Of a stretch of DNA of 64,000 nucleotides, positions 1 through 64,000 are shown one piece after another. The DNA comes from Botryosphaeria dothidea (lineage: Eukaryota > Ascomycota > Dothideomycetes > Botryosphaeriales > Botryosphaeriaceae): positions 496,001 through 560,000 of the forward strand of contig WWBZ02000012.1 of NCBI GenBank assembly GCA_011503125.2, in the 5' to 3' direction. Positions within the stretch are counted from its first letter, which is position 1. Each line of letters begins with the position of its first letter. Made by a program: the position numbers and the translations under genes. The notes under the pieces are model-generated. The model made no database searches. It worked only from the letters and a program-made list of their open reading frames with translations, and was not told the origin of the DNA.

Positions 1-45
1 CCTGTATACGCCGGTCCTCCAAGCTGACCGACCCTCCATTATCAG

Positions 46-1413
46 CCCTCCGAATTCGACCGATTGAAGCCCATTCACATCGCCGGCACCAAGGGTAAAG
101 GCTCAACGAGCGCCTTCGTCTCCTCCATTCTCGCGCAGTACCACTCTTCCGCCGAGCCTGCGCCTAAGAAGATCGGCCTATACACCTCGCCGCACCTGAA
201 ATCGGTCCGCGAGCGCATCCAGATCAACAACACCCCGCTGAGCGAGGAGGCTTTCGCCAAATACTTCTTCGACATCTGGGACAGACTGGAGGATGCCGCG
301 CGCAAGGAGGGCCAGGACCCCACCGCTCCCGGCACCAAGCCGGTCTACTTCCGCTTCCTGACCATCATGGCTCTTCACGCCTACCTGCACGAAGGCGTCG
401 ACACGGCCGTCATCGAGTGCGGAATCGGCGGCGAGCACGACAGCACCAACATCATCGTCCACCCCACTGTCACCGGCGTCACAAGCCTGGGCATCGACCA
501 CGTCGCCATGCTGGGAAGCACGCTGCCCGAGATCGCATGGCACAAAGCCGGCATCTTCAAGCCCGGCGCCGCCGCCCTGTCCGTCCCGCAGAGCCCCGAG
601 GCCATGCAAGTCCTGCACGAGCGCGCCGCCGAGCAAGGCGCAGAGCTGGTCGAAGTCGCGCGGCACCCGGACCTCGACCGCATCCGCCTCGGCCTGGCCG
701 CCGACTTCCAGAAGACCAACGCCAGCCTCGCCGTCGCCATCGCCGCGCGCCACCTGCGCGCGCTCGGCAACCCCACCATGCCCGCCCCCTCCGCAGACCT
801 CGCCGCCTGGCCGCTCCCAGCCGAGTTCCGCGCCGGCCTCGAGAGCGTGCGCTGGCCGGGCCGCTGCGAGATCCGCCGCGAGCGCGGCGTCGCCTGGCAC
901 ATCGACGGCGCGCACACGCTCGACAGCATCGAGGTCGCCGGGCGCTGGTTCGCGGCCGAGATCGCGTCGAGCGCGAGCAGCACCTCCTCCTCAACCCCGC
1001 AGCCGCGCATCCTCGTCTTCAACCAGCAGACGCGCGACGCCGCGGCGCTGGCGCGCGCCCTGCACGCCGCGCTGCAGGCCGGCCTGGATGCGCAGAAGCC
1101 CTTCACGCACGCCGTCTTCTCGACAAACTTGACCTTTCAGGAGACCGGGTACAAGCCCGATCTGGTCAGCGTGAATACGAACGCGGATGATGTCGAGAAG
1201 CTGGCTGTGCAGGAGGCGCTGGCGCAGACGTGGCGGGAGATCGATCCGCAGACGGAGGTCAAGGTCGTGCGGACGATCGAGGAGGCGGTTGGGTATGCTC
1301 GCGTGGTTGCGGCGGAGGCGCAGGTGGCGGAGGGGGATCAGGTCAAGGTGCTGATTACGGGGAGTCTGCATCTGGTTGGTGGGGCGTTGGAGGTGCTGGA
1401 TAGTGGGAAGTAG
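46..1413 (+). CDS. Folylpolyglutamate synthase, 3' part (5' end outside window)
   Basis: Adds glutamate residues to folates (ATP-dependent Mur-ligase-like family), retaining folate for one-carbon metabolism. The visible part opens with the nucleotide-binding loop HIAGTKGKGST; the TKGKGST form is typical of eukaryotic FPGS rather than dihydrofolate synthase. The family signatures YTSPHL and GIGGEHDSTN follow, then ITSLGIDH-type sequence (here TSLGIDHVAMLG) and, in the C-terminal domain, DGAHT. The frame has no ATG before the loop and a stop at 25-27. A CTGAC branch-like motif near 23 and CAG at 43-45 suggest the last intron ends at 45 and this exon begins at 46, so the real start lies left of the window. 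About 456 residues are visible out of the roughly 500 usual for fungal enzymes. MET7-type gene; the paralogous dihydrofolate synthase is less likely. Confidence 0.88.
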   Translation, partial: PSEFDRLKPIHIAGTKGKGSTSAFVSSILAQYHSSAEPAPKKIGLYTSPHLKSVRERIQINNTPLSEEAFAKYFFDIWDRLEDAARKEGQDPTAPGTKPVYFRFLTIMALHAYLHEGVDTAVIECGIGGEHDSTNIIVHPTVTGVTSLGIDHVAMLGSTLPEIAWHKAGIFKPGAAALSVPQSPEAMQVLHERAAEQGAELVEVARHPDLDRIRLGLAADFQKTNASLAVAIAARHLRALGNPTMPAPSADLAAWPLPAEFRAGLESVRWPGRCEIRRERGVAWHIDGAHTLDSIEVAGRWFAAEIASSASSTSSSTPQPRILVFNQQTRDAAALARALHAALQAGLDAQKPFTHAVFSTNLTFQETGYKPDLVSVNTNADDVEKLAVQEALAQTWREIDPQTEVKVVRTIEEAVGYARVVAAEAQVAEGDQVKVLITGSLHLVGGALEVLDSGK

Positions 1414-1715
1414 GGTGCGGTGTTGCGCGAGGAGGATTCGGTTTCAACATAGAGCTTTGGGGAGATCGTACGCTCTGCAAAATGGAATGCGGGAGTTATA
1501 AGAGAGCAGAAATGCATGTGGCCTCAGGGCTTTTTTCTAAAGGACTTTTGCCCTGGCTCCAGCCAAAACGTCACCCACCCCACCAACAAAAAAAGCTTTT
1601 CCCATCCTACACAGGACCTCCCTTCAACTCCAACAAGCCCTGAGGTAGTATGAGCAAAAAGAAAAAGATATTGACGAGGGTGGGACTCGAACCCACGAGG
1701 ATTGCTCCACTAGTA

Positions 1716-1746
1716 AATCCTTTTCGAAACTCCGCGTTGCAGATGT
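1716..1746 (-). other. Canonical tRNA intron (31 nt) after position 37
   Basis: It lies one base 3' of the anticodon CAG, the standard position for introns removed by the tRNA splicing endonuclease. Both flanks restore a 7-nt loop and a 5-bp stem. Confidence 0.75.
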
Positions 1747-1758
1747 CCTGAAACTAGC

Positions 1759-1817
1759 CTGTTGAGATTGTTAGAGTTGATGATTTTGACAGAAATGCAT
1801 CTACGAGAGTAACTTAC
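1759..1817 (-). other. Spliceosomal-type (GT-AG) intron inside the tRNA gene
   Basis: The 59-nt insert starts GTAAGT (perfect 5' splice consensus), has CTCTAAC as a branch site 12 nt before the end, and finishes CAACAG. It separates tRNA positions 25 and 26, a place where archaeal-type/endonuclease tRNA introns are not found in fungi. Without it the D arm is followed by G26 and a perfect 5-bp anticodon stem. With it no alternative fold keeps a normal anticodon loop (the best alternative gives a disallowed ACT anticodon). Confidence 0.7.
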
Positions 1818-1842
1818 GCCATAACCACTCGGCCACCTCGCC

Positions 1843-2556
1843 GAAGGAGGAATTTTCTCCCCATTTTCATAGTTCAAGGAGTGGCAAGCTGAGTTTATGT
1901 TCATTGAAAAATGGAGAATATTTCGGTCTGTGGGCGTGGCGTCATGGCGGGGCAGGACACGAGCGAATCAGCGGCACTATGATAGAAGCAAAAGCTGACA
2001 AAGTGTTCCGCCGGACAAGAGCGGGAGCAGGCCGGAGCAGCTGTTTGTTCTTCCGTGGCTACTTTGCTTCCTGAAGTCGTTGAGGCTCACTAAATATCTT
2101 CGACGAGGAGCTGGATCGTCGGGTACGTATACTGCAATTGAGCAACACCGTAACTTCACACACGTCATTGTATTCACTCAAGTGTTTTTATAAAGAGAGA
2201 TTGCTATTGGGGACATGTCGTGTTGCGACTTGTCGACTGCCAGTAGGATGCTGGTGGACTGGCAGCCGACAAATCGCAACACGGACACGGAAGCGGGGAA
2301 GGCTCGAGCGAGAAGGCGCCGAGATCGGGAGGGGCAAATGTGCCATTCCCCGCCTCCGTCGGCGGACGGAAAGAAAAATGGTTTCTGAGTCGAGGAGTCA
2401 TGCAACAAATCAGCCAACACGGTGCATGAGCCATGGGGCAATGACTGGTAAATCATTCCGCCCAAGACACCAACACCACCTCTACTTCAGCCCTCAACCT
2501 CCGTGCCTACTCCCCTCCCACACCACTAATTGGACCCAATTGACACAACAAGAACA
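1843..2556. other. Intergenic: upstream of the tRNA gene and of the serine gene
   Basis: No convincing gene. The last 100 bases are pyrimidine/ACC-rich 5' leader of the serine aminotransferase gene. ORFs here lack codon bias or recognisable motifs. Confidence 0.5.
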
Positions 2557-3891
2557 ATGCCCTCCCGCTCCGACATCTTCTACTTCGGCGCCGGCCCCGC
2601 GCCGCTGCCCACGCAGGTGCTGGAGCGCGCCGCGTCGGCGCTGCTCAACTACAACGACAAGGGCATCGGCATCTGCGAGATCTCGCACCGCTCGCCCGAG
2701 GCCAACGCCATCCTGGCCGACGCCAAGCAGGCCATGGCGACGCTGTACGACATCCCGGACGACTACGAGATCCTGTTCCTGCAGGGCGGCGGCAGCGGCG
2801 AGTTCAGCGCCGTCGTCTACAACATGGTGTCGATCTGGGTCGAGAAGCGGCGGGCGCGCGCCGAGGCGGAGCTGGGCGCGGGCAAGGACGCCGCGGTGCT
2901 GGAGCGCCTGCGCCGCGAGGTGCGCGCCGAGCTGCGCGCCGACTACCTGGTGACGGGGTCGTGGTCGCTCAAGGCGTCGCAGGAGGCGGCGCGGCTGGTC
3001 GGCGCGGCCCACGTCAACGTCGCCGTCGACGCGCGCAAGGCCAACGGCGGCAGGTTTGGCACGATCCCCGCCGAAGCCGAGTGGAACCTCACGCCCCGCA
3101 AGCCTGGCCCCGCATACGTCTACTTCTGCGACAACGAGACGGTGGACGGCGTCGAGTTCGCCGGCTTCCCCGCCGCGCTGGAGGGCGAGGACGCGCCGCC
3201 GGTGGTGGCGGACATGTCGTCCAACTTCATCAGCCGCAAGATCGACGTGCGCAAGTACGGCGTCATCTTCGGCGGCGCGCAGAAAAACATCGGCAACGCC
3301 GGCGTCACCATCGTCATCGTGAAGAAGTCCCTGCTGCCGCCGCACGCGCCCTCGGCGTCCCCCGAGCTGCTGCGCCAGCTCGACCTGCCCGTCGGCCCCA
3401 TCGTCTTCGACTGGCCGACCATCGCCAAGAACAACTCGCTCTACAACACCCTGCCCATCTTCGACGTCTGGGTCGCCGGCCAGGTCATGCAGGGCCTGGT
3501 CCAGGCGTTCGGCGCCCAGAAGATCGCCGGCCAGGAGGGCGTCTCCAACCAGAAGGCCGAGCTGCTGTACGCCGTGCTGGACAAGTACCCGGACGTCTAC
3601 CGCGTCGTGCCCGACAAGAGCGTCCGCAGCAGGATGAACCTGTGCTTCAGGGTGCATGGCGGCGATGACGCCAAGGAGAAGGAGTTCCTGGCTGGCGCCG
3701 AGAGGAGGGGACTGACTGGCCTCAAGGGACACAGGAGTGTCGGTGGTATCAGAGCCAGCAATTGTGAGTTTTCCCCGATCATACGATATGAAATCATGAT
3801 GCTGACTTGAGTTCTCGCAGATAATGCCGTTCCCCTTGAGGGAGCTCAGAAGCTGGCGCAGTATCTGGAGGAGTATGCTAAGGGCGCGTAA
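2557..3891 (+). CDS. SER1: Phosphoserine aminotransferase
   Basis: PLP-dependent class V aminotransferase converting 3-phosphohydroxypyruvate and glutamate to phosphoserine, the second step of cytosolic serine synthesis. Starts ATG at 2557 (sequence opens MPSRSDIFYFGAGPAPLP, the conserved N-terminus with the FGAGPAPLP loop). Other motifs are EISHRSPEANAI, LFLQGGGSGEF, the PLP-lysine segment GGAQKNIGNAGVT (Lys about 243), and near the end RGLTGLKGHRSVGGIRAS. One intron, 3764-3820 (GTGAGT...CTCGCAG, 57 nt), splits the Tyr codon in RASNYNAVP. Exons 2557-3763 and 3821-3891 give 425 residues, normal for fungi. An in-frame TTG at 2530 is not the start. High GC and strong codon bias suggest good expression. 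Confidence 0.95.
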
Positions 3892-4539
3892 GACTTGCCC
3901 TATACACTGATTGATATGACAGCATTGGCAGGCGTTTGGGAAGCACAAGTGAAAAAAGTTCGGTAAGGGGGTTATTAGTAGGTCCACAAAACGCAAGACA
4001 CGGTTCAACACCAGGAAGTCTGAGAACGAATGAATGTTTGTAGAACGATCAATCTGTTGGAGTTGCCACCGCATCTCGAGGCAGGACGCTCTGTGATGAC
4101 ATACGAGCCATACTCTGTGCGATGCGGCAAAATCGTTGAGACGAGTGTCAGTGCCGCACCTGAGTTACCCAATGCAAAACATGCAGTCCATACATTTGTT
4201 GCATCCTATTACACTATATGCTAATGGTCTGACTCTAAGGAATCTGACGTAACGTCTTAACAGATTTGCCACTCCCAATGAATCCCATCTCATCTATCCC
4301 AATCCGATCTAAATCGCACTCCAATCACATGATCCACATTCTGATTCCAAAAACCGCCCAGGGACTGGATGATCAGCAACGGCAAGGTGTGGGTGTCCTG
4401 AATCAGGCTCACCACCCAGTCAGCCAACCGCGACAGCACCAGTCCAAATGCGGTTGTAAGCAAGCATAATTCCTCCTCTTTCTCCAATAGAACGACTTTC
4501 CTGATCCCCGATCCATTCCAAGAACCATCCCTGCCCGGT
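3892..4539. other. Convergent intergenic region
   Basis: Lies between the 3' ends of the serine aminotransferase (+) and thiamine pyrophosphokinase (-) genes. No gene, RNA or repeat recognised; presumably the two 3' UTRs. Confidence 0.5.
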
Positions 4540-5575
4540 TCAGGACGCTCTCTCTATCGTAAACAGCACCTTCGCGTCCGTCTTGATCGTCACAAACTCA
4601 CCCTTGACGTGATTACTCGTGCTGACATTGCCATCGACGCTGGTCGGCCAATCGGTGACGTCCCACTCGAGGCCAGTCGTCGAGATGGTCGCGGGGCCAA
4701 ACGCAGGCAAGATGCCGACGTTCTCGGTGAAGAAGCCTTGGCTGCTCTGCCCGGCGACGGGCGCGGCGATGCGGTGCTCGCCGGGCGGCAGGATGAAGGA
4801 GACGCTCGACTCGGAGAAGAGCCACAGGCGCGTGCCCGCGTGCGCGTTCTGGATGCGCAGCATCTCGTACAGCAGGCCCAAGCCCTGGTCGACGCGGCCG
4901 CCCAGCGTGCACAGGATCAGCACCTCGCGGCCGCAGCCGCCGCTGCCCGAGTGGGGGGTCGGCGTGGCGGGCACGGCGGCGTTGATGCGCTTGATGGCCT
5001 TGCCGAAGTCGGTCGAGTACTGGTCCGGGTCGCGCGAGATCTGGATGCCGTGCGAGGCGTAGTAGGCGCGCACGTCGTCGCGCAGCGAGTCGAGGTCGCC
5101 GTGGATGATGGTGGGCAGCTGGGTTTAAGGCGAATGCCGGAACAGGTTAGCTGGGGTCGGGGAAGGTTTGAGGAGGTGAGATGGGGGGAGAGGTGGAGAA
5201 GAGAGACAGGTTGAGACGAGGAGCATATGCAAAAGCAAGGGTGTGACGGTGCGTCGGGTTTTTAGAGGAGGAGAAGGCCTGGCGCTGATCAAACACAACA
5301 GCAGCTCTGATGACAGTTTGTCTACGTACAAATTCCTGGCGGCGAGCGTCGGCGTCGTCCAGGGCGTCGAAGGTGTCGTACAACCTGTTGGCGCCACCGT
5401 CGGCGCAGAGGCGGTAGCCGGTGTGGGCCCAGAGGCGCTGCAGCAGGTCGATGCTGGCGACGGGCTGGTTGAGGATCAGCAGGGCGGGCTTTTGGCGCCA
5501 GTCCTGTTCCTGATGCTGATCCTGCGATGGCCCCTGCTGCAGGAAGCGCGCCGGCGCGAACTCAGTTGCGGCCAT
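4540..5575 (-). CDS. THI80: Thiamine pyrophosphokinase
   Basis: Transfers pyrophosphate from ATP to thiamine, giving the cofactor ThDP. Exon 1 (5575-5330) encodes MAATEFAP... then the catalytic-domain start ALLILNQPVASIDLL and CADGGANRLYD. A 211-nt intron (5329-5119; GTACGT, branch CTAAC, ACCCAG) follows. Exon 2 (5118-4540) begins LPTIIHGDLDSLR, the TPK metal-binding motif, then has LCTLGGRVDQGLGLLY and the C-terminal B1 domain (GPATISTTGLEWDVTDW, VSTSNH). About 274 residues, within the family range. Start chosen at the ATG closest to the conserved domain; the frame stays open further upstream, so a longer N-terminus is possible. The intron is long for this genome, but the exons join in phase exactly at the conserved LPTII-GDLDS segment. 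Confidence 0.92.
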
Positions 5576-6074
5576 GGCGGGCGCTGGAGGGCGACGGGGA
5601 AGGGCGCGGGCTGGCGCTGGGCGGCTGGAGGCTGAGATCGGAACCAATCGCAGCGGAGCGTCGACTGGCCGGAGGCTTTCCAGGCTACGAGAAACCAAAA
5701 AGGATCCAGATGGAAAATTATTAGATGGCACCACTCGCTGAAACCCCGCAGTCCCGCCCTCACGCACGCGCCAAGCCCTGACGTCATTCGCGCGCCGCTG
5801 GTCTCGCCCTCTCCGTCCGCCCTTCCCGCCTGTTCGCATGAACATTCATGCACGAGACACGTGAACCTCAGTAGTGCCTGCGCCGCCGAGCTTAAAGATC
5901 CCCGCCGGTTCCCTAGCCTGCCAGTCCTTGATGCCTGCCATTGACAGAAAGATTTGATACCAATACCGCACCCCCATCATCTCCATTGCGCTCTTCCGGT
6001 CGCCCGTCTCTCCTACTTTCTCCATACCGCTTACCCCGGATCTCCATCGCCGGAGATCCACATCTAAAAAAAAG
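5576..6074. other. Divergent intergenic region (shared promoter region)
   Basis: The 499 bp separate the divergent THI80 and the hypothetical gene at 6075. Just before the right-hand start there is a CATCTAAAAAAAAG leader. No defined operator recognised. Confidence 0.4.
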
Positions 6075-6959
6075 ATGTCATCGGACACGAGCCTCCCCAT
6101 CCAAACAAACACCCCTTCTTTCTCGTCAACCTCCTTCCTGGCGCCCTCCGACACGCCCACGCCCACCGGCCAGCCGGCCACGCCCGCCCCCTCCCGCAAC
6201 CCGTCCATGTTCCCCGGCTCCGACGCCCAGCGCGACAACTTCGCCAACGCCGACTACCTCAACGCCCTCGCCGCCGCCGCCCAGGCGTCGCTGCAGTCCG
6301 CGCCGAGCAGCCCCGGCGGCGACCTGCCCATCGCGCGCAGCGGCAACCGGAACAGCGTGTACGGCTTGCTGGGCGGGGAGGGGTCGCGGGCCTCGTCGAC
6401 GTCGCGAGGGGGCCGGCGGCACGAGGAGGATGCGGAGGGCGATGTCATGGAGGATGTGATGGAGGAGGAGGAAGGGGAGGGGGAGGGCGCGCAGAGGAGG
6501 GGTGGTGCTGCGGAGATGTTCAATACGACGAGTTTCTTGGATATTGATTCGAGCACGCCCGTCACGACGCCCGGGTCGATGGTGGATGATTTTGATGAGG
6601 ATGTGGAGGGCGTGGAGGCTTTGCCGCCGGAGAGCGTGGCGGGCGGGCCGGTGCATGGTGGGGATGCGATGGATGAAGATGAGGAGGAAGAGAGGGAGGG
6701 AAGGAGGGTCAATGGGAGAGAGTATGGTGGGTTCACTGATCCGTTGGCGAGGGCGAGGGCAGGTGTGAGTGTTGCCAAGGGAGAGGGCTTTGTCGAGAGG
6801 GCGAGCGTGATGTTGGATAGGGAAGTAGCCGCGTCCGGACAGAGGACGCAAGTGGGTTTGGGTGAGCAGGCCATGCGGCGGGAGATGGGGGAGAGGGTTT
6901 GGAAGGGTGGGCCGGTGCAGGGAGTTGAGAATACTGGGGACGGGAAGGGGCTGAGTTGA
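6075..6959 (+). CDS. Hypothetical acidic, disordered protein
   Basis: 294-residue open frame from ATG 6075, preceded by an A-rich leader. The N-terminal 60 residues are Ser/Thr/Pro rich (many PTPTGQPATPAP-type runs). A more ordered part, DAQRDNFANADYLNALAAAAQASLQS, at about residues 50-75 looks helical. It is followed by Asp/Glu-rich tracts (EEEEGEGEG, DEDEEEERE) and a basic, Gly-rich end. No signal peptide, membrane segment or known domain seen. The ATG context, single intact frame and position between two genes support a real gene. Probably a nuclear or cytosolic lineage-specific protein; function unknown. Confidence 0.6.
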   Translation: MSSDTSLPIQTNTPSFSSTSFLAPSDTPTPTGQPATPAPSRNPSMFPGSDAQRDNFANADYLNALAAAAQASLQSAPSSPGGDLPIARSGNRNSVYGLLGGEGSRASSTSRGGRRHEEDAEGDVMEDVMEEEEGEGEGAQRRGGAAEMFNTTSFLDIDSSTPVTTPGSMVDDFDEDVEGVEALPPESVAGGPVHGGDAMDEDEEEEREGRRVNGREYGGFTDPLARARAGVSVAKGEGFVERASVMLDREVAASGQRTQVGLGEQAMRREMGERVWKGGPVQGVENTGDGKGLS

Positions 6960-7858
6960 GTTTGGAGGACAGTGACGGGAATCACTCCGCGGAGTTCTGC
7001 TGTGGGAAAAATCGCATACTGACAAAGCTTTGGTAGCGCCTGATGAGCAGAATGGATATTATGATTCTTCGGCATATCCGTCCAGTCTAACGACATTTAA
7101 TGGCGGGTCTGACTTGATGCCCTCTTGTGAGATTAATATCGCATTGTTGAGACGCCTGCGGGTAAGTATCATGGATTACTTGCACACTGACAACGAAGAA
7201 AACTGCGAGGGAAAACACCGATATGAAAGCAATTTAAACTTGTGCATGTTTCTGAACTCAATCTCCATCTACTCTGATCAACATTTTCGTTACCAGAGTC
7301 TTCACGAAAGTGCTCAGTGAATGCTAATCTTATCACCCATTCTTCCAACTGGATTGCTACCCAGCAATCTCACATGCCGCATTCCCTTGGCCGAGATCTT
7401 GCACGACTTACATCCAGCTCCTTCCTGGCATCCACTGACGCCGCTGACATGAATGGCCGCTTTTCCTCGACCATTGGTACAGGCAGCAAGAGTGGAGACG
7501 CCCCTGGGGCCGTGCAGAAGCTTAAACTGCCGGGGGCCCCACACGTGCGCAGTCCCTTCCCGGCACGTTTCGGAGGCGGCGGCGGATCAGCCCTATCCGA
7601 CCGGCCACCTCGCAGCTCTGGAGCTTTCCTCTCCCCGACCATCAACCCACCACTGATCTCCATTGCCGCCGAACCTCCGTCCCTCGTATGCCGATCCACT
7701 GGCTGGAGCTGTAGCCCGCTTGACTGCACCACCACGCCGAATTCTATGCTGAACCCGCCCTTTTTCACCCGTCGAACCGCCATGATCCGCCCCGCCGAAT
7801 CCTGAGCTGCTGCCGTCCACCTCGAATACCGCCGCTGAAACAATTCCGGAAGCCAAGA
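6960..7858. other. Intergenic region upstream of the glycosyltransferase-like gene
   Basis: About 0.9 kb of 3' UTR plus promoter. Small ORFs on both strands (for example 7317-7805) have no motif and overlap each other. No repeat recognised. Confidence 0.4.
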
Positions 7859-10189
7859 ATGGCTCCACACATTTTCCCAACAGATGAAGAGCTGGGCAAG
7901 AGGGACGATGATTACAGCCCTGGCAAGAAGGCCTCCCAGTCCTGGCGCAACCTGCCCTACAACTATCGGCGCCGTCGTGTCGCAGTAGTCATCGGGGCCG
8001 CGCTTTTTGTATGGCTACTTCTACATATAATCTCGGCTGGCGATCCCGAATACCTCGCGTACGATGCATCGAGCTCGACGAAGCCGGTGAAGCCCAAGGG
8101 TGCTCCTCCAAAACTTGCAGATGACGCGGACAACACTGCCGCCCAGCACTACTACAATGGTCGCATCAAGTTTTTCGAGCTGGGCGACACTCTGCACAAG
8201 ATCTCCAATACCAACGGCATGCGGGACAAGAACCGCAATGTCCTGTTTGCTGCCTCAAGTCTCAAGAGCGTGTCGGCTCTGCTCCCGCTTGCTTGCGAAA
8301 TGGACAAATGGAACCGTAACCACGTGCATTTTACTATCATGGGACGCTATGATATCGCACTTGATGATATCCTCGAAGTGAATGGCGTCGATCGCGAAGG
8401 CTGCGACATTTACTGGCACGACGCCCGTCCAGATTACGTGACTTACAGCTCTGATGTGCGTGCCGAAGCTATCGTCATGGCCGCAATCGGTCACATCCAG
8501 ACTTTCATGCACCCGCAAGTCATCATCACCGATGACTCCATTCGTGAAGATCCGTTCTTTACGAAGGGAATGCGGAGGAAGACCAAGGAAATCAGGCTAC
8601 CAATCATCGAGATCCCCAAAAACCGTGCCGACAATCTCGAATGGCTCAGCCGTCTTGATTCCGCCTCGCTGAGAGCATGGCATGCGCCTAGCATCGACAT
8701 CTTGATCCATGCCCCCCAGAAATCATCGGGTTCGCTGTTGCGGCTGCTAAAGTCCATCATGGATGCCGACTACTCGGGCCTCTCTCCGCCTCGCATCACC
8801 GTTGAGTTGCCTGCCGATGTTGATCCGCCGTCCATGCAGTATCTCGAGCGAATGGCCTGGCCACCCGTTCCCAAAGACCCATTCGTGCAACCCCGCCAGA
8901 ACGGATTGATCATACGGCACCGCATACCAGAACAACGGGCGTCGTCGGAAGAAGCATCCGTTCGCTTCCTCGAGTCGTTCTACCCGGCCCTCGACTCGCA
9001 CGTCCTCCTCCTCACGCCAAACGCGCAGTTGTCGCCCCTCTACTACCAATACCTCATGTTCCACCTGCTCGAATACCGCTACTCCGCCTTCGCCGGCACC
9101 GACAACAAAGACCTGCTCGGCCTCAGCCTCGAGGTGCCCACGCACCACCTCAACGGCACGACGGCCCTCGAGCCGCCCACCGCCGCCGCCATGCGCGACG
9201 AGAAGTTCCAAACCCTGCACCACCCGGACGCGCCCGTCCCCTTCGCCTGGCAGGCCCCCAACAGCAACGCCGCCCTCTACTTCGCCGACAAGTGGCCCGA
9301 GATCCACTCCTTCCTGACCAACCGCCTCGGCGCCTTCCGCCGCCAGGCCGACCCGGTCACGCGGCCGCGCACCGTCCACGAGAGCCTGCCCGGCTGGCTC
9401 GAGTACTTCCTCGAGCTCATGCGCGCGCGCGGGTACTCGCTCCTCTATCCCGGGCTGGACGCGGCGCACGCGCTCGTCGGCGTGCACAACGAGCTGTTCC
9501 AGCCGCCCGAGGAGATGCTGGGGGAGCTCGAGAGGGAGGCGGCGGCGGAAGAGGTGGGAGAGGCGGAGGCGGAACAACGGCAGGCGGCGCCCTTCCTCAC
9601 CGGCGACCCGGCCGCCGCGCTCGACCCGCCCAGGGCGCCCGAGCCGCTCGCCCTGGACGCCCTCCCGCTTCACCAGATCTTGCCGTTCGATGCGGATTTG
9701 CCGGCGTTGGCGGCGCTGCCGCTGCTATCGCATCAGGGTGTGCCGGTTGGGAGCGCGGCCGAGGCGGAGGAGATGGCGGCGGAGGTGACGCGGAAGTTTA
9801 GGGGCAGTATTGGCGGGTGTGAGGAGGAGCAGGCGGAGCCGGAGGGGATGAGGAGGGTGCGGCGGAAGGGGAGCGCGAGGGATTTGTTTTGTTTTGGGGA
9901 TGAGGGGGTGGAGGTTTTTGAGAGTGTGCCTGGTGAAGATGATGATGAGGTGGTGGAGAGGAAGAAGAAGGATGCGAAGAAGGGGGGCGGGGAAGAGGAG
10001 GAGGGTGAGGGGAAGAAGGACTCGAAGAAGACGTATATGGGGGAGTCGTTGGAGAAGTCCGAGAGCGACGAGGCTGGTGATGGGGAAGAGGGGAAGGAGG
10101 AGAAGAGCGAAGGACCGGAGAATAAAGGCGAGAATGATGAGAAGAAGAAGAAGAAGAAGAAGAAGAAGAAGAAGGAGAAAGGTCTCTGA
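7859..10189 (+). CDS. Type II membrane protein, glycosyltransferase-like, with Lys-rich tail
   Basis: 776-residue single-exon gene. A short cytosolic N-terminus rich in Arg (NYRRRRVAV) precedes one transmembrane helix at about residues 41-60 (VVIGAALFVWLLLHII), the layout of Golgi type II enzymes. The lumenal part (about 90-560) contains VLFAASSLKSVSALLPLACEM, FTIMGRYDIALDDILEVNG and SIDILIHAPQKSSGSLLRLL. The string LDSHVLLLTPNAQLSP is DxD-like in context and reminiscent of proteins annotated as fungal glycosyltransferase family 2. After residue 560 it becomes acidic and disordered and ends in a run of about twelve Lys, an unusual tail for a lumenal domain. Substrate unknown; the glycosyltransferase assignment is from memory of the family, not from a search. 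Confidence 0.7.
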   Translation: MAPHIFPTDEELGKRDDDYSPGKKASQSWRNLPYNYRRRRVAVVIGAALFVWLLLHIISAGDPEYLAYDASSSTKPVKPKGAPPKLADDADNTAAQHYYNGRIKFFELGDTLHKISNTNGMRDKNRNVLFAASSLKSVSALLPLACEMDKWNRNHVHFTIMGRYDIALDDILEVNGVDREGCDIYWHDARPDYVTYSSDVRAEAIVMAAIGHIQTFMHPQVIITDDSIREDPFFTKGMRRKTKEIRLPIIEIPKNRADNLEWLSRLDSASLRAWHAPSIDILIHAPQKSSGSLLRLLKSIMDADYSGLSPPRITVELPADVDPPSMQYLERMAWPPVPKDPFVQPRQNGLIIRHRIPEQRASSEEASVRFLESFYPALDSHVLLLTPNAQLSPLYYQYLMFHLLEYRYSAFAGTDNKDLLGLSLEVPTHHLNGTTALEPPTAAAMRDEKFQTLHHPDAPVPFAWQAPNSNAALYFADKWPEIHSFLTNRLGAFRRQADPVTRPRTVHESLPGWLEYFLELMRARGYSLLYPGLDAAHALVGVHNELFQPPEEMLGELEREAAAEEVGEAEAEQRQAAPFLTGDPAAALDPPRAPEPLALDALPLHQILPFDADLPALAALPLLSHQGVPVGSAAEAEEMAAEVTRKFRGSIGGCEEEQAEPEGMRRVRRKGSARDLFCFGDEGVEVFESVPGEDDDEVVERKKKDAKKGGGEEEEGEGKKDSKKTYMGESLEKSESDEAGDGEEGKEEKSEGPENKGENDEKKKKKKKKKKKEKGL

Positions 10190-10688
10190 GCGGCGAGAAC
10201 GTTGCTGTCAAGAGCGTCGGCTTTCGATGGAGTTTGGTGTCTTCGGTCTTGCCGCGGTGCGGTTTAAGAAGAAGGGTATTTTTTTTTTTTGCGCTGTGCG
10301 CGTGCTGGCGTTTCGGCCTTGGTCTTGTTGGAAACCGTTTGCAAGACGTGGTGTAAGTTTATACAGGACGGGATAAGCTGCTAGAAACTACAAAAAGGTT
10401 TGTGCTAAGTCTGTTCCGTATCAAGACGCGTGTTTCTATTGTTTCCGGATGCTAGTGTAACTTGTGCATGGGGTTTCTGCTGACTGTAGGACTCGAAGAC
10501 GAGCACCGCTCGATTCACTTCGCACGATACTGAATGCTCATCGCCAGAAAGAAAAGGGGTTTCGTGCGCTACGTATGATGATGATGTGATAGGTATGTAC
10601 AGTTGAATGACGTTTAGAAAGAGTTATATATCGCTGACCAAAGAGGGTATGCTCAAGAAAGGGCCTAGAAAAAATCACCATCCACACC

Positions 10689-10723
<35 letters not shown>

Positions 10724-10726
10724 AAC
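10190..10726. other. Convergent intergenic region with a (CT)15 microsatellite
   Basis: Lies between the 3' ends of the glycosyltransferase-like (+) and GMC (-) genes. It contains a perfect CT repeat at about 10691-10720, six bases downstream of the GMC stop codon, and a T-rich tract near 10278. Confidence 0.6.
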
Positions 10727-12724
10727 TTAAACCTGAAGACGCACGCTCCTCCTCCTCACCCTCGCCGCGGTGGCGGTCGAGTTGGCGGCGGCCAGGATGT
10801 CGTCGGCGGCCTTCTCGGCGACCATGTACGTCGACACGGCGGTGAAGGTGCCGGGGATGCGCGGGTAGACGGAGGCGTCGACGACGCGCAGGCCCTGGAC
10901 GCCGCGCACGCGGAACTTGGAGTCGAGCACGGCCAGCGGGTCGTCGTCGGCGCCGATGGGGCAGGTCGACGAGGCGTGGTGGCCCCAGGCGACGTCCTTG
11001 GCGTACTGCTCGATGGCCTCCTGCGACTGCACGTCCGGGCCGGGCAGGACCTCGGTGACGTCGACGGCCTGGCGGTCGAAGGCGTCGCGGGCGAGCTCGA
11101 CGGCCTCGTACAGCGCCTGCAGGTCCTTGGCGTACTCGCCGCTGCCCGTGTCGAAGTAGTTGAAGGTGACGGCGGGCACGTCGAGCGGGTCGGCCGAGGT
11201 GAGCTTGACGGTGCCGGCGGTGTTGCGCGGGTGGGCCTTGAGGATGGCCCAGGAGAACCAGTCGTGGTCGATGGTGGCGTTGTACGCGTAGTTGGGGAAG
11301 TAGCCGCGGAAGTTGACGGGCCCGCCGAAGGCGAAGATGTCGTACGAGTCGTCGGCGGTGGTGGTGCTCTTGTAGAACATGGTCGCCGCCAGGCCCGACG
11401 ACGAGTAGATGCCGCGGTCGCCCAGCACGGGCGTCTCCCAGCGCTCGACGCACGGGTCGGACGGGCCCGAGTAGCCGAAGGTGCAGCCGTCGAAGGCGGA
11501 GAAGTTGGACGGGATGCGGCCCTGCACCGAGATCTCGTAGTGGTCCTGCAGGTTGGTGCCGACGCCGGGGAGATCGGAGATGACGGGGATGCCGAACTGC
11601 TTCAGCTCGTCCGCGGGGCCGACGCCGGAGAGCTTCAGGAGCTGGGGCGAGTTGTACACGCCGCCGGCCACGATGACCTCCTTGTCGGCCTTGGCAGTGC
11701 CGGGGGTGCCCGTGTTGGAGGCGCTGGAGCGCGGCGAGGCGCGGTACAGGTACTGGCCGTCGAGGAACTCAACGCCGGTGGCGCGCGGGGGCGAGACGGT
11801 CTCGTCGAAGGTGACCTTGGTGACGTGCGAGTTGAGGCGCACCTCGAGCGGGTAGCGCTTGCTGCCGTCGTCGTTCTTGGCGTCGCGCACGGCGACGACG
11901 AACTCGCGCGAGCCGGTGCGGTGGGCGTCGTTGGTGGAGAGCGGGATCTGGTAGTAGGCGGGCTCCTTGTCGCGGGCCTCGGTGTCGGCGTTGGCGTCGC
12001 CGGCCAGGAGCGTGCCGATGTTGATGACGTTGTTGGTCAGGTTGCCCAGCGCGAAGGCGCCGCCGGTGAGCATGCTCAGCAGCTGCGGGTCCTCGAGCAC
12101 GATGCTCAGCGGCGCCGTCTCCGTCTCCAGCCACCCTTCGTAGCCGTGGCCGGCCTGGCCGGGCAGGAGGTACTGGTTCTTCTCCATGCGCACGAAGTAC
12201 TCGCGCATCGAGTCGGGGCTCCACGAGCTGTCGCCGGTGAGGGTGGCGATGTACTCGAAGTCCGACCGGTGCGGGTAGACGGCGATCAGCGCGTTGTGCG
12301 CCGTGCAGCCGCCCAGCGTGCCCGTCCGCGGGTACAGCGTGCCCTTCATGGTCGAGCCGGCGGGCGGGTCGAGGCCGGTGTACTCGCCGCCGTCGGGCGT
12401 CTCGTACGTCGTCTTGAAGTCACGGGCCTGGCGCTCGTCGTCGGCGTAGTGGCGCACGAAGAAGTTCCAGGCCAGGGCGCCGTCTTCGGACGACTTGGCG
12501 CTGTAGGCCGGGATGGTGTAGTTCTCGTTGTTGCCCTGGTCGTCGCCGGCCTCGAGGAGGAGGGTCGAGTGGCCGGCGAGAGCCAGGCGTGCGGCGAGGG
12601 GCCCGCCGCCGGCGCCGGAGCCGACGACGATGTAGTCGTAGCCCTCGAGGTCGACGGCGAGCGAGGCGAGGGGGAAGAGCAGCGTGCTGGCGGCGAGAGC
12701 GCCGATCACACGAGGGGACAGCAT
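10727..12724 (-). CDS. Secreted GMC-family FAD oxidoreductase
   Basis: 665-residue single-exon gene. A signal peptide (about residues 1-23, hydrophobic LLFPLASLA) precedes the FAD Rossmann motif DYIVVGSGAGGGPLAARLAL and LLLEAGDD. GMC signature 1 region reads LYPRTGTLGGCTAHNALI. The second signature lies around VIVAGGVYNSPQLLKLSGVGP. The C-terminal active site has AWGHHASSTCPIG with the catalytic His, then VVDASVYPRIPGTFTAVSTYM. In well-studied members the second catalytic residue (His or Asn) sits where Phe appears here. Expected role: extracellular alcohol or sugar oxidation/dehydrogenation; substrate not predictable. ATG 12724 is chosen because it gives the signal peptide immediately. Confidence 0.9.
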   Translation of the reverse strand: MLSPRVIGALAASTLLFPLASLAVDLEGYDYIVVGSGAGGGPLAARLALAGHSTLLLEAGDDQGNNENYTIPAYSAKSSEDGALAWNFFVRHYADDERQARDFKTTYETPDGGEYTGLDPPAGSTMKGTLYPRTGTLGGCTAHNALIAVYPHRSDFEYIATLTGDSSWSPDSMREYFVRMEKNQYLLPGQAGHGYEGWLETETAPLSIVLEDPQLLSMLTGGAFALGNLTNNVINIGTLLAGDANADTEARDKEPAYYQIPLSTNDAHRTGSREFVVAVRDAKNDDGSKRYPLEVRLNSHVTKVTFDETVSPPRATGVEFLDGQYLYRASPRSSASNTGTPGTAKADKEVIVAGGVYNSPQLLKLSGVGPADELKQFGIPVISDLPGVGTNLQDHYEISVQGRIPSNFSAFDGCTFGYSGPSDPCVERWETPVLGDRGIYSSSGLAATMFYKSTTTADDSYDIFAFGGPVNFRGYFPNYAYNATIDHDWFSWAILKAHPRNTAGTVKLTSADPLDVPAVTFNYFDTGSGEYAKDLQALYEAVELARDAFDRQAVDVTEVLPGPDVQSQEAIEQYAKDVAWGHHASSTCPIGADDDPLAVLDSKFRVRGVQGLRVVDASVYPRIPGTFTAVSTYMVAEKAADDILAAANSTATAARVRRRSVRLQV

Positions 12725-15700
12725 TGTGCGAGTTGTGCAGAGTATAAACGAGTGTGTGCCTGGGACGGACTTCTTATCAGTTTATGTTCTGGTCATGAGT
12801 TCGTTCCAGAAGCTTGGTCACGGGCGGTAGATGGTTGCTTTTTTGCGCGGCGGCTGAGAGATGGTGCATTAGTGGGAAGAGTCTGACATACACTTGACTG
12901 TCCGGGGAAAGGGAAAGGAATGGATGGATGGACCTGGCCTGAAGAGGGAGATGGTGGACGGTAGTGGCGCGGCGCCGTTTTAACAGCGGCATGGAAAGGG
13001 AGGCTGGCCAGGACCGTTGGCACTATCCGCCGTGAATGCCGTCCTCTCCATTTCCTGTTGCGGCTGGGGTGGTGGTCAGTGTCTCGGAGGGTTGTAGGTG
13101 CATCAGGCTGTGCATTGTTTTAGTGTTTTGGGGGCGTTGCCGCTTTGGGCATTTCTGGCCGTCGTTTAGCGAATCGTCAGTCATGCCCCGCTACCTAGTC
13201 ACGAAAGTCGCCAGCTCCCGCCCATCCCGCAGGGCCGAGGACGTTGGACCTAGCACCAAGAGTACTAAGAGCTCGAAGACCCCGGCTAAGCGGAGGCAAA
13301 TAGGCGCAGGTCCTGGGTGGCGCGCCGACGGATCGTCGAATCGATAATTACCTGGACTAGACCTGTTGCTCGTTCCTTGTCCGTTTCCGCCTCATCCGCA
13401 GCAGGGTTGCTTGTTCTGCTGCAGTCATACGGAGATTGGTTGCTCGGAGCGGCAAGTGATGGGGGCGAGCATGGGGCATGCGGCGGGGATGCAGGGTGCA
13501 AGCGTGCACGGAGATTAGGTTGCTTCCGTCCAAGTCGGTCCTGGATTTGGGATCCCCGCTCCTTGCGGGGCAAAGGCCAAACCTTAAGGGGCTTTAAACA
13601 CCCTCCGCTTATTTTTGCGAGTGCTGCCTCGCAACGTTCGACGGCGTGCGGGTGTGGCCTTTAGTTCTGCCATTGGCCGTTGGCTGCGCTAATCTGCACG
13701 CTAACGCCACCTCGTGGCCGACGAGGAATCCTTCAGGCACTGGGTCCACGCTGAGGGATATTCTCCGATGACACCGATGGTGGGACTGCAAGCATGTCTT
13801 TAGCCATGCGGCGTATACCTCTGCACTCGGGCCTCGGCCCCGCTGCGCCTTCGTCTATCTTACTCTTGCATTAAGCTTGTGACAGTCTAAATATACTCTG
13901 CATTGAATCTGGAAGGCAAAGCGTTCGATTGTGGCTTGCAACACCTCGTGTCTGCCGAGAATTCGATACTGCTCGTCTTCGACGTATCTGCTGTCATCAT
14001 GCGTTGCCTTGGCTGCGTAAGACTGTCAATCGCAAATGGAACCCAGACCGAAGCCTCAAAAGTCAGTATGCTAGCGTAGCTCCGACAACCAATCTACAAT
14101 TCCGACAGCCTTGAGCCTCTCATACCGCTCATCTCTGTGGCCGCGCGAGCCGGCCGATCAATTATACAGAAGCACCCAAAGACGACCTGATGCGCAGCGG
14201 GCGTTTCCAGAAGGAGCTTCTTTCGCGCGAAGTCCGCCGCATTCGTCATGGACTCATTACGCAGACACACTTCCGTGAGCAAGCTTCCCAAGTCCAAGAC
14301 GTTTTGGGCCTCACACACGTGGCGGTGTGCTGGGCGACAGTGCGTATGCCCAGCAAACGGGAGGGTCCAATGACAGCGGCTCTGCCCGAAGGATTCCGCA
14401 GGGGCGAGGACCAAGTCGCGATGGCGTTTTTCTGCCCTGCTGAAAGATCTACAAGACTGTTGATTCTTTCCTCGCAGGGCTCGCTGATCTCTCTGGGCGC
14501 TGCAGCCTTGCAGAGTGAGCACATCAATCGGCGCCAGCTTTACTGCAGAGAGGGTTGGAGATGGGAGACGTTGGGGGCGAGAATTGGAGCAATGCCGGTG
14601 CTGCGGCGCAGTCGAACGTCTCGCAGTGCAGGTCTGCAGTGGCCAGATTTTGTGTGGAAAATGACGTTCGCGCGCGAGTCGTGGAGTGGAGGGATCGCCA
14701 GGGGAATTGCTCCCGCGACTCCTCGCGAAAAGTCCAAAGAGCAGGGAACGGAAGGAGCACCGAAGTCCCGCGTGGAGGAGTGCTGACGAGTCCACTGCAT
14801 CCCGCAGATCAGAATGATTCGAGCATCTCCCTGAAAAGATATCGTCAAAATAAAAGGGCTTGGGAATCGAAAGAGTGGGTACTGGCTTCCAAGACGACCA
14901 ATTGATGGCTGCGGAAGATCAAAGGAGAAGTTTTTGTTGTTTAAAGGGAAGACGTTGCGGTGCGAGTCGTGAAGAAACTCGGATGATCGCCTTCGCTTCG
15001 AATGTCTTGACAAATACCTGGAATTCACTCTGCCCTCGGCAAGCCAACTCAGCACAACCTTTTCCAGGGTTGTTGGCGCTATCATCTTGACCTGCAGCAA
15101 GCTTACGTGCTGATGATCGTCCGGATGCAGCGGTGAGGAATCCTTTTCCACGTGCTCGGCTCCTGGGCATGCCCCTGAAGCCACCGTTATGCTCAATGGC
15201 TCCCAGGATCATGAACCCGTCTTGCTCATGCCCTACGAAAGTTTCTTCTACGGATTCCAAGGGTCAAGCAGCAATATATGTGGCTTGGCATCGGATTTGT
15301 GCATTAGTGGACGGAAAGAGCTCGGCCTTGTTAACGGTCAGCAGCCCTGTGGGTGGCAGGCACATCTAAAAGCGTGGCGTGCGCTTTCAGATACCAGGTC
15401 CTCGTCCTCCACGATATCTGTCTTTGCGGACGGACGGAATCCGCTTTATCCTACCATTGATTCAGTTAATCGGTATCCCCACGTTGAACATTAGCCTGAT
15501 CGGCATCCTCAGGCACTTCACATCTCATATTTCTCACATACTTTTTATGCAGCTTCCTTTGTTTGAATACCTAACTCTTTCACACAGCTTCAATGTGGGC
15601 CTTCTGCTTGAACCACTTGTATGAATGAAAAAGCATGAATATCCAGCTTCCGAGGAAGATCACTTCCCAATGCAATGGCAAGAAAGTCACGGCCAAGCCA

Positions 15701-17133
15701 GACACCACCGCGCGGAGAACAATTGGAGGGGAAATCATGGGAAAAATTGGAGGGGTTCCTTTTGCTGCCACATCGCCGGCTTTTGGGGCCTGGAAGTTCT
15801 GGCCTCTCCGTTCTTTCCTTCTGGAACATTAGGAACCCGTCCGCACGAGGTACTGTTTTGAAGCCAGAGCATGATAAGGCCCGGCATGTGACATTGCACC
15901 AACATGGTATCCTAAAGAGCCATACAGAATACTGGGGTGTGACTCGGGTTTGAGTCCTTCATGGTTGACTTCATGCCTACACATCTCTTTACCACTTCCA
16001 TGCAAGAGTTTCCGGTTCACGTCGACTTTTTAATCATCCAAGAAGAGTTCGTCGGGACTTTCTCGGGTAGCGACTTATCCGTTCCCCGATGCCACCAGAC
16101 TGCATTCGGAATGCTTGTGATTTCAGAAGCCATTTCAATGTGTATTGTTCCATCAGCCCGCTCAAAAAAGATTCGAGCGAGCTTTGAGCTCAATTCGTCT
16201 TTGTGAGCCAGCGGGTATCTAACAGTCAACTTACCAGATGTTAATTCTACCACCTAGTGGGACATATCACAGGCAGAAGAACCATAGGCCAGTGATACTG
16301 GCCTTTGGAAACCAATGAGACGTATATATACTATGTTTGTGTATGGCGAGATGGTGACGCCGAATCGGACGTACGATGTGATGGAGGAGTTGAGTAGGGA
16401 GAAGACTGAGCGGAAATATGCGAGTATGATCAAACCGCCCTCCCTTCCGATTCAGTTCAAACACCGATATGAATCCAATGCTGTTGAAACGTTAGATCAA
16501 GAAGGACGAGTCTTTGAAAAGGACCTCTGAAGTGCAAGAGGTCATTTCGAAGGGGACAGCGGACTTGTTAATGCCACTAAAGCTCTTGTACTGGTGTACC
16601 CGTAGTCTTGGGGAATCCGCGGAGACAATACGCCGGATTATGCGGATTATTTGAGGTATTTGGACCGCAAGAAGCTACATCCTGACCTAAAGAAGACGCA
16701 ATTCCACGATTTCTTCTAGAATGTTTTGGATGGAAAGGCGAAGAAGCCATGTTTAGGTTGAGACTGAGGAGGGCCGGCACGGAGATGTAGAACTAGTTAC
16801 CTTTCCTCACAACTGGAGTATTCTCGCTTACGTACTAGGACTGACAAGTATCCTAACTTCAATACTTGTCTCCATCTCAACCAAGACTACTGTTTGTAAT
16901 TGATTGTTGGAGATCGGAAGGTGGTGAAGGAAACCCGACGTGGGTGGAGGGACCCTGTTCACTAAGCTCCATCGGGACTAGCCGCCGCTAGCGACGCTTA
17001 GTCATCGCAGCTTCTCCAGCTTGTGATGTGAGGCTGCGATTTCTCGGCCCAGAAGTCTCGCATTCCACATCTTCAAACTCACACCGACCGCCCTCCGCCT
17101 CCCCGCATAATTCTTTTTCTTCTGCTCGCCACC
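12725..17133. other. 4.4-kb stretch without a recognisable gene
   Basis: Promoter of the GMC gene on the left and of Spp2 on the right. In between, ORFs up to about 230 codons (for example 14094-14795 on minus and the overlapping 14190-14786 on plus) have no domain, signal peptide or consistent codon bias, and both strands are open over the same bases. No tRNA, 5S rRNA, terminal repeat or RIP-like composition noticed. It could hold a long non-coding RNA or a decayed gene. Confidence 0.45.
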
Positions 17134-18474
17134 ATGGCAGCGCCAGACCCGCCCGCCAAATTCTCCCTCGCCCTCGGCTCCAAGAAAGCCGCGCCCAAGC
17201 AAACCACGAAGAAGCGCCCGCACTCGACCCTACACGACTCGGACGACGAGGACGCCGCGCCCCCACAACAGCCCCAGGAAGTCTCGCACTTCGACGCCTC
17301 CGCCGGCGGCGCCATCGACGCCAGCAAACCCACAGCCGACCGCGGCCCGCTCGTCATCCCCAAGCAGGGCAACCGCGACTGGCGCGCCGAGAGCCAGGCG
17401 CGCAAGCGCCAGAAGAGCCAGCTGCCCAGCCGCGCGCAGCAGCAGACGAACGGCGATGCCGAGCACTTCGAGGAGGAGAAGCCCGTGTTCGGGTTGAACG
17501 TCGTGAAGAGGGCCGCGGCGGCGGAGGAGAGCGCGGACGGCGACGGCGGCGCCGAGACTGGTGCGCCCGCCGAGCCGCCGCCGCCGCCGCCGCCGAAGAC
17601 GGAGGACCAGCTGGCGCTCGAGGCGCTGCTGGGCGAAGGGAAGTCGTCGAGCTTGGTCGTGCCGGTTGCGGAGAACGAGGAGGAGGCGTATCAACGCGAC
17701 TACGAGCGCGCGCCGGACGTCGCCACGCTCGAGGAGTACGAGGCCGTGCCGGTGGAGGAGTTTGGCGCCGCCATGCTGCGAGGGATGGGCTGGAAGGAGG
17801 GCGAGGCGATTGGCAGGCGGAAGGGACTGAAGGCGGTGCAGCCGCGGGTCGTGGAGAGGAGGCCGGCGCTGTTGGGAATCGGCGCGAAGCCTGACGCGGC
17901 GATCGCGGAAGAGCTGGGCGCGTGGGGCAAGGGCGGCAAGGCGAGCAGGGGCAAGCCGGTGCAGTCGTACAATCCGGTCGTGATGAGGAACACGAAGACG
18001 GGCGAGCAGTTGACGGAGGAGGAACTCAAGCAGAAGGTTGCGGACCAGGAGGCGGAAGCTCTCGCGCGCGAGCGGGAGCGGACCAGGAAGAAGGATTCAC
18101 CCGCCCGTGACTCCGAAAGGCGCTCGGAGAAGTCATCGAGGCGTCATAAGTACGACGAGGGCGACTACGAATCAGATCGTAGAGACAGGGACAGACGCAA
18201 AAGGGAGAAAGATTCGGACCGGGACTACGATAGCAAGAACCGGTCCTCACGTCGCGACCGCAGTGCCTCGGATGAAGACAGAAACAGGCGGCGGAAGTAT
18301 GACAGCAAAGACTACGACCGGAGAGATAGGGATAGGGAAAGGGACCGCAAGCACCGTGACAGGAGCCGGGACTACTCCAAGTCCTCGTCCCGCCGCGAAC
18401 ATCGCGATAGGGATAGGAGCAGAGACAGGTACCGGGACTCGGATCGTGAGCGACGGCGCCGCCGTGACGATTGA
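17134..18474 (+). CDS. spp2: Pre-mRNA-splicing factor Spp2 (G-patch)
   Basis: Spp2/GPKOW/MOS2 family; the G-patch recruits and activates the DEAH helicase Prp2 in the spliceosome. 446 residues, single exon. N-terminal low-complexity region with KKRPHST (nuclear signal-like) and LVIPKQGNRDWRAE, then YQRDYERAPDVATLEEYEAVPVEEFG followed by AMLRGMGWKEGEAIGR, the Spp2-type G-patch at about residues 187-235. The last 150 residues are Arg/Asp/Ser/Glu-rich (RDRDR, RSRDR) as in SR-like proteins. Start at the first ATG, in a good CACCATGG context at 17131-17138. The long arginine tail explains the antisense open frames here. Confidence 0.93.
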   Translation: MAAPDPPAKFSLALGSKKAAPKQTTKKRPHSTLHDSDDEDAAPPQQPQEVSHFDASAGGAIDASKPTADRGPLVIPKQGNRDWRAESQARKRQKSQLPSRAQQQTNGDAEHFEEEKPVFGLNVVKRAAAAEESADGDGGAETGAPAEPPPPPPPKTEDQLALEALLGEGKSSSLVVPVAENEEEAYQRDYERAPDVATLEEYEAVPVEEFGAAMLRGMGWKEGEAIGRRKGLKAVQPRVVERRPALLGIGAKPDAAIAEELGAWGKGGKASRGKPVQSYNPVVMRNTKTGEQLTEEELKQKVADQEAEALARERERTRKKDSPARDSERRSEKSSRRHKYDEGDYESDRRDRDRRKREKDSDRDYDSKNRSSRRDRSASDEDRNRRRKYDSKDYDRRDRDRERDRKHRDRSRDYSKSSSRREHRDRDRSRDRYRDSDRERRRRRDD

Positions 18475-19807
18475 GCGCCAGAGTATATGTCAGCAACTGC
18501 TGACGGACTAACAACGGGCTCGATTTCAAAGCTCTTCACGAGTTGATTTTGAAGAATTGGTCATCCTTTTCAATCCTCGGACGAGCGACGGAGAGTGTAT
18601 TATCAATACAGATAGGCCAAATGGCAGGAATGGACGAGATCCGGAGGTCTGACCATCATGGCATTACCGATCAAAAGCAGCCGCTGGCACGCTAATGGTC
18701 AATATGTGAGCGAGCATCAAAAGCGCATTTCTCAGCAAAAGGTGACGGACCAACATCGGACGATGGGTTCGCAGCGTAGAATAAATCAGCATTGTAGGAT
18801 ACCAGGTTTTTGGTTGCGCCGGATGGATTACGGACTGCGGATGGCACTATTATTCCAACAAGAACTGTAAATAGACGGAGTGAGTAATGACCGCTTCCGT
18901 CCGAATAATTGCATGATTACGAAGATGAACACTAGTGTGATCAATCAAGACGGGTTTAATTCTGAGGCCGTTGACAATTAATAGAAGCTTTCCCACCTCA
19001 GGCTCTACCTCCTCATACTCAACAGCACTGCGGAGGTGTATGTTCCGGACCGAAGAGGATTGCACAACCCAGTTTGTCGCTTTCGAATGATTTGCAACCT
19101 CATAGCGGACGTGAATGAAGAGATGAGCATCCACTGAAACATTCCGTGCAGTGACTGCCGCTGCCTCTCGTTCAGGAACCCCCAAAAACAGATACCAGCA
19201 ATGGTTGGCAATTTCCATGTGTTGCCCGCTTGCTCCTAGGAAGTTCTGATACGTAGCCCACAATGTTTCTTTCACTGAGTAGTCATAGCGATCGCTTGCA
19301 CGTTTTCTTGGAGGCGATGATTGGGATTTCACTCACCAATTATTGGCATTCTTCACCCAAAAACCGGTTTCTTTTTTTCAGGCTGTCTATCAGCATAATT
19401 CTGATAGCCCTGTTCTGACACGTCACTTCCGATTCAAGTGCAGGATGACGACTGAATGTGTTCTTGGACCGCCTTCGTCCGTGCCGCCTCGATCCGGTCC
19501 CGTATTTCCAATCGAGATAGCCCGGCTTCGGACACCGACCGGACACCGCACAACTTTCTGGTCCACGGAGAGAACGTGGTTGCACAGGAGGGGAAAAAAA
19601 AATTCCTGGTTTGGGGGCAGTGCCATTGCCGACTAGCCGGAGAAGGGAAACGTTTCATTGAACTCCCCTTAGCGCAATCGTTCCACCTAACCACCAACCG
19701 AACTCTCGTGCTTGCACAAAATACTCTGTTTCCTGTAAGTCTCTAATCTCTCAGCCCCTCAGCACGAAAGAAGGCGAGGTGACAAACTCCACCCCTCCCC
19801 CACCCCC
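18475..19807. other. Intergenic region with one unproven minus-strand ORF
   Basis: A 160-codon minus-strand ORF (18850-19332) encodes sequence without a recognised domain, signal peptide or neighbouring exon. It may be chance or a lineage-specific gene. The rest shows nothing. Confidence 0.35.
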
Positions 19808-21117
19808 TCAACTCGCCACATCCTCCTTCAAGCTCCTGCCCTCCCCATCCTTCGGAAAATCTACCAAGTACGGATCCCGCCTCGCCTTCGCGTACGCCGG
19901 CCTCGCCAGACTCCTGCCCGCGACCTCGATGTCCGTCTTGATATCCTCGATCAAGCTCTCCTTGCTCACGTAGTCCAGCTCGGGGCGGATAAAGCCCAAG
20001 ATGACGAGGTTGAGGTGGGCGCCGTAGAAGTCGTGCGCGAAGTCGTGCATGATGTGCACCTCGACGCTGCGGACGGTGTTCTTGTAGAAGGGGTTCCAGC
20101 CGATGCTCATGACCATGGGGTGGATGCGCGGGTCGGCGTCGGCGCCGCCGAAGAGCGTGGACGAGACGGCGCCGGCGACCTTGCCGCCGGCCTGCTTGAG
20201 CTGGTCGGCGAGCGAGGGCGTCGAGTCCGAGGGCGTGGCGCTGCCGGACGACGAGGTCGTGGTCGTGGTCGTGGCCGTGGTGCCGGGGAGGTCGAGGCCC
20301 GCCCAGCCGTAGTAGACGCCCGAGTCGAGGTTTTCGTTGCCGCCGACGCTGAGGCCGGAGAGGGGGATGTTGGCGGTGGGGATGCCGAGCTGTGGGCGGG
20401 TTGGGTGAGTGTTAGAGTGGTGGGGCGGAGGAGGGGCGAGACGATGGAAAGAATGGAAGGAGACAGAGGAAATTGAAGAATGGAGAATCGAAAAGTAGGG
20501 CTCTCGATAGGAGAGGCTGTTTTACGGCAGCATGTGGAGTTTGAACTGATTTTGGGCTGGTGAACTGCGTGATCCGGCTTTGAGCCTCATGTTGGCGTTT
20601 CAAAGAATAGCAGTTGCGTTTTGGATTGTAGTATCCTCAGAGCATCTTGTCCGGCCATCTACGTTGGCATTCCAATCTCTCTTGACATGCAGACGAAAGC
20701 CAAGAAAGGTGGCGTTTGTCTGAACAGTCATACCTCCCACTTTTCTGCCGCGCTGCGCATTATGGCCCTGCTCACCGCAGACAAAGCCCGCCAGAGTGGC
20801 CGTCGCATGCACACACATTCGAACAACCGGGAAAGCCTCAAGGCGGTATCACCGTGGTGTTGACGTGATAGAATCAAGTCGGACCTCGGAGGCAGTGGGC
20901 AAATCCGGCGAGAAGACAAATCCAGAAAATTGGAGGAAATGGCGCGACGAAACAAAGAGAGACTGATTGCACAAGGAAACAACGGCAATGGAGCGTCACG
21001 TACCTCTTTGCTACCACGGCCAAAACCCTTGATGACCTTGCCGCTCAGCCTCAACGGGAACGGAGGCTGCGGTACGTCGGGCCCAGCGATTGGGTCGCGG
21101 GGGCCGTCTGGTCGCAT
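19808..21117 (-). CDS. FMN1: Riboflavin kinase, with apparent +1 frameshift
   Basis: Phosphorylates riboflavin to FMN. Exon 1 (21117-21004) starts [12 protein letters not shown] and runs to [13 protein letters not shown]. An unusually long intron (21003-20391, 613 nt; GTACGT...CCCACAG) separates it from exon 2 (20390-19808), beginning [17 protein letters not shown]; together they give the family motif GRGSKELGIPTAN. Further motifs are [15 protein letters not shown], then [12 protein letters not shown] and VEVHIMHDF. Between SVGG and NENLD the DNA reads GGCGGGCAACG, one G too many for continuity, so the two halves of exon 2 are in different frames (exon 2 is 583 nt, not a multiple of 3). This is either a base error in a G run or a real lesion in a normally essential gene. 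An in-frame upstream ATG at 21156 is a less likely start. Confidence 0.85.
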
Positions 21118-21886
21118 GGTCGTTGATGTGGTAAAGGAACAGCCGGAGACCGACACTAGAGACCAAGACCTGAGAAGCCTTCTCTTGCTGGAGGGAGGGT
21201 GTTGGGTGGAGTAGTCGGATGTCGTGCTTGGTAATTGGGTTTCGATGCGAGTTCGGCCCGGGATGATGACGATGGCGATAAGGCTGCGCTAGCGCCGCTT
21301 TAAGACTAGCGCAGCGCAGGGAAGAACGGTCTGGAAGATTGCACAGGCACTCTCCAACGACCCCAGGACATTCGTGCCCTTTTCTTCAACCAGATCGAGT
21401 CTCTTTCTATAGTAAACTCGTATTTCAGCAAACATGGATGCAAAAATGCAAAACTGTGTCGAAGGTACGCGAGTGCTTTCCTGCGAGCTGGAGCATGCTG
21501 GCGTAGGAGCCATGCTCTTATAACCATGGATCAGGGCCTCGTTGATGAGGGAAAGCTGTTGGGTAGAACTCCAGAGAGGCAACCATGTGGGGATCAATAA
21601 ACGGGTATCCAGAACCCTTGTTTCTACTAGCCACACTACTAACTGAACACCATGGCCATTCATACCTTGGTTCGACATAATGAATCTACACGTTGGACCT
21701 TTGAATGCCTTATAATCTGGGAAACTCCCATTTCTGGCACTCAATATGCCGCGTTACATGGTTGCAGATATTTTGTTGCGCTCATCAACAGAACCTGCTA
21801 TAAAACCGCAGTCCCTCCAGTGCATTCTCCTGCAAGACTCTGGTCCCATTCGCACATCCCACTCAAAAGCAGTCATCCAGACCATC
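21118..21886. other. Divergent intergenic region
   Basis: About 0.77 kb between divergent FMN1 and the secreted repeat-peptide gene. A TATAAAACC sequence at about 21799-21807, about 80 bases before the ATG at 21887, is a plausible TATA element for the peptide gene. Confidence 0.4.
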
Positions 21887-22525
21887 ATGCACCAAAACAG
21901 CTTATTCGCCCTCTTCTTCCTGCTCCTCGTCGCTGTATGGGCGCTTCCCACCCCAGGGGAGTTGAACACACCACCTCCATCGCAGATCGTAGCTACTCCC
22001 GCAGCGAAGCGCAGTCCGGGAGAGTTTCCCGAATTTGTCCGTAACAGACCGCCTCCATCATGGGTCGTAGCTCCTTCCGCCGCGAAGCGTACCCCGATGA
22101 AGTTTCCCGCACCTAGTCGTAACTCAACCTCCGCCACGACCCCGTCCGTAGCCAGGCGCACCCCGATGAGGTTTCCCGCACCCATTCGCAACTCAACCAC
22201 GGCCACGACCCCGTCCGCAGCAGCCAAGCGCACCCCGATGAAGTTCCCCGGACCCGTCCGCAACTCGACCCCGGCCGCGACCCCGTCCGCAGCGGCCAAG
22301 CGCGCCCCTGGCGAGTTCCCCAAGCCTCCGTGCAAGACCGGACACGCCTCATCGGCCGCGTCGCCGTCCGCGGCGAAGCATACCCTCGGTTTTCCCGTCA
22401 GGCCCTGCGTTCCTAGCCTGGGAGAATGGTTTCAACGGCAATGCGGAGTGCACGGTAATGAATGTGCGAATATGATGGACCTCAGGGAGTTGGAGGAGTG
22501 CTACCCTCCTGTTGGCGAAAGCTAG
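21887..22525 (+). CDS. Secreted kexin-processed repeat peptide precursor (KEP/RiPP-like)
   Basis: 212 residues. ATG 21887 gives a classic signal peptide (MHQNSLFALFFLLLVAVWA). Then come tandem units ending in dibasic kexin sites: KR 41-42, KR 67-68, RR 90-91, KR 114-115, KR 138-139 and a degenerate KH 164-165. The three central units (69-91, 92-115, 116-139) are 23-24 residues and nearly identical, of the form TPMKFPxPxRNSTxATTPS. The flanking units begin SPGEFP and APGEFP. Each central unit has an NST glycosylation sequon. The C-terminal 47 residues differ and contain four Cys (CVPS..., QCGVHGNEC, EEC). Architecture matches fungal Kex2-processed repeat proteins, which yield secreted signal peptides, pheromones or cyclic RiPPs. 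No DUF3328 (UstY-type) or tyrosinase gene is next to it, so a modified RiPP is not supported. An upstream in-frame ATG (21746) would bury the signal peptide. Confidence 0.75.
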   Translation: MHQNSLFALFFLLLVAVWALPTPGELNTPPPSQIVATPAAKRSPGEFPEFVRNRPPPSWVVAPSAAKRTPMKFPAPSRNSTSATTPSVARRTPMRFPAPIRNSTTATTPSAAAKRTPMKFPGPVRNSTPAATPSAAAKRAPGEFPKPPCKTGHASSAASPSAAKHTLGFPVRPCVPSLGEWFQRQCGVHGNECANMMDLRELEECYPPVGES

Positions 22526-23026
22526 ACGAACCTCGAACGTTAGGTATGCAGGAGGTGTGGGCTTCATACTAGGAGCATGTTGATGATTTTTTTTTTTTCA
22601 TATTCGTGGAAGGGACGACGTATGTATGTAAACGAGCTTTCAGAAGGGGGACATATTGACAGCGATTCTCATGGCCCGTTCGTTGGAATGGGAAATAGGA
22701 AACGGGGACCAAGGCGTTGATATACCTCGGAATTGCATCCATCGATGCAGCTTGGAAAGGGACTTTGAATTTCGCCTTTCAATCGTCTCGTCACTGGAAA
22801 ATTTCAGTTTTTGCTCTCCAATGAAGACGCATATTGTGATTTTGTATCTACCTTGCTTTGACCTGGTTATTGTGCAGTCTATGTAACGCACCGCACAGTT
22901 GAAATATGATTGCCACCATGGTTTTACGCTTTGCGTTGGAGAGGTGACCGGATAGTCGTGAACCGTGGACATCGATGGACGCCAAACGCTGCTCAATTCA
23001 TAAGTATCTCGTACCCAGTCAGCCGA
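22526..23026. other. Convergent intergenic region
   Basis: Lies between the 3' ends of the repeat-peptide gene and the phosphopantetheinyl transferase gene. Contains a T10 tract near 22587; nothing else recognised. Confidence 0.5.
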
Positions 23027-24120
23027 TCAAGCCTGCGAAGCAAGAGACAGGATATCCTGCTCCAAATCAACCCGATGAATGGGTGGTATATCCCCCGGCA
23101 CGTTCTTGACCGCCACCGAGATCATCCGGTCTTCCTCAAAGGCCTGAATCTCCATCCTGACATCCTCGACCCTCTTCCCATGCAGCCACACCTCAATATC
23201 ATCAACCTTCTCCCCCCACGACCCGTGCGTCGAACACCTAGCCACCGTCCCCGGCCTGGGCGCCCTGACATTCCTAAACTCCAACTGCTTCAGCCAACTC
23301 GCCATCAGCGCCTCACCAGTGAGCTTGATATAGGCCTCCTTATAGCACCAATAGGTGTAAAAGCGGCGCAACTTCGCATCCACCACCAGTTCCGAGCTGA
23401 ACTCCACCCCCTCCGTCCCGCCGCCCTCCAACCTCCTCACCGCCCGCAGCGTCCGATCGCGCCTGCAGCAGCGGTCGCCGCGCCCAAGGTCCTCCGCCTC
23501 GAGCCACGAGCCGTCCAGCAGCTGCACGCCGTCCGGGAGGCAGTACTTCATATCCCACAGCTCCTCGCGCGAGAAAATCTCCTCGTACATGTCGACCCAG
23601 CCCTCGAAGCCATCGCGGTCGATCACGCGGTAGTCGTTCCGCTCGTTCACGCACACCACATCGACGCCGCACTCGGCGCCCTCCCGCGCAACGCCCACCA
23701 GCGCCACCAGCCCCGCCTGGTGGCTGACGTTGAACGACACGCCCGGCAGGGGCGCGCCGGCGGCGTCGACGGCGCACGGCTTGCCGTGCACGGGGTCGCC
23801 CGCGCGGCCGAAGCGGATCGCGCGCCACGGCGTGCCCGTCGTTTTGGCGACGAAGGCGCGCTTGAGCAGGGCGGAGCCGAGCGCCATGCGCGCGTCTTGG
23901 ACGAAGTGCTTGCGGCAGGCGGAGGCGCGCTCGTCCGGGCTGATCAGGGCCAGGGCGGCGACAGCCTGGGAAAGAAGGAACTTGATCAGCGCGCGGTTCG
24001 GGCGAGTGGTGGTGGTGGTGGTGGTGGTGGTGGTTGGGTGGGGCGACGGACGGCTTGGTCTATGCGGTCGCCTGGCCAGAGGGAGCGGGTGTCGAGGAGC
24101 CAGTAGGTTAGGTGCGCCAT
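23027..24120 (-). CDS. npgA: 4'-phosphopantetheinyl transferase (NpgA/Sfp type)
   Basis: Transfers phosphopantetheine from CoA to carrier domains of polyketide and nonribosomal peptide synthetases and of alpha-aminoadipate reductase (lysine synthesis). Exon 1 (24120-24052) encodes MAHLTYWLLDTRSLWPGDRI. The proposed intron 24051-23966 (GTCCGT, branch GCTGATC, TTTCCCAG, 86 nt) contains a (CCA)n tract. Exon 2 (23965-23027) has ALALISPDERA, RMALGSALLKRAFVAK, SFNVSHQAGLVALVG, the Mg-binding GVDVVCVNERND and FYTYWCYKEAYIKLTGEAL (WxxKEAxxK). Total about 335 residues. The 5' splice site is weaker than elsewhere, but without splicing the first frame stops after the proline run. No synthase cluster adjoins it, as usual for the single genome-wide PPTase. 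Confidence 0.9.
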
Positions 24121-24723
24121 GGTGGATGGATGGATGGATGGATGGATGTGTGGGTGGGTGGGCAGGCTACCGGTGAGCGGAGGGCATTGTCTTGTTCGGC
24201 GGAGAGCGACACGTGTTGCGCGAGAAGGTAAGCGCGAGGATGGGGCCGGCGGAGGTGAGGGTGTTTAAGGCAGCTGCGGGGATCTAATCTTATCAGATTC
24301 CCGAACATCGGCTCTGTGCGGAGCGCATTTCTCGCGGCGAATTTACGTGTGAGCTCTTGCACAACCGTCCCGGAGCGTCAATGGCCCACCGCGGCGCTTG
24401 CTGAGCATCCATGAGGTATCATGCGCCTTTTTGCTTACTTGTTGCCCCAATTGCCGCAAACATCACGATTCCTGCTCTCTCTTGAGTTATTCCGCGAAGA
24501 CTGCTCACACTTGTCGGCGAGATGCGTGATCGGCTCCTTCGGATACGGCGCGTTTTCGAACACCCGAACGCATGTGTAGACATTGCAAGATGTTTTCGAA
24601 AGCAGCAACGCCATTCCCGTGCCACAGATCCATTGATATCAACAAAACACGCTCCCATGCCCGGAATCTCAGAGACCACTCCCGAGCACAGGCCATCCGA
24701 CCATTCTACCCCGTGCTCTACTT
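24121..24723. other. Intergenic region with (TGGA)n repeat abutting a start codon
   Basis: A tetranucleotide repeat of about six units at about 24121-24148 lies directly upstream of the PPTase ATG in its 5' leader. The remainder is 3' UTR of the sugar transporter on the right. Confidence 0.55.
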
Positions 24724-26697
24724 CTACTTCCCCTCCACCGTCTCCTGATGCGCCCTCACGACGCCATCTTCCTTCTCGCTCTCCACGCCGCCAACCGCCT
24801 CGTTCGAGCTGGTGCCCGCCTCCAGGCCGCCCCGCAGCCCCATCTTCTTCTCGTGCCTGATGCGCTTGCTGATCTGGATGGGGCTCTCGCCGCCGCGCGT
24901 CGTGTACAGCAGGTCCATCTCCTCGAGCGTCAGCTGCGCCGTCTCCGGGTAGCAGAAGTAAATCAGCGGCACGAACAGCAGGTTCGTGCACATGAAGATC
25001 AGGTACGCCTTCCACTGCAGGCGGTTGATGATAATCGGCGTGATCATGACAATGACGAAGTTCCACAGCCAATTGGACGAAATACCAATGGCCGTGCCAC
25101 GGGCTCTGGCTCTCAGCGGCAGAATCTCTAGGGGGCAAATCAGCACTCAGAAAGCCGCAAGTGAGAGGGGCGGAGAAGACTTACCGGGAACGTAGACCCA
25201 AGGGATGCAGTTGCAGCTCGCGCCGAAGATGAACATGTAGACGAAGAAGAAGGCCACGCTGGCCGACGCCGTCGGCTCGCCAATGCTCGACCCCTTGAAG
25301 CTGAGCAGGATCGAGATCATCATCATGCAGATGCCCAGCCCGAGCGATCCCCACATCATCGGCCGCCGGCGGCCCAGCTTGTCTGCGCCGAGCGCGGGGA
25401 TGATGGAGCCGAGCGGGAACATGATTTGGATACTGAAAAGATATGAGCTAGGTCACCGATGCATCACGGGGAAAAAGAAAACTCACACTCCACCGAGAAG
25501 CAGCGACATGTTCCGGGTCATGCCGACGTTCTCCTCCAGCACGGTCGGGACGTAGTAGCTGCATCACCGTCAGTTCTACCGTTTTTGAAAAGCTTCTTCT
25601 GGGTCGTTGTTGCTGCTTACACGACGAGGTTGATACCGCCGACCTGGTTCATGAACTGCATGCCATACGCCAGCAACACGCGCTTGCCCGTCTGCACCTC
25701 GTCCTGCGCAAATATGTGCAGCCAGCTCTTCTGCGACTCGCCCTCGAGCGACAGCGCGTGCAAAATCTCAGCCTTCTCCTTCTTGATGGACGGGTGGTCG
25801 GGCTCCTTGTCGAAGACGTCGCACAGCACCTTGACGGCCTCGTCGTGGCGGCCCTTGTTGAACAGGTCACGGGGGGAGTCGGGCAGGCCGAAGACGAGCA
25901 CGACGACGACCAGCGCGAAGATGACCTGGCAGGCGATGGGCAGCCGCCACGCGATCTCGCCGCCCGCGAAGTTGATGCCGTAGTCGAACCAGTATGCTGG
26001 TGGGAGAGGGGTCAATACAGTCGATCGGATTGCTCCATCAGGAAGGCCCGCTTACCCGTGACGATTCCGACTCCGACGAACAGGGGCTCGCTGCAGACGA
26101 GGCGGCCTCGGTTGTGTGCGTGGGACAGTTCAGCTTGATACCTGCGGATTGTGAGCAATTATCCCTTATCCAAAACAGTTTTCTACTCACATCGGGACAG
26201 TCGAGGTCTCGAGACCAGTGCCGATGCCGGTCACGAAACGGGCAACGATCATGTGCGCTCTCGAATAGGCGCATGCTTGAAGCGAGCCACCGACCTGAAA
26301 ACCAAGACATTAGCATGGTGGATGTCCTTTTGTCCATCGAGCATTCTTTATCACATACGATGATCCACGCCATGGCCACCCACATGGCCCTGCGACGACC
26401 CAGCCGCTCTCCGAAAGTGAAGGCGCCCACGCAGCCGGTGAAGCAGCCGAGATTGTACACGGCGACGATGATGCCAAGGAGGCTGTCGTTCGGGTGGTCC
26501 ACGACGTCCAGGAAGTGCTCGTTGCCGACAATGCCGCTGAAGACACCTTGGTCGTAACCTGCCTCCGCGTAAGTAAATCTTCCGTTGGAGTTTCCACTCT
26601 TTCTCGCCCTACCGAATAGGATGAAGGCCATCGAGCAAGCCGCCGTGATGGCCAGCTGCAACTTGAAGCCGCGACCGAACATGTCTATCTGCACCAT
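24724..26697 (-). CDS. MFS sugar transporter
   Basis: Twelve-helix sugar porter of the plasma membrane, proton symport expected. Eight exons read from frame continuity and consensus splice sites: 26697-26613, 26558-26359, 26294-26191, 26141-26056, 25996-25621, 25558-25487, 25432-25185, 25127-24724, giving 524 residues. Motifs: FILFGYDQGVFSGIVG (helix 1), GERLGRRRAMWV (loop 2-3), GIGTGLETSTVPMYQAE, VFGLPDSPR in place of the usual PESPR, NQVGGINLVVYYVP, KLGRRRPMMWGS, and PEILPLRARARGTA. All introns are about 50-70 nt. Tail ends in an acidic/Lys-rich cytosolic segment. Substrate class (hexose, glycerol-like or disaccharide) cannot be decided. Confidence 0.93.
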
Positions 26698-28009
26698 GAT
26701 GAAAGTATCACCGGCGCACCGTCTTAGCTCCCGGATCACAACGGGCAAAAAAAAAAAAAAGAATAAGAGTAGGCCGGGGAGGGGAGGGGAGGAGAGGGGG
26801 GAAAAGGCCAGGGCTCAAACAACAGAAAAAAAAGCGTCACGCCAGGGTTGACGCGCAGACTATATACCGAAGATCAGCACGCATGCGCCGCGCCCACCGG
26901 GGTGGTTGATGCATAGCGCCCCGGCTACGGAAGCACGAACGATGCAGACAAGCGGACGTCACTCGCGCGAGAGTGGGCCGAAAGGCACAAGGGCTCTCTT
27001 CCCGGGCGGCTTATACCCGGCACCTGGAACGAAGACTCGCACCGGCTTTGGGGAGCGTTATTTGCGGGGAGGGAAGCATAAGCGCCGCGAGCGCTCTTTC
27101 CTGCGTGCTCGCATTGCCCGAGTAAGAAAGCTTAAGCGGCAAGCGTCGCTCGACGAGGCGCCTGAGTCTTGCGGCTTAGGGGAGGGGAGGCGCGGGAGAG
27201 AGGCGGTTTTGGGGCAGGGTTAGGGTCGATCGCTTGCGCCGACGACGTCCCGACGCTCGGCGCAGCTGCCGAAGAGGCGTTCCGTCTGGGTGCTACCTGG
27301 GTCAGGCAGGCATGACGTTGGGGAAACGGCCAAGGTTTTGTTTTAGGCAGAATGGATTGCCGACGAAGCGGCGGATTCGCCGATGTCAGTGCAGCGCGCG
27401 CAAAGACGGGCGGGATCTGCGCCATTGTCGCGGGGCGCCGCGCGGAGCACTGGCGACGCGGCTCACGAGCTGGTTGGCTTTTGGTTTTTGTGGGGAAATT
27501 TGGCGAGATGGCGGTGGGGTGAGCAAAAGTGCGGGCAGGACCCGAAACTTGGTTGCGGAGTGGGAGTGTGGAGGAGTGTGGGGACGGCTAGTGCACCCCG
27601 ACCCGATGCGGAAGTCGTAGCCTCCGTTGCCGTTTACGGCACTCCGAACCCCGGGATCGCTGCGTCTCGGTATGCCGCAGCGGTACTAGTTCGGCTTTCC
27701 CCGCGGAGACCAGTATGAAGGGCAAGTGCAAGAGCACGCGGTAAACACCTATGTCAGCCACTCGTTTCCATTGTCAAGGTGAGCTATATCGTTCCTCCAA
27801 GGCCATTGTCTCACGGCAAATTAGCTTGAAGAAGCACAAGTTAGCGGAGATGAGGGCGAGCACCACAGGTGAAAGCAACGAGTGCAGTCATTTCACATCT
27901 TATTAACTAAAGACAAATGCTTTCTCTACGCAAAATTCCTACAAACGAGAGGAAGACTACGCAAAAGCGGCCTGCGCAAGGAACTCACTCAGCCGTTGAA
28001 CAGCAGAAC
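26698..28009. other. Intergenic region, 1.3 kb
   Basis: Upstream of the sugar transporter. A14-type tract near 26747 and G/A-rich run at about 26770-26800. GC-rich ORFs (27132-27718) overlap on both strands without motifs. Nothing else recognised. Confidence 0.4.
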
Positions 28010-28570
28010 TCACCAGTGACATCTGCACCGTGGGTTTGGAGCATGCGGGTGGATGGTTGCTGGCCTAGTGACAGTACAGCCGTCTGCCGTTGAGGTGTTG
28101 ACTAACGGCGCGTAGCTGAAGGCCGGTGTGTACACCGAATATTCTGTAGTCGAGGTCACGTTGCTGCGAACCGTAGTAAAAGGCGAAGGTAAGACGATAC
28201 TGAAATCAGGGGCTGCCGTCCCTGTTGCGTTAACAGTCGAGATGGTGATGTAAAGTGGGACTTCGGTGACAGTAACCTCGACAGTGGCCAGCTCCGTGAC
28301 AGTGACCTCGACCGTGGTAGGACCAGCTCCAAATAGGGGTGCTTCGGTGAAGGTGTGCCAGCGCACCTCCGTGGAAGTCTCTACAGTTATGTTAGTGGCG
28401 TTACCGTAGCCAAGCCGAGACCACAGCTCGCCATCCCTGAGCATGGGGAAGATGAAGCCCAGTCCCAGATCAAGCGTCTTCAGCGCGAACCAAATGATAA
28501 AGAGCGCTCCGCCGAAACAGCACGCGCACAGGAATATGTTCGGAATCGTGCAGGTACGACCGCGCGCCAT
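28010..28570 (-). CDS. Hypothetical single-pass membrane protein with Val/Thr-rich ectodomain
   Basis: Start taken at the Met in MARGRTCTIPN (28570); the frame extends upstream to 28708. One hydrophobic helix, IFLCACCFGGALFIIWFAL, with four nearby Cys, is followed by a 130-residue outer part rich in Thr/Val. That part has imperfect repeats of the form TTVEVTVTE / ATVEVTVTE and three N-glycosylation sequons (NAT, NIT, NVT). No known domain. Resembles small fungal cell-surface proteins; the function is unknown, and the gene could have unseen exons or be wrong at the C-terminus, which turns His/Pro/Cys rich. Confidence 0.5.
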   Translation of the reverse strand: MARGRTCTIPNIFLCACCFGGALFIIWFALKTLDLGLGFIFPMLRDGELWSRLGYGNATNITVETSTEVRWHTFTEAPLFGAGPTTVEVTVTELATVEVTVTEVPLYITISTVNATGTAAPDFSIVLPSPFTTVRSNVTSTTEYSVYTPAFSYAPLVNTSTADGCTVTRPATIHPHAPNPRCRCHW

Positions 28571-28915
28571 GTTGGGTAGGTTACGCGCTTGTTGCACGTG
28601 CTTGTGAGGCAACTTTGAGAGGCCAAAGCTTTTCAAAGGGAGGAGTCCCACGTTCTGCATCTTATGTCTTTCAGAGCTCAAAACAATGTTGCAATGTTCA
28701 TAGTCCATCGCTCCCCGGTTCCATTGTACTTCTTTGGCCTAGTTCATCACGGTAAACCAAAACACGCAGGAACACGAAACGAAAAGAAAGACGGAGGAAT
28801 GGCCTTAGCCTTGAGGTGAAAGCAAGCGATGATAAGGAATTCTTCATTAAACAATGCAGGCACCGGCAACACCTCCCACTTCCAAGTCGAACGGCCAAGA
28901 CCTCGCCGCAACCCC

Positions 28916-30852
28916 TCACTGCTTTCCATCAACGACACCGCTGAACTCCAGGAACTCAGTACCGTCTCCCACTCCGCGTGATGTTGCATCCGATCGGCGT
29001 TCCCTGAGCGCCTCGGTTGCCTTCGCCACGTCTGCTCTGATCGCCTCATCCGCATAGACGCAATGCGGAGCCCACCTGGAAGAAGTCGCCGGCGTCGATT
29101 CCTCCAGCATCTGATCCACCTGCTCAAGCGACAGACCCTTCGTCTCCGGCACCATGAAAAACGCAAACACGGCGCAGAGAGTGCACGTGCTGCCCCAGAT
29201 GAAGAACACCTTGACGCCGAGATTGCCGTATTCCTCGTCGATGATGTACGGCGTGATGAACGCAAGGAGCTACAACGCATTAGCAGCCAAGTAACGCCAC
29301 AGGACCATGAAATCAAGAGGGCATACCCAGTTCCAGAACCAGTTTGACGCAGTCGACAGCGCCACCCCCTTCGACCTGATGGGCAGCGGGAAGATCTCGC
29401 CGATGACGACCCACGCCGCGGGGCCCCAACTGGTCGCGAAGAAGAAGATGTACAAGCACACAAACGCGACCAGCACGATGTCGTTGCCGCCAGGACTAGT
29501 CACGCCGACGCCGGCGACGATGAACTCGCACATGAGCATGCCGATGGCGCCGCAGATGAGCATGGTGCGGCGGCCGAGCTTCTCGATGATCCACACGGAC
29601 AGCGGGGTCGAGGCGACGTTGACGGCGTTGGTGATGATGTTGATGACGAAGGGCGAGTCGATGCCGACCTGCTGGAAGAAGGTGGTGCCGTAGAACACTT
29701 TCCGCACAATCACCCATCAGCGCTGCAGCCCACCAGCGATACACGCGGGGCAAAAGAAGACTCACAGATGAAGTTTATCCCGGTCAGCTGCTGCCACATC
29801 TGCAGCAGCACGCCCAGCATCACGCGCCTGAAGTTCCCGCTCGGCCGCCACCCGCCCCTGAAGCAGTCCGCCCACGTCCCGCCCCTCTGCTCCAGCCGAT
29901 AGTTCGCCACCAGCTCCGCCAGCTCCGCCTGGATGTACTCGGACCCCTTCGGCTGGCCGCGCAGGACGCTCAGCGACCTCGCCGCGTCCTCGAGCCGGTC
30001 CTCCTTGACGTAGTAGCGCGGCGACTCGGGCAGCAGGAACAAGCCCGTTCCCAAAATCAGCGCCCACAGGAACTGGATCGCCATCGGGATGCGGTACGAG
30101 CTCGCGTCCATGCGGTCCGCCGTGCTATAGTTGACGCAAGCAGCCAGCAGGTACCCCAGCGTGATGGCCCACTGGTAACCCGACACGATGGCGCCGCGCA
30201 CCGCCTTCGGCGCGATCTCAGACATGTACCTGCGCCGCGCCCGTCAGCACCGGACAAGATACGAGAGGGGGGAGGTTCTCACAGGATGATCACCGCCGAC
30301 ACGAACCCCACCCCCACGCACGCGATCAGCCGCCCGCTCACCAGCAGCGCCAACCCCGTCGACGCGACCTGCATCGCGACGCCCACGCCGAACACGCCGC
30401 ACCCGAGGATCACCGTCGCCCGCCGGCCCATCCAGTCGCCCAGCACGCCCGCGCCCAGCGCGCCGCAGAAAGTGCCTGCGGACAGGATCGACGTGATCAG
30501 GCTCTTCTCCCAGGTGTGGTAGAGGTACCCTTCGAAAGCGCTCTCATCGGTAGAACCCGGGTGTCCAAACTCTTTCTTGAACCTGGACATGATCAGATGG
30601 GGCGGGGGTGGGCGAGGTGGTTGGGAGGAGAAAAGAGGATTGAGCTTACCACGACATGGCCAAGATGCCCGAGATGTAGCCCGAGTCGTAGCCGAAGAGG
30701 ATGCCGCCGAAGGCCGCGAAGGCACACAGCATGTAGGCCTTGGGCGTGACGGGGGCCTCGACGCGGGCGAGCTGCTGCTGGGCGTCGCGCGCGGCGAGGA
30801 TGTCGCGGCTCTGCGGGCGGAGGAAGGAGACGTGACGCATGGCGGCGGCCAT
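28916..30852 (-). CDS. MFS hexose transporter (RCO-3/high-affinity glucose transporter type)
   Basis: Five exons by eye: 30852-30650, 30582-30283, 30229-29766, 29697-29327, 29269-28916, giving 563 residues. N-terminal cytosolic segment, then FGGILFGYDSGYISGILAMSW, GDWMGRRATVILG, YMSEIAPKAVRGAIVSGYQW, FLLPESPRYYVKEDR, QQLTGINFI, EKLGRRTMLI, GEIFPLPIRSKGVAL, NWFWNW and VPETKGLSLEQVDQML. These are the full sugar-porter signature set, PESPR and PETKG included. The wording resembles the Neurospora RCO-3 / HGT-type glucose transporters. Faces the same way as the other sugar porter 2.2 kb away but is only distantly similar, so not a recent tandem copy. Confidence 0.94.
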
Positions 30853-31886
30853 GATGGGTATTTCGGTTAGGCCGCTGAGAAGAAAAAACGGAGATGGGTG
30901 GTTGGAGATCGTGCAGCGGCGGCGGCGAGGTCTATTTATTGTCGTGCATCCACAAGGCCCTATGAGGGGAACGGAAATGCTTGTCTACACCATCGTCCTG
31001 CGGTCTTCCTTCTTGTTGAACGCCCCCGGTTTCGTCTGATTAGAGTTTGCCGAGTTGTAGGAGGACGACCCCGCGGGAAGGAATTCGGAAGTGTATCCGT
31101 CCCGCATCGCAGGCTGGAGAGAATAGCATCGCCCCGGTGGCTTGGATCTGAGCGCAGGGCTGGTTCAAGATTAAACTTTCGAGTTGAGTGTTGCCGGTGC
31201 CGGGAGAGGCGTTGTCGGGCCGCATTCGCATTCGTAATGTCATACCTGATCGGTGGCCCATTGGCCTTTGTTTTTCTTGTTGTCTCCGATTGGTTTAAGC
31301 TCAAATAAAGGGTTGCTATTAGAACTTTGGAAAGACGGCAACTGGCCAGGTCATTCAAAATAGCAGCCGTCGGCATGTCGGGTGGAGGTAAACTTTTAGG
31401 CGTTGTAACAAACCCTGGCTCGGGGCCTTGAGAGCGGAACTATGAAAATGCGGGAGAAGAATATGAAACCGTTGTGTACTGACCGAAGTCTAACACCGGC
31501 TACACTGGGCAGCCGCATTTGGTGTAGTCGTCAAAGCGGATGGTAAGGGAACAAAGTTGGTAACAAGGAGAAGCATAAGATTAACAGTAAGAGGAAAGTG
31601 AATGGAGCCATACTTCATCCAGAAACACTTGCTATAGGCTTGTCGGCGCATCGAAGCTGTCCAGACGTCAAAGTTGACTCGCACATGTAAGGCTGCATTT
31701 CACTGAGCCGTGCATCCGTGTCCGAGTGTTGCAATGATTACCAAAAAAAAAAAAAAAGGTGTTGATTTGAAATCTTTTCTACCACTGCGTTAGCATCATC
31801 TGCCAATTTCAGCCGCTTCATACCTCAACACCCGCCTTACCCTAATCCCCCAGGAAGCCCAAATTCATCCAAACACCCGAATACAC
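30853..31886. other. Intergenic region, 1.0 kb
   Basis: Promoter side of the hexose transporter and 3' side of the P450 gene. A poly-A tract of about 15 near 31742. No gene recognised. Confidence 0.45.
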
Positions 31887-33592
31887 TCAATCTCCCGACC
31901 CCTTCTCCCTAATGTTCCTCTCAATACTCTCCTTCAACCTGCCCGCATCCCTCGGCTTAAACACAACCTTGAAGTGCCTACTCATCGTCACCAAGCTCGT
32001 CGGATCCGCGCTGCCCGTCACCGGATGAATATCGACATCCCGCGCCCAAGGGACCGGATGGCCGTGCGGATCGAGCACGACCTGATCCGTACTCTTCTCG
32101 CTGGTGGGCTCGGCACGGATCTCGAATGAGTTGATGGTGCGCAGGAAGACGAGATAGAGCTCGCGGTTGGCCAGCAGCGAGCCGGCGCACATGCGGTAGC
32201 CGACGCCGTACGTGAACAGCGGGGCGTCGGGCTGCTCGAGCCAGCGCTCGGGGCGGAAGACGAAGGGGTCGGTCCAGACGTCCGGGTCTACACGTGTTAG
32301 TTTGAGCTGTACGCAATGCCATGTCAATGGGGCCATCGCTTACCCATGTTGCACGCCCACGCGTTCAAGAAGATGGTCGTCCCCGCGGGGATCAGCTTGC
32401 CCTCGTAGTACACGTCCTTGACGGTGGCGCGCGGCAGCGCCAGGCGGAGCACGCAGAAGTACCGGAGGCACTCGCGCACCAGCGCGGCGACGTACTCGAC
32501 CTTGCCCTCGTCCTGCGGGTCGCCCAGGGGGTCCGCGTCGGCGGGATACACCTTTCTGATTTCGGCGATGGCCTTCTGTTGGATGTCCGGGCGCTGGGCG
32601 AGCAGGCCGACGCTCCACTGGACGAGGGTGGTGATGGTGTCGAGGCCGCCGGACAGCATGGTGAGCGAGATGGACGTCAGCTCCTCCTTGTTGAGCGAGG
32701 CCTCCTTGTCAAGGATGACGTTGGCCTGGATGCACGGCTTGTGGGTGCCCTCGGCCATGCGCTTGTCCAGGTCGGCGTTGAGGCGGTTGAGGTAGACGTC
32801 GCGGCGGTCGCGAACCTCCTTGCTGCGCGTCTTGGCCCACTGGTCGAAGGGGTTCAGGCGCAGCAGCGGGATGTAGTCCTGCAGGTTGCCCGTCGTGCTG
32901 CGGAAGCGCGAGATGTCTTCTTCGACCTCGGTGATCTCGGCGAACATGGGGTCGTCGCGCGAGCCCAGGCGGGTGCCCCAGTTGAGCGTGAGCGAGAGCG
33001 ACAGGCTCAATCGCTGGATCATGGGCATGGGGTCCACGCCTGCTGATCCACCAGAGCCATATTCCAGTCCCTCCTTGACGAAGTCCCGTGTCTCGCGGTC
33101 CAGGTGGTCGATGTAGGTAGCGATGCTGGGCTTGTTGAGAGCGGAAGCGGCACCTTTACGCCGACGCTTGAGGCTGTCGTTGAAAGGACTCGTTCCGATG
33201 GTGGTACCGGCTGTGTTGCTAACGACCTTGTGGAAAGTGTGGAAAACAGGTCGACTGGAGAGGGCCTGGCTGTTCTTGCCAAAGAGGTCACGGGCTGCCA
33301 CGGCGCTGTTGACCACGATGACAGGAACATTACCGAGCTGGATCTGGTAGACGGGGCCATATCTCTTGCTCCATAGGCGGTACTGCTCAGCCGCATTGAC
33401 ACGGATCTGATGGATGTTGCCGACTATCGGGAGACCGGCCGGTCCAGAGAAGCCCGGAACACGAGCGCGTAGCCGCACGAACTCGTTGTAGATGACATAG
33501 GCTAGTGCAATGAGAAACGGGGCGAAGACGGCAGTCCGAACAGGATATTCGAACGCCTGCGTTTCTATGAAGTCGATGACGTCGGCAATCAT
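31887..33592 (-). CDS. Cytochrome P450, CYP504-like (phenylacetate hydroxylase type)
   Basis: Haem monooxygenase anchored in the ER by an N-terminal helix (about residues 15-35, VFAPFLIALAYVIYNEFV). Exon 1 33592-32344 and exon 2 32287-31887 join at NM|DPDVW (intron GTAAGC...GTGTAG, 56 nt), giving 549 residues. Features: proline hinge GPAGLPIVGN, I-helix SLTMLSGGLDTITTLV (Gly where AGxDT-type members have Ala/Thr variants), ExxR as ECLR, FRPERWLE, and the haem-Cys loop FTYGVGYRMCAGSLLANREL. The haem loop and following helix closely recall CYP504 enzymes, which ring-hydroxylate phenylacetate for homogentisate catabolism. The other genes of that pathway are not nearby. A longer frame upstream (to 33871) lacks a membrane-anchor start and is not used. 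Confidence 0.9.
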
Positions 33593-36218
<2,626 letters not shown>

Positions 36219-36579
36219 ACGACGGTGCAAAGCTGTGTCTTTCAAGCCGGAGATTATGGCGATGGGATAGCGACGATGCAGTCGCTCGTTGTCGCGAAGC
36301 TGGTGATGAAACGCGACCGTGAAAGCGCGACCGTGGAGCGCCAGACGGGCTGCGAGAGTGGCGATCGGCGAGTCGGCGCGTCGGCATCTGCGCACGTGAT
36401 CTCGAATCCCTCTGCCGTCGAAAAGTTTCCAGGCCGCAACTCCAAAACACCAACACCCTTGCTTTTCGAGTCCTGGGCACAGCTGGCGTCTCAGCATTCC
36501 GTCCGATCCGCCTGAACACGCGCCAATCGCTCAATCCCCTCCCGGTGTCTTTCCCGCCCTGCAACGGCAGCGCCCGCGG
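36219..36579. promoter_or_regulatory. 361-bp bidirectional promoter region between esa1 and rex4
   Basis: The two start codons face away from each other with no other gene between. The right half is CT/C-rich (a fungal leader). No specific factor site assigned. Confidence 0.5.
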
Positions 36580-37584
36580 ATGATGGACCTCAAGGATCTG
36601 TCCAGCAACTGGAAGAAGCTGCAACAGAAGCTGAAGACCACCAACGACGCGAAAGACAAGAAGCCCGTCTTGAAGCGCAAGAGCCCCAAGGAAGATTCCT
36701 ACAAGGTTACCAAGCGGACGAATCCCAGTACAGCCAACACATCCAAAGACCTTTCCAAGAAGCACAAAATGAGCTCTCTACTCTCCACCGAGCACTCAAC
36801 AAAGGACGACAAGACCTCTTCTGCAGGTCCCCCCTCCGCGACCCTCGCCCTCTTCGCCGAGGACCACGACATCCCCGTCGCCGACGTCACCGCGGCGTAC
36901 AACCTGCCCTCGCGCTCCACGACCACCCTCCCCACCACCACCTCGAACCCGTGCGACGTCCCCAACGCCGGCCTCACCGCAAACGTCACGCCCGGCAAGT
37001 ACATCGCGCTCGACTGCGAGATGGTCGGCATCGGCCCCACGCCCGACCAGGACTCGCAGCTGGCCCGCGTCTCCATCGTCGACTTCCACGGCGCCCAGCT
37101 CTACGACTCGTACGTCCTGCCCAAGCTGCCCGTCACCGACTACCGCACCGCCGTCTCCGGCATAACACCCGCGCTTCTGCGGCAAGGGTATGCGCGCGAC
37201 TTCTCAGAGGTCCAGCGCGACGTGGCGAGCCTGCTGGCAGGGCGGATATTGGTCGGACATGCTATCAAGAACGATCTGAGCGCGCTGATGCTGTCACATC
37301 CGAAGCGGGATATTCGGGATACGTCGCGGCATCCAGCGTTCAGGAAGTTGAGCATGGGGAGGGCGCCGGCGCTGAAGAAGCTGGCGAAGGAGTTCCTTGG
37401 TGTTGAGATTCAGGGTGGGGAGCATTCCAGTGTGGAGGATGCCAGGGCGACGATGCTGCTGTTCAGGAGGGAGAAGGATGCGTTTGAGATGGAGCATGCG
37501 AAGAAGTGGGGAAGGCCGAAGGCTGAAGAGGTGAGTAGCGGTAGTCCGGCGAAGAAAAAGAAAAAGAAGAAGGGCAAGAAATGA
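36580..37584 (+). CDS. REX4: RNA exonuclease 4 (REX4 family)
   Basis: DEDDh 3'-5' exonuclease implicated in pre-rRNA processing. 334 residues, single exon, opening MMDLKDLSSNWKKLQQKLK. The exonuclease domain begins KYIALDCEMVGIGP (Asp/Glu of motif I), then LARVSIVDFHG, YRTAVSGITPALL, RILVGHAIKNDLSAL (motif II Asp), RDTSRHPAF, LKKLAKEFLGVEIQ and EHSSVEDARATMLLF (motif III His and Asp). The tail is a Lys-rich (KKKKKKKGKK) nuclear/nucleolar-type end. Two adjacent ATGs at 36580/36583 are equally good starts. Confidence 0.95.
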   Translation: MMDLKDLSSNWKKLQQKLKTTNDAKDKKPVLKRKSPKEDSYKVTKRTNPSTANTSKDLSKKHKMSSLLSTEHSTKDDKTSSAGPPSATLALFAEDHDIPVADVTAAYNLPSRSTTTLPTTTSNPCDVPNAGLTANVTPGKYIALDCEMVGIGPTPDQDSQLARVSIVDFHGAQLYDSYVLPKLPVTDYRTAVSGITPALLRQGYARDFSEVQRDVASLLAGRILVGHAIKNDLSALMLSHPKRDIRDTSRHPAFRKLSMGRAPALKKLAKEFLGVEIQGGEHSSVEDARATMLLFRREKDAFEMEHAKKWGRPKAEEVSSGSPAKKKKKKKGKK

Positions 37585-38045
37585 GCAGGGAAGTGGTTGG
37601 AAAAGGGGCATGCGCAGTTAAAGCACTTGTCCGGATGCACCAGTGCGGTCTCGCGCTGCATATACACCTCCGGATGAATCCTTCGACTCGCATGGTGAAA
37701 TTTAGGTCGCAGTACTGTGCAAATAGCCCTTGTGGTCAGCCTAAGCATGATCACCGAGGAAGCATCTTCGACGGCGTTTTGGACAAACAAAAGTTAAGAT
37801 ACCCAAGACAGTTATTCATCTTGTTTCTAAATACCTGCACACCCACTCATGCCTCACGCTCCCCGCCACTGCTGCTCACATCCGGCGCCACCGCGATGAC
37901 CGCCGCGCGAAGAATCTCATCCCCATCAAAACTCCCCGCCGCCATCGAGCTCAGACGCGAAATCCTGCCACCCCCCTCAATCACTCCCACGCTACACCTC
38001 GGCCCCTCCTTCCCACCATCCTCTTCACCCACGCTGCTCCCTGTC
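37585..38045. other. Convergent intergenic region
   Basis: Between rex4 (+) and the truncated minus-strand gene. No feature recognised. Confidence 0.4.
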
Positions 38046-38731
38046 TCAGCGCTGTTCTTCCCCTCCCTCTCCTTCTCCCTTCTCCTCCCACCCGCGCGGC
38101 CTTGCGCGCAACCGCGGATGCTCCAGGTCCGAGATGTCCAGCACTGCCAGCCTCTCTCCTTTCTCCGTCACGGGCACCCCCTCGTCGCAGCGGTCCCAGA
38201 TGCCCATGCCGAGCTCCTCGTGGGCAAGACGCTGCAGTTGGAGCTTTTCGTTGGTGCACCATTCGAGGCGCGCGTAGGAGTCGAGGTTGCGGCGTCTCTG
38301 GATGAATGCTACGAGGGGCTCGAGGACCCAGGAGAGGAGGATGATGAGGCCGCCTGCGGTGAGGATCAGGGCGAGGAAGAAGATGGAGAAGTTGGAGTGT
38401 ACAGTGGAGAGGATGCGCTGTTGGTTGCTTGAAGTCAGTATTTTTCTTCTTTTTTTTTCTTTACGGGCGTGTGGATGGGAAGAGGGGAAATGCAGGTACT
38501 AGGCTAGATATGGGCCGGACTCACTTGTCGTCTGCATAGCTCCCTCTCTCTCTTGTATCTTGGCTTATATAACTCTGCCTGCAGCTTGGGATCTGGGGGT
38601 CCATCGGCGACATCGACCGCACTTCCTTGTAGTAGGGCTAGCATGGTCGAGTGCCAATACTCAACATCCAGTTGCCATTGGTTATCTGGAAGATATGCCG
38701 ACTGCTGCCATCTGGAAGTCCGAGGAGTTGG
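38046..38731 (-). pseudogene. 5'-truncated remnant of a conserved ascomycete membrane-protein gene
   Basis: Two exon-like blocks read well on the minus strand. 38731-38525 has the string SAYLPDNQWQLDVEYWHSTM, then LALLQGSAVDVADGPPDP and KRERELCRRQ. After an intron at 38524-38418 (GTGAGT...CAACAG), 38417-38046 encodes STVHSNFSIFFLALILTAGG, LIILLSWVLEPLVAFIQRRR, LEWCTNEKLQLQRLAHEELG and DLEHPRLR. This is the C-terminal third of a multi-exon fungal membrane-protein family (about 500-600 residues, function unknown to me). Upstream the frame closes at a TGA (about 38750) and no matching exons are seen before the AT-rich relic at 39.05 kb. A short hydrophobic ORF (38838-38638) in another frame may be part of the decayed upstream exon. 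Likely a dead gene at the border of the transposon block. Confidence 0.6.
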
Positions 38732-39383
38732 CTGGATATTAGAACTTCATTGCCCATTCCGGTGGATACTCGTGACGAAAGCACGCTGGCTGCCGCAAAG
38801 ATCGACAGACAAAGTGCGGCAAAGGTGATGACGGGCAAAATATGCTGGACAGGCCGCGCTCCTCTATTCCGCCACGCACATAAACTCCGGATCAGACGCC
38901 ACTAAGGCAAGCCTGTACGAAGTGTTTGTATGCGTGGAAACGCGGACACGTAGCCATGTGATCACGTGATCAGTAGTCGCTTTGGTCTGGAAGCTATGAC
39001 AATCGTGGTAAAAGTTGCGATAACGACAGTTAAGAGGTCTCCATCACGTCGGTTAATAGAGTTATACCTAATTCTTATATCTAGTTTCTTAGAAGAGAAT
39101 AAGATTTATTAATCTAGTAGTACCTATATAACTAATCTATAACACTTAAATCTACTATATTTTATAATTTAAATTTTAACTTTAATTTTACATAAATGCT
39201 AAGACTACTCTTATAACGGTAGATTTACTTCTTTCGGTCAGAACTCGCTGTAGGCGTTAGCCGCTTAGGTAAGTACTATATTTCGCCCCCACTTACAAGC
39301 CCTGCTTTCTCCCTCGGTCGCGGCTCGTGAGGTTGGACAACTCTATCCATAACCGCCATCCTTCTTTCCCATCGTGGTGCGCC
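38732..39383. other. Boundary region with AT-rich, RIP-like relic at about 39050-39240
   Basis: Composition changes abruptly. From about 39050 to 39240 the sequence is dominated by TA-rich words such as CTATATAACTAATCTATAAC with almost no CpA or TpG. No domain readable; probably an old RIP-mutated repeat fragment. Confidence 0.5.
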
Positions 39384-41059
39384 ATGACATCAGGTGATAG
39401 CGAAGATGGTCGCAAACGGAAAGCATCACAGACACTCGAGAGTGATACCAGACCGGTATTTGATCTGAGCGGACACAGTCGCACAGCAGGTTGCCTTGTT
39501 CCCTCGAGTAACTCTATCCGCACTGGATGAAATCAGGCTGACAACTCTCTGTTTGCGGAGTCCGTGATCCCATCCAGTTCGCGCGACATCGGAACCCTGG
39601 CGTTATGGCACCCACCTCAAGCCGTCAGTCGGTCCGAATCGGTTACCATAGCCTTCAGGCTCCGTGGAATACCTAAAGCCTGGGGCGAAATAAGCGTAGA
39701 GGAATTCGTCAAGGCTGAGCTTCAGGTAGACGGTGATATGCAGGTCATCATCTGCTCACTCGCGAGTAACCCCTCGAGACCAGAAAACAAGATAGCAACG
39801 TTGGAGTTCTCCAAACTACCCACGTCCGTGTTTTCGAATTATCGTACAGGCATCGACATGCACATGAAACGAGGAAGAAATCGCCTGATATTGGATACAA
39901 ACTTCTATGGGTTCACGCCTCTTCACATAAAGCGAGATGAAGATTGTGACATGGAGTACGTGCAAGTTAAAAAGCATCGAGAAATCATCGAAAGCTGACT
40001 ATACTAGCCTGGTAGCCCTTTCGGGATTGAATGGCCATGCTTTTGGATCATTCAAGAAGCGGGGTGGGTCATACATGTGGCTCCGGGATAGCCTCCCGCA
40101 GGATGTGCCTGGCGCTCGCACATACATCTACGGCTACGATACTCGGATTTTTCAAAGTGAGTCTTTTCAGAACCTTGCGGACCTTGGCTCCAGATTCCGC
40201 GAGTCGTTGAAGAGCATTTGGCACAATCAAGTAGGCAAAAAAGCGCTACAAGTTGACGAAACTCATACTTTCTAGAAACCCACACGCCCAAGACGACTCG
40301 CATTCATCGGCCACAGTCTTGGCGGGATCATAATAAAAGAGGTTGATTACCCATCTAGAATAGCGTGTGATAGCTTCTGACGGACCAGAAGGCAATCATT
40401 CAGATGGCCAGTGGCGACTCAAAAGACAAGCAACTCATGGAGTCCATCTGCGGTATATTGTTCTTCGGCGTTCCAAATCAAGGAATGGACCTCGACCCAC
40501 TGGCCCTGATGTTGGGTAATCGTCCAAGTCAGTATCTTGTCCAAGTCTTGGGAAAGAACTCAGAAGTCCTGCTTTCACAGTCCAACACGTTTCCCCGCGT
40601 GTTCACTTCCCGAGACTGCCGGATCGTCTCATTTTATGAGACTGTGAGAAGCCCCACAGCACGAAAAGTATGTGTCCGAATATCATCTCCCTCAAGCAAG
40701 TAAAGCTGAGTATGAATCTTGATAGCATGGCGAGACCTGGAAGATGGATGGCCCGCCGGCAGTCCTCGTTGATAGAACCTCTGCAACCAGCAGCAGCCAC
40801 TGGGAAAGAAATCGAAATTCCACACGACCTGTCAATCAATCCCATTCAGACATGGTGAAATTCGAACATCCAGACGATGAAACATATCTGTGGGTGAAAG
40901 ATCTGTTGTCAGCTCAAGAGAAAAGCTCGTCCCGGTATGTATCTTTACTTTAACGTTGGACACTGCAGTAAAAATTTTTAGGCTCGGAAATTTCTGAGAA
41001 AACGCAGACAGGTCAGGAAGTGGCACAATTAATTGCGAATCCAACGCATGTAGCTAACC

Positions 41060-41986
41060 TGTTGGGAGGAACAGGGTCTGATCGAACCAAGGGTCAACAC
41101 CGAAAATTTGTTATTTATTTATTATTTTATTTATTTAGTTTTACGTCCTTTTTTCAGCCTATGACTATTAAAGACGGAGTTTCTAGAACTCGTAGCTATA
41201 GAAGGGTAATACCTCTTTTTGGTAAAGGTGGGCTATTTAGGTACAGTAAACGGTATGGCGTCTATCGCCTAAACAGGCTAGTAGCCAAAGGAAATAAAGG
41301 AGAAATAGATATAAGGAAAGTAAAAGAAAATACGGTAGGTATACGTTTATTTAGAGCTCCGCCGAGCTATTTTCTAGATACCATCTCCGTGTAGATATCT
41401 TTGTTTGTTTTAGAAAATCTAGCGTACTAGATATTCCTTTTGTCGATGTAAGAAGCTCCTTTAGGTCTAGATGGTCTCTTCTAAGTATATCCTTTATACT
41501 CCTTCTTTCGTAGGAGTATTTTGGGCATTTTAGTAAGAGATGTCTAGGTGTTTGTTTTGCTGTGTTCGTGCATGGGCACCTATCGGTTTCGGCGTGTTTA
41601 AACCTAAAGAGATAGGATCTAAAGTATCCGTGTCCTATCTTTAGTTGGTAAAAGGCGGAGGCTAATTCTCGCTCTTTTAAAGGGGCTTTTAGTTTCCGTT
41701 TAACTTGATAGCCGTATAGTTCCTTATAGGTAGAGGCTGAGGTGTTTTTAAGCTTCTTTTCCCACTCTTTATAAAGCTCTTCCTTTAGCTGCATTCCGTA
41801 GAAGGCTACGCTATTTTTCGAGCTCGATATAGGTAGTCTAGTAGCTTCTTTTGCTAGTTTATCCGCAGTTTCGAAAATTTGTTATATAGCTACTATATAA
41901 GAGGAACCGGGTCACCTACCCTCCTCCTCCTCATGCCAATCTACGATGAACTTCACTCCCTATACAAACAACCCACTTGTTCAATA
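41060..41986 (+). mobile_element. LTR insertion A (copia-type, about 156 bp) carrying a nested LINE
   Basis: Begins TGTTGGGAGG and ends TTCAATA (terminal CA changed to TA). Flanked by the 5-bp direct repeat TAACC (41055-41059 and 41987-41991). Shares the internal block CACCTACCCTCCTCCT..CATGCCA with insertions C and D, so one LTR family. Interrupted at 41115-41871 by the LINE fragment. Confidence 0.75.
41115..41871 (-). mobile_element. 5'-truncated LINE (non-LTR retrotransposon), 757 bp
   Basis: Minus-strand element ending (3') in a TAAATAAATAAAATAATAAA-type tail. Flanked by a 14-bp target duplication CGAAAATTTGTTAT (41101-41114 and 41872-41885). Encodes the end of an RNase H domain (ADKLAKEAT) and the typical LINE C-terminus (FYQLKIGHGYFRSYLFR; Cys-rich CPC...HLLLKCPKY). 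The frame 41794-41351 is intact and open up to the truncation point. Unlike the elements to the right it shows little RIP. Confidence 0.85.
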
Positions 41987-42086
41987 TAACCACAAGGCAA
42001 GATTGCGTACAGTCGCTGGCATTTGAAGAACAGGACTGGCGATGGGATCAAATCGTTACAGCTTCAAACACCTGCACGTGGCTGCT

Positions 42087-42258
42087 TGTTATGGATGATG
42101 AGAATAAGAGTTGCATTGTGAGGCAAAGTGATCGGTGGCGGCTATATAGTACCCGGACTATCTAATAATCCGGTTCCAGCCGGCCAGCAGACCCTCCTTC
42201 ATGATCACCTTGTTCTCCAGCTTACCCCTTTAGGCTTAGCGCAATGGGATCCGTAACA
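42087..42258. mobile_element. LTR insertion B (172 bp)
   Basis: Begins TGTTATGGATGATG and ends GATCCGTAACA; flanked by the perfect 5-bp repeat CTGCT (42082-42086, 42259-42263). The TGTTAT..GTAACA ends differ from A, C and D, so a different LTR family. Removing it with one repeat copy joins TCTWLL to DHPVYLRW in frame. Confidence 0.8.
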
Positions 42259-43198
42259 CTGCTCGACCATCCGGTTTACTTGCGATGGCTGACGGCATCC
42301 CGAGGATTGCTTTGGCTCAGAGGACACCCTGGCGCCGGGAAGTCCACGATGATGAAACATGTGTACAGGAATCTAAAGCTCGATAATGGGGAGCAAAATT
42401 CCAATTCGATCCTCATCTCGTACTTCATTTACGGACGAGGAAACGAGATTCAAAGGTCGAACATGGGAGTTTTGCGCTCATTGCTACAAAACACACTCCC
42501 CAAATGTCAGAAAACTTTGGAGGAGCTAGCCGAAGTGTTTGAGAACCGCAATTTGACCAGAGGAAACTGCGGAGAGAAGTGGAATTGGCTCGAAGATGAG
42601 CTGAAGAACTACCTGGAGTCGGCTCTTTTTTTTGCTAGTACTCTATAGAACGTCATCGTGCTGGTGGACGCTTTAGATGAACTTGGCGAAATCCATGCCC
42701 GTGAATTGGTGGATTATTTCGGCAAATTCTTTGAAGGTTCCGCGAGAAGCAGCAGGGGCCTGCACATCTGCTTCTCATGCCGACATTATCCAATCATCAA
42801 TTTCGACAAACCCTCTGCGCTTATCGTCAACATGGAAAGCGAAAACTCTGTCGATATCGAGAAGGTTGTGCATGAAAAGCTAAGCAACTTCAATTTTGCC
42901 ACGGAGCTGGAATCGGAAATCATCCAAAAAGCAAAGGGAATCTTTCAATGGGCAGTCATCGTATGCAAAACGATCCAAGAACATCTCACAGAAGGAAGAT
43001 CGATTAGATATGTTCTGCGCAAGATCGAGGAGCTACCAGAAAGCCTAGAAAAGCTGTACGAAGGGCTTCTGAGAGATCCTGAGCGACACACCATCCGTCT
43101 TTTCCAATGGTTATGTTTCGCAAAGACGCTAATAAGTTCCAGACAATTAAGGGATGCGCTTTCCACGGAATTTAATCAAGCATCAATGTCTTTGGATG

Positions 43199-43356
43199 TG
43201 TTGAATTGTGATTATTCGCATTACCAGATGATGAGTGGCATGAGGAGGAGGGTAGGTGACCCTGCAGCCTCTTATATAGTAGCTATCTAGCAAATTTTCG
43301 CTGTTAATCCTTGGTACAATAAGACCCTGTTTCTCCTAACAGTTCATAGTCCAACA
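43199..43356 (-). mobile_element. LTR insertion C (158 bp), inverted relative to A
   Basis: Ends TGTTGAATTG / TAGTCCAACA, flanked by the perfect 5-bp repeat GGATG (43194-43198, 43357-43361). The reverse complement aligns with insertion A over most of its length, including CGAAAATTTG, AGCTACTATATAAGAGG and GGGTCACCTACCCTCCTCCT. Removing it joins SMSLD to EHTDCFGY in frame. Confidence 0.82.
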
Positions 43357-44551
43357 GGATGAGCACACAGATTGCTTTGGTTACGATGAAGATGAGCATT
43401 CGACCATGAAAATGGTTACTCGTCTTTCGAAGGGCCTTGCCGAAATTTCTGGCTCTAACAAGGGGAGACCGAGTTCGCGTGACTGCAATGTCCACCTCAT
43501 CCACCAATCCGTGCAGGACTATCTCTTACAGGGTGGTCTCGCGCAGCTGGATCCAACAATTTCGTCCTTTGTGGAAGCACTCTCGAACCAATATCTCTTG
43601 GACACCTGCTTCAAATACCTACATTTTAGGGAGGTCCAACACGATTGCCACCACAACACTGATCGAGTAAAGACAAAAGTTTCCCTTCCTCGAGTACGCA
43701 CTTCGCCATTGGGTTCATCATTTGAAGCACGTACAGCAAGATGGGCTCACTTCATATTTCTTTCCGAGGGGTATGCTGATCCCTCCCAATACCAACAAAG
43801 AAAGCTAAGAACGCTAACGAGAGAATCTATTCCAAACCTGGGTGTTGACCATGGAATTTTGGACCCAATGAATCCGAACACTTTTCACAAACGGCAACCT
43901 AAGCACTGACGAGGATAGCAAACCGCCGCCAGACAAACAGCTGAGAAATTACCCGCATAGCTCAACAATTCTACATGCTGCGGCAAGAGAAAACATACCT
44001 GAAGCGCTTCAACTGCTCGCTGAAAGGAACTACAATCTGCACCAAACGGACTCCGTTAACGATACGCCACTCCACGTGGCTGCAGCGTGTGGCTTTTTTC
44101 ACGTGGTGGAACACCTACTGCGTTCTGAAAAAGTCCGTCTCAATTTTCGAAATTCGGCAGGAAAAACAGTTTTGTTCCTAGCTGCTCAGAATGGCAGAGC
44201 GGAAACCCTCTACATCCTCTGTGGTGAGGTGGGGCTCGACCCAAATCTGGGAACTGAACACGGCACAACTCCTCTCATGGTTGCTGTTCAAGAAGACTTC
44301 CAACAAGGGGTCGAGATTCTGGTTAATACCCAGGGTATCGACCCCAATTGCAAAGATAACAATGGCTTCACGGCCTTTCAACATGCCGTTTCACGGCGGC
44401 ATTTGGATCTCGTACTATGGCTCCTCCAGAGAGATGACATCAATCCCAATTGCAGAGATAAACATGGTTCTACTCCTCTTTACTCAAAAATGATAAGCCC
44501 AGAGTCCAGTCGGTTCGAGCAGCCGCCTGATCTCGTGGAGCCTTTGGTAGC

Positions 44552-44699
44552 TGTAGGAAATCACGTGTTTTGCATATTGCTTTTGCAACACCAGATAGCT
44601 TAGTCACTCACTTACGTATATAAGGAGGGTGGGCCACCTACGCCCTTCCTCCTCATGCCAATCATCAATGAATCATCGTTGTTCATCAACATATCAACA
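44552..44699 (+). mobile_element. LTR insertion D (148 bp)
   Basis: Begins TGTAGGAAAT and ends ATATCAACA, flanked by the perfect 5-bp repeat GTAGC (44547-44551, 44700-44704). Shares TATATAAGGAGGGTG..CCACCTACGC and TCCTCCTCATGCCAATC with A and C. Removing it joins EPLVA to EPRIDVDAQ in frame within the ankyrin region. Confidence 0.82.
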
Positions 44700-44949
44700 G
44701 TAGCGGAACCGCGTATTGACGTCGACGCTCAAAATGCTGATGGTAGAACCATGCTGCATCGTGCAATCTTACTTGACAAAACAGAGACAGTATCTCTCTT
44801 GCTATCTAGCCGGGATACTGATCCAAGTGTCAAAGATGATTATGGTCGAACTCCTCTCTCCTACGCAGCCGAGACCGGACTTTGCGAGGCGGTGCAGCTT
44901 CTAATGGGACAGCCGTTACATCTCGACATAAATACGCCGGACAATAATG

Positions 44950-45085
44950 TGTTGGAAATTGAGTTGATTTGATTATTGTCTGGATTGTTGGCATGTCTCA
45001 TGAGAGGGGTATGAGAGGGTGCCTGCTATATAGACTATTTGACGCTAAACCTAATTCGGAGCATTCTAAGACGATATTTCCAACA
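44950..45085 (-). repeat. Copia LTR (136 bp)
   Basis: Perfect 10-bp terminal inverted repeat TGTTGGAAAT...ATTTCCAACA. On the minus strand it is preceded by a polypurine tract GAAGGGGGTG, which identifies it as the 3' LTR of a minus-strand element. Internal layout (TATATAG, CACCCTCTCATACC, CATGCC) resembles LTR insertions A, C and D. Confidence 0.8.
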
Positions 45086-48000
45086 CACCCCCTTCGCGTG
45101 TTGCCGGATAAGGTAATGCGCGACAAATCCATAGTATTGAGTTTATAAATTGCTTATAAATAATAAAAATAACTGGGGACGTTGTTGTAAACGTGATTTA
45201 ACGCTTATCTGCGGTTTTTTGCAAGGAAATTAACTGTGATATAGATGAGTTGAGTTATCCTTTGCTTAATCATGACTTTTAGTGCCAAATTAAAAAAAAT
45301 ACTAGATAATAATGAGAGTCTTTGAATTAATTTGTTGAGTGTTAGTAAATCGAATTGATGAGTTTTACTCCGGAATCTCTTCCATGCTAAGTTGTTTAAC
45401 AAAGATTTGGTGTTTTTATTTTGGTAACGCTTTTATAAGTCCGTCAGCTATTATCTCTGCCGTTAAAGTCTACTTAAATTGGATGTTGCCCAGTTAAGTC
45501 TCCTGCCTTAGCCAATAATAATAAATATCGATATAGCGAAGCTTAGTTAATAGTTATACTATTCTCTTTCTTATAAGGCGTAAGGTTTAAGTATTATCGC
45601 ACTACACTTCGATCTTATATCCTAGATCGAACTAGATTGCTTAGAAAAGACGTTTCTACTAATATAATTACCGTAAGGTTTCTAATAAGGCGAGTAGTTT
45701 AGCTTCGGTGGAGGAAGTTATAATAGTTAGTTATTTTATAGCTTTCTAATCTATAGGTGCGTTAAATAGCATAAATAGTAAACCTTAATGACTTCTACGA
45801 GTCTCGACATCGTTTACAAATACTACATTACTACTTATTATAAAAACGCTACTCTCCTCTATATTATTTCTATAAATATAAATAAACATGACCACGCCAA
45901 AAAATCGACCCCAAGCTACGGCGCCGGGAGAGGGCCCCAGGGACTCTCCTAGGCCCAGCGAGACTCGAAATACCACTCAGAGCAGCTGCAGCCACGTTGT
46001 AGTTGATGTAGAAGCCGCAGGAAGGGGCGAACAGCCCCCTCCAGTAACCACCTCTACCTAACCACAGCGCACCCCCAACAAACCGCAGAACACCCAGTAC
46101 AGCGTAGAATACGTTGAAAGAGCCTCAAAAACAGCAGACACCCTCCTCCAAGCCCTACAAGCATCCGCTGGCCTCCCTTCAGTCCTCTCCAGTTAGATGA
46201 AAAATTTTCTCGACATTGCCAAGACAATCTTCCAGGATCATATTACTATTTGCCAGGAGGCGACTACCAAGGAGCCAGGCCTTAAGAATATCCTCAAGGA
46301 GGTCTAGCAGGTCCAGAAGGCAGTCAGCCAACTCCAGACTACTCCCACGCCCGCAGTACCTAGCTGGGCCAATATTGCAGCCCGAGCAGCCCTAAAGCCC
46401 TCTACCCCCCTAACCACCACTAAGCTTACCCTACACTTCCCGGACAAGACTAATAGACAGGAGGTTACTAACCTTACCAACGAGGCCATTATTAAGAAGA
46501 TCTAGGCAGGGAAAAGCCTAGCTTGCAAAAGAGTACTAGCGGCTAAGAAGCTCCCTAGTAGAGACGTTAAGCTCTTTATACCTAATGCTCAGACTAGAGC
46601 AGCCCTCCTCTAGGATTAGGAATGGACTATAGGACTAGGTAGAGAAGTCCGTCCCAACTAGCAGCTCTACTCAGTGCTAGTCCACAACGTCCCCCTTAAA
46701 GATATTAACACTAAGGACCCCTAGGCCGCCCAAACCCTTTAGGATTAGAACCTATCCTTATATCTAGGACTACGTATTAGCAAGCTAGCCTAGCTAAAAA
46801 GGAAGCTCCTAGAGGGGAAGACGTACTTAGCTATTATCCTTAGCACTATAGACCCCGAGGCAGCCAACTAGATTATTACTAAAGGACTTATTAGTAACTA
46901 TACTCTCTATATAGCAGAGTACTATAGTACAACCTTTATAGTAACCTAGTGCTTTAAGTACTAGGACTATAGCTATATCTCTACCTACTATAGAAGGGAG
47001 AATAGGTACGGCTAGTACGCCGAGGCATATAATACCTACGAGTGCCCTAAAGAGAAGACGTAATATGCAAACTACAACTAAGAGCATACGGCCTAGAGCA
47101 ACTCCTACCTAACGCGCAGAGCCCGTTAGGCTAAGGCTACTAAGGCCCGCCTAGCGGCACTAGAGAGATATAGAGGAGGCACCCCTACGGCTAAGACACA
47201 GCCCTAAACCAACTAGTTAACGGTTAGGCTAAGGAAGAGGCCTAGAGAAGAGGAGCCGACTAAGAGAGGGCCAGGCAGGCCAAGGGACCTAAGCCGCCCC
47301 CCGCCTCCTAACTAGATACGGTTTACCGGACTTAACAGCTCCCAGTATGCCTCGGGGGAAGAGCCCACGAGAACTCCCGCCTCCTCGCAACCCACACTAC
47401 TAACCCCCTCGCAACCTAACTTAGAAATAGAAGGAAGTTAATATTAGACATAAGCTCTCTCTCTATCGTATAGTATAACGTCTATAAGAGTAAGGATAGG
47501 GTAATACTCCCGTTCTTTAAGGAGGTTAACCTAAGGATCTACTATATCCTAGCTATCTAGAAGCCTTAGAGGAACCCGAGGGTTAAGACAATAGTAAGAC
47601 ACTCTGCCTACTACATAGTTTTCCCTTAGGAGGGAGTAGTAAGAACCTACTTCTTTATAAGTAAGGCTATTACCCCCGACTCCTAGCAAGCAATAGTCTA
47701 CTTACTAGATCTTATTATACTATCTATTACTACTAAGACACGTATAATCTATATTTATAACTACTATAATCTCCTACTAGCCTCCCATACTAGTACGGCC
47801 CTAGAAACTCTATCTCTTCTCCTAGAAGCCCTTAGAAAACTAGGGGAGCATATCCTCCTAGGAGACTTTAACCTTCACCATCCTATCTAGGGGGGTATAA
47901 CCGCCCTAAGATACTATACCCTTATAGATAACCTTATTAAAATAGCTACTATAGCCAACCTTAACCTAGCCCTTCTAAGAGGTACTATTACGAGGAGAGA

Positions 48001-48584
48001 GGGTAGTAGCGAGAGCACTCTAGACCTTATCTTTACTATATAGTAGCTAGAGGAGAGGATCCTTAGTTACGGAGTTAGTTAGGAGCTTAAATCATCCTCT
48101 AACCACCTACCTATCCTTACTATACTCGATTTTTCTCTTACCCCCGCGGAACTACGCCCCCTAAGGCCCTAGTAGAAGAAAGCAGACTAGAAGAGAACTA
48201 ATAATATACTCTAATTAAAGCTTAAACACCTTAAAGCAGCCCCTCTTAACACTAAAGTAGACTTAGATTACTTTACTATACTACTCTAGGAGGCCATCTA
48301 AAGGATAATCTAGGAGACTATCCTAGTAGCGAGACCCTCGCCCTAGGCCTCTATGCAATAGATAAAGGAGTATTCGGACCTAGTATACTAGGCTAGAGTA
48401 GCTAGAAGGAAGTAGATAGCTATAAGGAGGGAGGAGGACTAGGTAGTTTACTAAACTATTGCTAATAGTAAGAAGAGGTAGATTAGAAGAGATAGAATAA
48501 AAGTATAGCGTAGAATAGTAGCCGAGATAACCTTAGACTCTTCTATACTCTAGAAGCTCTTAAGGTAGGCAAGAATAAGGGTAT

Positions 48585-49352
48585 TATAACGACGGGCCTC
48601 TTCTACTAGGCTTCGGAGTTACCTAGCAGGTTCGGGTAACCGAGGGGTTTACCTTAAATAACAAGAGAAGGGTAAAGGATGGGAATAACGGGTAGAAATT
48701 ACGTGATAAGTAAGTGCATAGTATGCGAAAGGCTCGTTACCTCTAATAGGGTTATATTAGAACTTTAAGTTGACCACGAAGGTCAAAGTACTATCTAATA
48801 AGTATGGTTATATACAAGTAGGAAAGCTATGATAATCTAGTATAGTGTTTGGATCTTTTCTAATCTAGTAGGTGTTGGATTAGTAGAGATCTAAAGGTGG
48901 GTCTTAGATTAGTCCTGATCTAAGGTGGGTCCTCACGTGATACGGGCGCTTAGACTTCTCTCCCGGATCCCGTTTTCTAATCTTGTAAACGGACGCGATA
49001 ACCACCTTTCTCTTAACCGCTCCCTGTGCCTCTTATCGGTTTCCCGGGTTCTGCTATCCTAACCGTTCAGCGTTACCGGCGGCCCTTGGTCGCGTTATTC
49101 CCCTGCGGGTTCTCTAACTTATCGGCGCTTCGCTGGTTTCCTTGTACCTTGTAGGCTTTCCTCCCGTACGGGCCTTGGTCTTAGTAACTAATTCTTTAAG
49201 CGCCGACTCCCTTGGGGCTGACCTTTCCGTACGGGATCTCTTGTAGTACGGCTCTGCTAGCCGTGCGGGAACTTAGTCCCTGCGGTGTTTTCTCCCGTGC
49301 GGGTTTCCTGCCCTTAGGGTACTAAAGTCCGTGTGGCCTAGGGTTCGTAACA
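48585..49352 (-). repeat. 3' LTR of the chromovirus (768 bp)
   Basis: Read on the minus strand it starts TGTTACGAACC and ends GTCGTTATA (originally ..CA). The same length as the partner LTR at 56167-56934, differing by scattered transitions only, in CpA/TpG contexts. Confidence 0.92.
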
Positions 49353-49466
49353 CTACCCCCCTCCTTAAGGATCTTCGGCCCGAAGATTTATTTATACGCT
49401 TATATCTTGGGCTTCCTTATTCTCTTCTCCGCTTCCTTTTTCTTTCCTTCTATAAGTTCTCCCACT

Positions 49467-50231
49467 ATACTATTCGAGTCTCGCAAGCGCAAGCGTGATG
49501 GTTAGCGTACTAAGCGCGTGGATTTAGGTAACGAGATTGATCTTTTTGGCGAGGATATGCCCCTTCCTTATTCTTCTTATTTGTTACTAAATTTTAGTAA
49601 AGAGGAGGATGATCCGTCGTTTGTCGTTTGTCGTATAGATAAGTCCTATTCGCGTTGTGGAGAGTATGCTCGTAAGGGGAAGTCGGCCTGTGATGCCACT
49701 AGCCTAGATCATTCGGATTGTATGCTTCTTTCTTTATTTTCTTATTGGCTGCTAACTTTCTTAGTTCTTCGTGTGCGACGAGCCCTTAATAAAGCCGAGT
49801 AGGATGAAGCAGAGGCTCTAAGGGCCGCTTAGGCTGCGATGGCGCGTCTAGACCGGGCGAGGAAGTAGAAGGATCTTTTAAAGAAGCGCGGGAGCCTAAT
49901 AATTGCGAAGAAGGCCTCGACTGTAGAGGAGCTAGAGGAGTTGGATCGCTTAGAGACTGCTCGTGAGGCTGGGGACTCTACTGACCCTGAAAATGCCGGA
50001 GAGGAGCGGTTACTAAAGCGTTTACGTGGCGAGCCCTCAGCTGATAACGCTGTGGGTCTGTCCTAGTCTGTCGGTTCTCCTGGCGCTGGTTCTAATGCTG
50101 CGCCACCCGAGAGTTCCGAGCTGGTGAATTAGGCGCGGCAGCCTCTGTCTCCTGGTTTTGATTTTGGGCCCTTCTTGAATGACGCGTCGGCGGCATGGGT
50201 CGATCTGGGTTTCGGCGATGGAACTCATTAA
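49467..50231 (+). pseudogene. Antisense accessory ORF of the chromovirus (Cys motif plus coiled coil)
   Basis: Plus-strand coding-like frame in the space between pol (minus) and the 3' LTR. It is interrupted only by TAG codons (five or so) and closes with TAA at 50229. The longest open piece is 49518-49802. Content in order: basic start (SRKRKRDG), acidic NEIDLFGEDMPLPYSSYLLL, a Cys-containing segment SYSRCGEYARKGKSACD, then long charged helices (ARLDRARK..KDLLKKRGSL; TVEELEELDRLETAREAG) and an aromatic end FDFGPFLNDASAAWVDLGFG. The 3' end overlaps the pol/chromodomain end by at least about 130 bp tail to tail. The Cys-then-coiled-coil layout recalls orphan proteins abundant in fungal genomes; function unknown. 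Confidence 0.6.
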
Positions 50232-50239
50232 TAAGTTCT

Positions 50240-51780
50240 TGACAGTCGCATAGTTCTGGGGGTTCCCAGGTGTTGTCCCAGTCTCCTTCCTATTTTAGGA
50301 GATATCTAAACTAACCGTCGACGTAGCCGCTGTCGAGGACCTGTTCTACGTTCTAGTCTCTGTTTTCGTCGGCGTCGGGGTTTTCCGGTATTATTTCCTC
50401 GGTTTAGCGAATAGGTGTGGCGTTTCTTGGTGCCGGTTCGAGTAAAGAGATGTAGAAAACTAGGTGTATCCGCATGGTTTCTGGCAATTTGAGGCGGAAG
50501 TTGACCTTTCTAATCTGTTCTTCAATTTTAAAGGGGCCGACTTTCTTAAAGTCTAATTTCTTGCTTAGTCGGTCTCCTTGCTTTCTTTTAAAATTTTTGC
50601 TAAGGAGGTAGACTTTGTCCCCCCTCTTAAGCTTTAGTGCCTTCTAGTGCCGTCTATTATAGTATCGTCCTATTATTATAGATACGTATTCGACGTCGAG
50701 GTGTAGTTGTTCGTGGAGAGCTTTTAGCTAGTCTGCTTTAAGGATTCCTTTCTAGGCTAGAGATTCGCTTAGGATTAGCTCTTTGTAGGTAGTAGGTTCG
50801 AATCCGTAATTAGCGTAGAACGGTAACTCTTAAGTAGCTGACGCTTTCGAACTATTATAGGCGAACTGGGCGAGAGGTAGTAGTTCTACCTAGTTATTCT
50901 ACGTGTAGTTGAGATAGTAGCGCAGGTATTACTCGAGCGTCTGGTTTGTTCGTTCTGTCTGTCTATCTATTTATGGATGTGCCGTGGTAGAGAGCTTGTG
51001 CTTAGATCCAAGCTAACGGGTGAGAGTTTACCAGAATCGGGATGTAAATAACCGATCTCTGTCTGATACGAGCTCGTCCGGTAACCCGTGGTTGCCGAGG
51101 ATTGTCCTAAGGAATGTGTAGGCTAGTTCTTCCGCGTTTGCCGACTTAAGGTATAGTAGGTAGTATGCGTACTTAGAGAGCCTGTCGACGATAACTAGGA
51201 TCGAGTCGTATTTTACCTTAGTAAGGGGCTCTTCTGACTCTGGTAGGTCCGTGATAAAGTCGAGCGAGATTGATTGCTAGGGTCGTTCCGGGGCTAATAG
51301 TGATTGGAGTAGCCTATAGGGCGAGTGCCTCGAGGCCTTGCTTCGAATGCAGAGGTTACACTGCGAGACTACCCGTTAGACTGTCTTTCTAAGCCCTGGG
51401 AAGTAGAAGCTCCTAGTAATCCGCTTAATCGTCTTATCGATTCCTTGATAACCGTGTGCTAGTGCTTCGTGTATATCTTTAACGAGTTCTTCCCGAAGTC
51501 TAGCCGGGACGTAGACTAATCCTAAGAATAGGATAGTGCCGTCTACGTCCTTGGATAGCCGAGGGTCGTTTTCTAGATTCCCGAATTCCTGAATCGTAGA
51601 GTCGTCTTCGTATGCCTCTCTAATTTTTCTAGTCTAGTCGTTCTATTCGAGGCGTATCGCTGGCGCTAGTATTTTAACCGGGGTAAGCGATTCGTCGAGT
51701 CCTTCTTGGAGCTATAATTGTTCTATGCTATAAATAGCAGCGAGCGTCTTTAGGAGCATAAAGCTGCCGTCTTTCTACTC
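50240..51780 (-). pseudogene. Chromovirus integrase and chromodomain
   Basis: Minus strand, same frame with TAG interruptions. Zinc-binding part with SQCNLCIRSKASR (51350 region). Core DDE domain with SISLDFITDLPES, ILVIVDRLSKYAYYL, NHGLPDELVSDRDRLFTSRF and STTAHP..DRQTERTN (about 51260-50930). A linker with GDKVYLLSKNFKRKQGDRLS follows, then a chromodomain NVEQVLDSGYVDG..FRYLL, ending DNTWEPPELCDCQELINEFH (about 50390-50240). The chromodomain assigns the element to the chromoviruses. Confidence 0.82.
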
Positions 51781-51804
51781 TGCTAGGATTGCTGGCTAAG
51801 GTCC

Positions 51805-53130
51805 TTACTTCCCTTCTATATAGTCTAGTCGTCTACTTAGCGCGTCTGCGCGTACGTTTTCCGATCCCTTTCTATAGGTAATCTTAAAGTCGTAGGAGGC
51901 TAGTTCTTCTGCCCACCTAACTTGTCGACGGTTTAACTCCTTCGTTATAGTAAAGTAAGTAAGGTTTTTATAGTCGTAGTAGACTATAACCTGGTGTTTT
52001 GCTCCTTCGAGGTAGTGTCTCCATTCTTTAAAGGCGGTTACGATGGCTAATAGTTCCTTATCGTGGATATTATAGTTGCGCTCTGGTGGAGACATTTTGC
52101 GCGAGTAGTAGGCAATGGGGTGGAGCCTGCCCTGCTCGTCGGGTTGGCTTAGAGTCGCGCCGATGGCGTAGTCCGAAGCGTCGGTTTCTACCGTGATTGG
52201 TAGTTTAGGGTTATAAATACCCAGGACCGGCGCTTCTATAAACATTCGCTTAAGCGAGTCGAAGGCGATTTGCTGTCTTTCTCCCCAATAAAACCCGTGC
52301 TTCTTTTTTATTAGGTCTGAAAGTGGCGCTGACACCTTTGCGTAGTTTAGGATAAACTTTCGGTAAAAGTTAGCAAATCCTAGGAAGGATTGTACGTCCT
52401 TTACTAACGTGGGTGTAGGCCATTCCCTAATCGCATCGAGCTTTTTATCGTCCATGCTAATGTGTCTAGGAGTGATAATGAATCCGAGGAATTCTATTTT
52501 CTGTGTATACTATTCGCATTTCTCCGGTACGATCTGGAGATCTCGTTCTTCGAGTGCCTTAAGGACCTTGTGGATGTGCTCGGTATACTCCTCGAGCGTG
52601 TCTGAGTAGATAATAATGTCGTCTAGGTAGGCCGTGTAAAACACGTCTAGATACGGGCGTAAGGTGTCGTTAACTAGGCTCTGGAACGTGCCTGGGGCGT
52701 TAGTAAGCCTAAAAGGCATGACTGTGTACTCGAAGTGCCCTAGGCGTGTTCTAAATGCGGTTTTCTATTCTTCTCCTTCTTTTATGCGAACTAGGTAATA
52801 TCCTTCTCTAAGGTCGAACTTCGTAAAGTACTTTGCGGTTCGGAACTTATCCTGCAGTTCGTCTATTCTTGGGAGCGGGTACCGATTCTTAATCGTAATG
52901 TCGTTTAGCTGACGGTAGTCTACGTAGAGTCGTAGTTTGCTATTCTTTTTTAGGACGAATAGGATGGGATAGCCAGCTGGTGATGATGACGGCCGTATAT
53001 ATTCTCGTTCTAAGTTCTTGTCGATGTATTCCCTTAGAGCCTCGAGTTTCTTCTCTAATAGAGAGTAGATAGGCTTGAACGCGGGCTGCGCTCCTGGTAT
53101 GAGGGGAATTTCGTGATCCTAAGGTTTGTG
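51805..53130 (-). pseudogene. Chromovirus reverse transcriptase and RNase H
   Basis: Minus strand. [53 protein letters not shown] (first Asp), [32 protein letters not shown] (YxDD box intact, about 52610-52650), GFANFYRKFI. RNase H: ITVETDASDYAIGATLSQ, HPIAYYSRKMSPPERNY, DKELLAIVTAFKEWRHYLEG and ENVRADALSRR. The RNase H piece 52455-51805 is open for 216 codons with no stop and retains Trp codons, so RIP damage is uneven. Confidence 0.9.
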
Positions 53131-53139
53131 CTCTGGTAG

Positions 53140-54100
53140 TTGTTCTTTACCTCTTTCCTAGAAGATTCGTGGGTATTTCTAGAATTCTTGAGGTACCGTT
53201 TCTAATTCCGGTATTGGTGCTGATTTGTTGATGTTAGGCCTTACAATGCCGCCGAGTTCCCTATATGTTTTCTCGCTTATCGCAATGCCTATAAGTATAG
53301 GTTTTCCCCTTATTGGGCGACCGTAATGCTTCTAATTGGTCCTCTGGGGGTAGTCTCCTCCGACTGGCTTTAGGATGTTGTTATCCTCCGGGTAGAGGCC
53401 CCGTCTTATTCGTGCTATAATTTTCTGCTCGATTTCCCTACTTGGCTTTAGGTAGAGCGTGTATACTCCTTCTCCCCGGCGTCTTATGCGTTAGACTGCT
53501 GCGTAGGAGATTTCTTTAACGTCTACGGGGTCGTTGCGACTCTAGCGGCTCTAGCGTTCCTAGCTCTAGTTTTCTAACTTCTGGCTCTAGCTCTGGCTAC
53601 TCTTATCCGTAGGTGTTCTCCTAGCGGTGGCTAGGTGTTTAGCGCATTCCTTGTTCGGAAAGGCAACGGTTCTTTCTTTCTATTTAATGTGAGGTTCGTG
53701 GGCTTTAAACCACGGGATTCCTAGGATAATGTCATGCCCTAGTATAGAGGTCACGTCCAATGTGATCTTCTCTACATGTTTCCCGATGGTAAGCTTTACG
53801 GGTTCGGTCTCGACCCGTATCTATCCCTTGTCGTAGGAGGAGGCCGATCCGTCTACCGTTCGCAGCGGGTATAGTCGGTTCTTCCTTATTAGGCTAATGT
53901 TGCTTTTAGTAGCGAAGGTATAGCTAATAAAGTTGCCCTCTACTCCGCTGTTAAGTATTGCGATTGCGGCTCTTCCGTAGATGGTTACTAGTATCCTAAG
54001 TACTTTTCCTGAAGCGTATATGCCGTTCGATATGCGTGAAACCTGATTAAGGGACCTAGGTTGCGGCCCCTGCGAATGTCCCATGTTTGCAGGGCCGTCT
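53140..54100 (-). pseudogene. Chromovirus protease region
   Basis: Minus strand. The retropepsin-like stretch reads VTIYGRAAIAILNSGVEGNF (the DSG active-site triplet is NSG here, an Asp-to-Asn change expected from G-to-A), followed by SYTFATKSNIS, LDVTSILGHDIILGIPWF and AHEPHI. Linker to RT follows. Confidence 0.7.
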
Positions 54101-54109
54101 AGTTTTTTA

Positions 54110-56078
54110 ACGATGTGTGGCGCAGGTCCCTAGGTGCGTTATAGATCCTATAGATAGCCGGCGCTACGGGCTAAATGTCTTCGTTAGCGGGGAAGACGTA
54201 GGGTACCCGTGCTTTTGTCAGTTCTTGGCTAACGTATTCGTCCTATTCCTCCAAGGAGAAGGTAGCGTTCTTCCACTGAGTCCACTAGCCGCGCCGAATA
54301 CGGCGTCTCCAGTAAATCTGATTTTCCTTGACCCGGTACTGGAAGATCGGCATGTTATACCTGCTCTAGGGAACCTAGTATAGCGTGTCCTTATGCCGTG
54401 TTGCGGTCCCGTAGCGATAGAGTGTCCGTGCCATGTTTCGTAGGTGTTGCCTGTCTTCCTCCTGTTGGGCGCCGCGAGCTTCATCTCGTAGCCAGGCGGC
54501 TATTTCTTCGGCTGTATGGATGGGGGCTTCTCTCCAGGGGTACTATTAGTTATCTTGGTAGAATCGGGAACTAAGCTTCCCGTTATTCATCTAGTATTGC
54601 TGCGTAGGAAGATTTATCCTCGGCGCCGGCGTCCAGGTAATTATAGGCGTTGGGCTGGGCTCTGCGCGTCTTGTGTCTCCATATTGGCTTAGGTGTTCTA
54701 TGATTCGCGAGAGCATAGCTTGGTCCTGCTATTGTTCGGTGCTTCCTGCCTCGCTGGATTCTGGGGTACTATTATAGAGCTCGCCCGTGTCGCTATTAAC
54801 TAGCTCGTCGTTATACGGGAGGTCATCGATCAGGTCGTCGATTTCTAACACTTCCTCGTTACGAGTTGCTAGGTTTAGTTGTCGGGGCTCAGAAGGGTAC
54901 CATCCGGTGGCGTCCTTATCGCTCTTATGGGTTTGGCAGCTATCGTTAAAGCAGGCAGTCCAGCTAAGTGCTGCGTGATTGACTTCTCTACTTATTATGG
55001 ACGCCGAGCGAGGCTCTTCTTCGTCTTGCGCGGTTGTTTCGGCGGCCGCGGCGGTCTTGCTTTTCCCATTCCTTTGTGAACAGCGGTGTCCGGGTTCCTA
55101 TTTAGTAGTGTAGCGAGTGTATAGTCCCTTGCTATAGAGGTCCTTTTCTTCTTGGGTCCATTAGCGTCGACCTCGCTTCCCTTTTTTGCCTTGTTCTCCC
55201 TTTTCGGTAGCGTCGAGTTCCATGGCGTCGCCTCCTTCTTGGGTGTGACGAGGGCGCCTTAATTCGGACGTATTAGTATAAGACCCTTTTTTATCGAACC
55301 ATCTCTCTAAGCGACGCTTGTCCATAAGCACGGCTAACTTAATTATATCGTTAAGAGTCTCCGGTTCTTCGTAGTAGGTCATAGCTTCCTTAATTTCGTC
55401 CTTTAGCCCTTAGTAGTAGAAAGTGCGTAGGGTAAGGTCGGAGTGTCCTTTAGCGGTGTAGGCTGCGTCTTAGAACCTAGCGGTATAGTCCTAGACTATT
55501 CCCTTTTATTTGAGGCTTATAAGGGTACGTATGGCTAAGCGAGTTTCGTCGATACCGCTAAAGGCTCCTTTAAGTTGCTTCGTAAAGTTGCGGTAGTCGC
55601 TGAAGACGACCGTAGTAGTCTCGGACCATAGGTACTAGGGCTTTTCTTAATATTCGCGCTTAAAGGGGCGGAACTACTGCTTAGCCGATCCCCTAAGGTA
55701 GGTGCTTACGTATAGGACTTAGTCGGCGGGGCTGGCGAAGTCGCCTCGGGTGAAGTGGATATAGTCGTCTAACTATATAATAAAAGCTTAGGTCTTTTTT
55801 CGGTCGCCGTAGTAGAGGTCGGGCTTAGGGACCTTAACCTTAGTTGCTAGCGGTGGGCGAGGGACCTAGTTGAGCTAGTTGCGTAGGACTGCGTTTTCGT
55901 TGCGGAGCTCTAAGATTATGTTAAGGAGTTACTCGTTGGTGGGCATGGCCGGGGCTTGATTTCCGGTCTACGTGCCCTATTGTTGTGCTTGTTGTGGCTG
56001 CTATTGCGGACCAGGCGCTTAAGGCGCTTCCGGAGCTGGTCCGTTGCTTTGTACGTCCGCTATGCTGGCCGTAGACAT
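54110..56078 (-). pseudogene. Chromovirus gag
   Basis: Putative start ATG at 56078 (MSTASIADVQ). The gag core has KVPKPDLYYGDRKKT, AKQ.FRPFKREY, YRNFTKQLKGAF and LTLRTFYY.GLKDEI. The open stretch 55382-55161 includes NDIIKLAVLMDKRRLERWF, characteristic of fungal gypsy gag proteins. A canonical CCHC knuckle could not be read with confidence in this decayed frame. Confidence 0.75.
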
Positions 56079-56166
56079 TATGATTAGTAGTGTGGGGTGA
56101 TACTACCTTGTACTTAAGTGTCCCTATCCTCGGAACTGCCCTCCCTTATAAGGATAGTAGTTAAAG

Positions 56167-56934
56167 TATAACGACGGGCCTCTTCTACTAGGCTTCGGAG
56201 TTACCTAGCAGGTTCGGGTAACCGAGGGGTTTACCTTAAATAATAAGAGAAGGGTAAAGGATAGAAATAACGGGTAGAAATCACGTAATAAGTAAGTGCA
56301 CAGTGTGCGAAAGGCTCGTTACCTCTAATAGGGTTATATTGGAACTTTAAGTTAACTACGAAGGTCAAAGTACTATCTAATAAGTATAGTTATATACAAG
56401 TAGGAAAGCTATGACAATCTGGTATGGTGTTTAGATCTTTTCTAATCTAGTAGGTGTTAGATTAGTAGAGATCTAAAGGTGGGTCTTGGATTAGTCCTAA
56501 TCTAAGGTGGGTCCTCACGTGATGCGGGCGCTTAGACTTCTCTCCCGGATCTCGTTTTCTAATCTTGTGAACGGACGCGATAACCACCTTTCTCTTAACC
56601 GCTCCCTATGCCTCTTGTCGGTTTCCCGGGTTCTGCCATCCTAACCGTTCAGCGTTACCGGCGGCCCTTAGTCGCGTTATTCCCCTGCGGGTTCTCTAAC
56701 TCATCGACGCTTCGCTGGTTTCCTTGTGCCTTGTAGGCTTTCCTCCCGTACGGGCCTTAGTCTTAGTAACTAATTCTTTAAGCGCCGACTCCCTTGGGGC
56801 TGACCTTTCCGTACGGGATCTCTTATAGTACGGCTCTGCTAGCCGTGCGGGAACTTAGTCCCTGCGGTGTTTTCTCCCGTGCGGGTTTCCTGCCCTTGGG
56901 GTACTAAAGTCCGTGTGGCCTGGGGTTCGTAACA
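56167..56934 (-). repeat. 5' LTR of the chromovirus (768 bp)
   Basis: Partner of 48585-49352. Together with the left copy it gives the 5-bp target duplication. Carries somewhat fewer RIP-type changes at compared sites (for example CACAGTGTG where the left copy has CATAGTATG). Confidence 0.92.
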
Positions 56935-59900
56935 GGCATTAGAGCCGCCAGCCCTACCCTAGTTCCCACCCCTTCAGGGAGCAGATAGATAACTACGTTA
57001 CGATAACTAGTCTAAGGCGGAAATCCTTACCAACTAGTTCTTCTCCCCTCCTAGGGCCACCGACCTCTTAGATCTAGATAGGTATATATACCTAGAGCTA
57101 GTAGAGATCCCCTAAGGCGTTACCGAAGAGTAGGTCCTCCATACTATTAAGAAGCTTCCCCTAGACAAGGCACTAGGCCTAGACAAGATTATTAATAGGT
57201 TCCTAAAGCAATACGCTGAGACACTAAGGGGACCCCTTACCAGGCTCTTCCAGGGATGCCTCGTACTTAGATACTACCCTAGGCAGTTTAAAAGCTCTAT
57301 TACCGTAGTTCTAAGGAAACTATAGAGGGATAACTATACTAAAGCTAAGTTATTTAGACTAATTACTTTACTTAATACGCTAGAAAAGCTACTTAAGAGG
57401 ATTATAGTAGATCGAATCTCCTAGGCGACTAAAGCCTATAAACTACTTCCCGATATATAGATAGGAGCTAGGAGAAATAGGTTAGTAGTAGTAGCTCTCG
57501 ACCTACTTACGGAATAGATCTATACTATCTAGGCGTAAGATCCGGGGCTGGTAGCCTTAGTCCTTAGCCTAGATATCTTAGGGGTATACGATTATATATC
57601 CTATAAGAGACTCCTCTATAATATAAGGATGGCGAGGCTCCCCGAATAGGTAGAAAGATTCACGTACTCCTTCCTACAGGACCGGACCACTTAGCTATCT
57701 TTTAGAGACTTTACTAGCCCGCTAATCCAGACCTTAACCGGGATTCCCTAGGGATCCTCCCTATCCCTAATCCTCTACCTATTCTTTACCTCTAATCTAC
57801 TTATATAGCTACGTAGGGGTAATACCTTCTCCCTTAGATTCGTCGACGATACTAATATCCTAGCCTTTAGTAGATCTATAGAATAAAACTATAGGATACT
57901 AGAGGGAGTATACTAAGTTTACGAGTACTAGGTAGCTACCTACGGGTTAGCGTTCTCGCTAGATAAGTACTACCTTATCTACTTTATAAGAAAGCCGAGG
58001 AGATTTAATATGGTAGTAGATATCCGCATCCCTAGATTTGCTGGACACTTAGAGCCTACGATAAAGATCCTAGGAATCCACGTAGATAACAAGCTTAGAT
58101 AGGGACCCTATATTAGGGAAATAGGAGCTAAGGTAATTAAATAGTGTATATCTCTCTCCCGACTCGCAGCATCCACCTAGGGAGCCTTATTTACTAAAGC
58201 CCGCTATATCTATACGGCCGTAGTAAGGCTAGCCCTTACTTATAGCTGTGGAGTATAGTATACCCCGGAGGGGACTTTAGGGTGAAGGAAAATAGCCATC
58301 TAGCCACTATAGAAGATCTAAAACTAGTGCCTACGCACTATCTTAGGAGCGTATAAGTTAACTAGTATATAAACCTTAGAGTATAAGACGGGGATTCCCC
58401 TACTCTTATTATACCTAGATAAACTAGCACTAGCCTAAACTATTAGAGCTAGAGATGGCCTAGTTATAGTAGTAGTAGAGGAAACTTACTAGAGTATTAA
58501 ATAAATAGCTAGGGCTACTCTAAGTGCTAGAGGTGCCGCTAGCCTAGCTAGGAGATCCCTACTTAGGAAAAAGGTAAACTCCCTCTTTTACTACTGCCCC
58601 CCTACCTACTAGAGCCTCCTAGAGCGAATAAGACTACGTATAATATATAGGAACAAGTAGAAGGAGAGATAGATAAAGTTTACTAGCTAAGGAAGGCAAG
58701 GTAAGCTAGTAGCCTAAAGTACACAGTAGAACCCAAAAATTAGACAAATCTACAGCGAACTACCTAAGCTATAGAGTATACTCGCTACTCTACTACGTAT
58801 AGAGTATATTAGACTAGAGGACTTTCTCTCTAGGCGCAAGGTGCCAGGGTACCTTAGCCCTGCCTGCCTATACGGCTAGCATAGATAAACCCTAAAGTAT
58901 ATCCTCCTCTTCTACCCCGACTTCTAATAGGGTAGAGTATAGATACTCTAAAAGGCAGGAACTACGGACTACTATTCTCTCCTCTTAACGAAGAAGGGGA
59001 TTAAAGCAGCGATAGACTAGTTCTTACGCCTAGGGCTACTTAAGTAATTTAGCCTAGTAAGAGAACTAATCTAGAAGGGTAACTAGAAAGAGGAACTAGG
59101 AGGACTACTAGGACTATTAGGACTACTAGGACCCGGATAACTACGAGGATAAGGACTAAAGGAATAGGTCTAGTAGGTAAATATAGGGCTGCCATAGTAG
59201 CCGCTACCGGTAAGAAGGAAAAATAGAACTAGTATAGGATAGTATACCTAGAGAGAGAGGAGGGGTTTTACCAGGCGAAAAGGTTTTCCCCCTCGTATAA
59301 AATAATAATAGATAGCTAGCCCCGTATAGACCCGTAAGGGAGCTATATCGGGAAGAAATAAATTTATCTATTTATCTATAAATATAAATAGCTAACTTTC
59401 TAGTATTATTTAGATAGTTAAGAACTCTTCTAGTAAAGTACGAGATTCGTAAAGATAGATTTACAAGATACTTAGATAGCTTTATATAAGTAAATATAAT
59501 ATTAGGCCTAGTGCTAGTTATAATAAATTATAATGATCTAACTTTGCTTTAATAGTTATATACTTCTTACGGAGTCGTGTTACGGCATAGCTAGCAACGA
59601 GTAGTAGGAAAGTTAGAATCTTATACGACTTACCGCCCACGTAACACCTACGCTAACCCGGCTCGGCCCCCGAACTTGCCGACCTAACGCACTAAGCCCC
59701 TTTAGGAATCCTAATTACTCTAATTACCTTAATTACCTAGAATAACTACTACTAATTATACTAATTACCTCTTATATATAGACTATACTTATTTATAGTA
59801 GATAGGACCTCCGTAGTTAATTCTAATTATTGCTTAATATCTATCTTATTTTATTAGATTTAAGAGTAAAGAGTTATAAGGTTAGAAAAGAGAGTAGATT

Positions 59901-60198
59901 CTATCTATCTTCTAAGAGGGAGGTCGGTAGACTTACTTATATATATAAAAGAGTATTTAAATAATCGAGGAGAATAGTGTTATAAACGTAGCTTGCTTAG
60001 ACCCCTTACCTCTCGTTTACCTTCGTTAATTTAAAATCTAGATCTAGACTTACCTGCTTATAAATTAGGAAGCTAGTATTTTAGTTCGTTCTTTATATAT
60101 ATAAAGCTCGCCCCTCTACTTTGTAGTTAGTTCTTTAGTCTAGTAATAAGTATTCCTCGCGTATAACTTGGTACGCCTTAAATTAGACCTTGCTTACC

Positions 60199-60226
60199 TC
60201 CCTCGTCCCTCGTCCCTCGTCCCTCG
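60199..60226 (+). repeat. Short tandem repeat (about four copies of CTCGTCC)
   Basis: Four near-perfect 7-bp copies (CTCGTCC...) between the second gypsy 5' LTR and gag. Confidence 0.6.
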
Positions 60227-60407
60227 TCTTTCGCACCTTATACCCTCGCCCTTTAAACTACACCCTTATACTTCGGTATTACTTTACCCCTACTACCTTT
60301 ACCGGCTTCGTTATCTCGTCTCTCCGCCCTCTAAGGTCCGTTTATTATATTTTACTAGACTCTTATCTAGTAGGCCTAAAGCTCTCGTCCAAGCCCAAGA
60401 CTATAGC

Positions 60408-61570
60408 CTTCGAAATGGGAAACGACCCGCCTCCCGACCCTTAGGAGACGCTTTTCTAAATCCTCGATTAAGTCCCTGTTCCTATTAATGCTCGTCCTAC
60501 CTTCCCTAAAGATATCCCGGTTTCCCTACGCGTTACCCTTAGCCAGGCGTACGCTAGAGGAAGATAATCCTACCTAAGATCCGATATCGATTTACTAGTT
60601 ATCCCTAAGAATGCTACGAACGCCTAAGTTGCTTGCATCTTTTACTACTACGGTTTCGGCCAAGATAAAGCCTTCGCCCGACTCTAACTACTAGCCCCGA
60701 ACCTCCCTACTAACACTCCGGCTACTACGTCTACAGTATCTTCTTTAGAAACTCCTACTCCTCGTCCCCGCATCCCTAAGGTATCGGATCTAGAACCCTT
60801 TAAAGGAGAACGCACTCGGTTCCAGAACTTCGCCACGCAACTTCAACTTAAATTTGCCTCGGACCCATCTACCTTTACAACGGATACAGCTAAGATTACC
60901 TACGCTAGTTTATATCTTCGCGATACGGCTTACACCTAGTTTACCCCTTACGTCTCTGCTTCGAACGGCTCTATAGAATTCGACAACTATAAGTTCTTCT
61001 ACCAAGCTCTTAAGACCGCATTCGACGATCCTAACGCTTACGCAACGGCCGAACGATCCCTCCTCGCACTTAAATAAGACAAGTCCTGCTCGGCTTACTA
61101 CTTACGGTTCCTCTCGCTTATCACGACCCTCGGTTAGAAAGAAAACGTAGTTAAGATCTACTACTTCCGCCTTGGCCTTAAGGAGAATCTTAAGGACCTT
61201 CTTATTAGACGTTCTATGCTAATAGAATTCGGAAAATTCGCTGAAACCTGCATTGCGTTAGATAACTAACTCTATGCTCGAATAATTAAGAAAAAGATGC
61301 CCGTAACTCGTATCCCTACCTCGACTCCTCTCTTTATACCAACTACTCCCCAACCTTCGTCTCCCACGCTAACCTCGATTCCTTAAGGTAAACCTATAGA
61401 ACTAGATGCTACCGCTCGAAAGGCTTACCGGAAAGCTAATAACCTCTACGCCTACTATGGTAACCCTAACTATTAGGTTAAAGAGTACCCTAAAGCTAAA
61501 GCTAAGGGGCTTAAACTCAACACGACTTCGCATACACCTACGTTACTAACTACCCTAAATTAACCGATAA
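60408..61570 (+). pseudogene. Gag of the second gypsy element
   Basis: Plus-strand frame with TAG stops. EPFKGERTRFQNFATQLQLK, AKITYASLYLRDTAY, YKFFYQALKTAFDDPNAYAT, SAYYLRFLSLITTLG, YYFRLGLKENLKDLL, and a decayed CCHC knuckle YAYYGNPNY.VKEYPKAKA in which the Cys codons have become Tyr (G-to-A changes). Confidence 0.75.
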
Positions 61571-62449
61571 TACCTCCTACAGCGTTAGTTCTCTACGTAT
61601 TAAAAAACGTAGAAGGCTAGGTAGCCCCCGGCACCTACCTAGCCCTTATCCGATCTCTACTTCGAATTAGTTTTCTATTCTTACTTCCCTCGCGTCTTCA
61701 AATCTTAGAATACTCTCGTTTTTATCTTTAGAACCCCGTATCCTATAGCCCCGTGCTATAGATCTTGGGAAACGTCCGCTCCTTATCCTTAAATTAGTAG
61801 TTAATAATAAAATCGAAACTTCGGCTATGTTAGACTCTAGTACCTCGTCCCTTTTTATAGATAATGCCTTTATTACATTCTATTCGATCCCTACACGCTA
61901 AAAACCCTAAGCTAAATCCCTCGAACTCGCGGACGGATCTATCGCCGGACGAATTACCTACGAGGCCGACCTTTAACTTAATATTAATTAGCATTAAGAA
62001 CTCGTTACCTTCTAAGTAACTAAGCTCGGTTAATACTTAATTATCCTAGGAAAACCCTAGCTAGAACGATATAATCCATACGTCCTATAGTTAAAAAACA
62101 CGATTACCTTCGCCTTCCCTTTTTACTAAGCAAATTGCTTACCTACTCGCCAACCTATAACTACGCTTTCCCCCTCGCCTCCTAATTCGCCTTCGATCTC
62201 TTACGCTACTATATCCTACGCCGCCCTTACTCGTTACGTCCAACGAGATAAGACTAGAATATACGCCGTATTAATTAAGGAGATCTAAGAACACCTTAAT
62301 AACCTTAAGAAAACGGAACAACAAACCCCGGAATAAGAACTCGAAACCCTCCGCTCACGAATCCCCGCTCGATTCTACTATCTTCTTCCCTTCTTTACGA
62401 AGAAAGAGACCGATAGGCTTCCCCCACATCGATATATTAATTATAAGAT

Positions 62450-63740
62450 TTTATTAGAAGAGGGCAAGAAACCCCCATTCGGTCCTCTCTACTTAATGTC
62501 CGATTTAGAGCTTAAGGCTCTACGTGAATACCTTGATAAAAACCTTAAGAAAGGTTTTATTCGGCCCTTATCCTTATCCTCTACGTCCTCTATTCTCTTT
62601 ATTAAGAAGCTAGGTAGCGGCCTTCGTTTTTGCGTGGATTATCGCGAACTAAATAGTATTACGAAAAAGAACCGTTATCTACTCCCCTTAGTCAACGAGA
62701 CTCTCCGTTAACTTTAGGGCTCTCGCATTTTTACTCGACTCGACCTTCGCGGTGCTTATAACCTTATCCGGATTAAGGAAGGCTCCGAATACTTAACCGC
62801 CTTTAGGACTCGCTATAGCCTATACGAATACCTTATTATACCCTTTAGCCTTACGAATACGCCTACTACCTGCCAATAATTCGTTAACGATACGCTACGT
62901 GAATATCTTGACCGCTAGTACGTCGTCTATCTAGATAATATCCTTATCTACTCGGAAACTAAGGAGAAGCACTACGAACACGTCCGATTAGTCCTCGAAA
63001 AGCTTCGTAAAGCAGGCTTATACGTTAAAGGCGAAAAATATAACTTCTATACGACTTCGACTACGTTCCTTAGCTTCGTTATCTCCCTAGACGGTATCTC
63101 TATAGACCTAGCTAAGGTAGCCGCCGTAAAAGACTAGGAGATTCCCCGCTTAGTTAAAGATCTTTAATCGTTCCTTGGCTTTGCAAACTTTTACCGACGA
63201 TTTATTAAAGAATACTCTCGAAAAGCTAGAGCCCTCTTTAGGCTCCTAGCTAAGAATATTCGTTTTACTTAGGGAAAAGAACAGGATAAGGTATTTACTT
63301 ATCTTAAGGAAGCCTTCTACTCTTATCTAATCCTCCGACACTTTAACCCCCAACTCGAAACTATCCTTAAAACCGACTTATCCGACTTTATTATCTCCGC
63401 AATTTTATCCTAATAGGTAACCTACGAGGATGGCAGAAGAATCCTACATCCTATCGCCTACTACTCTCGGAAAATAACCCCCGCAGAGTAGAACTATAGT
63501 ATTGAAGATAAGGAACTCTTAGCTATTGTGGAAGTCCTAAAGGAATACCGTTCCCTCGTTATTAACCTCTCCTCGCCACTCCTAGTTCTTATAGATTACT
63601 CGAATTTAACTAGCTTTGCCTCTAAGCAAATTCTAAACCGTCGGCAAGCACGCTGGGCAATTAAACTCTTAGAACTCGACTTTAAGATCGTCTACCGCCT
63701 AGGAACTAAGAATTAACGCGCGGATGCGTTAATAAGACGG
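62450..63740 (+). pseudogene. Reverse transcriptase and RNase H of the second gypsy element
   Basis: [89 protein letters not shown] (YxDD box altered to YLDN, about 62925-62945), FLGFANFYRRFIKEY. RNase H: ETILKTDLSDFIISAILS, HPIAYYSRKITPAEYNY, DKELLAIVEVLKEYRS, NRRQARWAIKLLELDFKIVY. TAG codons interrupt repeatedly. Confidence 0.88.
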
Positions 63741-64000
63741 TTAGAAGACCTCCCTGCTCGAGAGGGGCGCCTACCCCCTACTACGATCCTTACCTCTAAA
63801 AAATTCGAAATTTCGACCCTTATTTCTACTCGACATTTAATCGCTAGACTAGAACCGTCTCTGGCTAGTAATATTCGCTTAGTACTCGATAAGGATACTC
63901 TTGGACAAGAGATCCTTACTTTACTCGATACCTACGCACTTCGACATTCTAAGGTAGATTTAGGCGCATATTCTAAGGATAACGATAGTCTATTACTAGT

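Follow-up and report, generated by a model that had tools for sequence, protein, structure and literature searches.

Introduction

Can a nuclear tRNA gene be served by the spliceosome? In the textbook view, the introns of nuclear tRNA genes are removed by the tRNA endonuclease only, and spliceosomal introns belong to transcripts of RNA polymerase II (Pol II), with U6 as an odd exception. The question is raised by a tRNA-Leu(CAG) gene in the window, the 64,000-nt stretch of DNA analysed here (C8:496001-560000; C8, C12, C3 and similar labels denote contigs of the host genome). An earlier note had described this gene as carrying a GT-AG intron of the mRNA type next to its normal tRNA intron, and had left it between two readings, a Pol III transcript in need of both splicing machineries and a dead copy hit by an intron. 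We conclude, with a probability of roughly 0.88, that RNA polymerase III (Pol III) transcribes this nuclear tRNA gene together with a spliceosomal intron of the U2 type, the 59-nt insert, which is one of at least 11 such introns in nine genes.

The tRNA-Leu(CAG) gene of the window

The window has a GC content of 53% and is part of a genome of 51.7 Mb, whose tRNA set and short GT-AG introns would suit a filamentous ascomycete. The Leu(CAG) gene is located on the minus strand between two adjoining plus-strand genes, which encode a phosphoserine aminotransferase and an ORF with a weak match to a Mur-ligase domain, below the Pfam cut-off. Four proteins of the window were scanned against Pfam, and two scored above the cut-off, one scored below it and one had no match. 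Towards the end of the window (40001-64000), the GC content drops from 55-62% to 42-49%; this part is strongly skewed here and there and possibly repeat-rich.

Re-reading of the insert at tRNA positions 25/26 reproduced the earlier description exactly. The insert reads GTAAGTTA...CTCTAAC...CAACAG, with its GTAAGT start and the branch-site-like motif 12 nt from its end (Table 1). ARAGORN agreed that the removal of the insert together with the 31-nt intron yields a tRNA-Leu(CAG), of 81 nt and with discriminator A73. With the 59-nt insert alone removed, the program recognized a Leu(CAG) gene with a 31-nt intron at 37/38. The A and B boxes, which had been claimed to be intact, were both located. 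The unspliced gene was misread by ARAGORN in intron mode, which assigned the anticodon AAG and an 88-nt intron. Intron-free ARAGORN found no tRNA gene in the window, and Rfam at the gathering threshold gave no match there, so that the Leu(CAG) gene was missed by both. Because plain finders missed the gene and intron-mode ARAGORN misread it, similar genes may go uncounted in other genomes.

Table 1. Coordinates of the tRNA-Leu(CAG) gene, its parts and the comparison mRNA intron in the window
Feature	Position	Strand	Basis
tRNA-Leu(CAG) gene, both introns included, 171 nt	1672..1842	-	ARAGORN and reading of the sequence
Exon 1, 25 nt, 5' strand of the acceptor stem and D arm to position 25	1818..1842	-	
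Spliceosomal-type intron, 59 nt, tRNA positions 25/26, GTAAGT...CTCTAAC...CAACAG	1759..1817	-	Paralogue comparison
Branch-site-like CTCTAAC, branch A 12 nt before the 3' end of the insert	1770..1776	-	
Exon 2, 12 nt, positions 26-37, anticodon CAG	1747..1758	-	
Canonical endonuclease-type tRNA intron, 31 nt, after position 37	1716..1746	-	
Exon 3, 44 nt, positions 38 to discriminator A73	1672..1715	-	
A box TGGCCGAGTGG, intact	1825..1835	-	
B box GGTTCGAGTCC, intact, 11/11 to consensus	1683..1693	-	
Pol III terminator-like T runs TTTTTCTTTTT, past the 3' end of the gene	1656..1666	-	
Comparison mRNA intron, phosphoserine aminotransferase gene, 57 nt, GTGAGT...CTGAC...CAG	3764..3820	+	Protein homology

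Leu(CAG) paralogues and CUG decoding

A region search of the same genome and D-arm patterns located three Leu(CAG) genes, the one in the window and two further ones at C12:1397548-1397713 and C3:777202-777375 (match ranges). All three possess an insert at 25/26, with lengths of 59, 55 and 54 nt (window, C12 and C3). Their 1.5-kb flanks are without similarity, apart from some 25 nt that the C12 and C3 genes share beyond the 3' end. The exons of the C12 and C3 genes are identical (81/81), as are their canonical introns (30/30); of their inserts, only 39 of 56 columns match. In each pair of Leu inserts, all 17 signal positions (GTAAGTT, TCTAAC and ACAG) are identical, and outside these signals 22/44, 23/44 and 22/39 columns match, which is near the 48% observed for shuffled introns. 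Conserved signals in drifted interiors are the pattern of a spliceosomal intron that is selected only at its signals.

The comparison of the paralogues also bears on the parse that ARAGORN proposes for the unspliced genes, a single long intron of 82-88 nt, for which another tRNA is assumed and GTAAG is taken as the 5' side of its anticodon stem. This parse gives three different anticodons (AAG, TAG and CAG) to three paralogues, places the intron at 32/33 or 33/34, and offers no reason for the segment GCTAGTTTCAGG being the same in each of the Leu genes. The paralogue comparison thus makes the long intron very unlikely, and its probability is practically negligible.

A second, intact Leu(CAG) gene devoid of the insert would have counted against the reading as an intron. 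None was found in the genome, a query with the spliced tRNA included, although such searches could pass over a gene whose body differs greatly. Since every located Leu(CAG) gene carries the insert at the same site and has intact exons (3/3), the suggestion of a dead copy is disfavoured and found no support; chance or a dead copy is an unlikely source of the window insert. Among the Leu codons of seven window ORFs taken as genes, 132 of 274 are CTG. A Leu(TAG) gene without such an insert is present on C58 and might read CUG by wobble.

Inserts in initiator Met, Trp, Val(CAC) and Pro(CGG) genes

The insert in the window gene was upheld, but not its standing as a single case, as at least nine tRNA genes, representing five amino acids, carry inserts of the same type. 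Altogether, 11 inserts were observed in nine genes, namely Leu(CAG) (three genes), initiator Met (three), Trp, Val(CAC) and Pro(CGG), or in ten places when a copy on C78 is counted. The numbers of tRNA genes and of insert-bearing genes are lower bounds, because the genome searches score the best candidates only; the search with RF00005 scored 63 of 1497.

The initiator tRNA-Met gene on C47, which ARAGORN had misread as a tRNA-Cys gene, has a 56-nt insert. It was first noticed in a scan for GTAAGT-CTAAC-AG, and its splice signals were part of that pattern. A pattern for the initiator D arm that holds no splice signal gave three exact matches (C1:751588, C1:6143393 and C47:1330631, the last known beforehand), and a GTAAG...AG insert was present at 24/25 in each of them. 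The four matches with one mismatch comprised one insert-free initiator gene on C29 and three places that are not tRNA genes. The insert is thus found in three of the four initiator tRNA-Met genes located, and the C29 gene fixes its exact junction, AAGCG/CGCC. The three initiator inserts match one another in 38/58, 33/59 and 36/64 columns.

A tRNA-Trp gene with an insert is located on C36, and C78 holds a copy of the same gene. Here the junction is fixed in the same way as for initiator Met, by an insert-free Trp gene on C12. Removal of the insert and of a 16-nt canonical intron from the C36 gene gave a Trp(CCA) tRNA of 72 nt in ARAGORN (14 intron lengths tried). The tRNA-Val(CAC) gene on C1 carries two inserts, at 24/25 and 60/61. 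The tRNA-Pro(CGG) gene on C12 (about 1472446-1472675; L144, L164) contains three introns, with a canonical one of 50 nt between two of the spliceosomal type at 18/19 in the D loop and at 57/58 in the T loop. With inserts and canonical introns removed, ARAGORN recognized Val(CAC) and Pro(CGG), each of 72 nt. The program miscalled the Leu genes on C12 and C3 as well as Trp and Val when the canonical intron was left in.

The Trp, Val and Pro genes were found with an A-box pattern that contains GTAAGT, and their first 5' splice sites are therefore not independent evidence. Patterns of an A box followed by GTAAG were no commoner than reversed controls (65 versus 91 and 213 versus 397 places), and the real genes among these places are marked by their tRNA context only. 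From the pattern with 213 places, 100 were looked at. The Leu and initiator Met places were known already, and most others from both patterns were judged by the matched letters alone. Small stretches around 24 A-box places were read; four of these hold the Trp (twice, with the C78 copy), Val and Pro genes, 19 showed by eye no tRNA gene around the match, and one (L158) did not contain the match. The T-arm inserts of Val and Pro turned up unsought, as no search pattern targeted the T arm. Leu(CAG) and initiator Met have the strongest support, and that for Trp is good. It is thinner for Val and Pro, which are single genes whose first inserts were found with a pattern holding the 5' splice site. 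The unsought T-arm inserts and the well-formed spliced tRNAs nevertheless speak for both.

The existence of insert-free initiator Met (C29) and Trp (C12) genes means that these two tRNAs need not depend on the spliceosome. It also lends itself to the reading that spliceosomal introns or look-alike DNA have killed the interrupted genes and that the insert-free copies do the work. For Leu(CAG), no such copy was located. The exons of the interrupted genes are intact and nearly identical between copies with drifted inserts, T runs follow the genes, and dead genes are not expected to retain splice signals. We regard dead copies as distinctly improbable.

Several further observations on this genome stand apart from the inserts. 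Three genes for tRNA-Gly(GCC) or tRNA-Ser(GCT) and a fourth that ARAGORN called Thr and that is tRNA-Gly(GCC) by its exons (L065 on C47; the others are L060 on C58, L066 on C5 and L067 on C12) contain long introns at or near the canonical place, with lengths of 47, 66, 66 and 69 nt (in the order L060, L065, L066, L067); one of the four is the tRNA-Ser(GCT) gene. Copies whose exons are identical or almost so have different introns of this kind, and the motif used gave no GT-AG intron signals in them. A repeat family with an A-box-like string near TAGCTRAATYAGGTRGCTYAGTAAGT occupies 11 places on ten contigs (e.g. C1:5705619 (L157), C12:1005155 and C36:393447), and no tRNA structure was seen downstream in the one copy read. 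Several contig stretches are 99-100% identical and colinear, with indels only and no mismatches (L068/L069 and L063/L064 on C3 and C12; L029/L031 and L051/L052 on C36 and C78; L058/L059 on C12 and C67). Their colinear spacings are 28394 versus 28401 bases from tRNA-Ser to U6 and 297140 versus 297185 bases from tRNA-Val to tRNA-Ala. Such stretches may reflect a redundant or two-haplotype assembly, or a recent duplication.

Intron class

The inserts share one design. Each of the 11 starts with GTAAG, followed by T in eight, C in one and A in two of them, and each contains a CTRAY branch site (CTAAC, CTAAT or CTGAC), whose branch A is separated from the 3' end by 10-12 nt. All end with AG and have lengths of 50-61 nt. 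The CTRAY motif was absent from the genome search patterns, except for the scan that first showed the C47 initiator gene. In all 11 cases the GT-AG ends coincide with the exon boundaries, and these are independently fixed by the insert-free initiator Met and Trp genes. The insert positions 18/19, 24/25, 25/26, 57/58 and 60/61 were numbered by hand from the sequences. The sequences of the inserts, their boundaries and recurrence, the conserved signals and the selective pattern are direct observations.

Strict GTAAGT-CTAAC-AG segments occurred five times in 244.5 kb of the genome, a sample biased by the inclusion of loci chosen for their resemblance to the window gene; 20 first-order simulated sequences had 0.45 on average and never more than 2. 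Three of the five belong to the Leu(CAG) genes and a fourth to an initiator tRNA-Met gene; the fifth (L119) carries no assignment. A loose motif scan was discarded as evidence, since it gave a mild enrichment only (71, where 20 simulated sequences averaged 48 and reached at most 63). Pol III is stopped by TTTT. This string occurs in none of the 11 inserts, but its absence is not significant (P 0.09 and 0.18) and was dropped as a mark of Pol III constraint.

One mRNA intron of the same genome provides a reference for this design. Removal of the 57-nt intron from the neighbouring aminotransferase gene gives a C terminus that aligns across the junction, unbroken, to a solved phosphoserine aminotransferase. 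The tRNA inserts (50-61 nt) resemble this intron, the one verified mRNA intron of the genome used for comparison (n=1), in length, 5' site, branch site and AG end. Fungal mRNA introns differ in their setting, as they interrupt coding Pol II genes, whereas the inserts lie in non-coding genes of the Pol III type with very short exons. An attempt to collect a larger set of mRNA introns from coding statistics yielded mostly noise, with five candidates at first and then 62 GT-YAG segments versus 42 and 57 in controls, and was abandoned.

Other intron classes fit less well. Self-splicing introns of groups I and II have a catalytic core of hundreds of nucleotides; the inserts have 50-61 nt, and the window contains no Rfam match at the gathering threshold. 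Canonical eukaryotic tRNA introns are found in the same genes, as Leu, Trp, Val and Pro also have one after position 37. The inserts differ from them in that they are located elsewhere (18/19 to 60/61) and carry GT-AG and branch signals; in the window gene, the 37/38 position is occupied by the separate 31-nt intron.

A more serious candidate is an ectopic intron cut by the tRNA endonuclease at a bulge-helix-bulge motif in a non-canonical position. Such introns interrupt the D, anticodon and T loops of some tRNA genes in the red alga Cyanidioschyzon merolae (PMC3978253, in excerpt), and several introns per tRNA gene are described for ectopic or multiple-intron systems of C. merolae and archaea (PMC4090602, in excerpt). 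The inserts in the D and T arms resemble these cases in their positions and in the presence of several introns in one gene (excerpts of PMC3978253 and PMC4090602), and the inserts in the Leu D arm and the Pro D loop allow three of four pairs where the central helix would be. The introns of C. merolae and archaea are cut by the endonuclease at a bulge-helix-bulge; in the present inserts, the standard central helix of 4 bp is complete in none of 11, with three pairs in four inserts and one or two pairs in the other seven. The endonuclease model moreover leaves the GTAAG, the CTRAY at 10-12 nt and the AG unexplained in all 11. We consider ectopic endonuclease introns improbable and retain the assignment of the inserts to the U2-type spliceosomal introns.

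Pol III signals and the U6 gene

The insert-bearing genes possess the elements of a functional Pol III tRNA gene, that is, A box, B box and T run, and the window gene has the complete set. A run of TTTT or longer follows within 60 nt of the 3' end in all nine genes. The B box scored 11/11 in the three Leu genes and 9/11 in initiator Met, Trp and Val. The insertion into the T arm of Val leaves a weakened B box (9/11), and the gene could therefore be poorly transcribed; the insert-free initiator Met and Trp genes score 9 as well. The intron in the T loop of tRNA-Pro interrupts the B box but contains a second one, AGTTCGATTCC, with a score of 10/11 (P 0.003 by shuffling).

U6 is also a Pol III gene, and mRNA-type U6 introns are known from some fungi other than fission yeast; the intron of fission-yeast U6 also holds a B box. 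Three U6 matches were present in the genome. Two of them represent the same gene on near-identical contigs (L068, L069) and are without an insert. The third, on C18 (L070, about 1501-1660; match 304005-304103 and onwards), contains a 58-nt intron, GTAAGC...TACTAAC...CAG. Its removal restores the U6 sequence, and comparison with the insert-free relative fixes the junction exactly. Of the two distinct U6 genes, one thus bears an intron, of the same design as the tRNA inserts. This intron contains a B-box-like CGTTCGATCCC (10/11, P 0.01 by shuffling), a P value that is weak on its own given that 12 introns were tested. We read these B-box matches, in U6 and in tRNA-Pro, as introns that seem to supply the promoter element which they interrupt. 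Given the intron in a U6 gene, the spliceosome probably serves a Pol III transcript here already, as it does in fission yeast (PMC10484740).

The inserts could also be true spliceosomal introns of loci that are read within Pol II host RNAs and not as Pol III precursors. Spliceosomal introns normally reside in Pol II transcripts, with the U6 of fission yeast as a known Pol III exception (PMC10484740, in excerpt), and the B boxes of Trp and Val are imperfect (9/11). Against this, the genes are accompanied by A boxes, B-box matches and T runs, the three Leu genes have unrelated flanks, and both neighbours of the window gene are on the other strand. A Pol II product is highly improbable, and transcription by Pol III is the preferred reading.

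Among the closest known systems is the U6 snRNA gene of fission yeast, a Pol III gene that carries an mRNA-type intron, thought to have arisen by reverse splicing near the catalytic nucleotides of U6 (PMC10484740, in excerpt). Both there and, as we predict from the sequences, in the tRNA genes, a U2-type spliceosomal intron would be excised from a short Pol III RNA. The two cases differ in that U6 is a component of the spliceosome and tRNAs are not. The tRNA inserts, moreover, occur in several families and in both D and T arms, and Leu, Trp, Val and Pro add an intron of the endonuclease type.

Among the matches listed in a search of full-text literature, outside of which most subscription journals lie, none describes a spliceosomal intron in a nuclear tRNA gene, though such a report could exist. 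Pattern searches for homologues outside the genome gave no match in viral contigs and none in a first scan of prokaryote contigs. A second prokaryote scan gave 36 loci, none of which had CTAAC within 90 nt; one of them (L098) is by eye an ordinary bacterial tRNA gene with a chance GCGTAAGT in the anticodon stem.

Proposed maturation

How the interrupted genes would be transcribed and spliced, in which order, and how far decoding depends on the spliceosome, we infer from their anatomy and from general knowledge of tRNA processing. Pol III would produce the precursor from the internal A and B boxes and end it at the T run; in tRNA-Pro, where the T-loop intron interrupts the B box, the intron seems to bring the replacement. 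The spliceosome would pair with GTAAG and CTRAY and excise the intron of the D or T arm in lariat form, so that the tRNA could fold. RNase P and RNase Z would then trim the ends. Where a canonical intron is present at 37/38, as in Leu, Trp, Val and Pro, its removal by the tRNA endonuclease and ligase would come next. The spliceosomal step probably comes first and takes place in the nucleus, since a D or T arm cannot fold with the insert in it. Trimming of the ends and endonuclease cleavage at 37/38 require a folded tRNA body and would therefore come later. The idea that an mRNA-type GT-AG intron and a normal tRNA intron would make a Pol III transcript dependent on both splicing machineries fits the evidence from these genes.

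Implications

We lean towards a wider reading, which we hold less firmly than the nature of the window insert. According to it, spliceosomal introns have invaded tRNA genes genome-wide, and the decoding of CUG and much of the supply of initiator tRNA would depend on the spliceosome. The tRNAs for Leu, Trp, Val and Pro would require two unrelated splicing machineries, one after the other. In at least one case, the T loop of tRNA-Pro, the intron would have taken over the B-box promoter into which it was inserted.

If this is correct, the duties of the spliceosome extend to the translation apparatus, including the tRNA of initiation and the tRNA for the commonest leucine codon, and the capacity for translation would be coupled directly to spliceosome activity. 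Such genes would be natural precursors that test the spliceosome on uncapped Pol III RNAs with very short exons. They would also show that introns can be gained even where the fold of the product and the internal promoter leave little tolerance for change.
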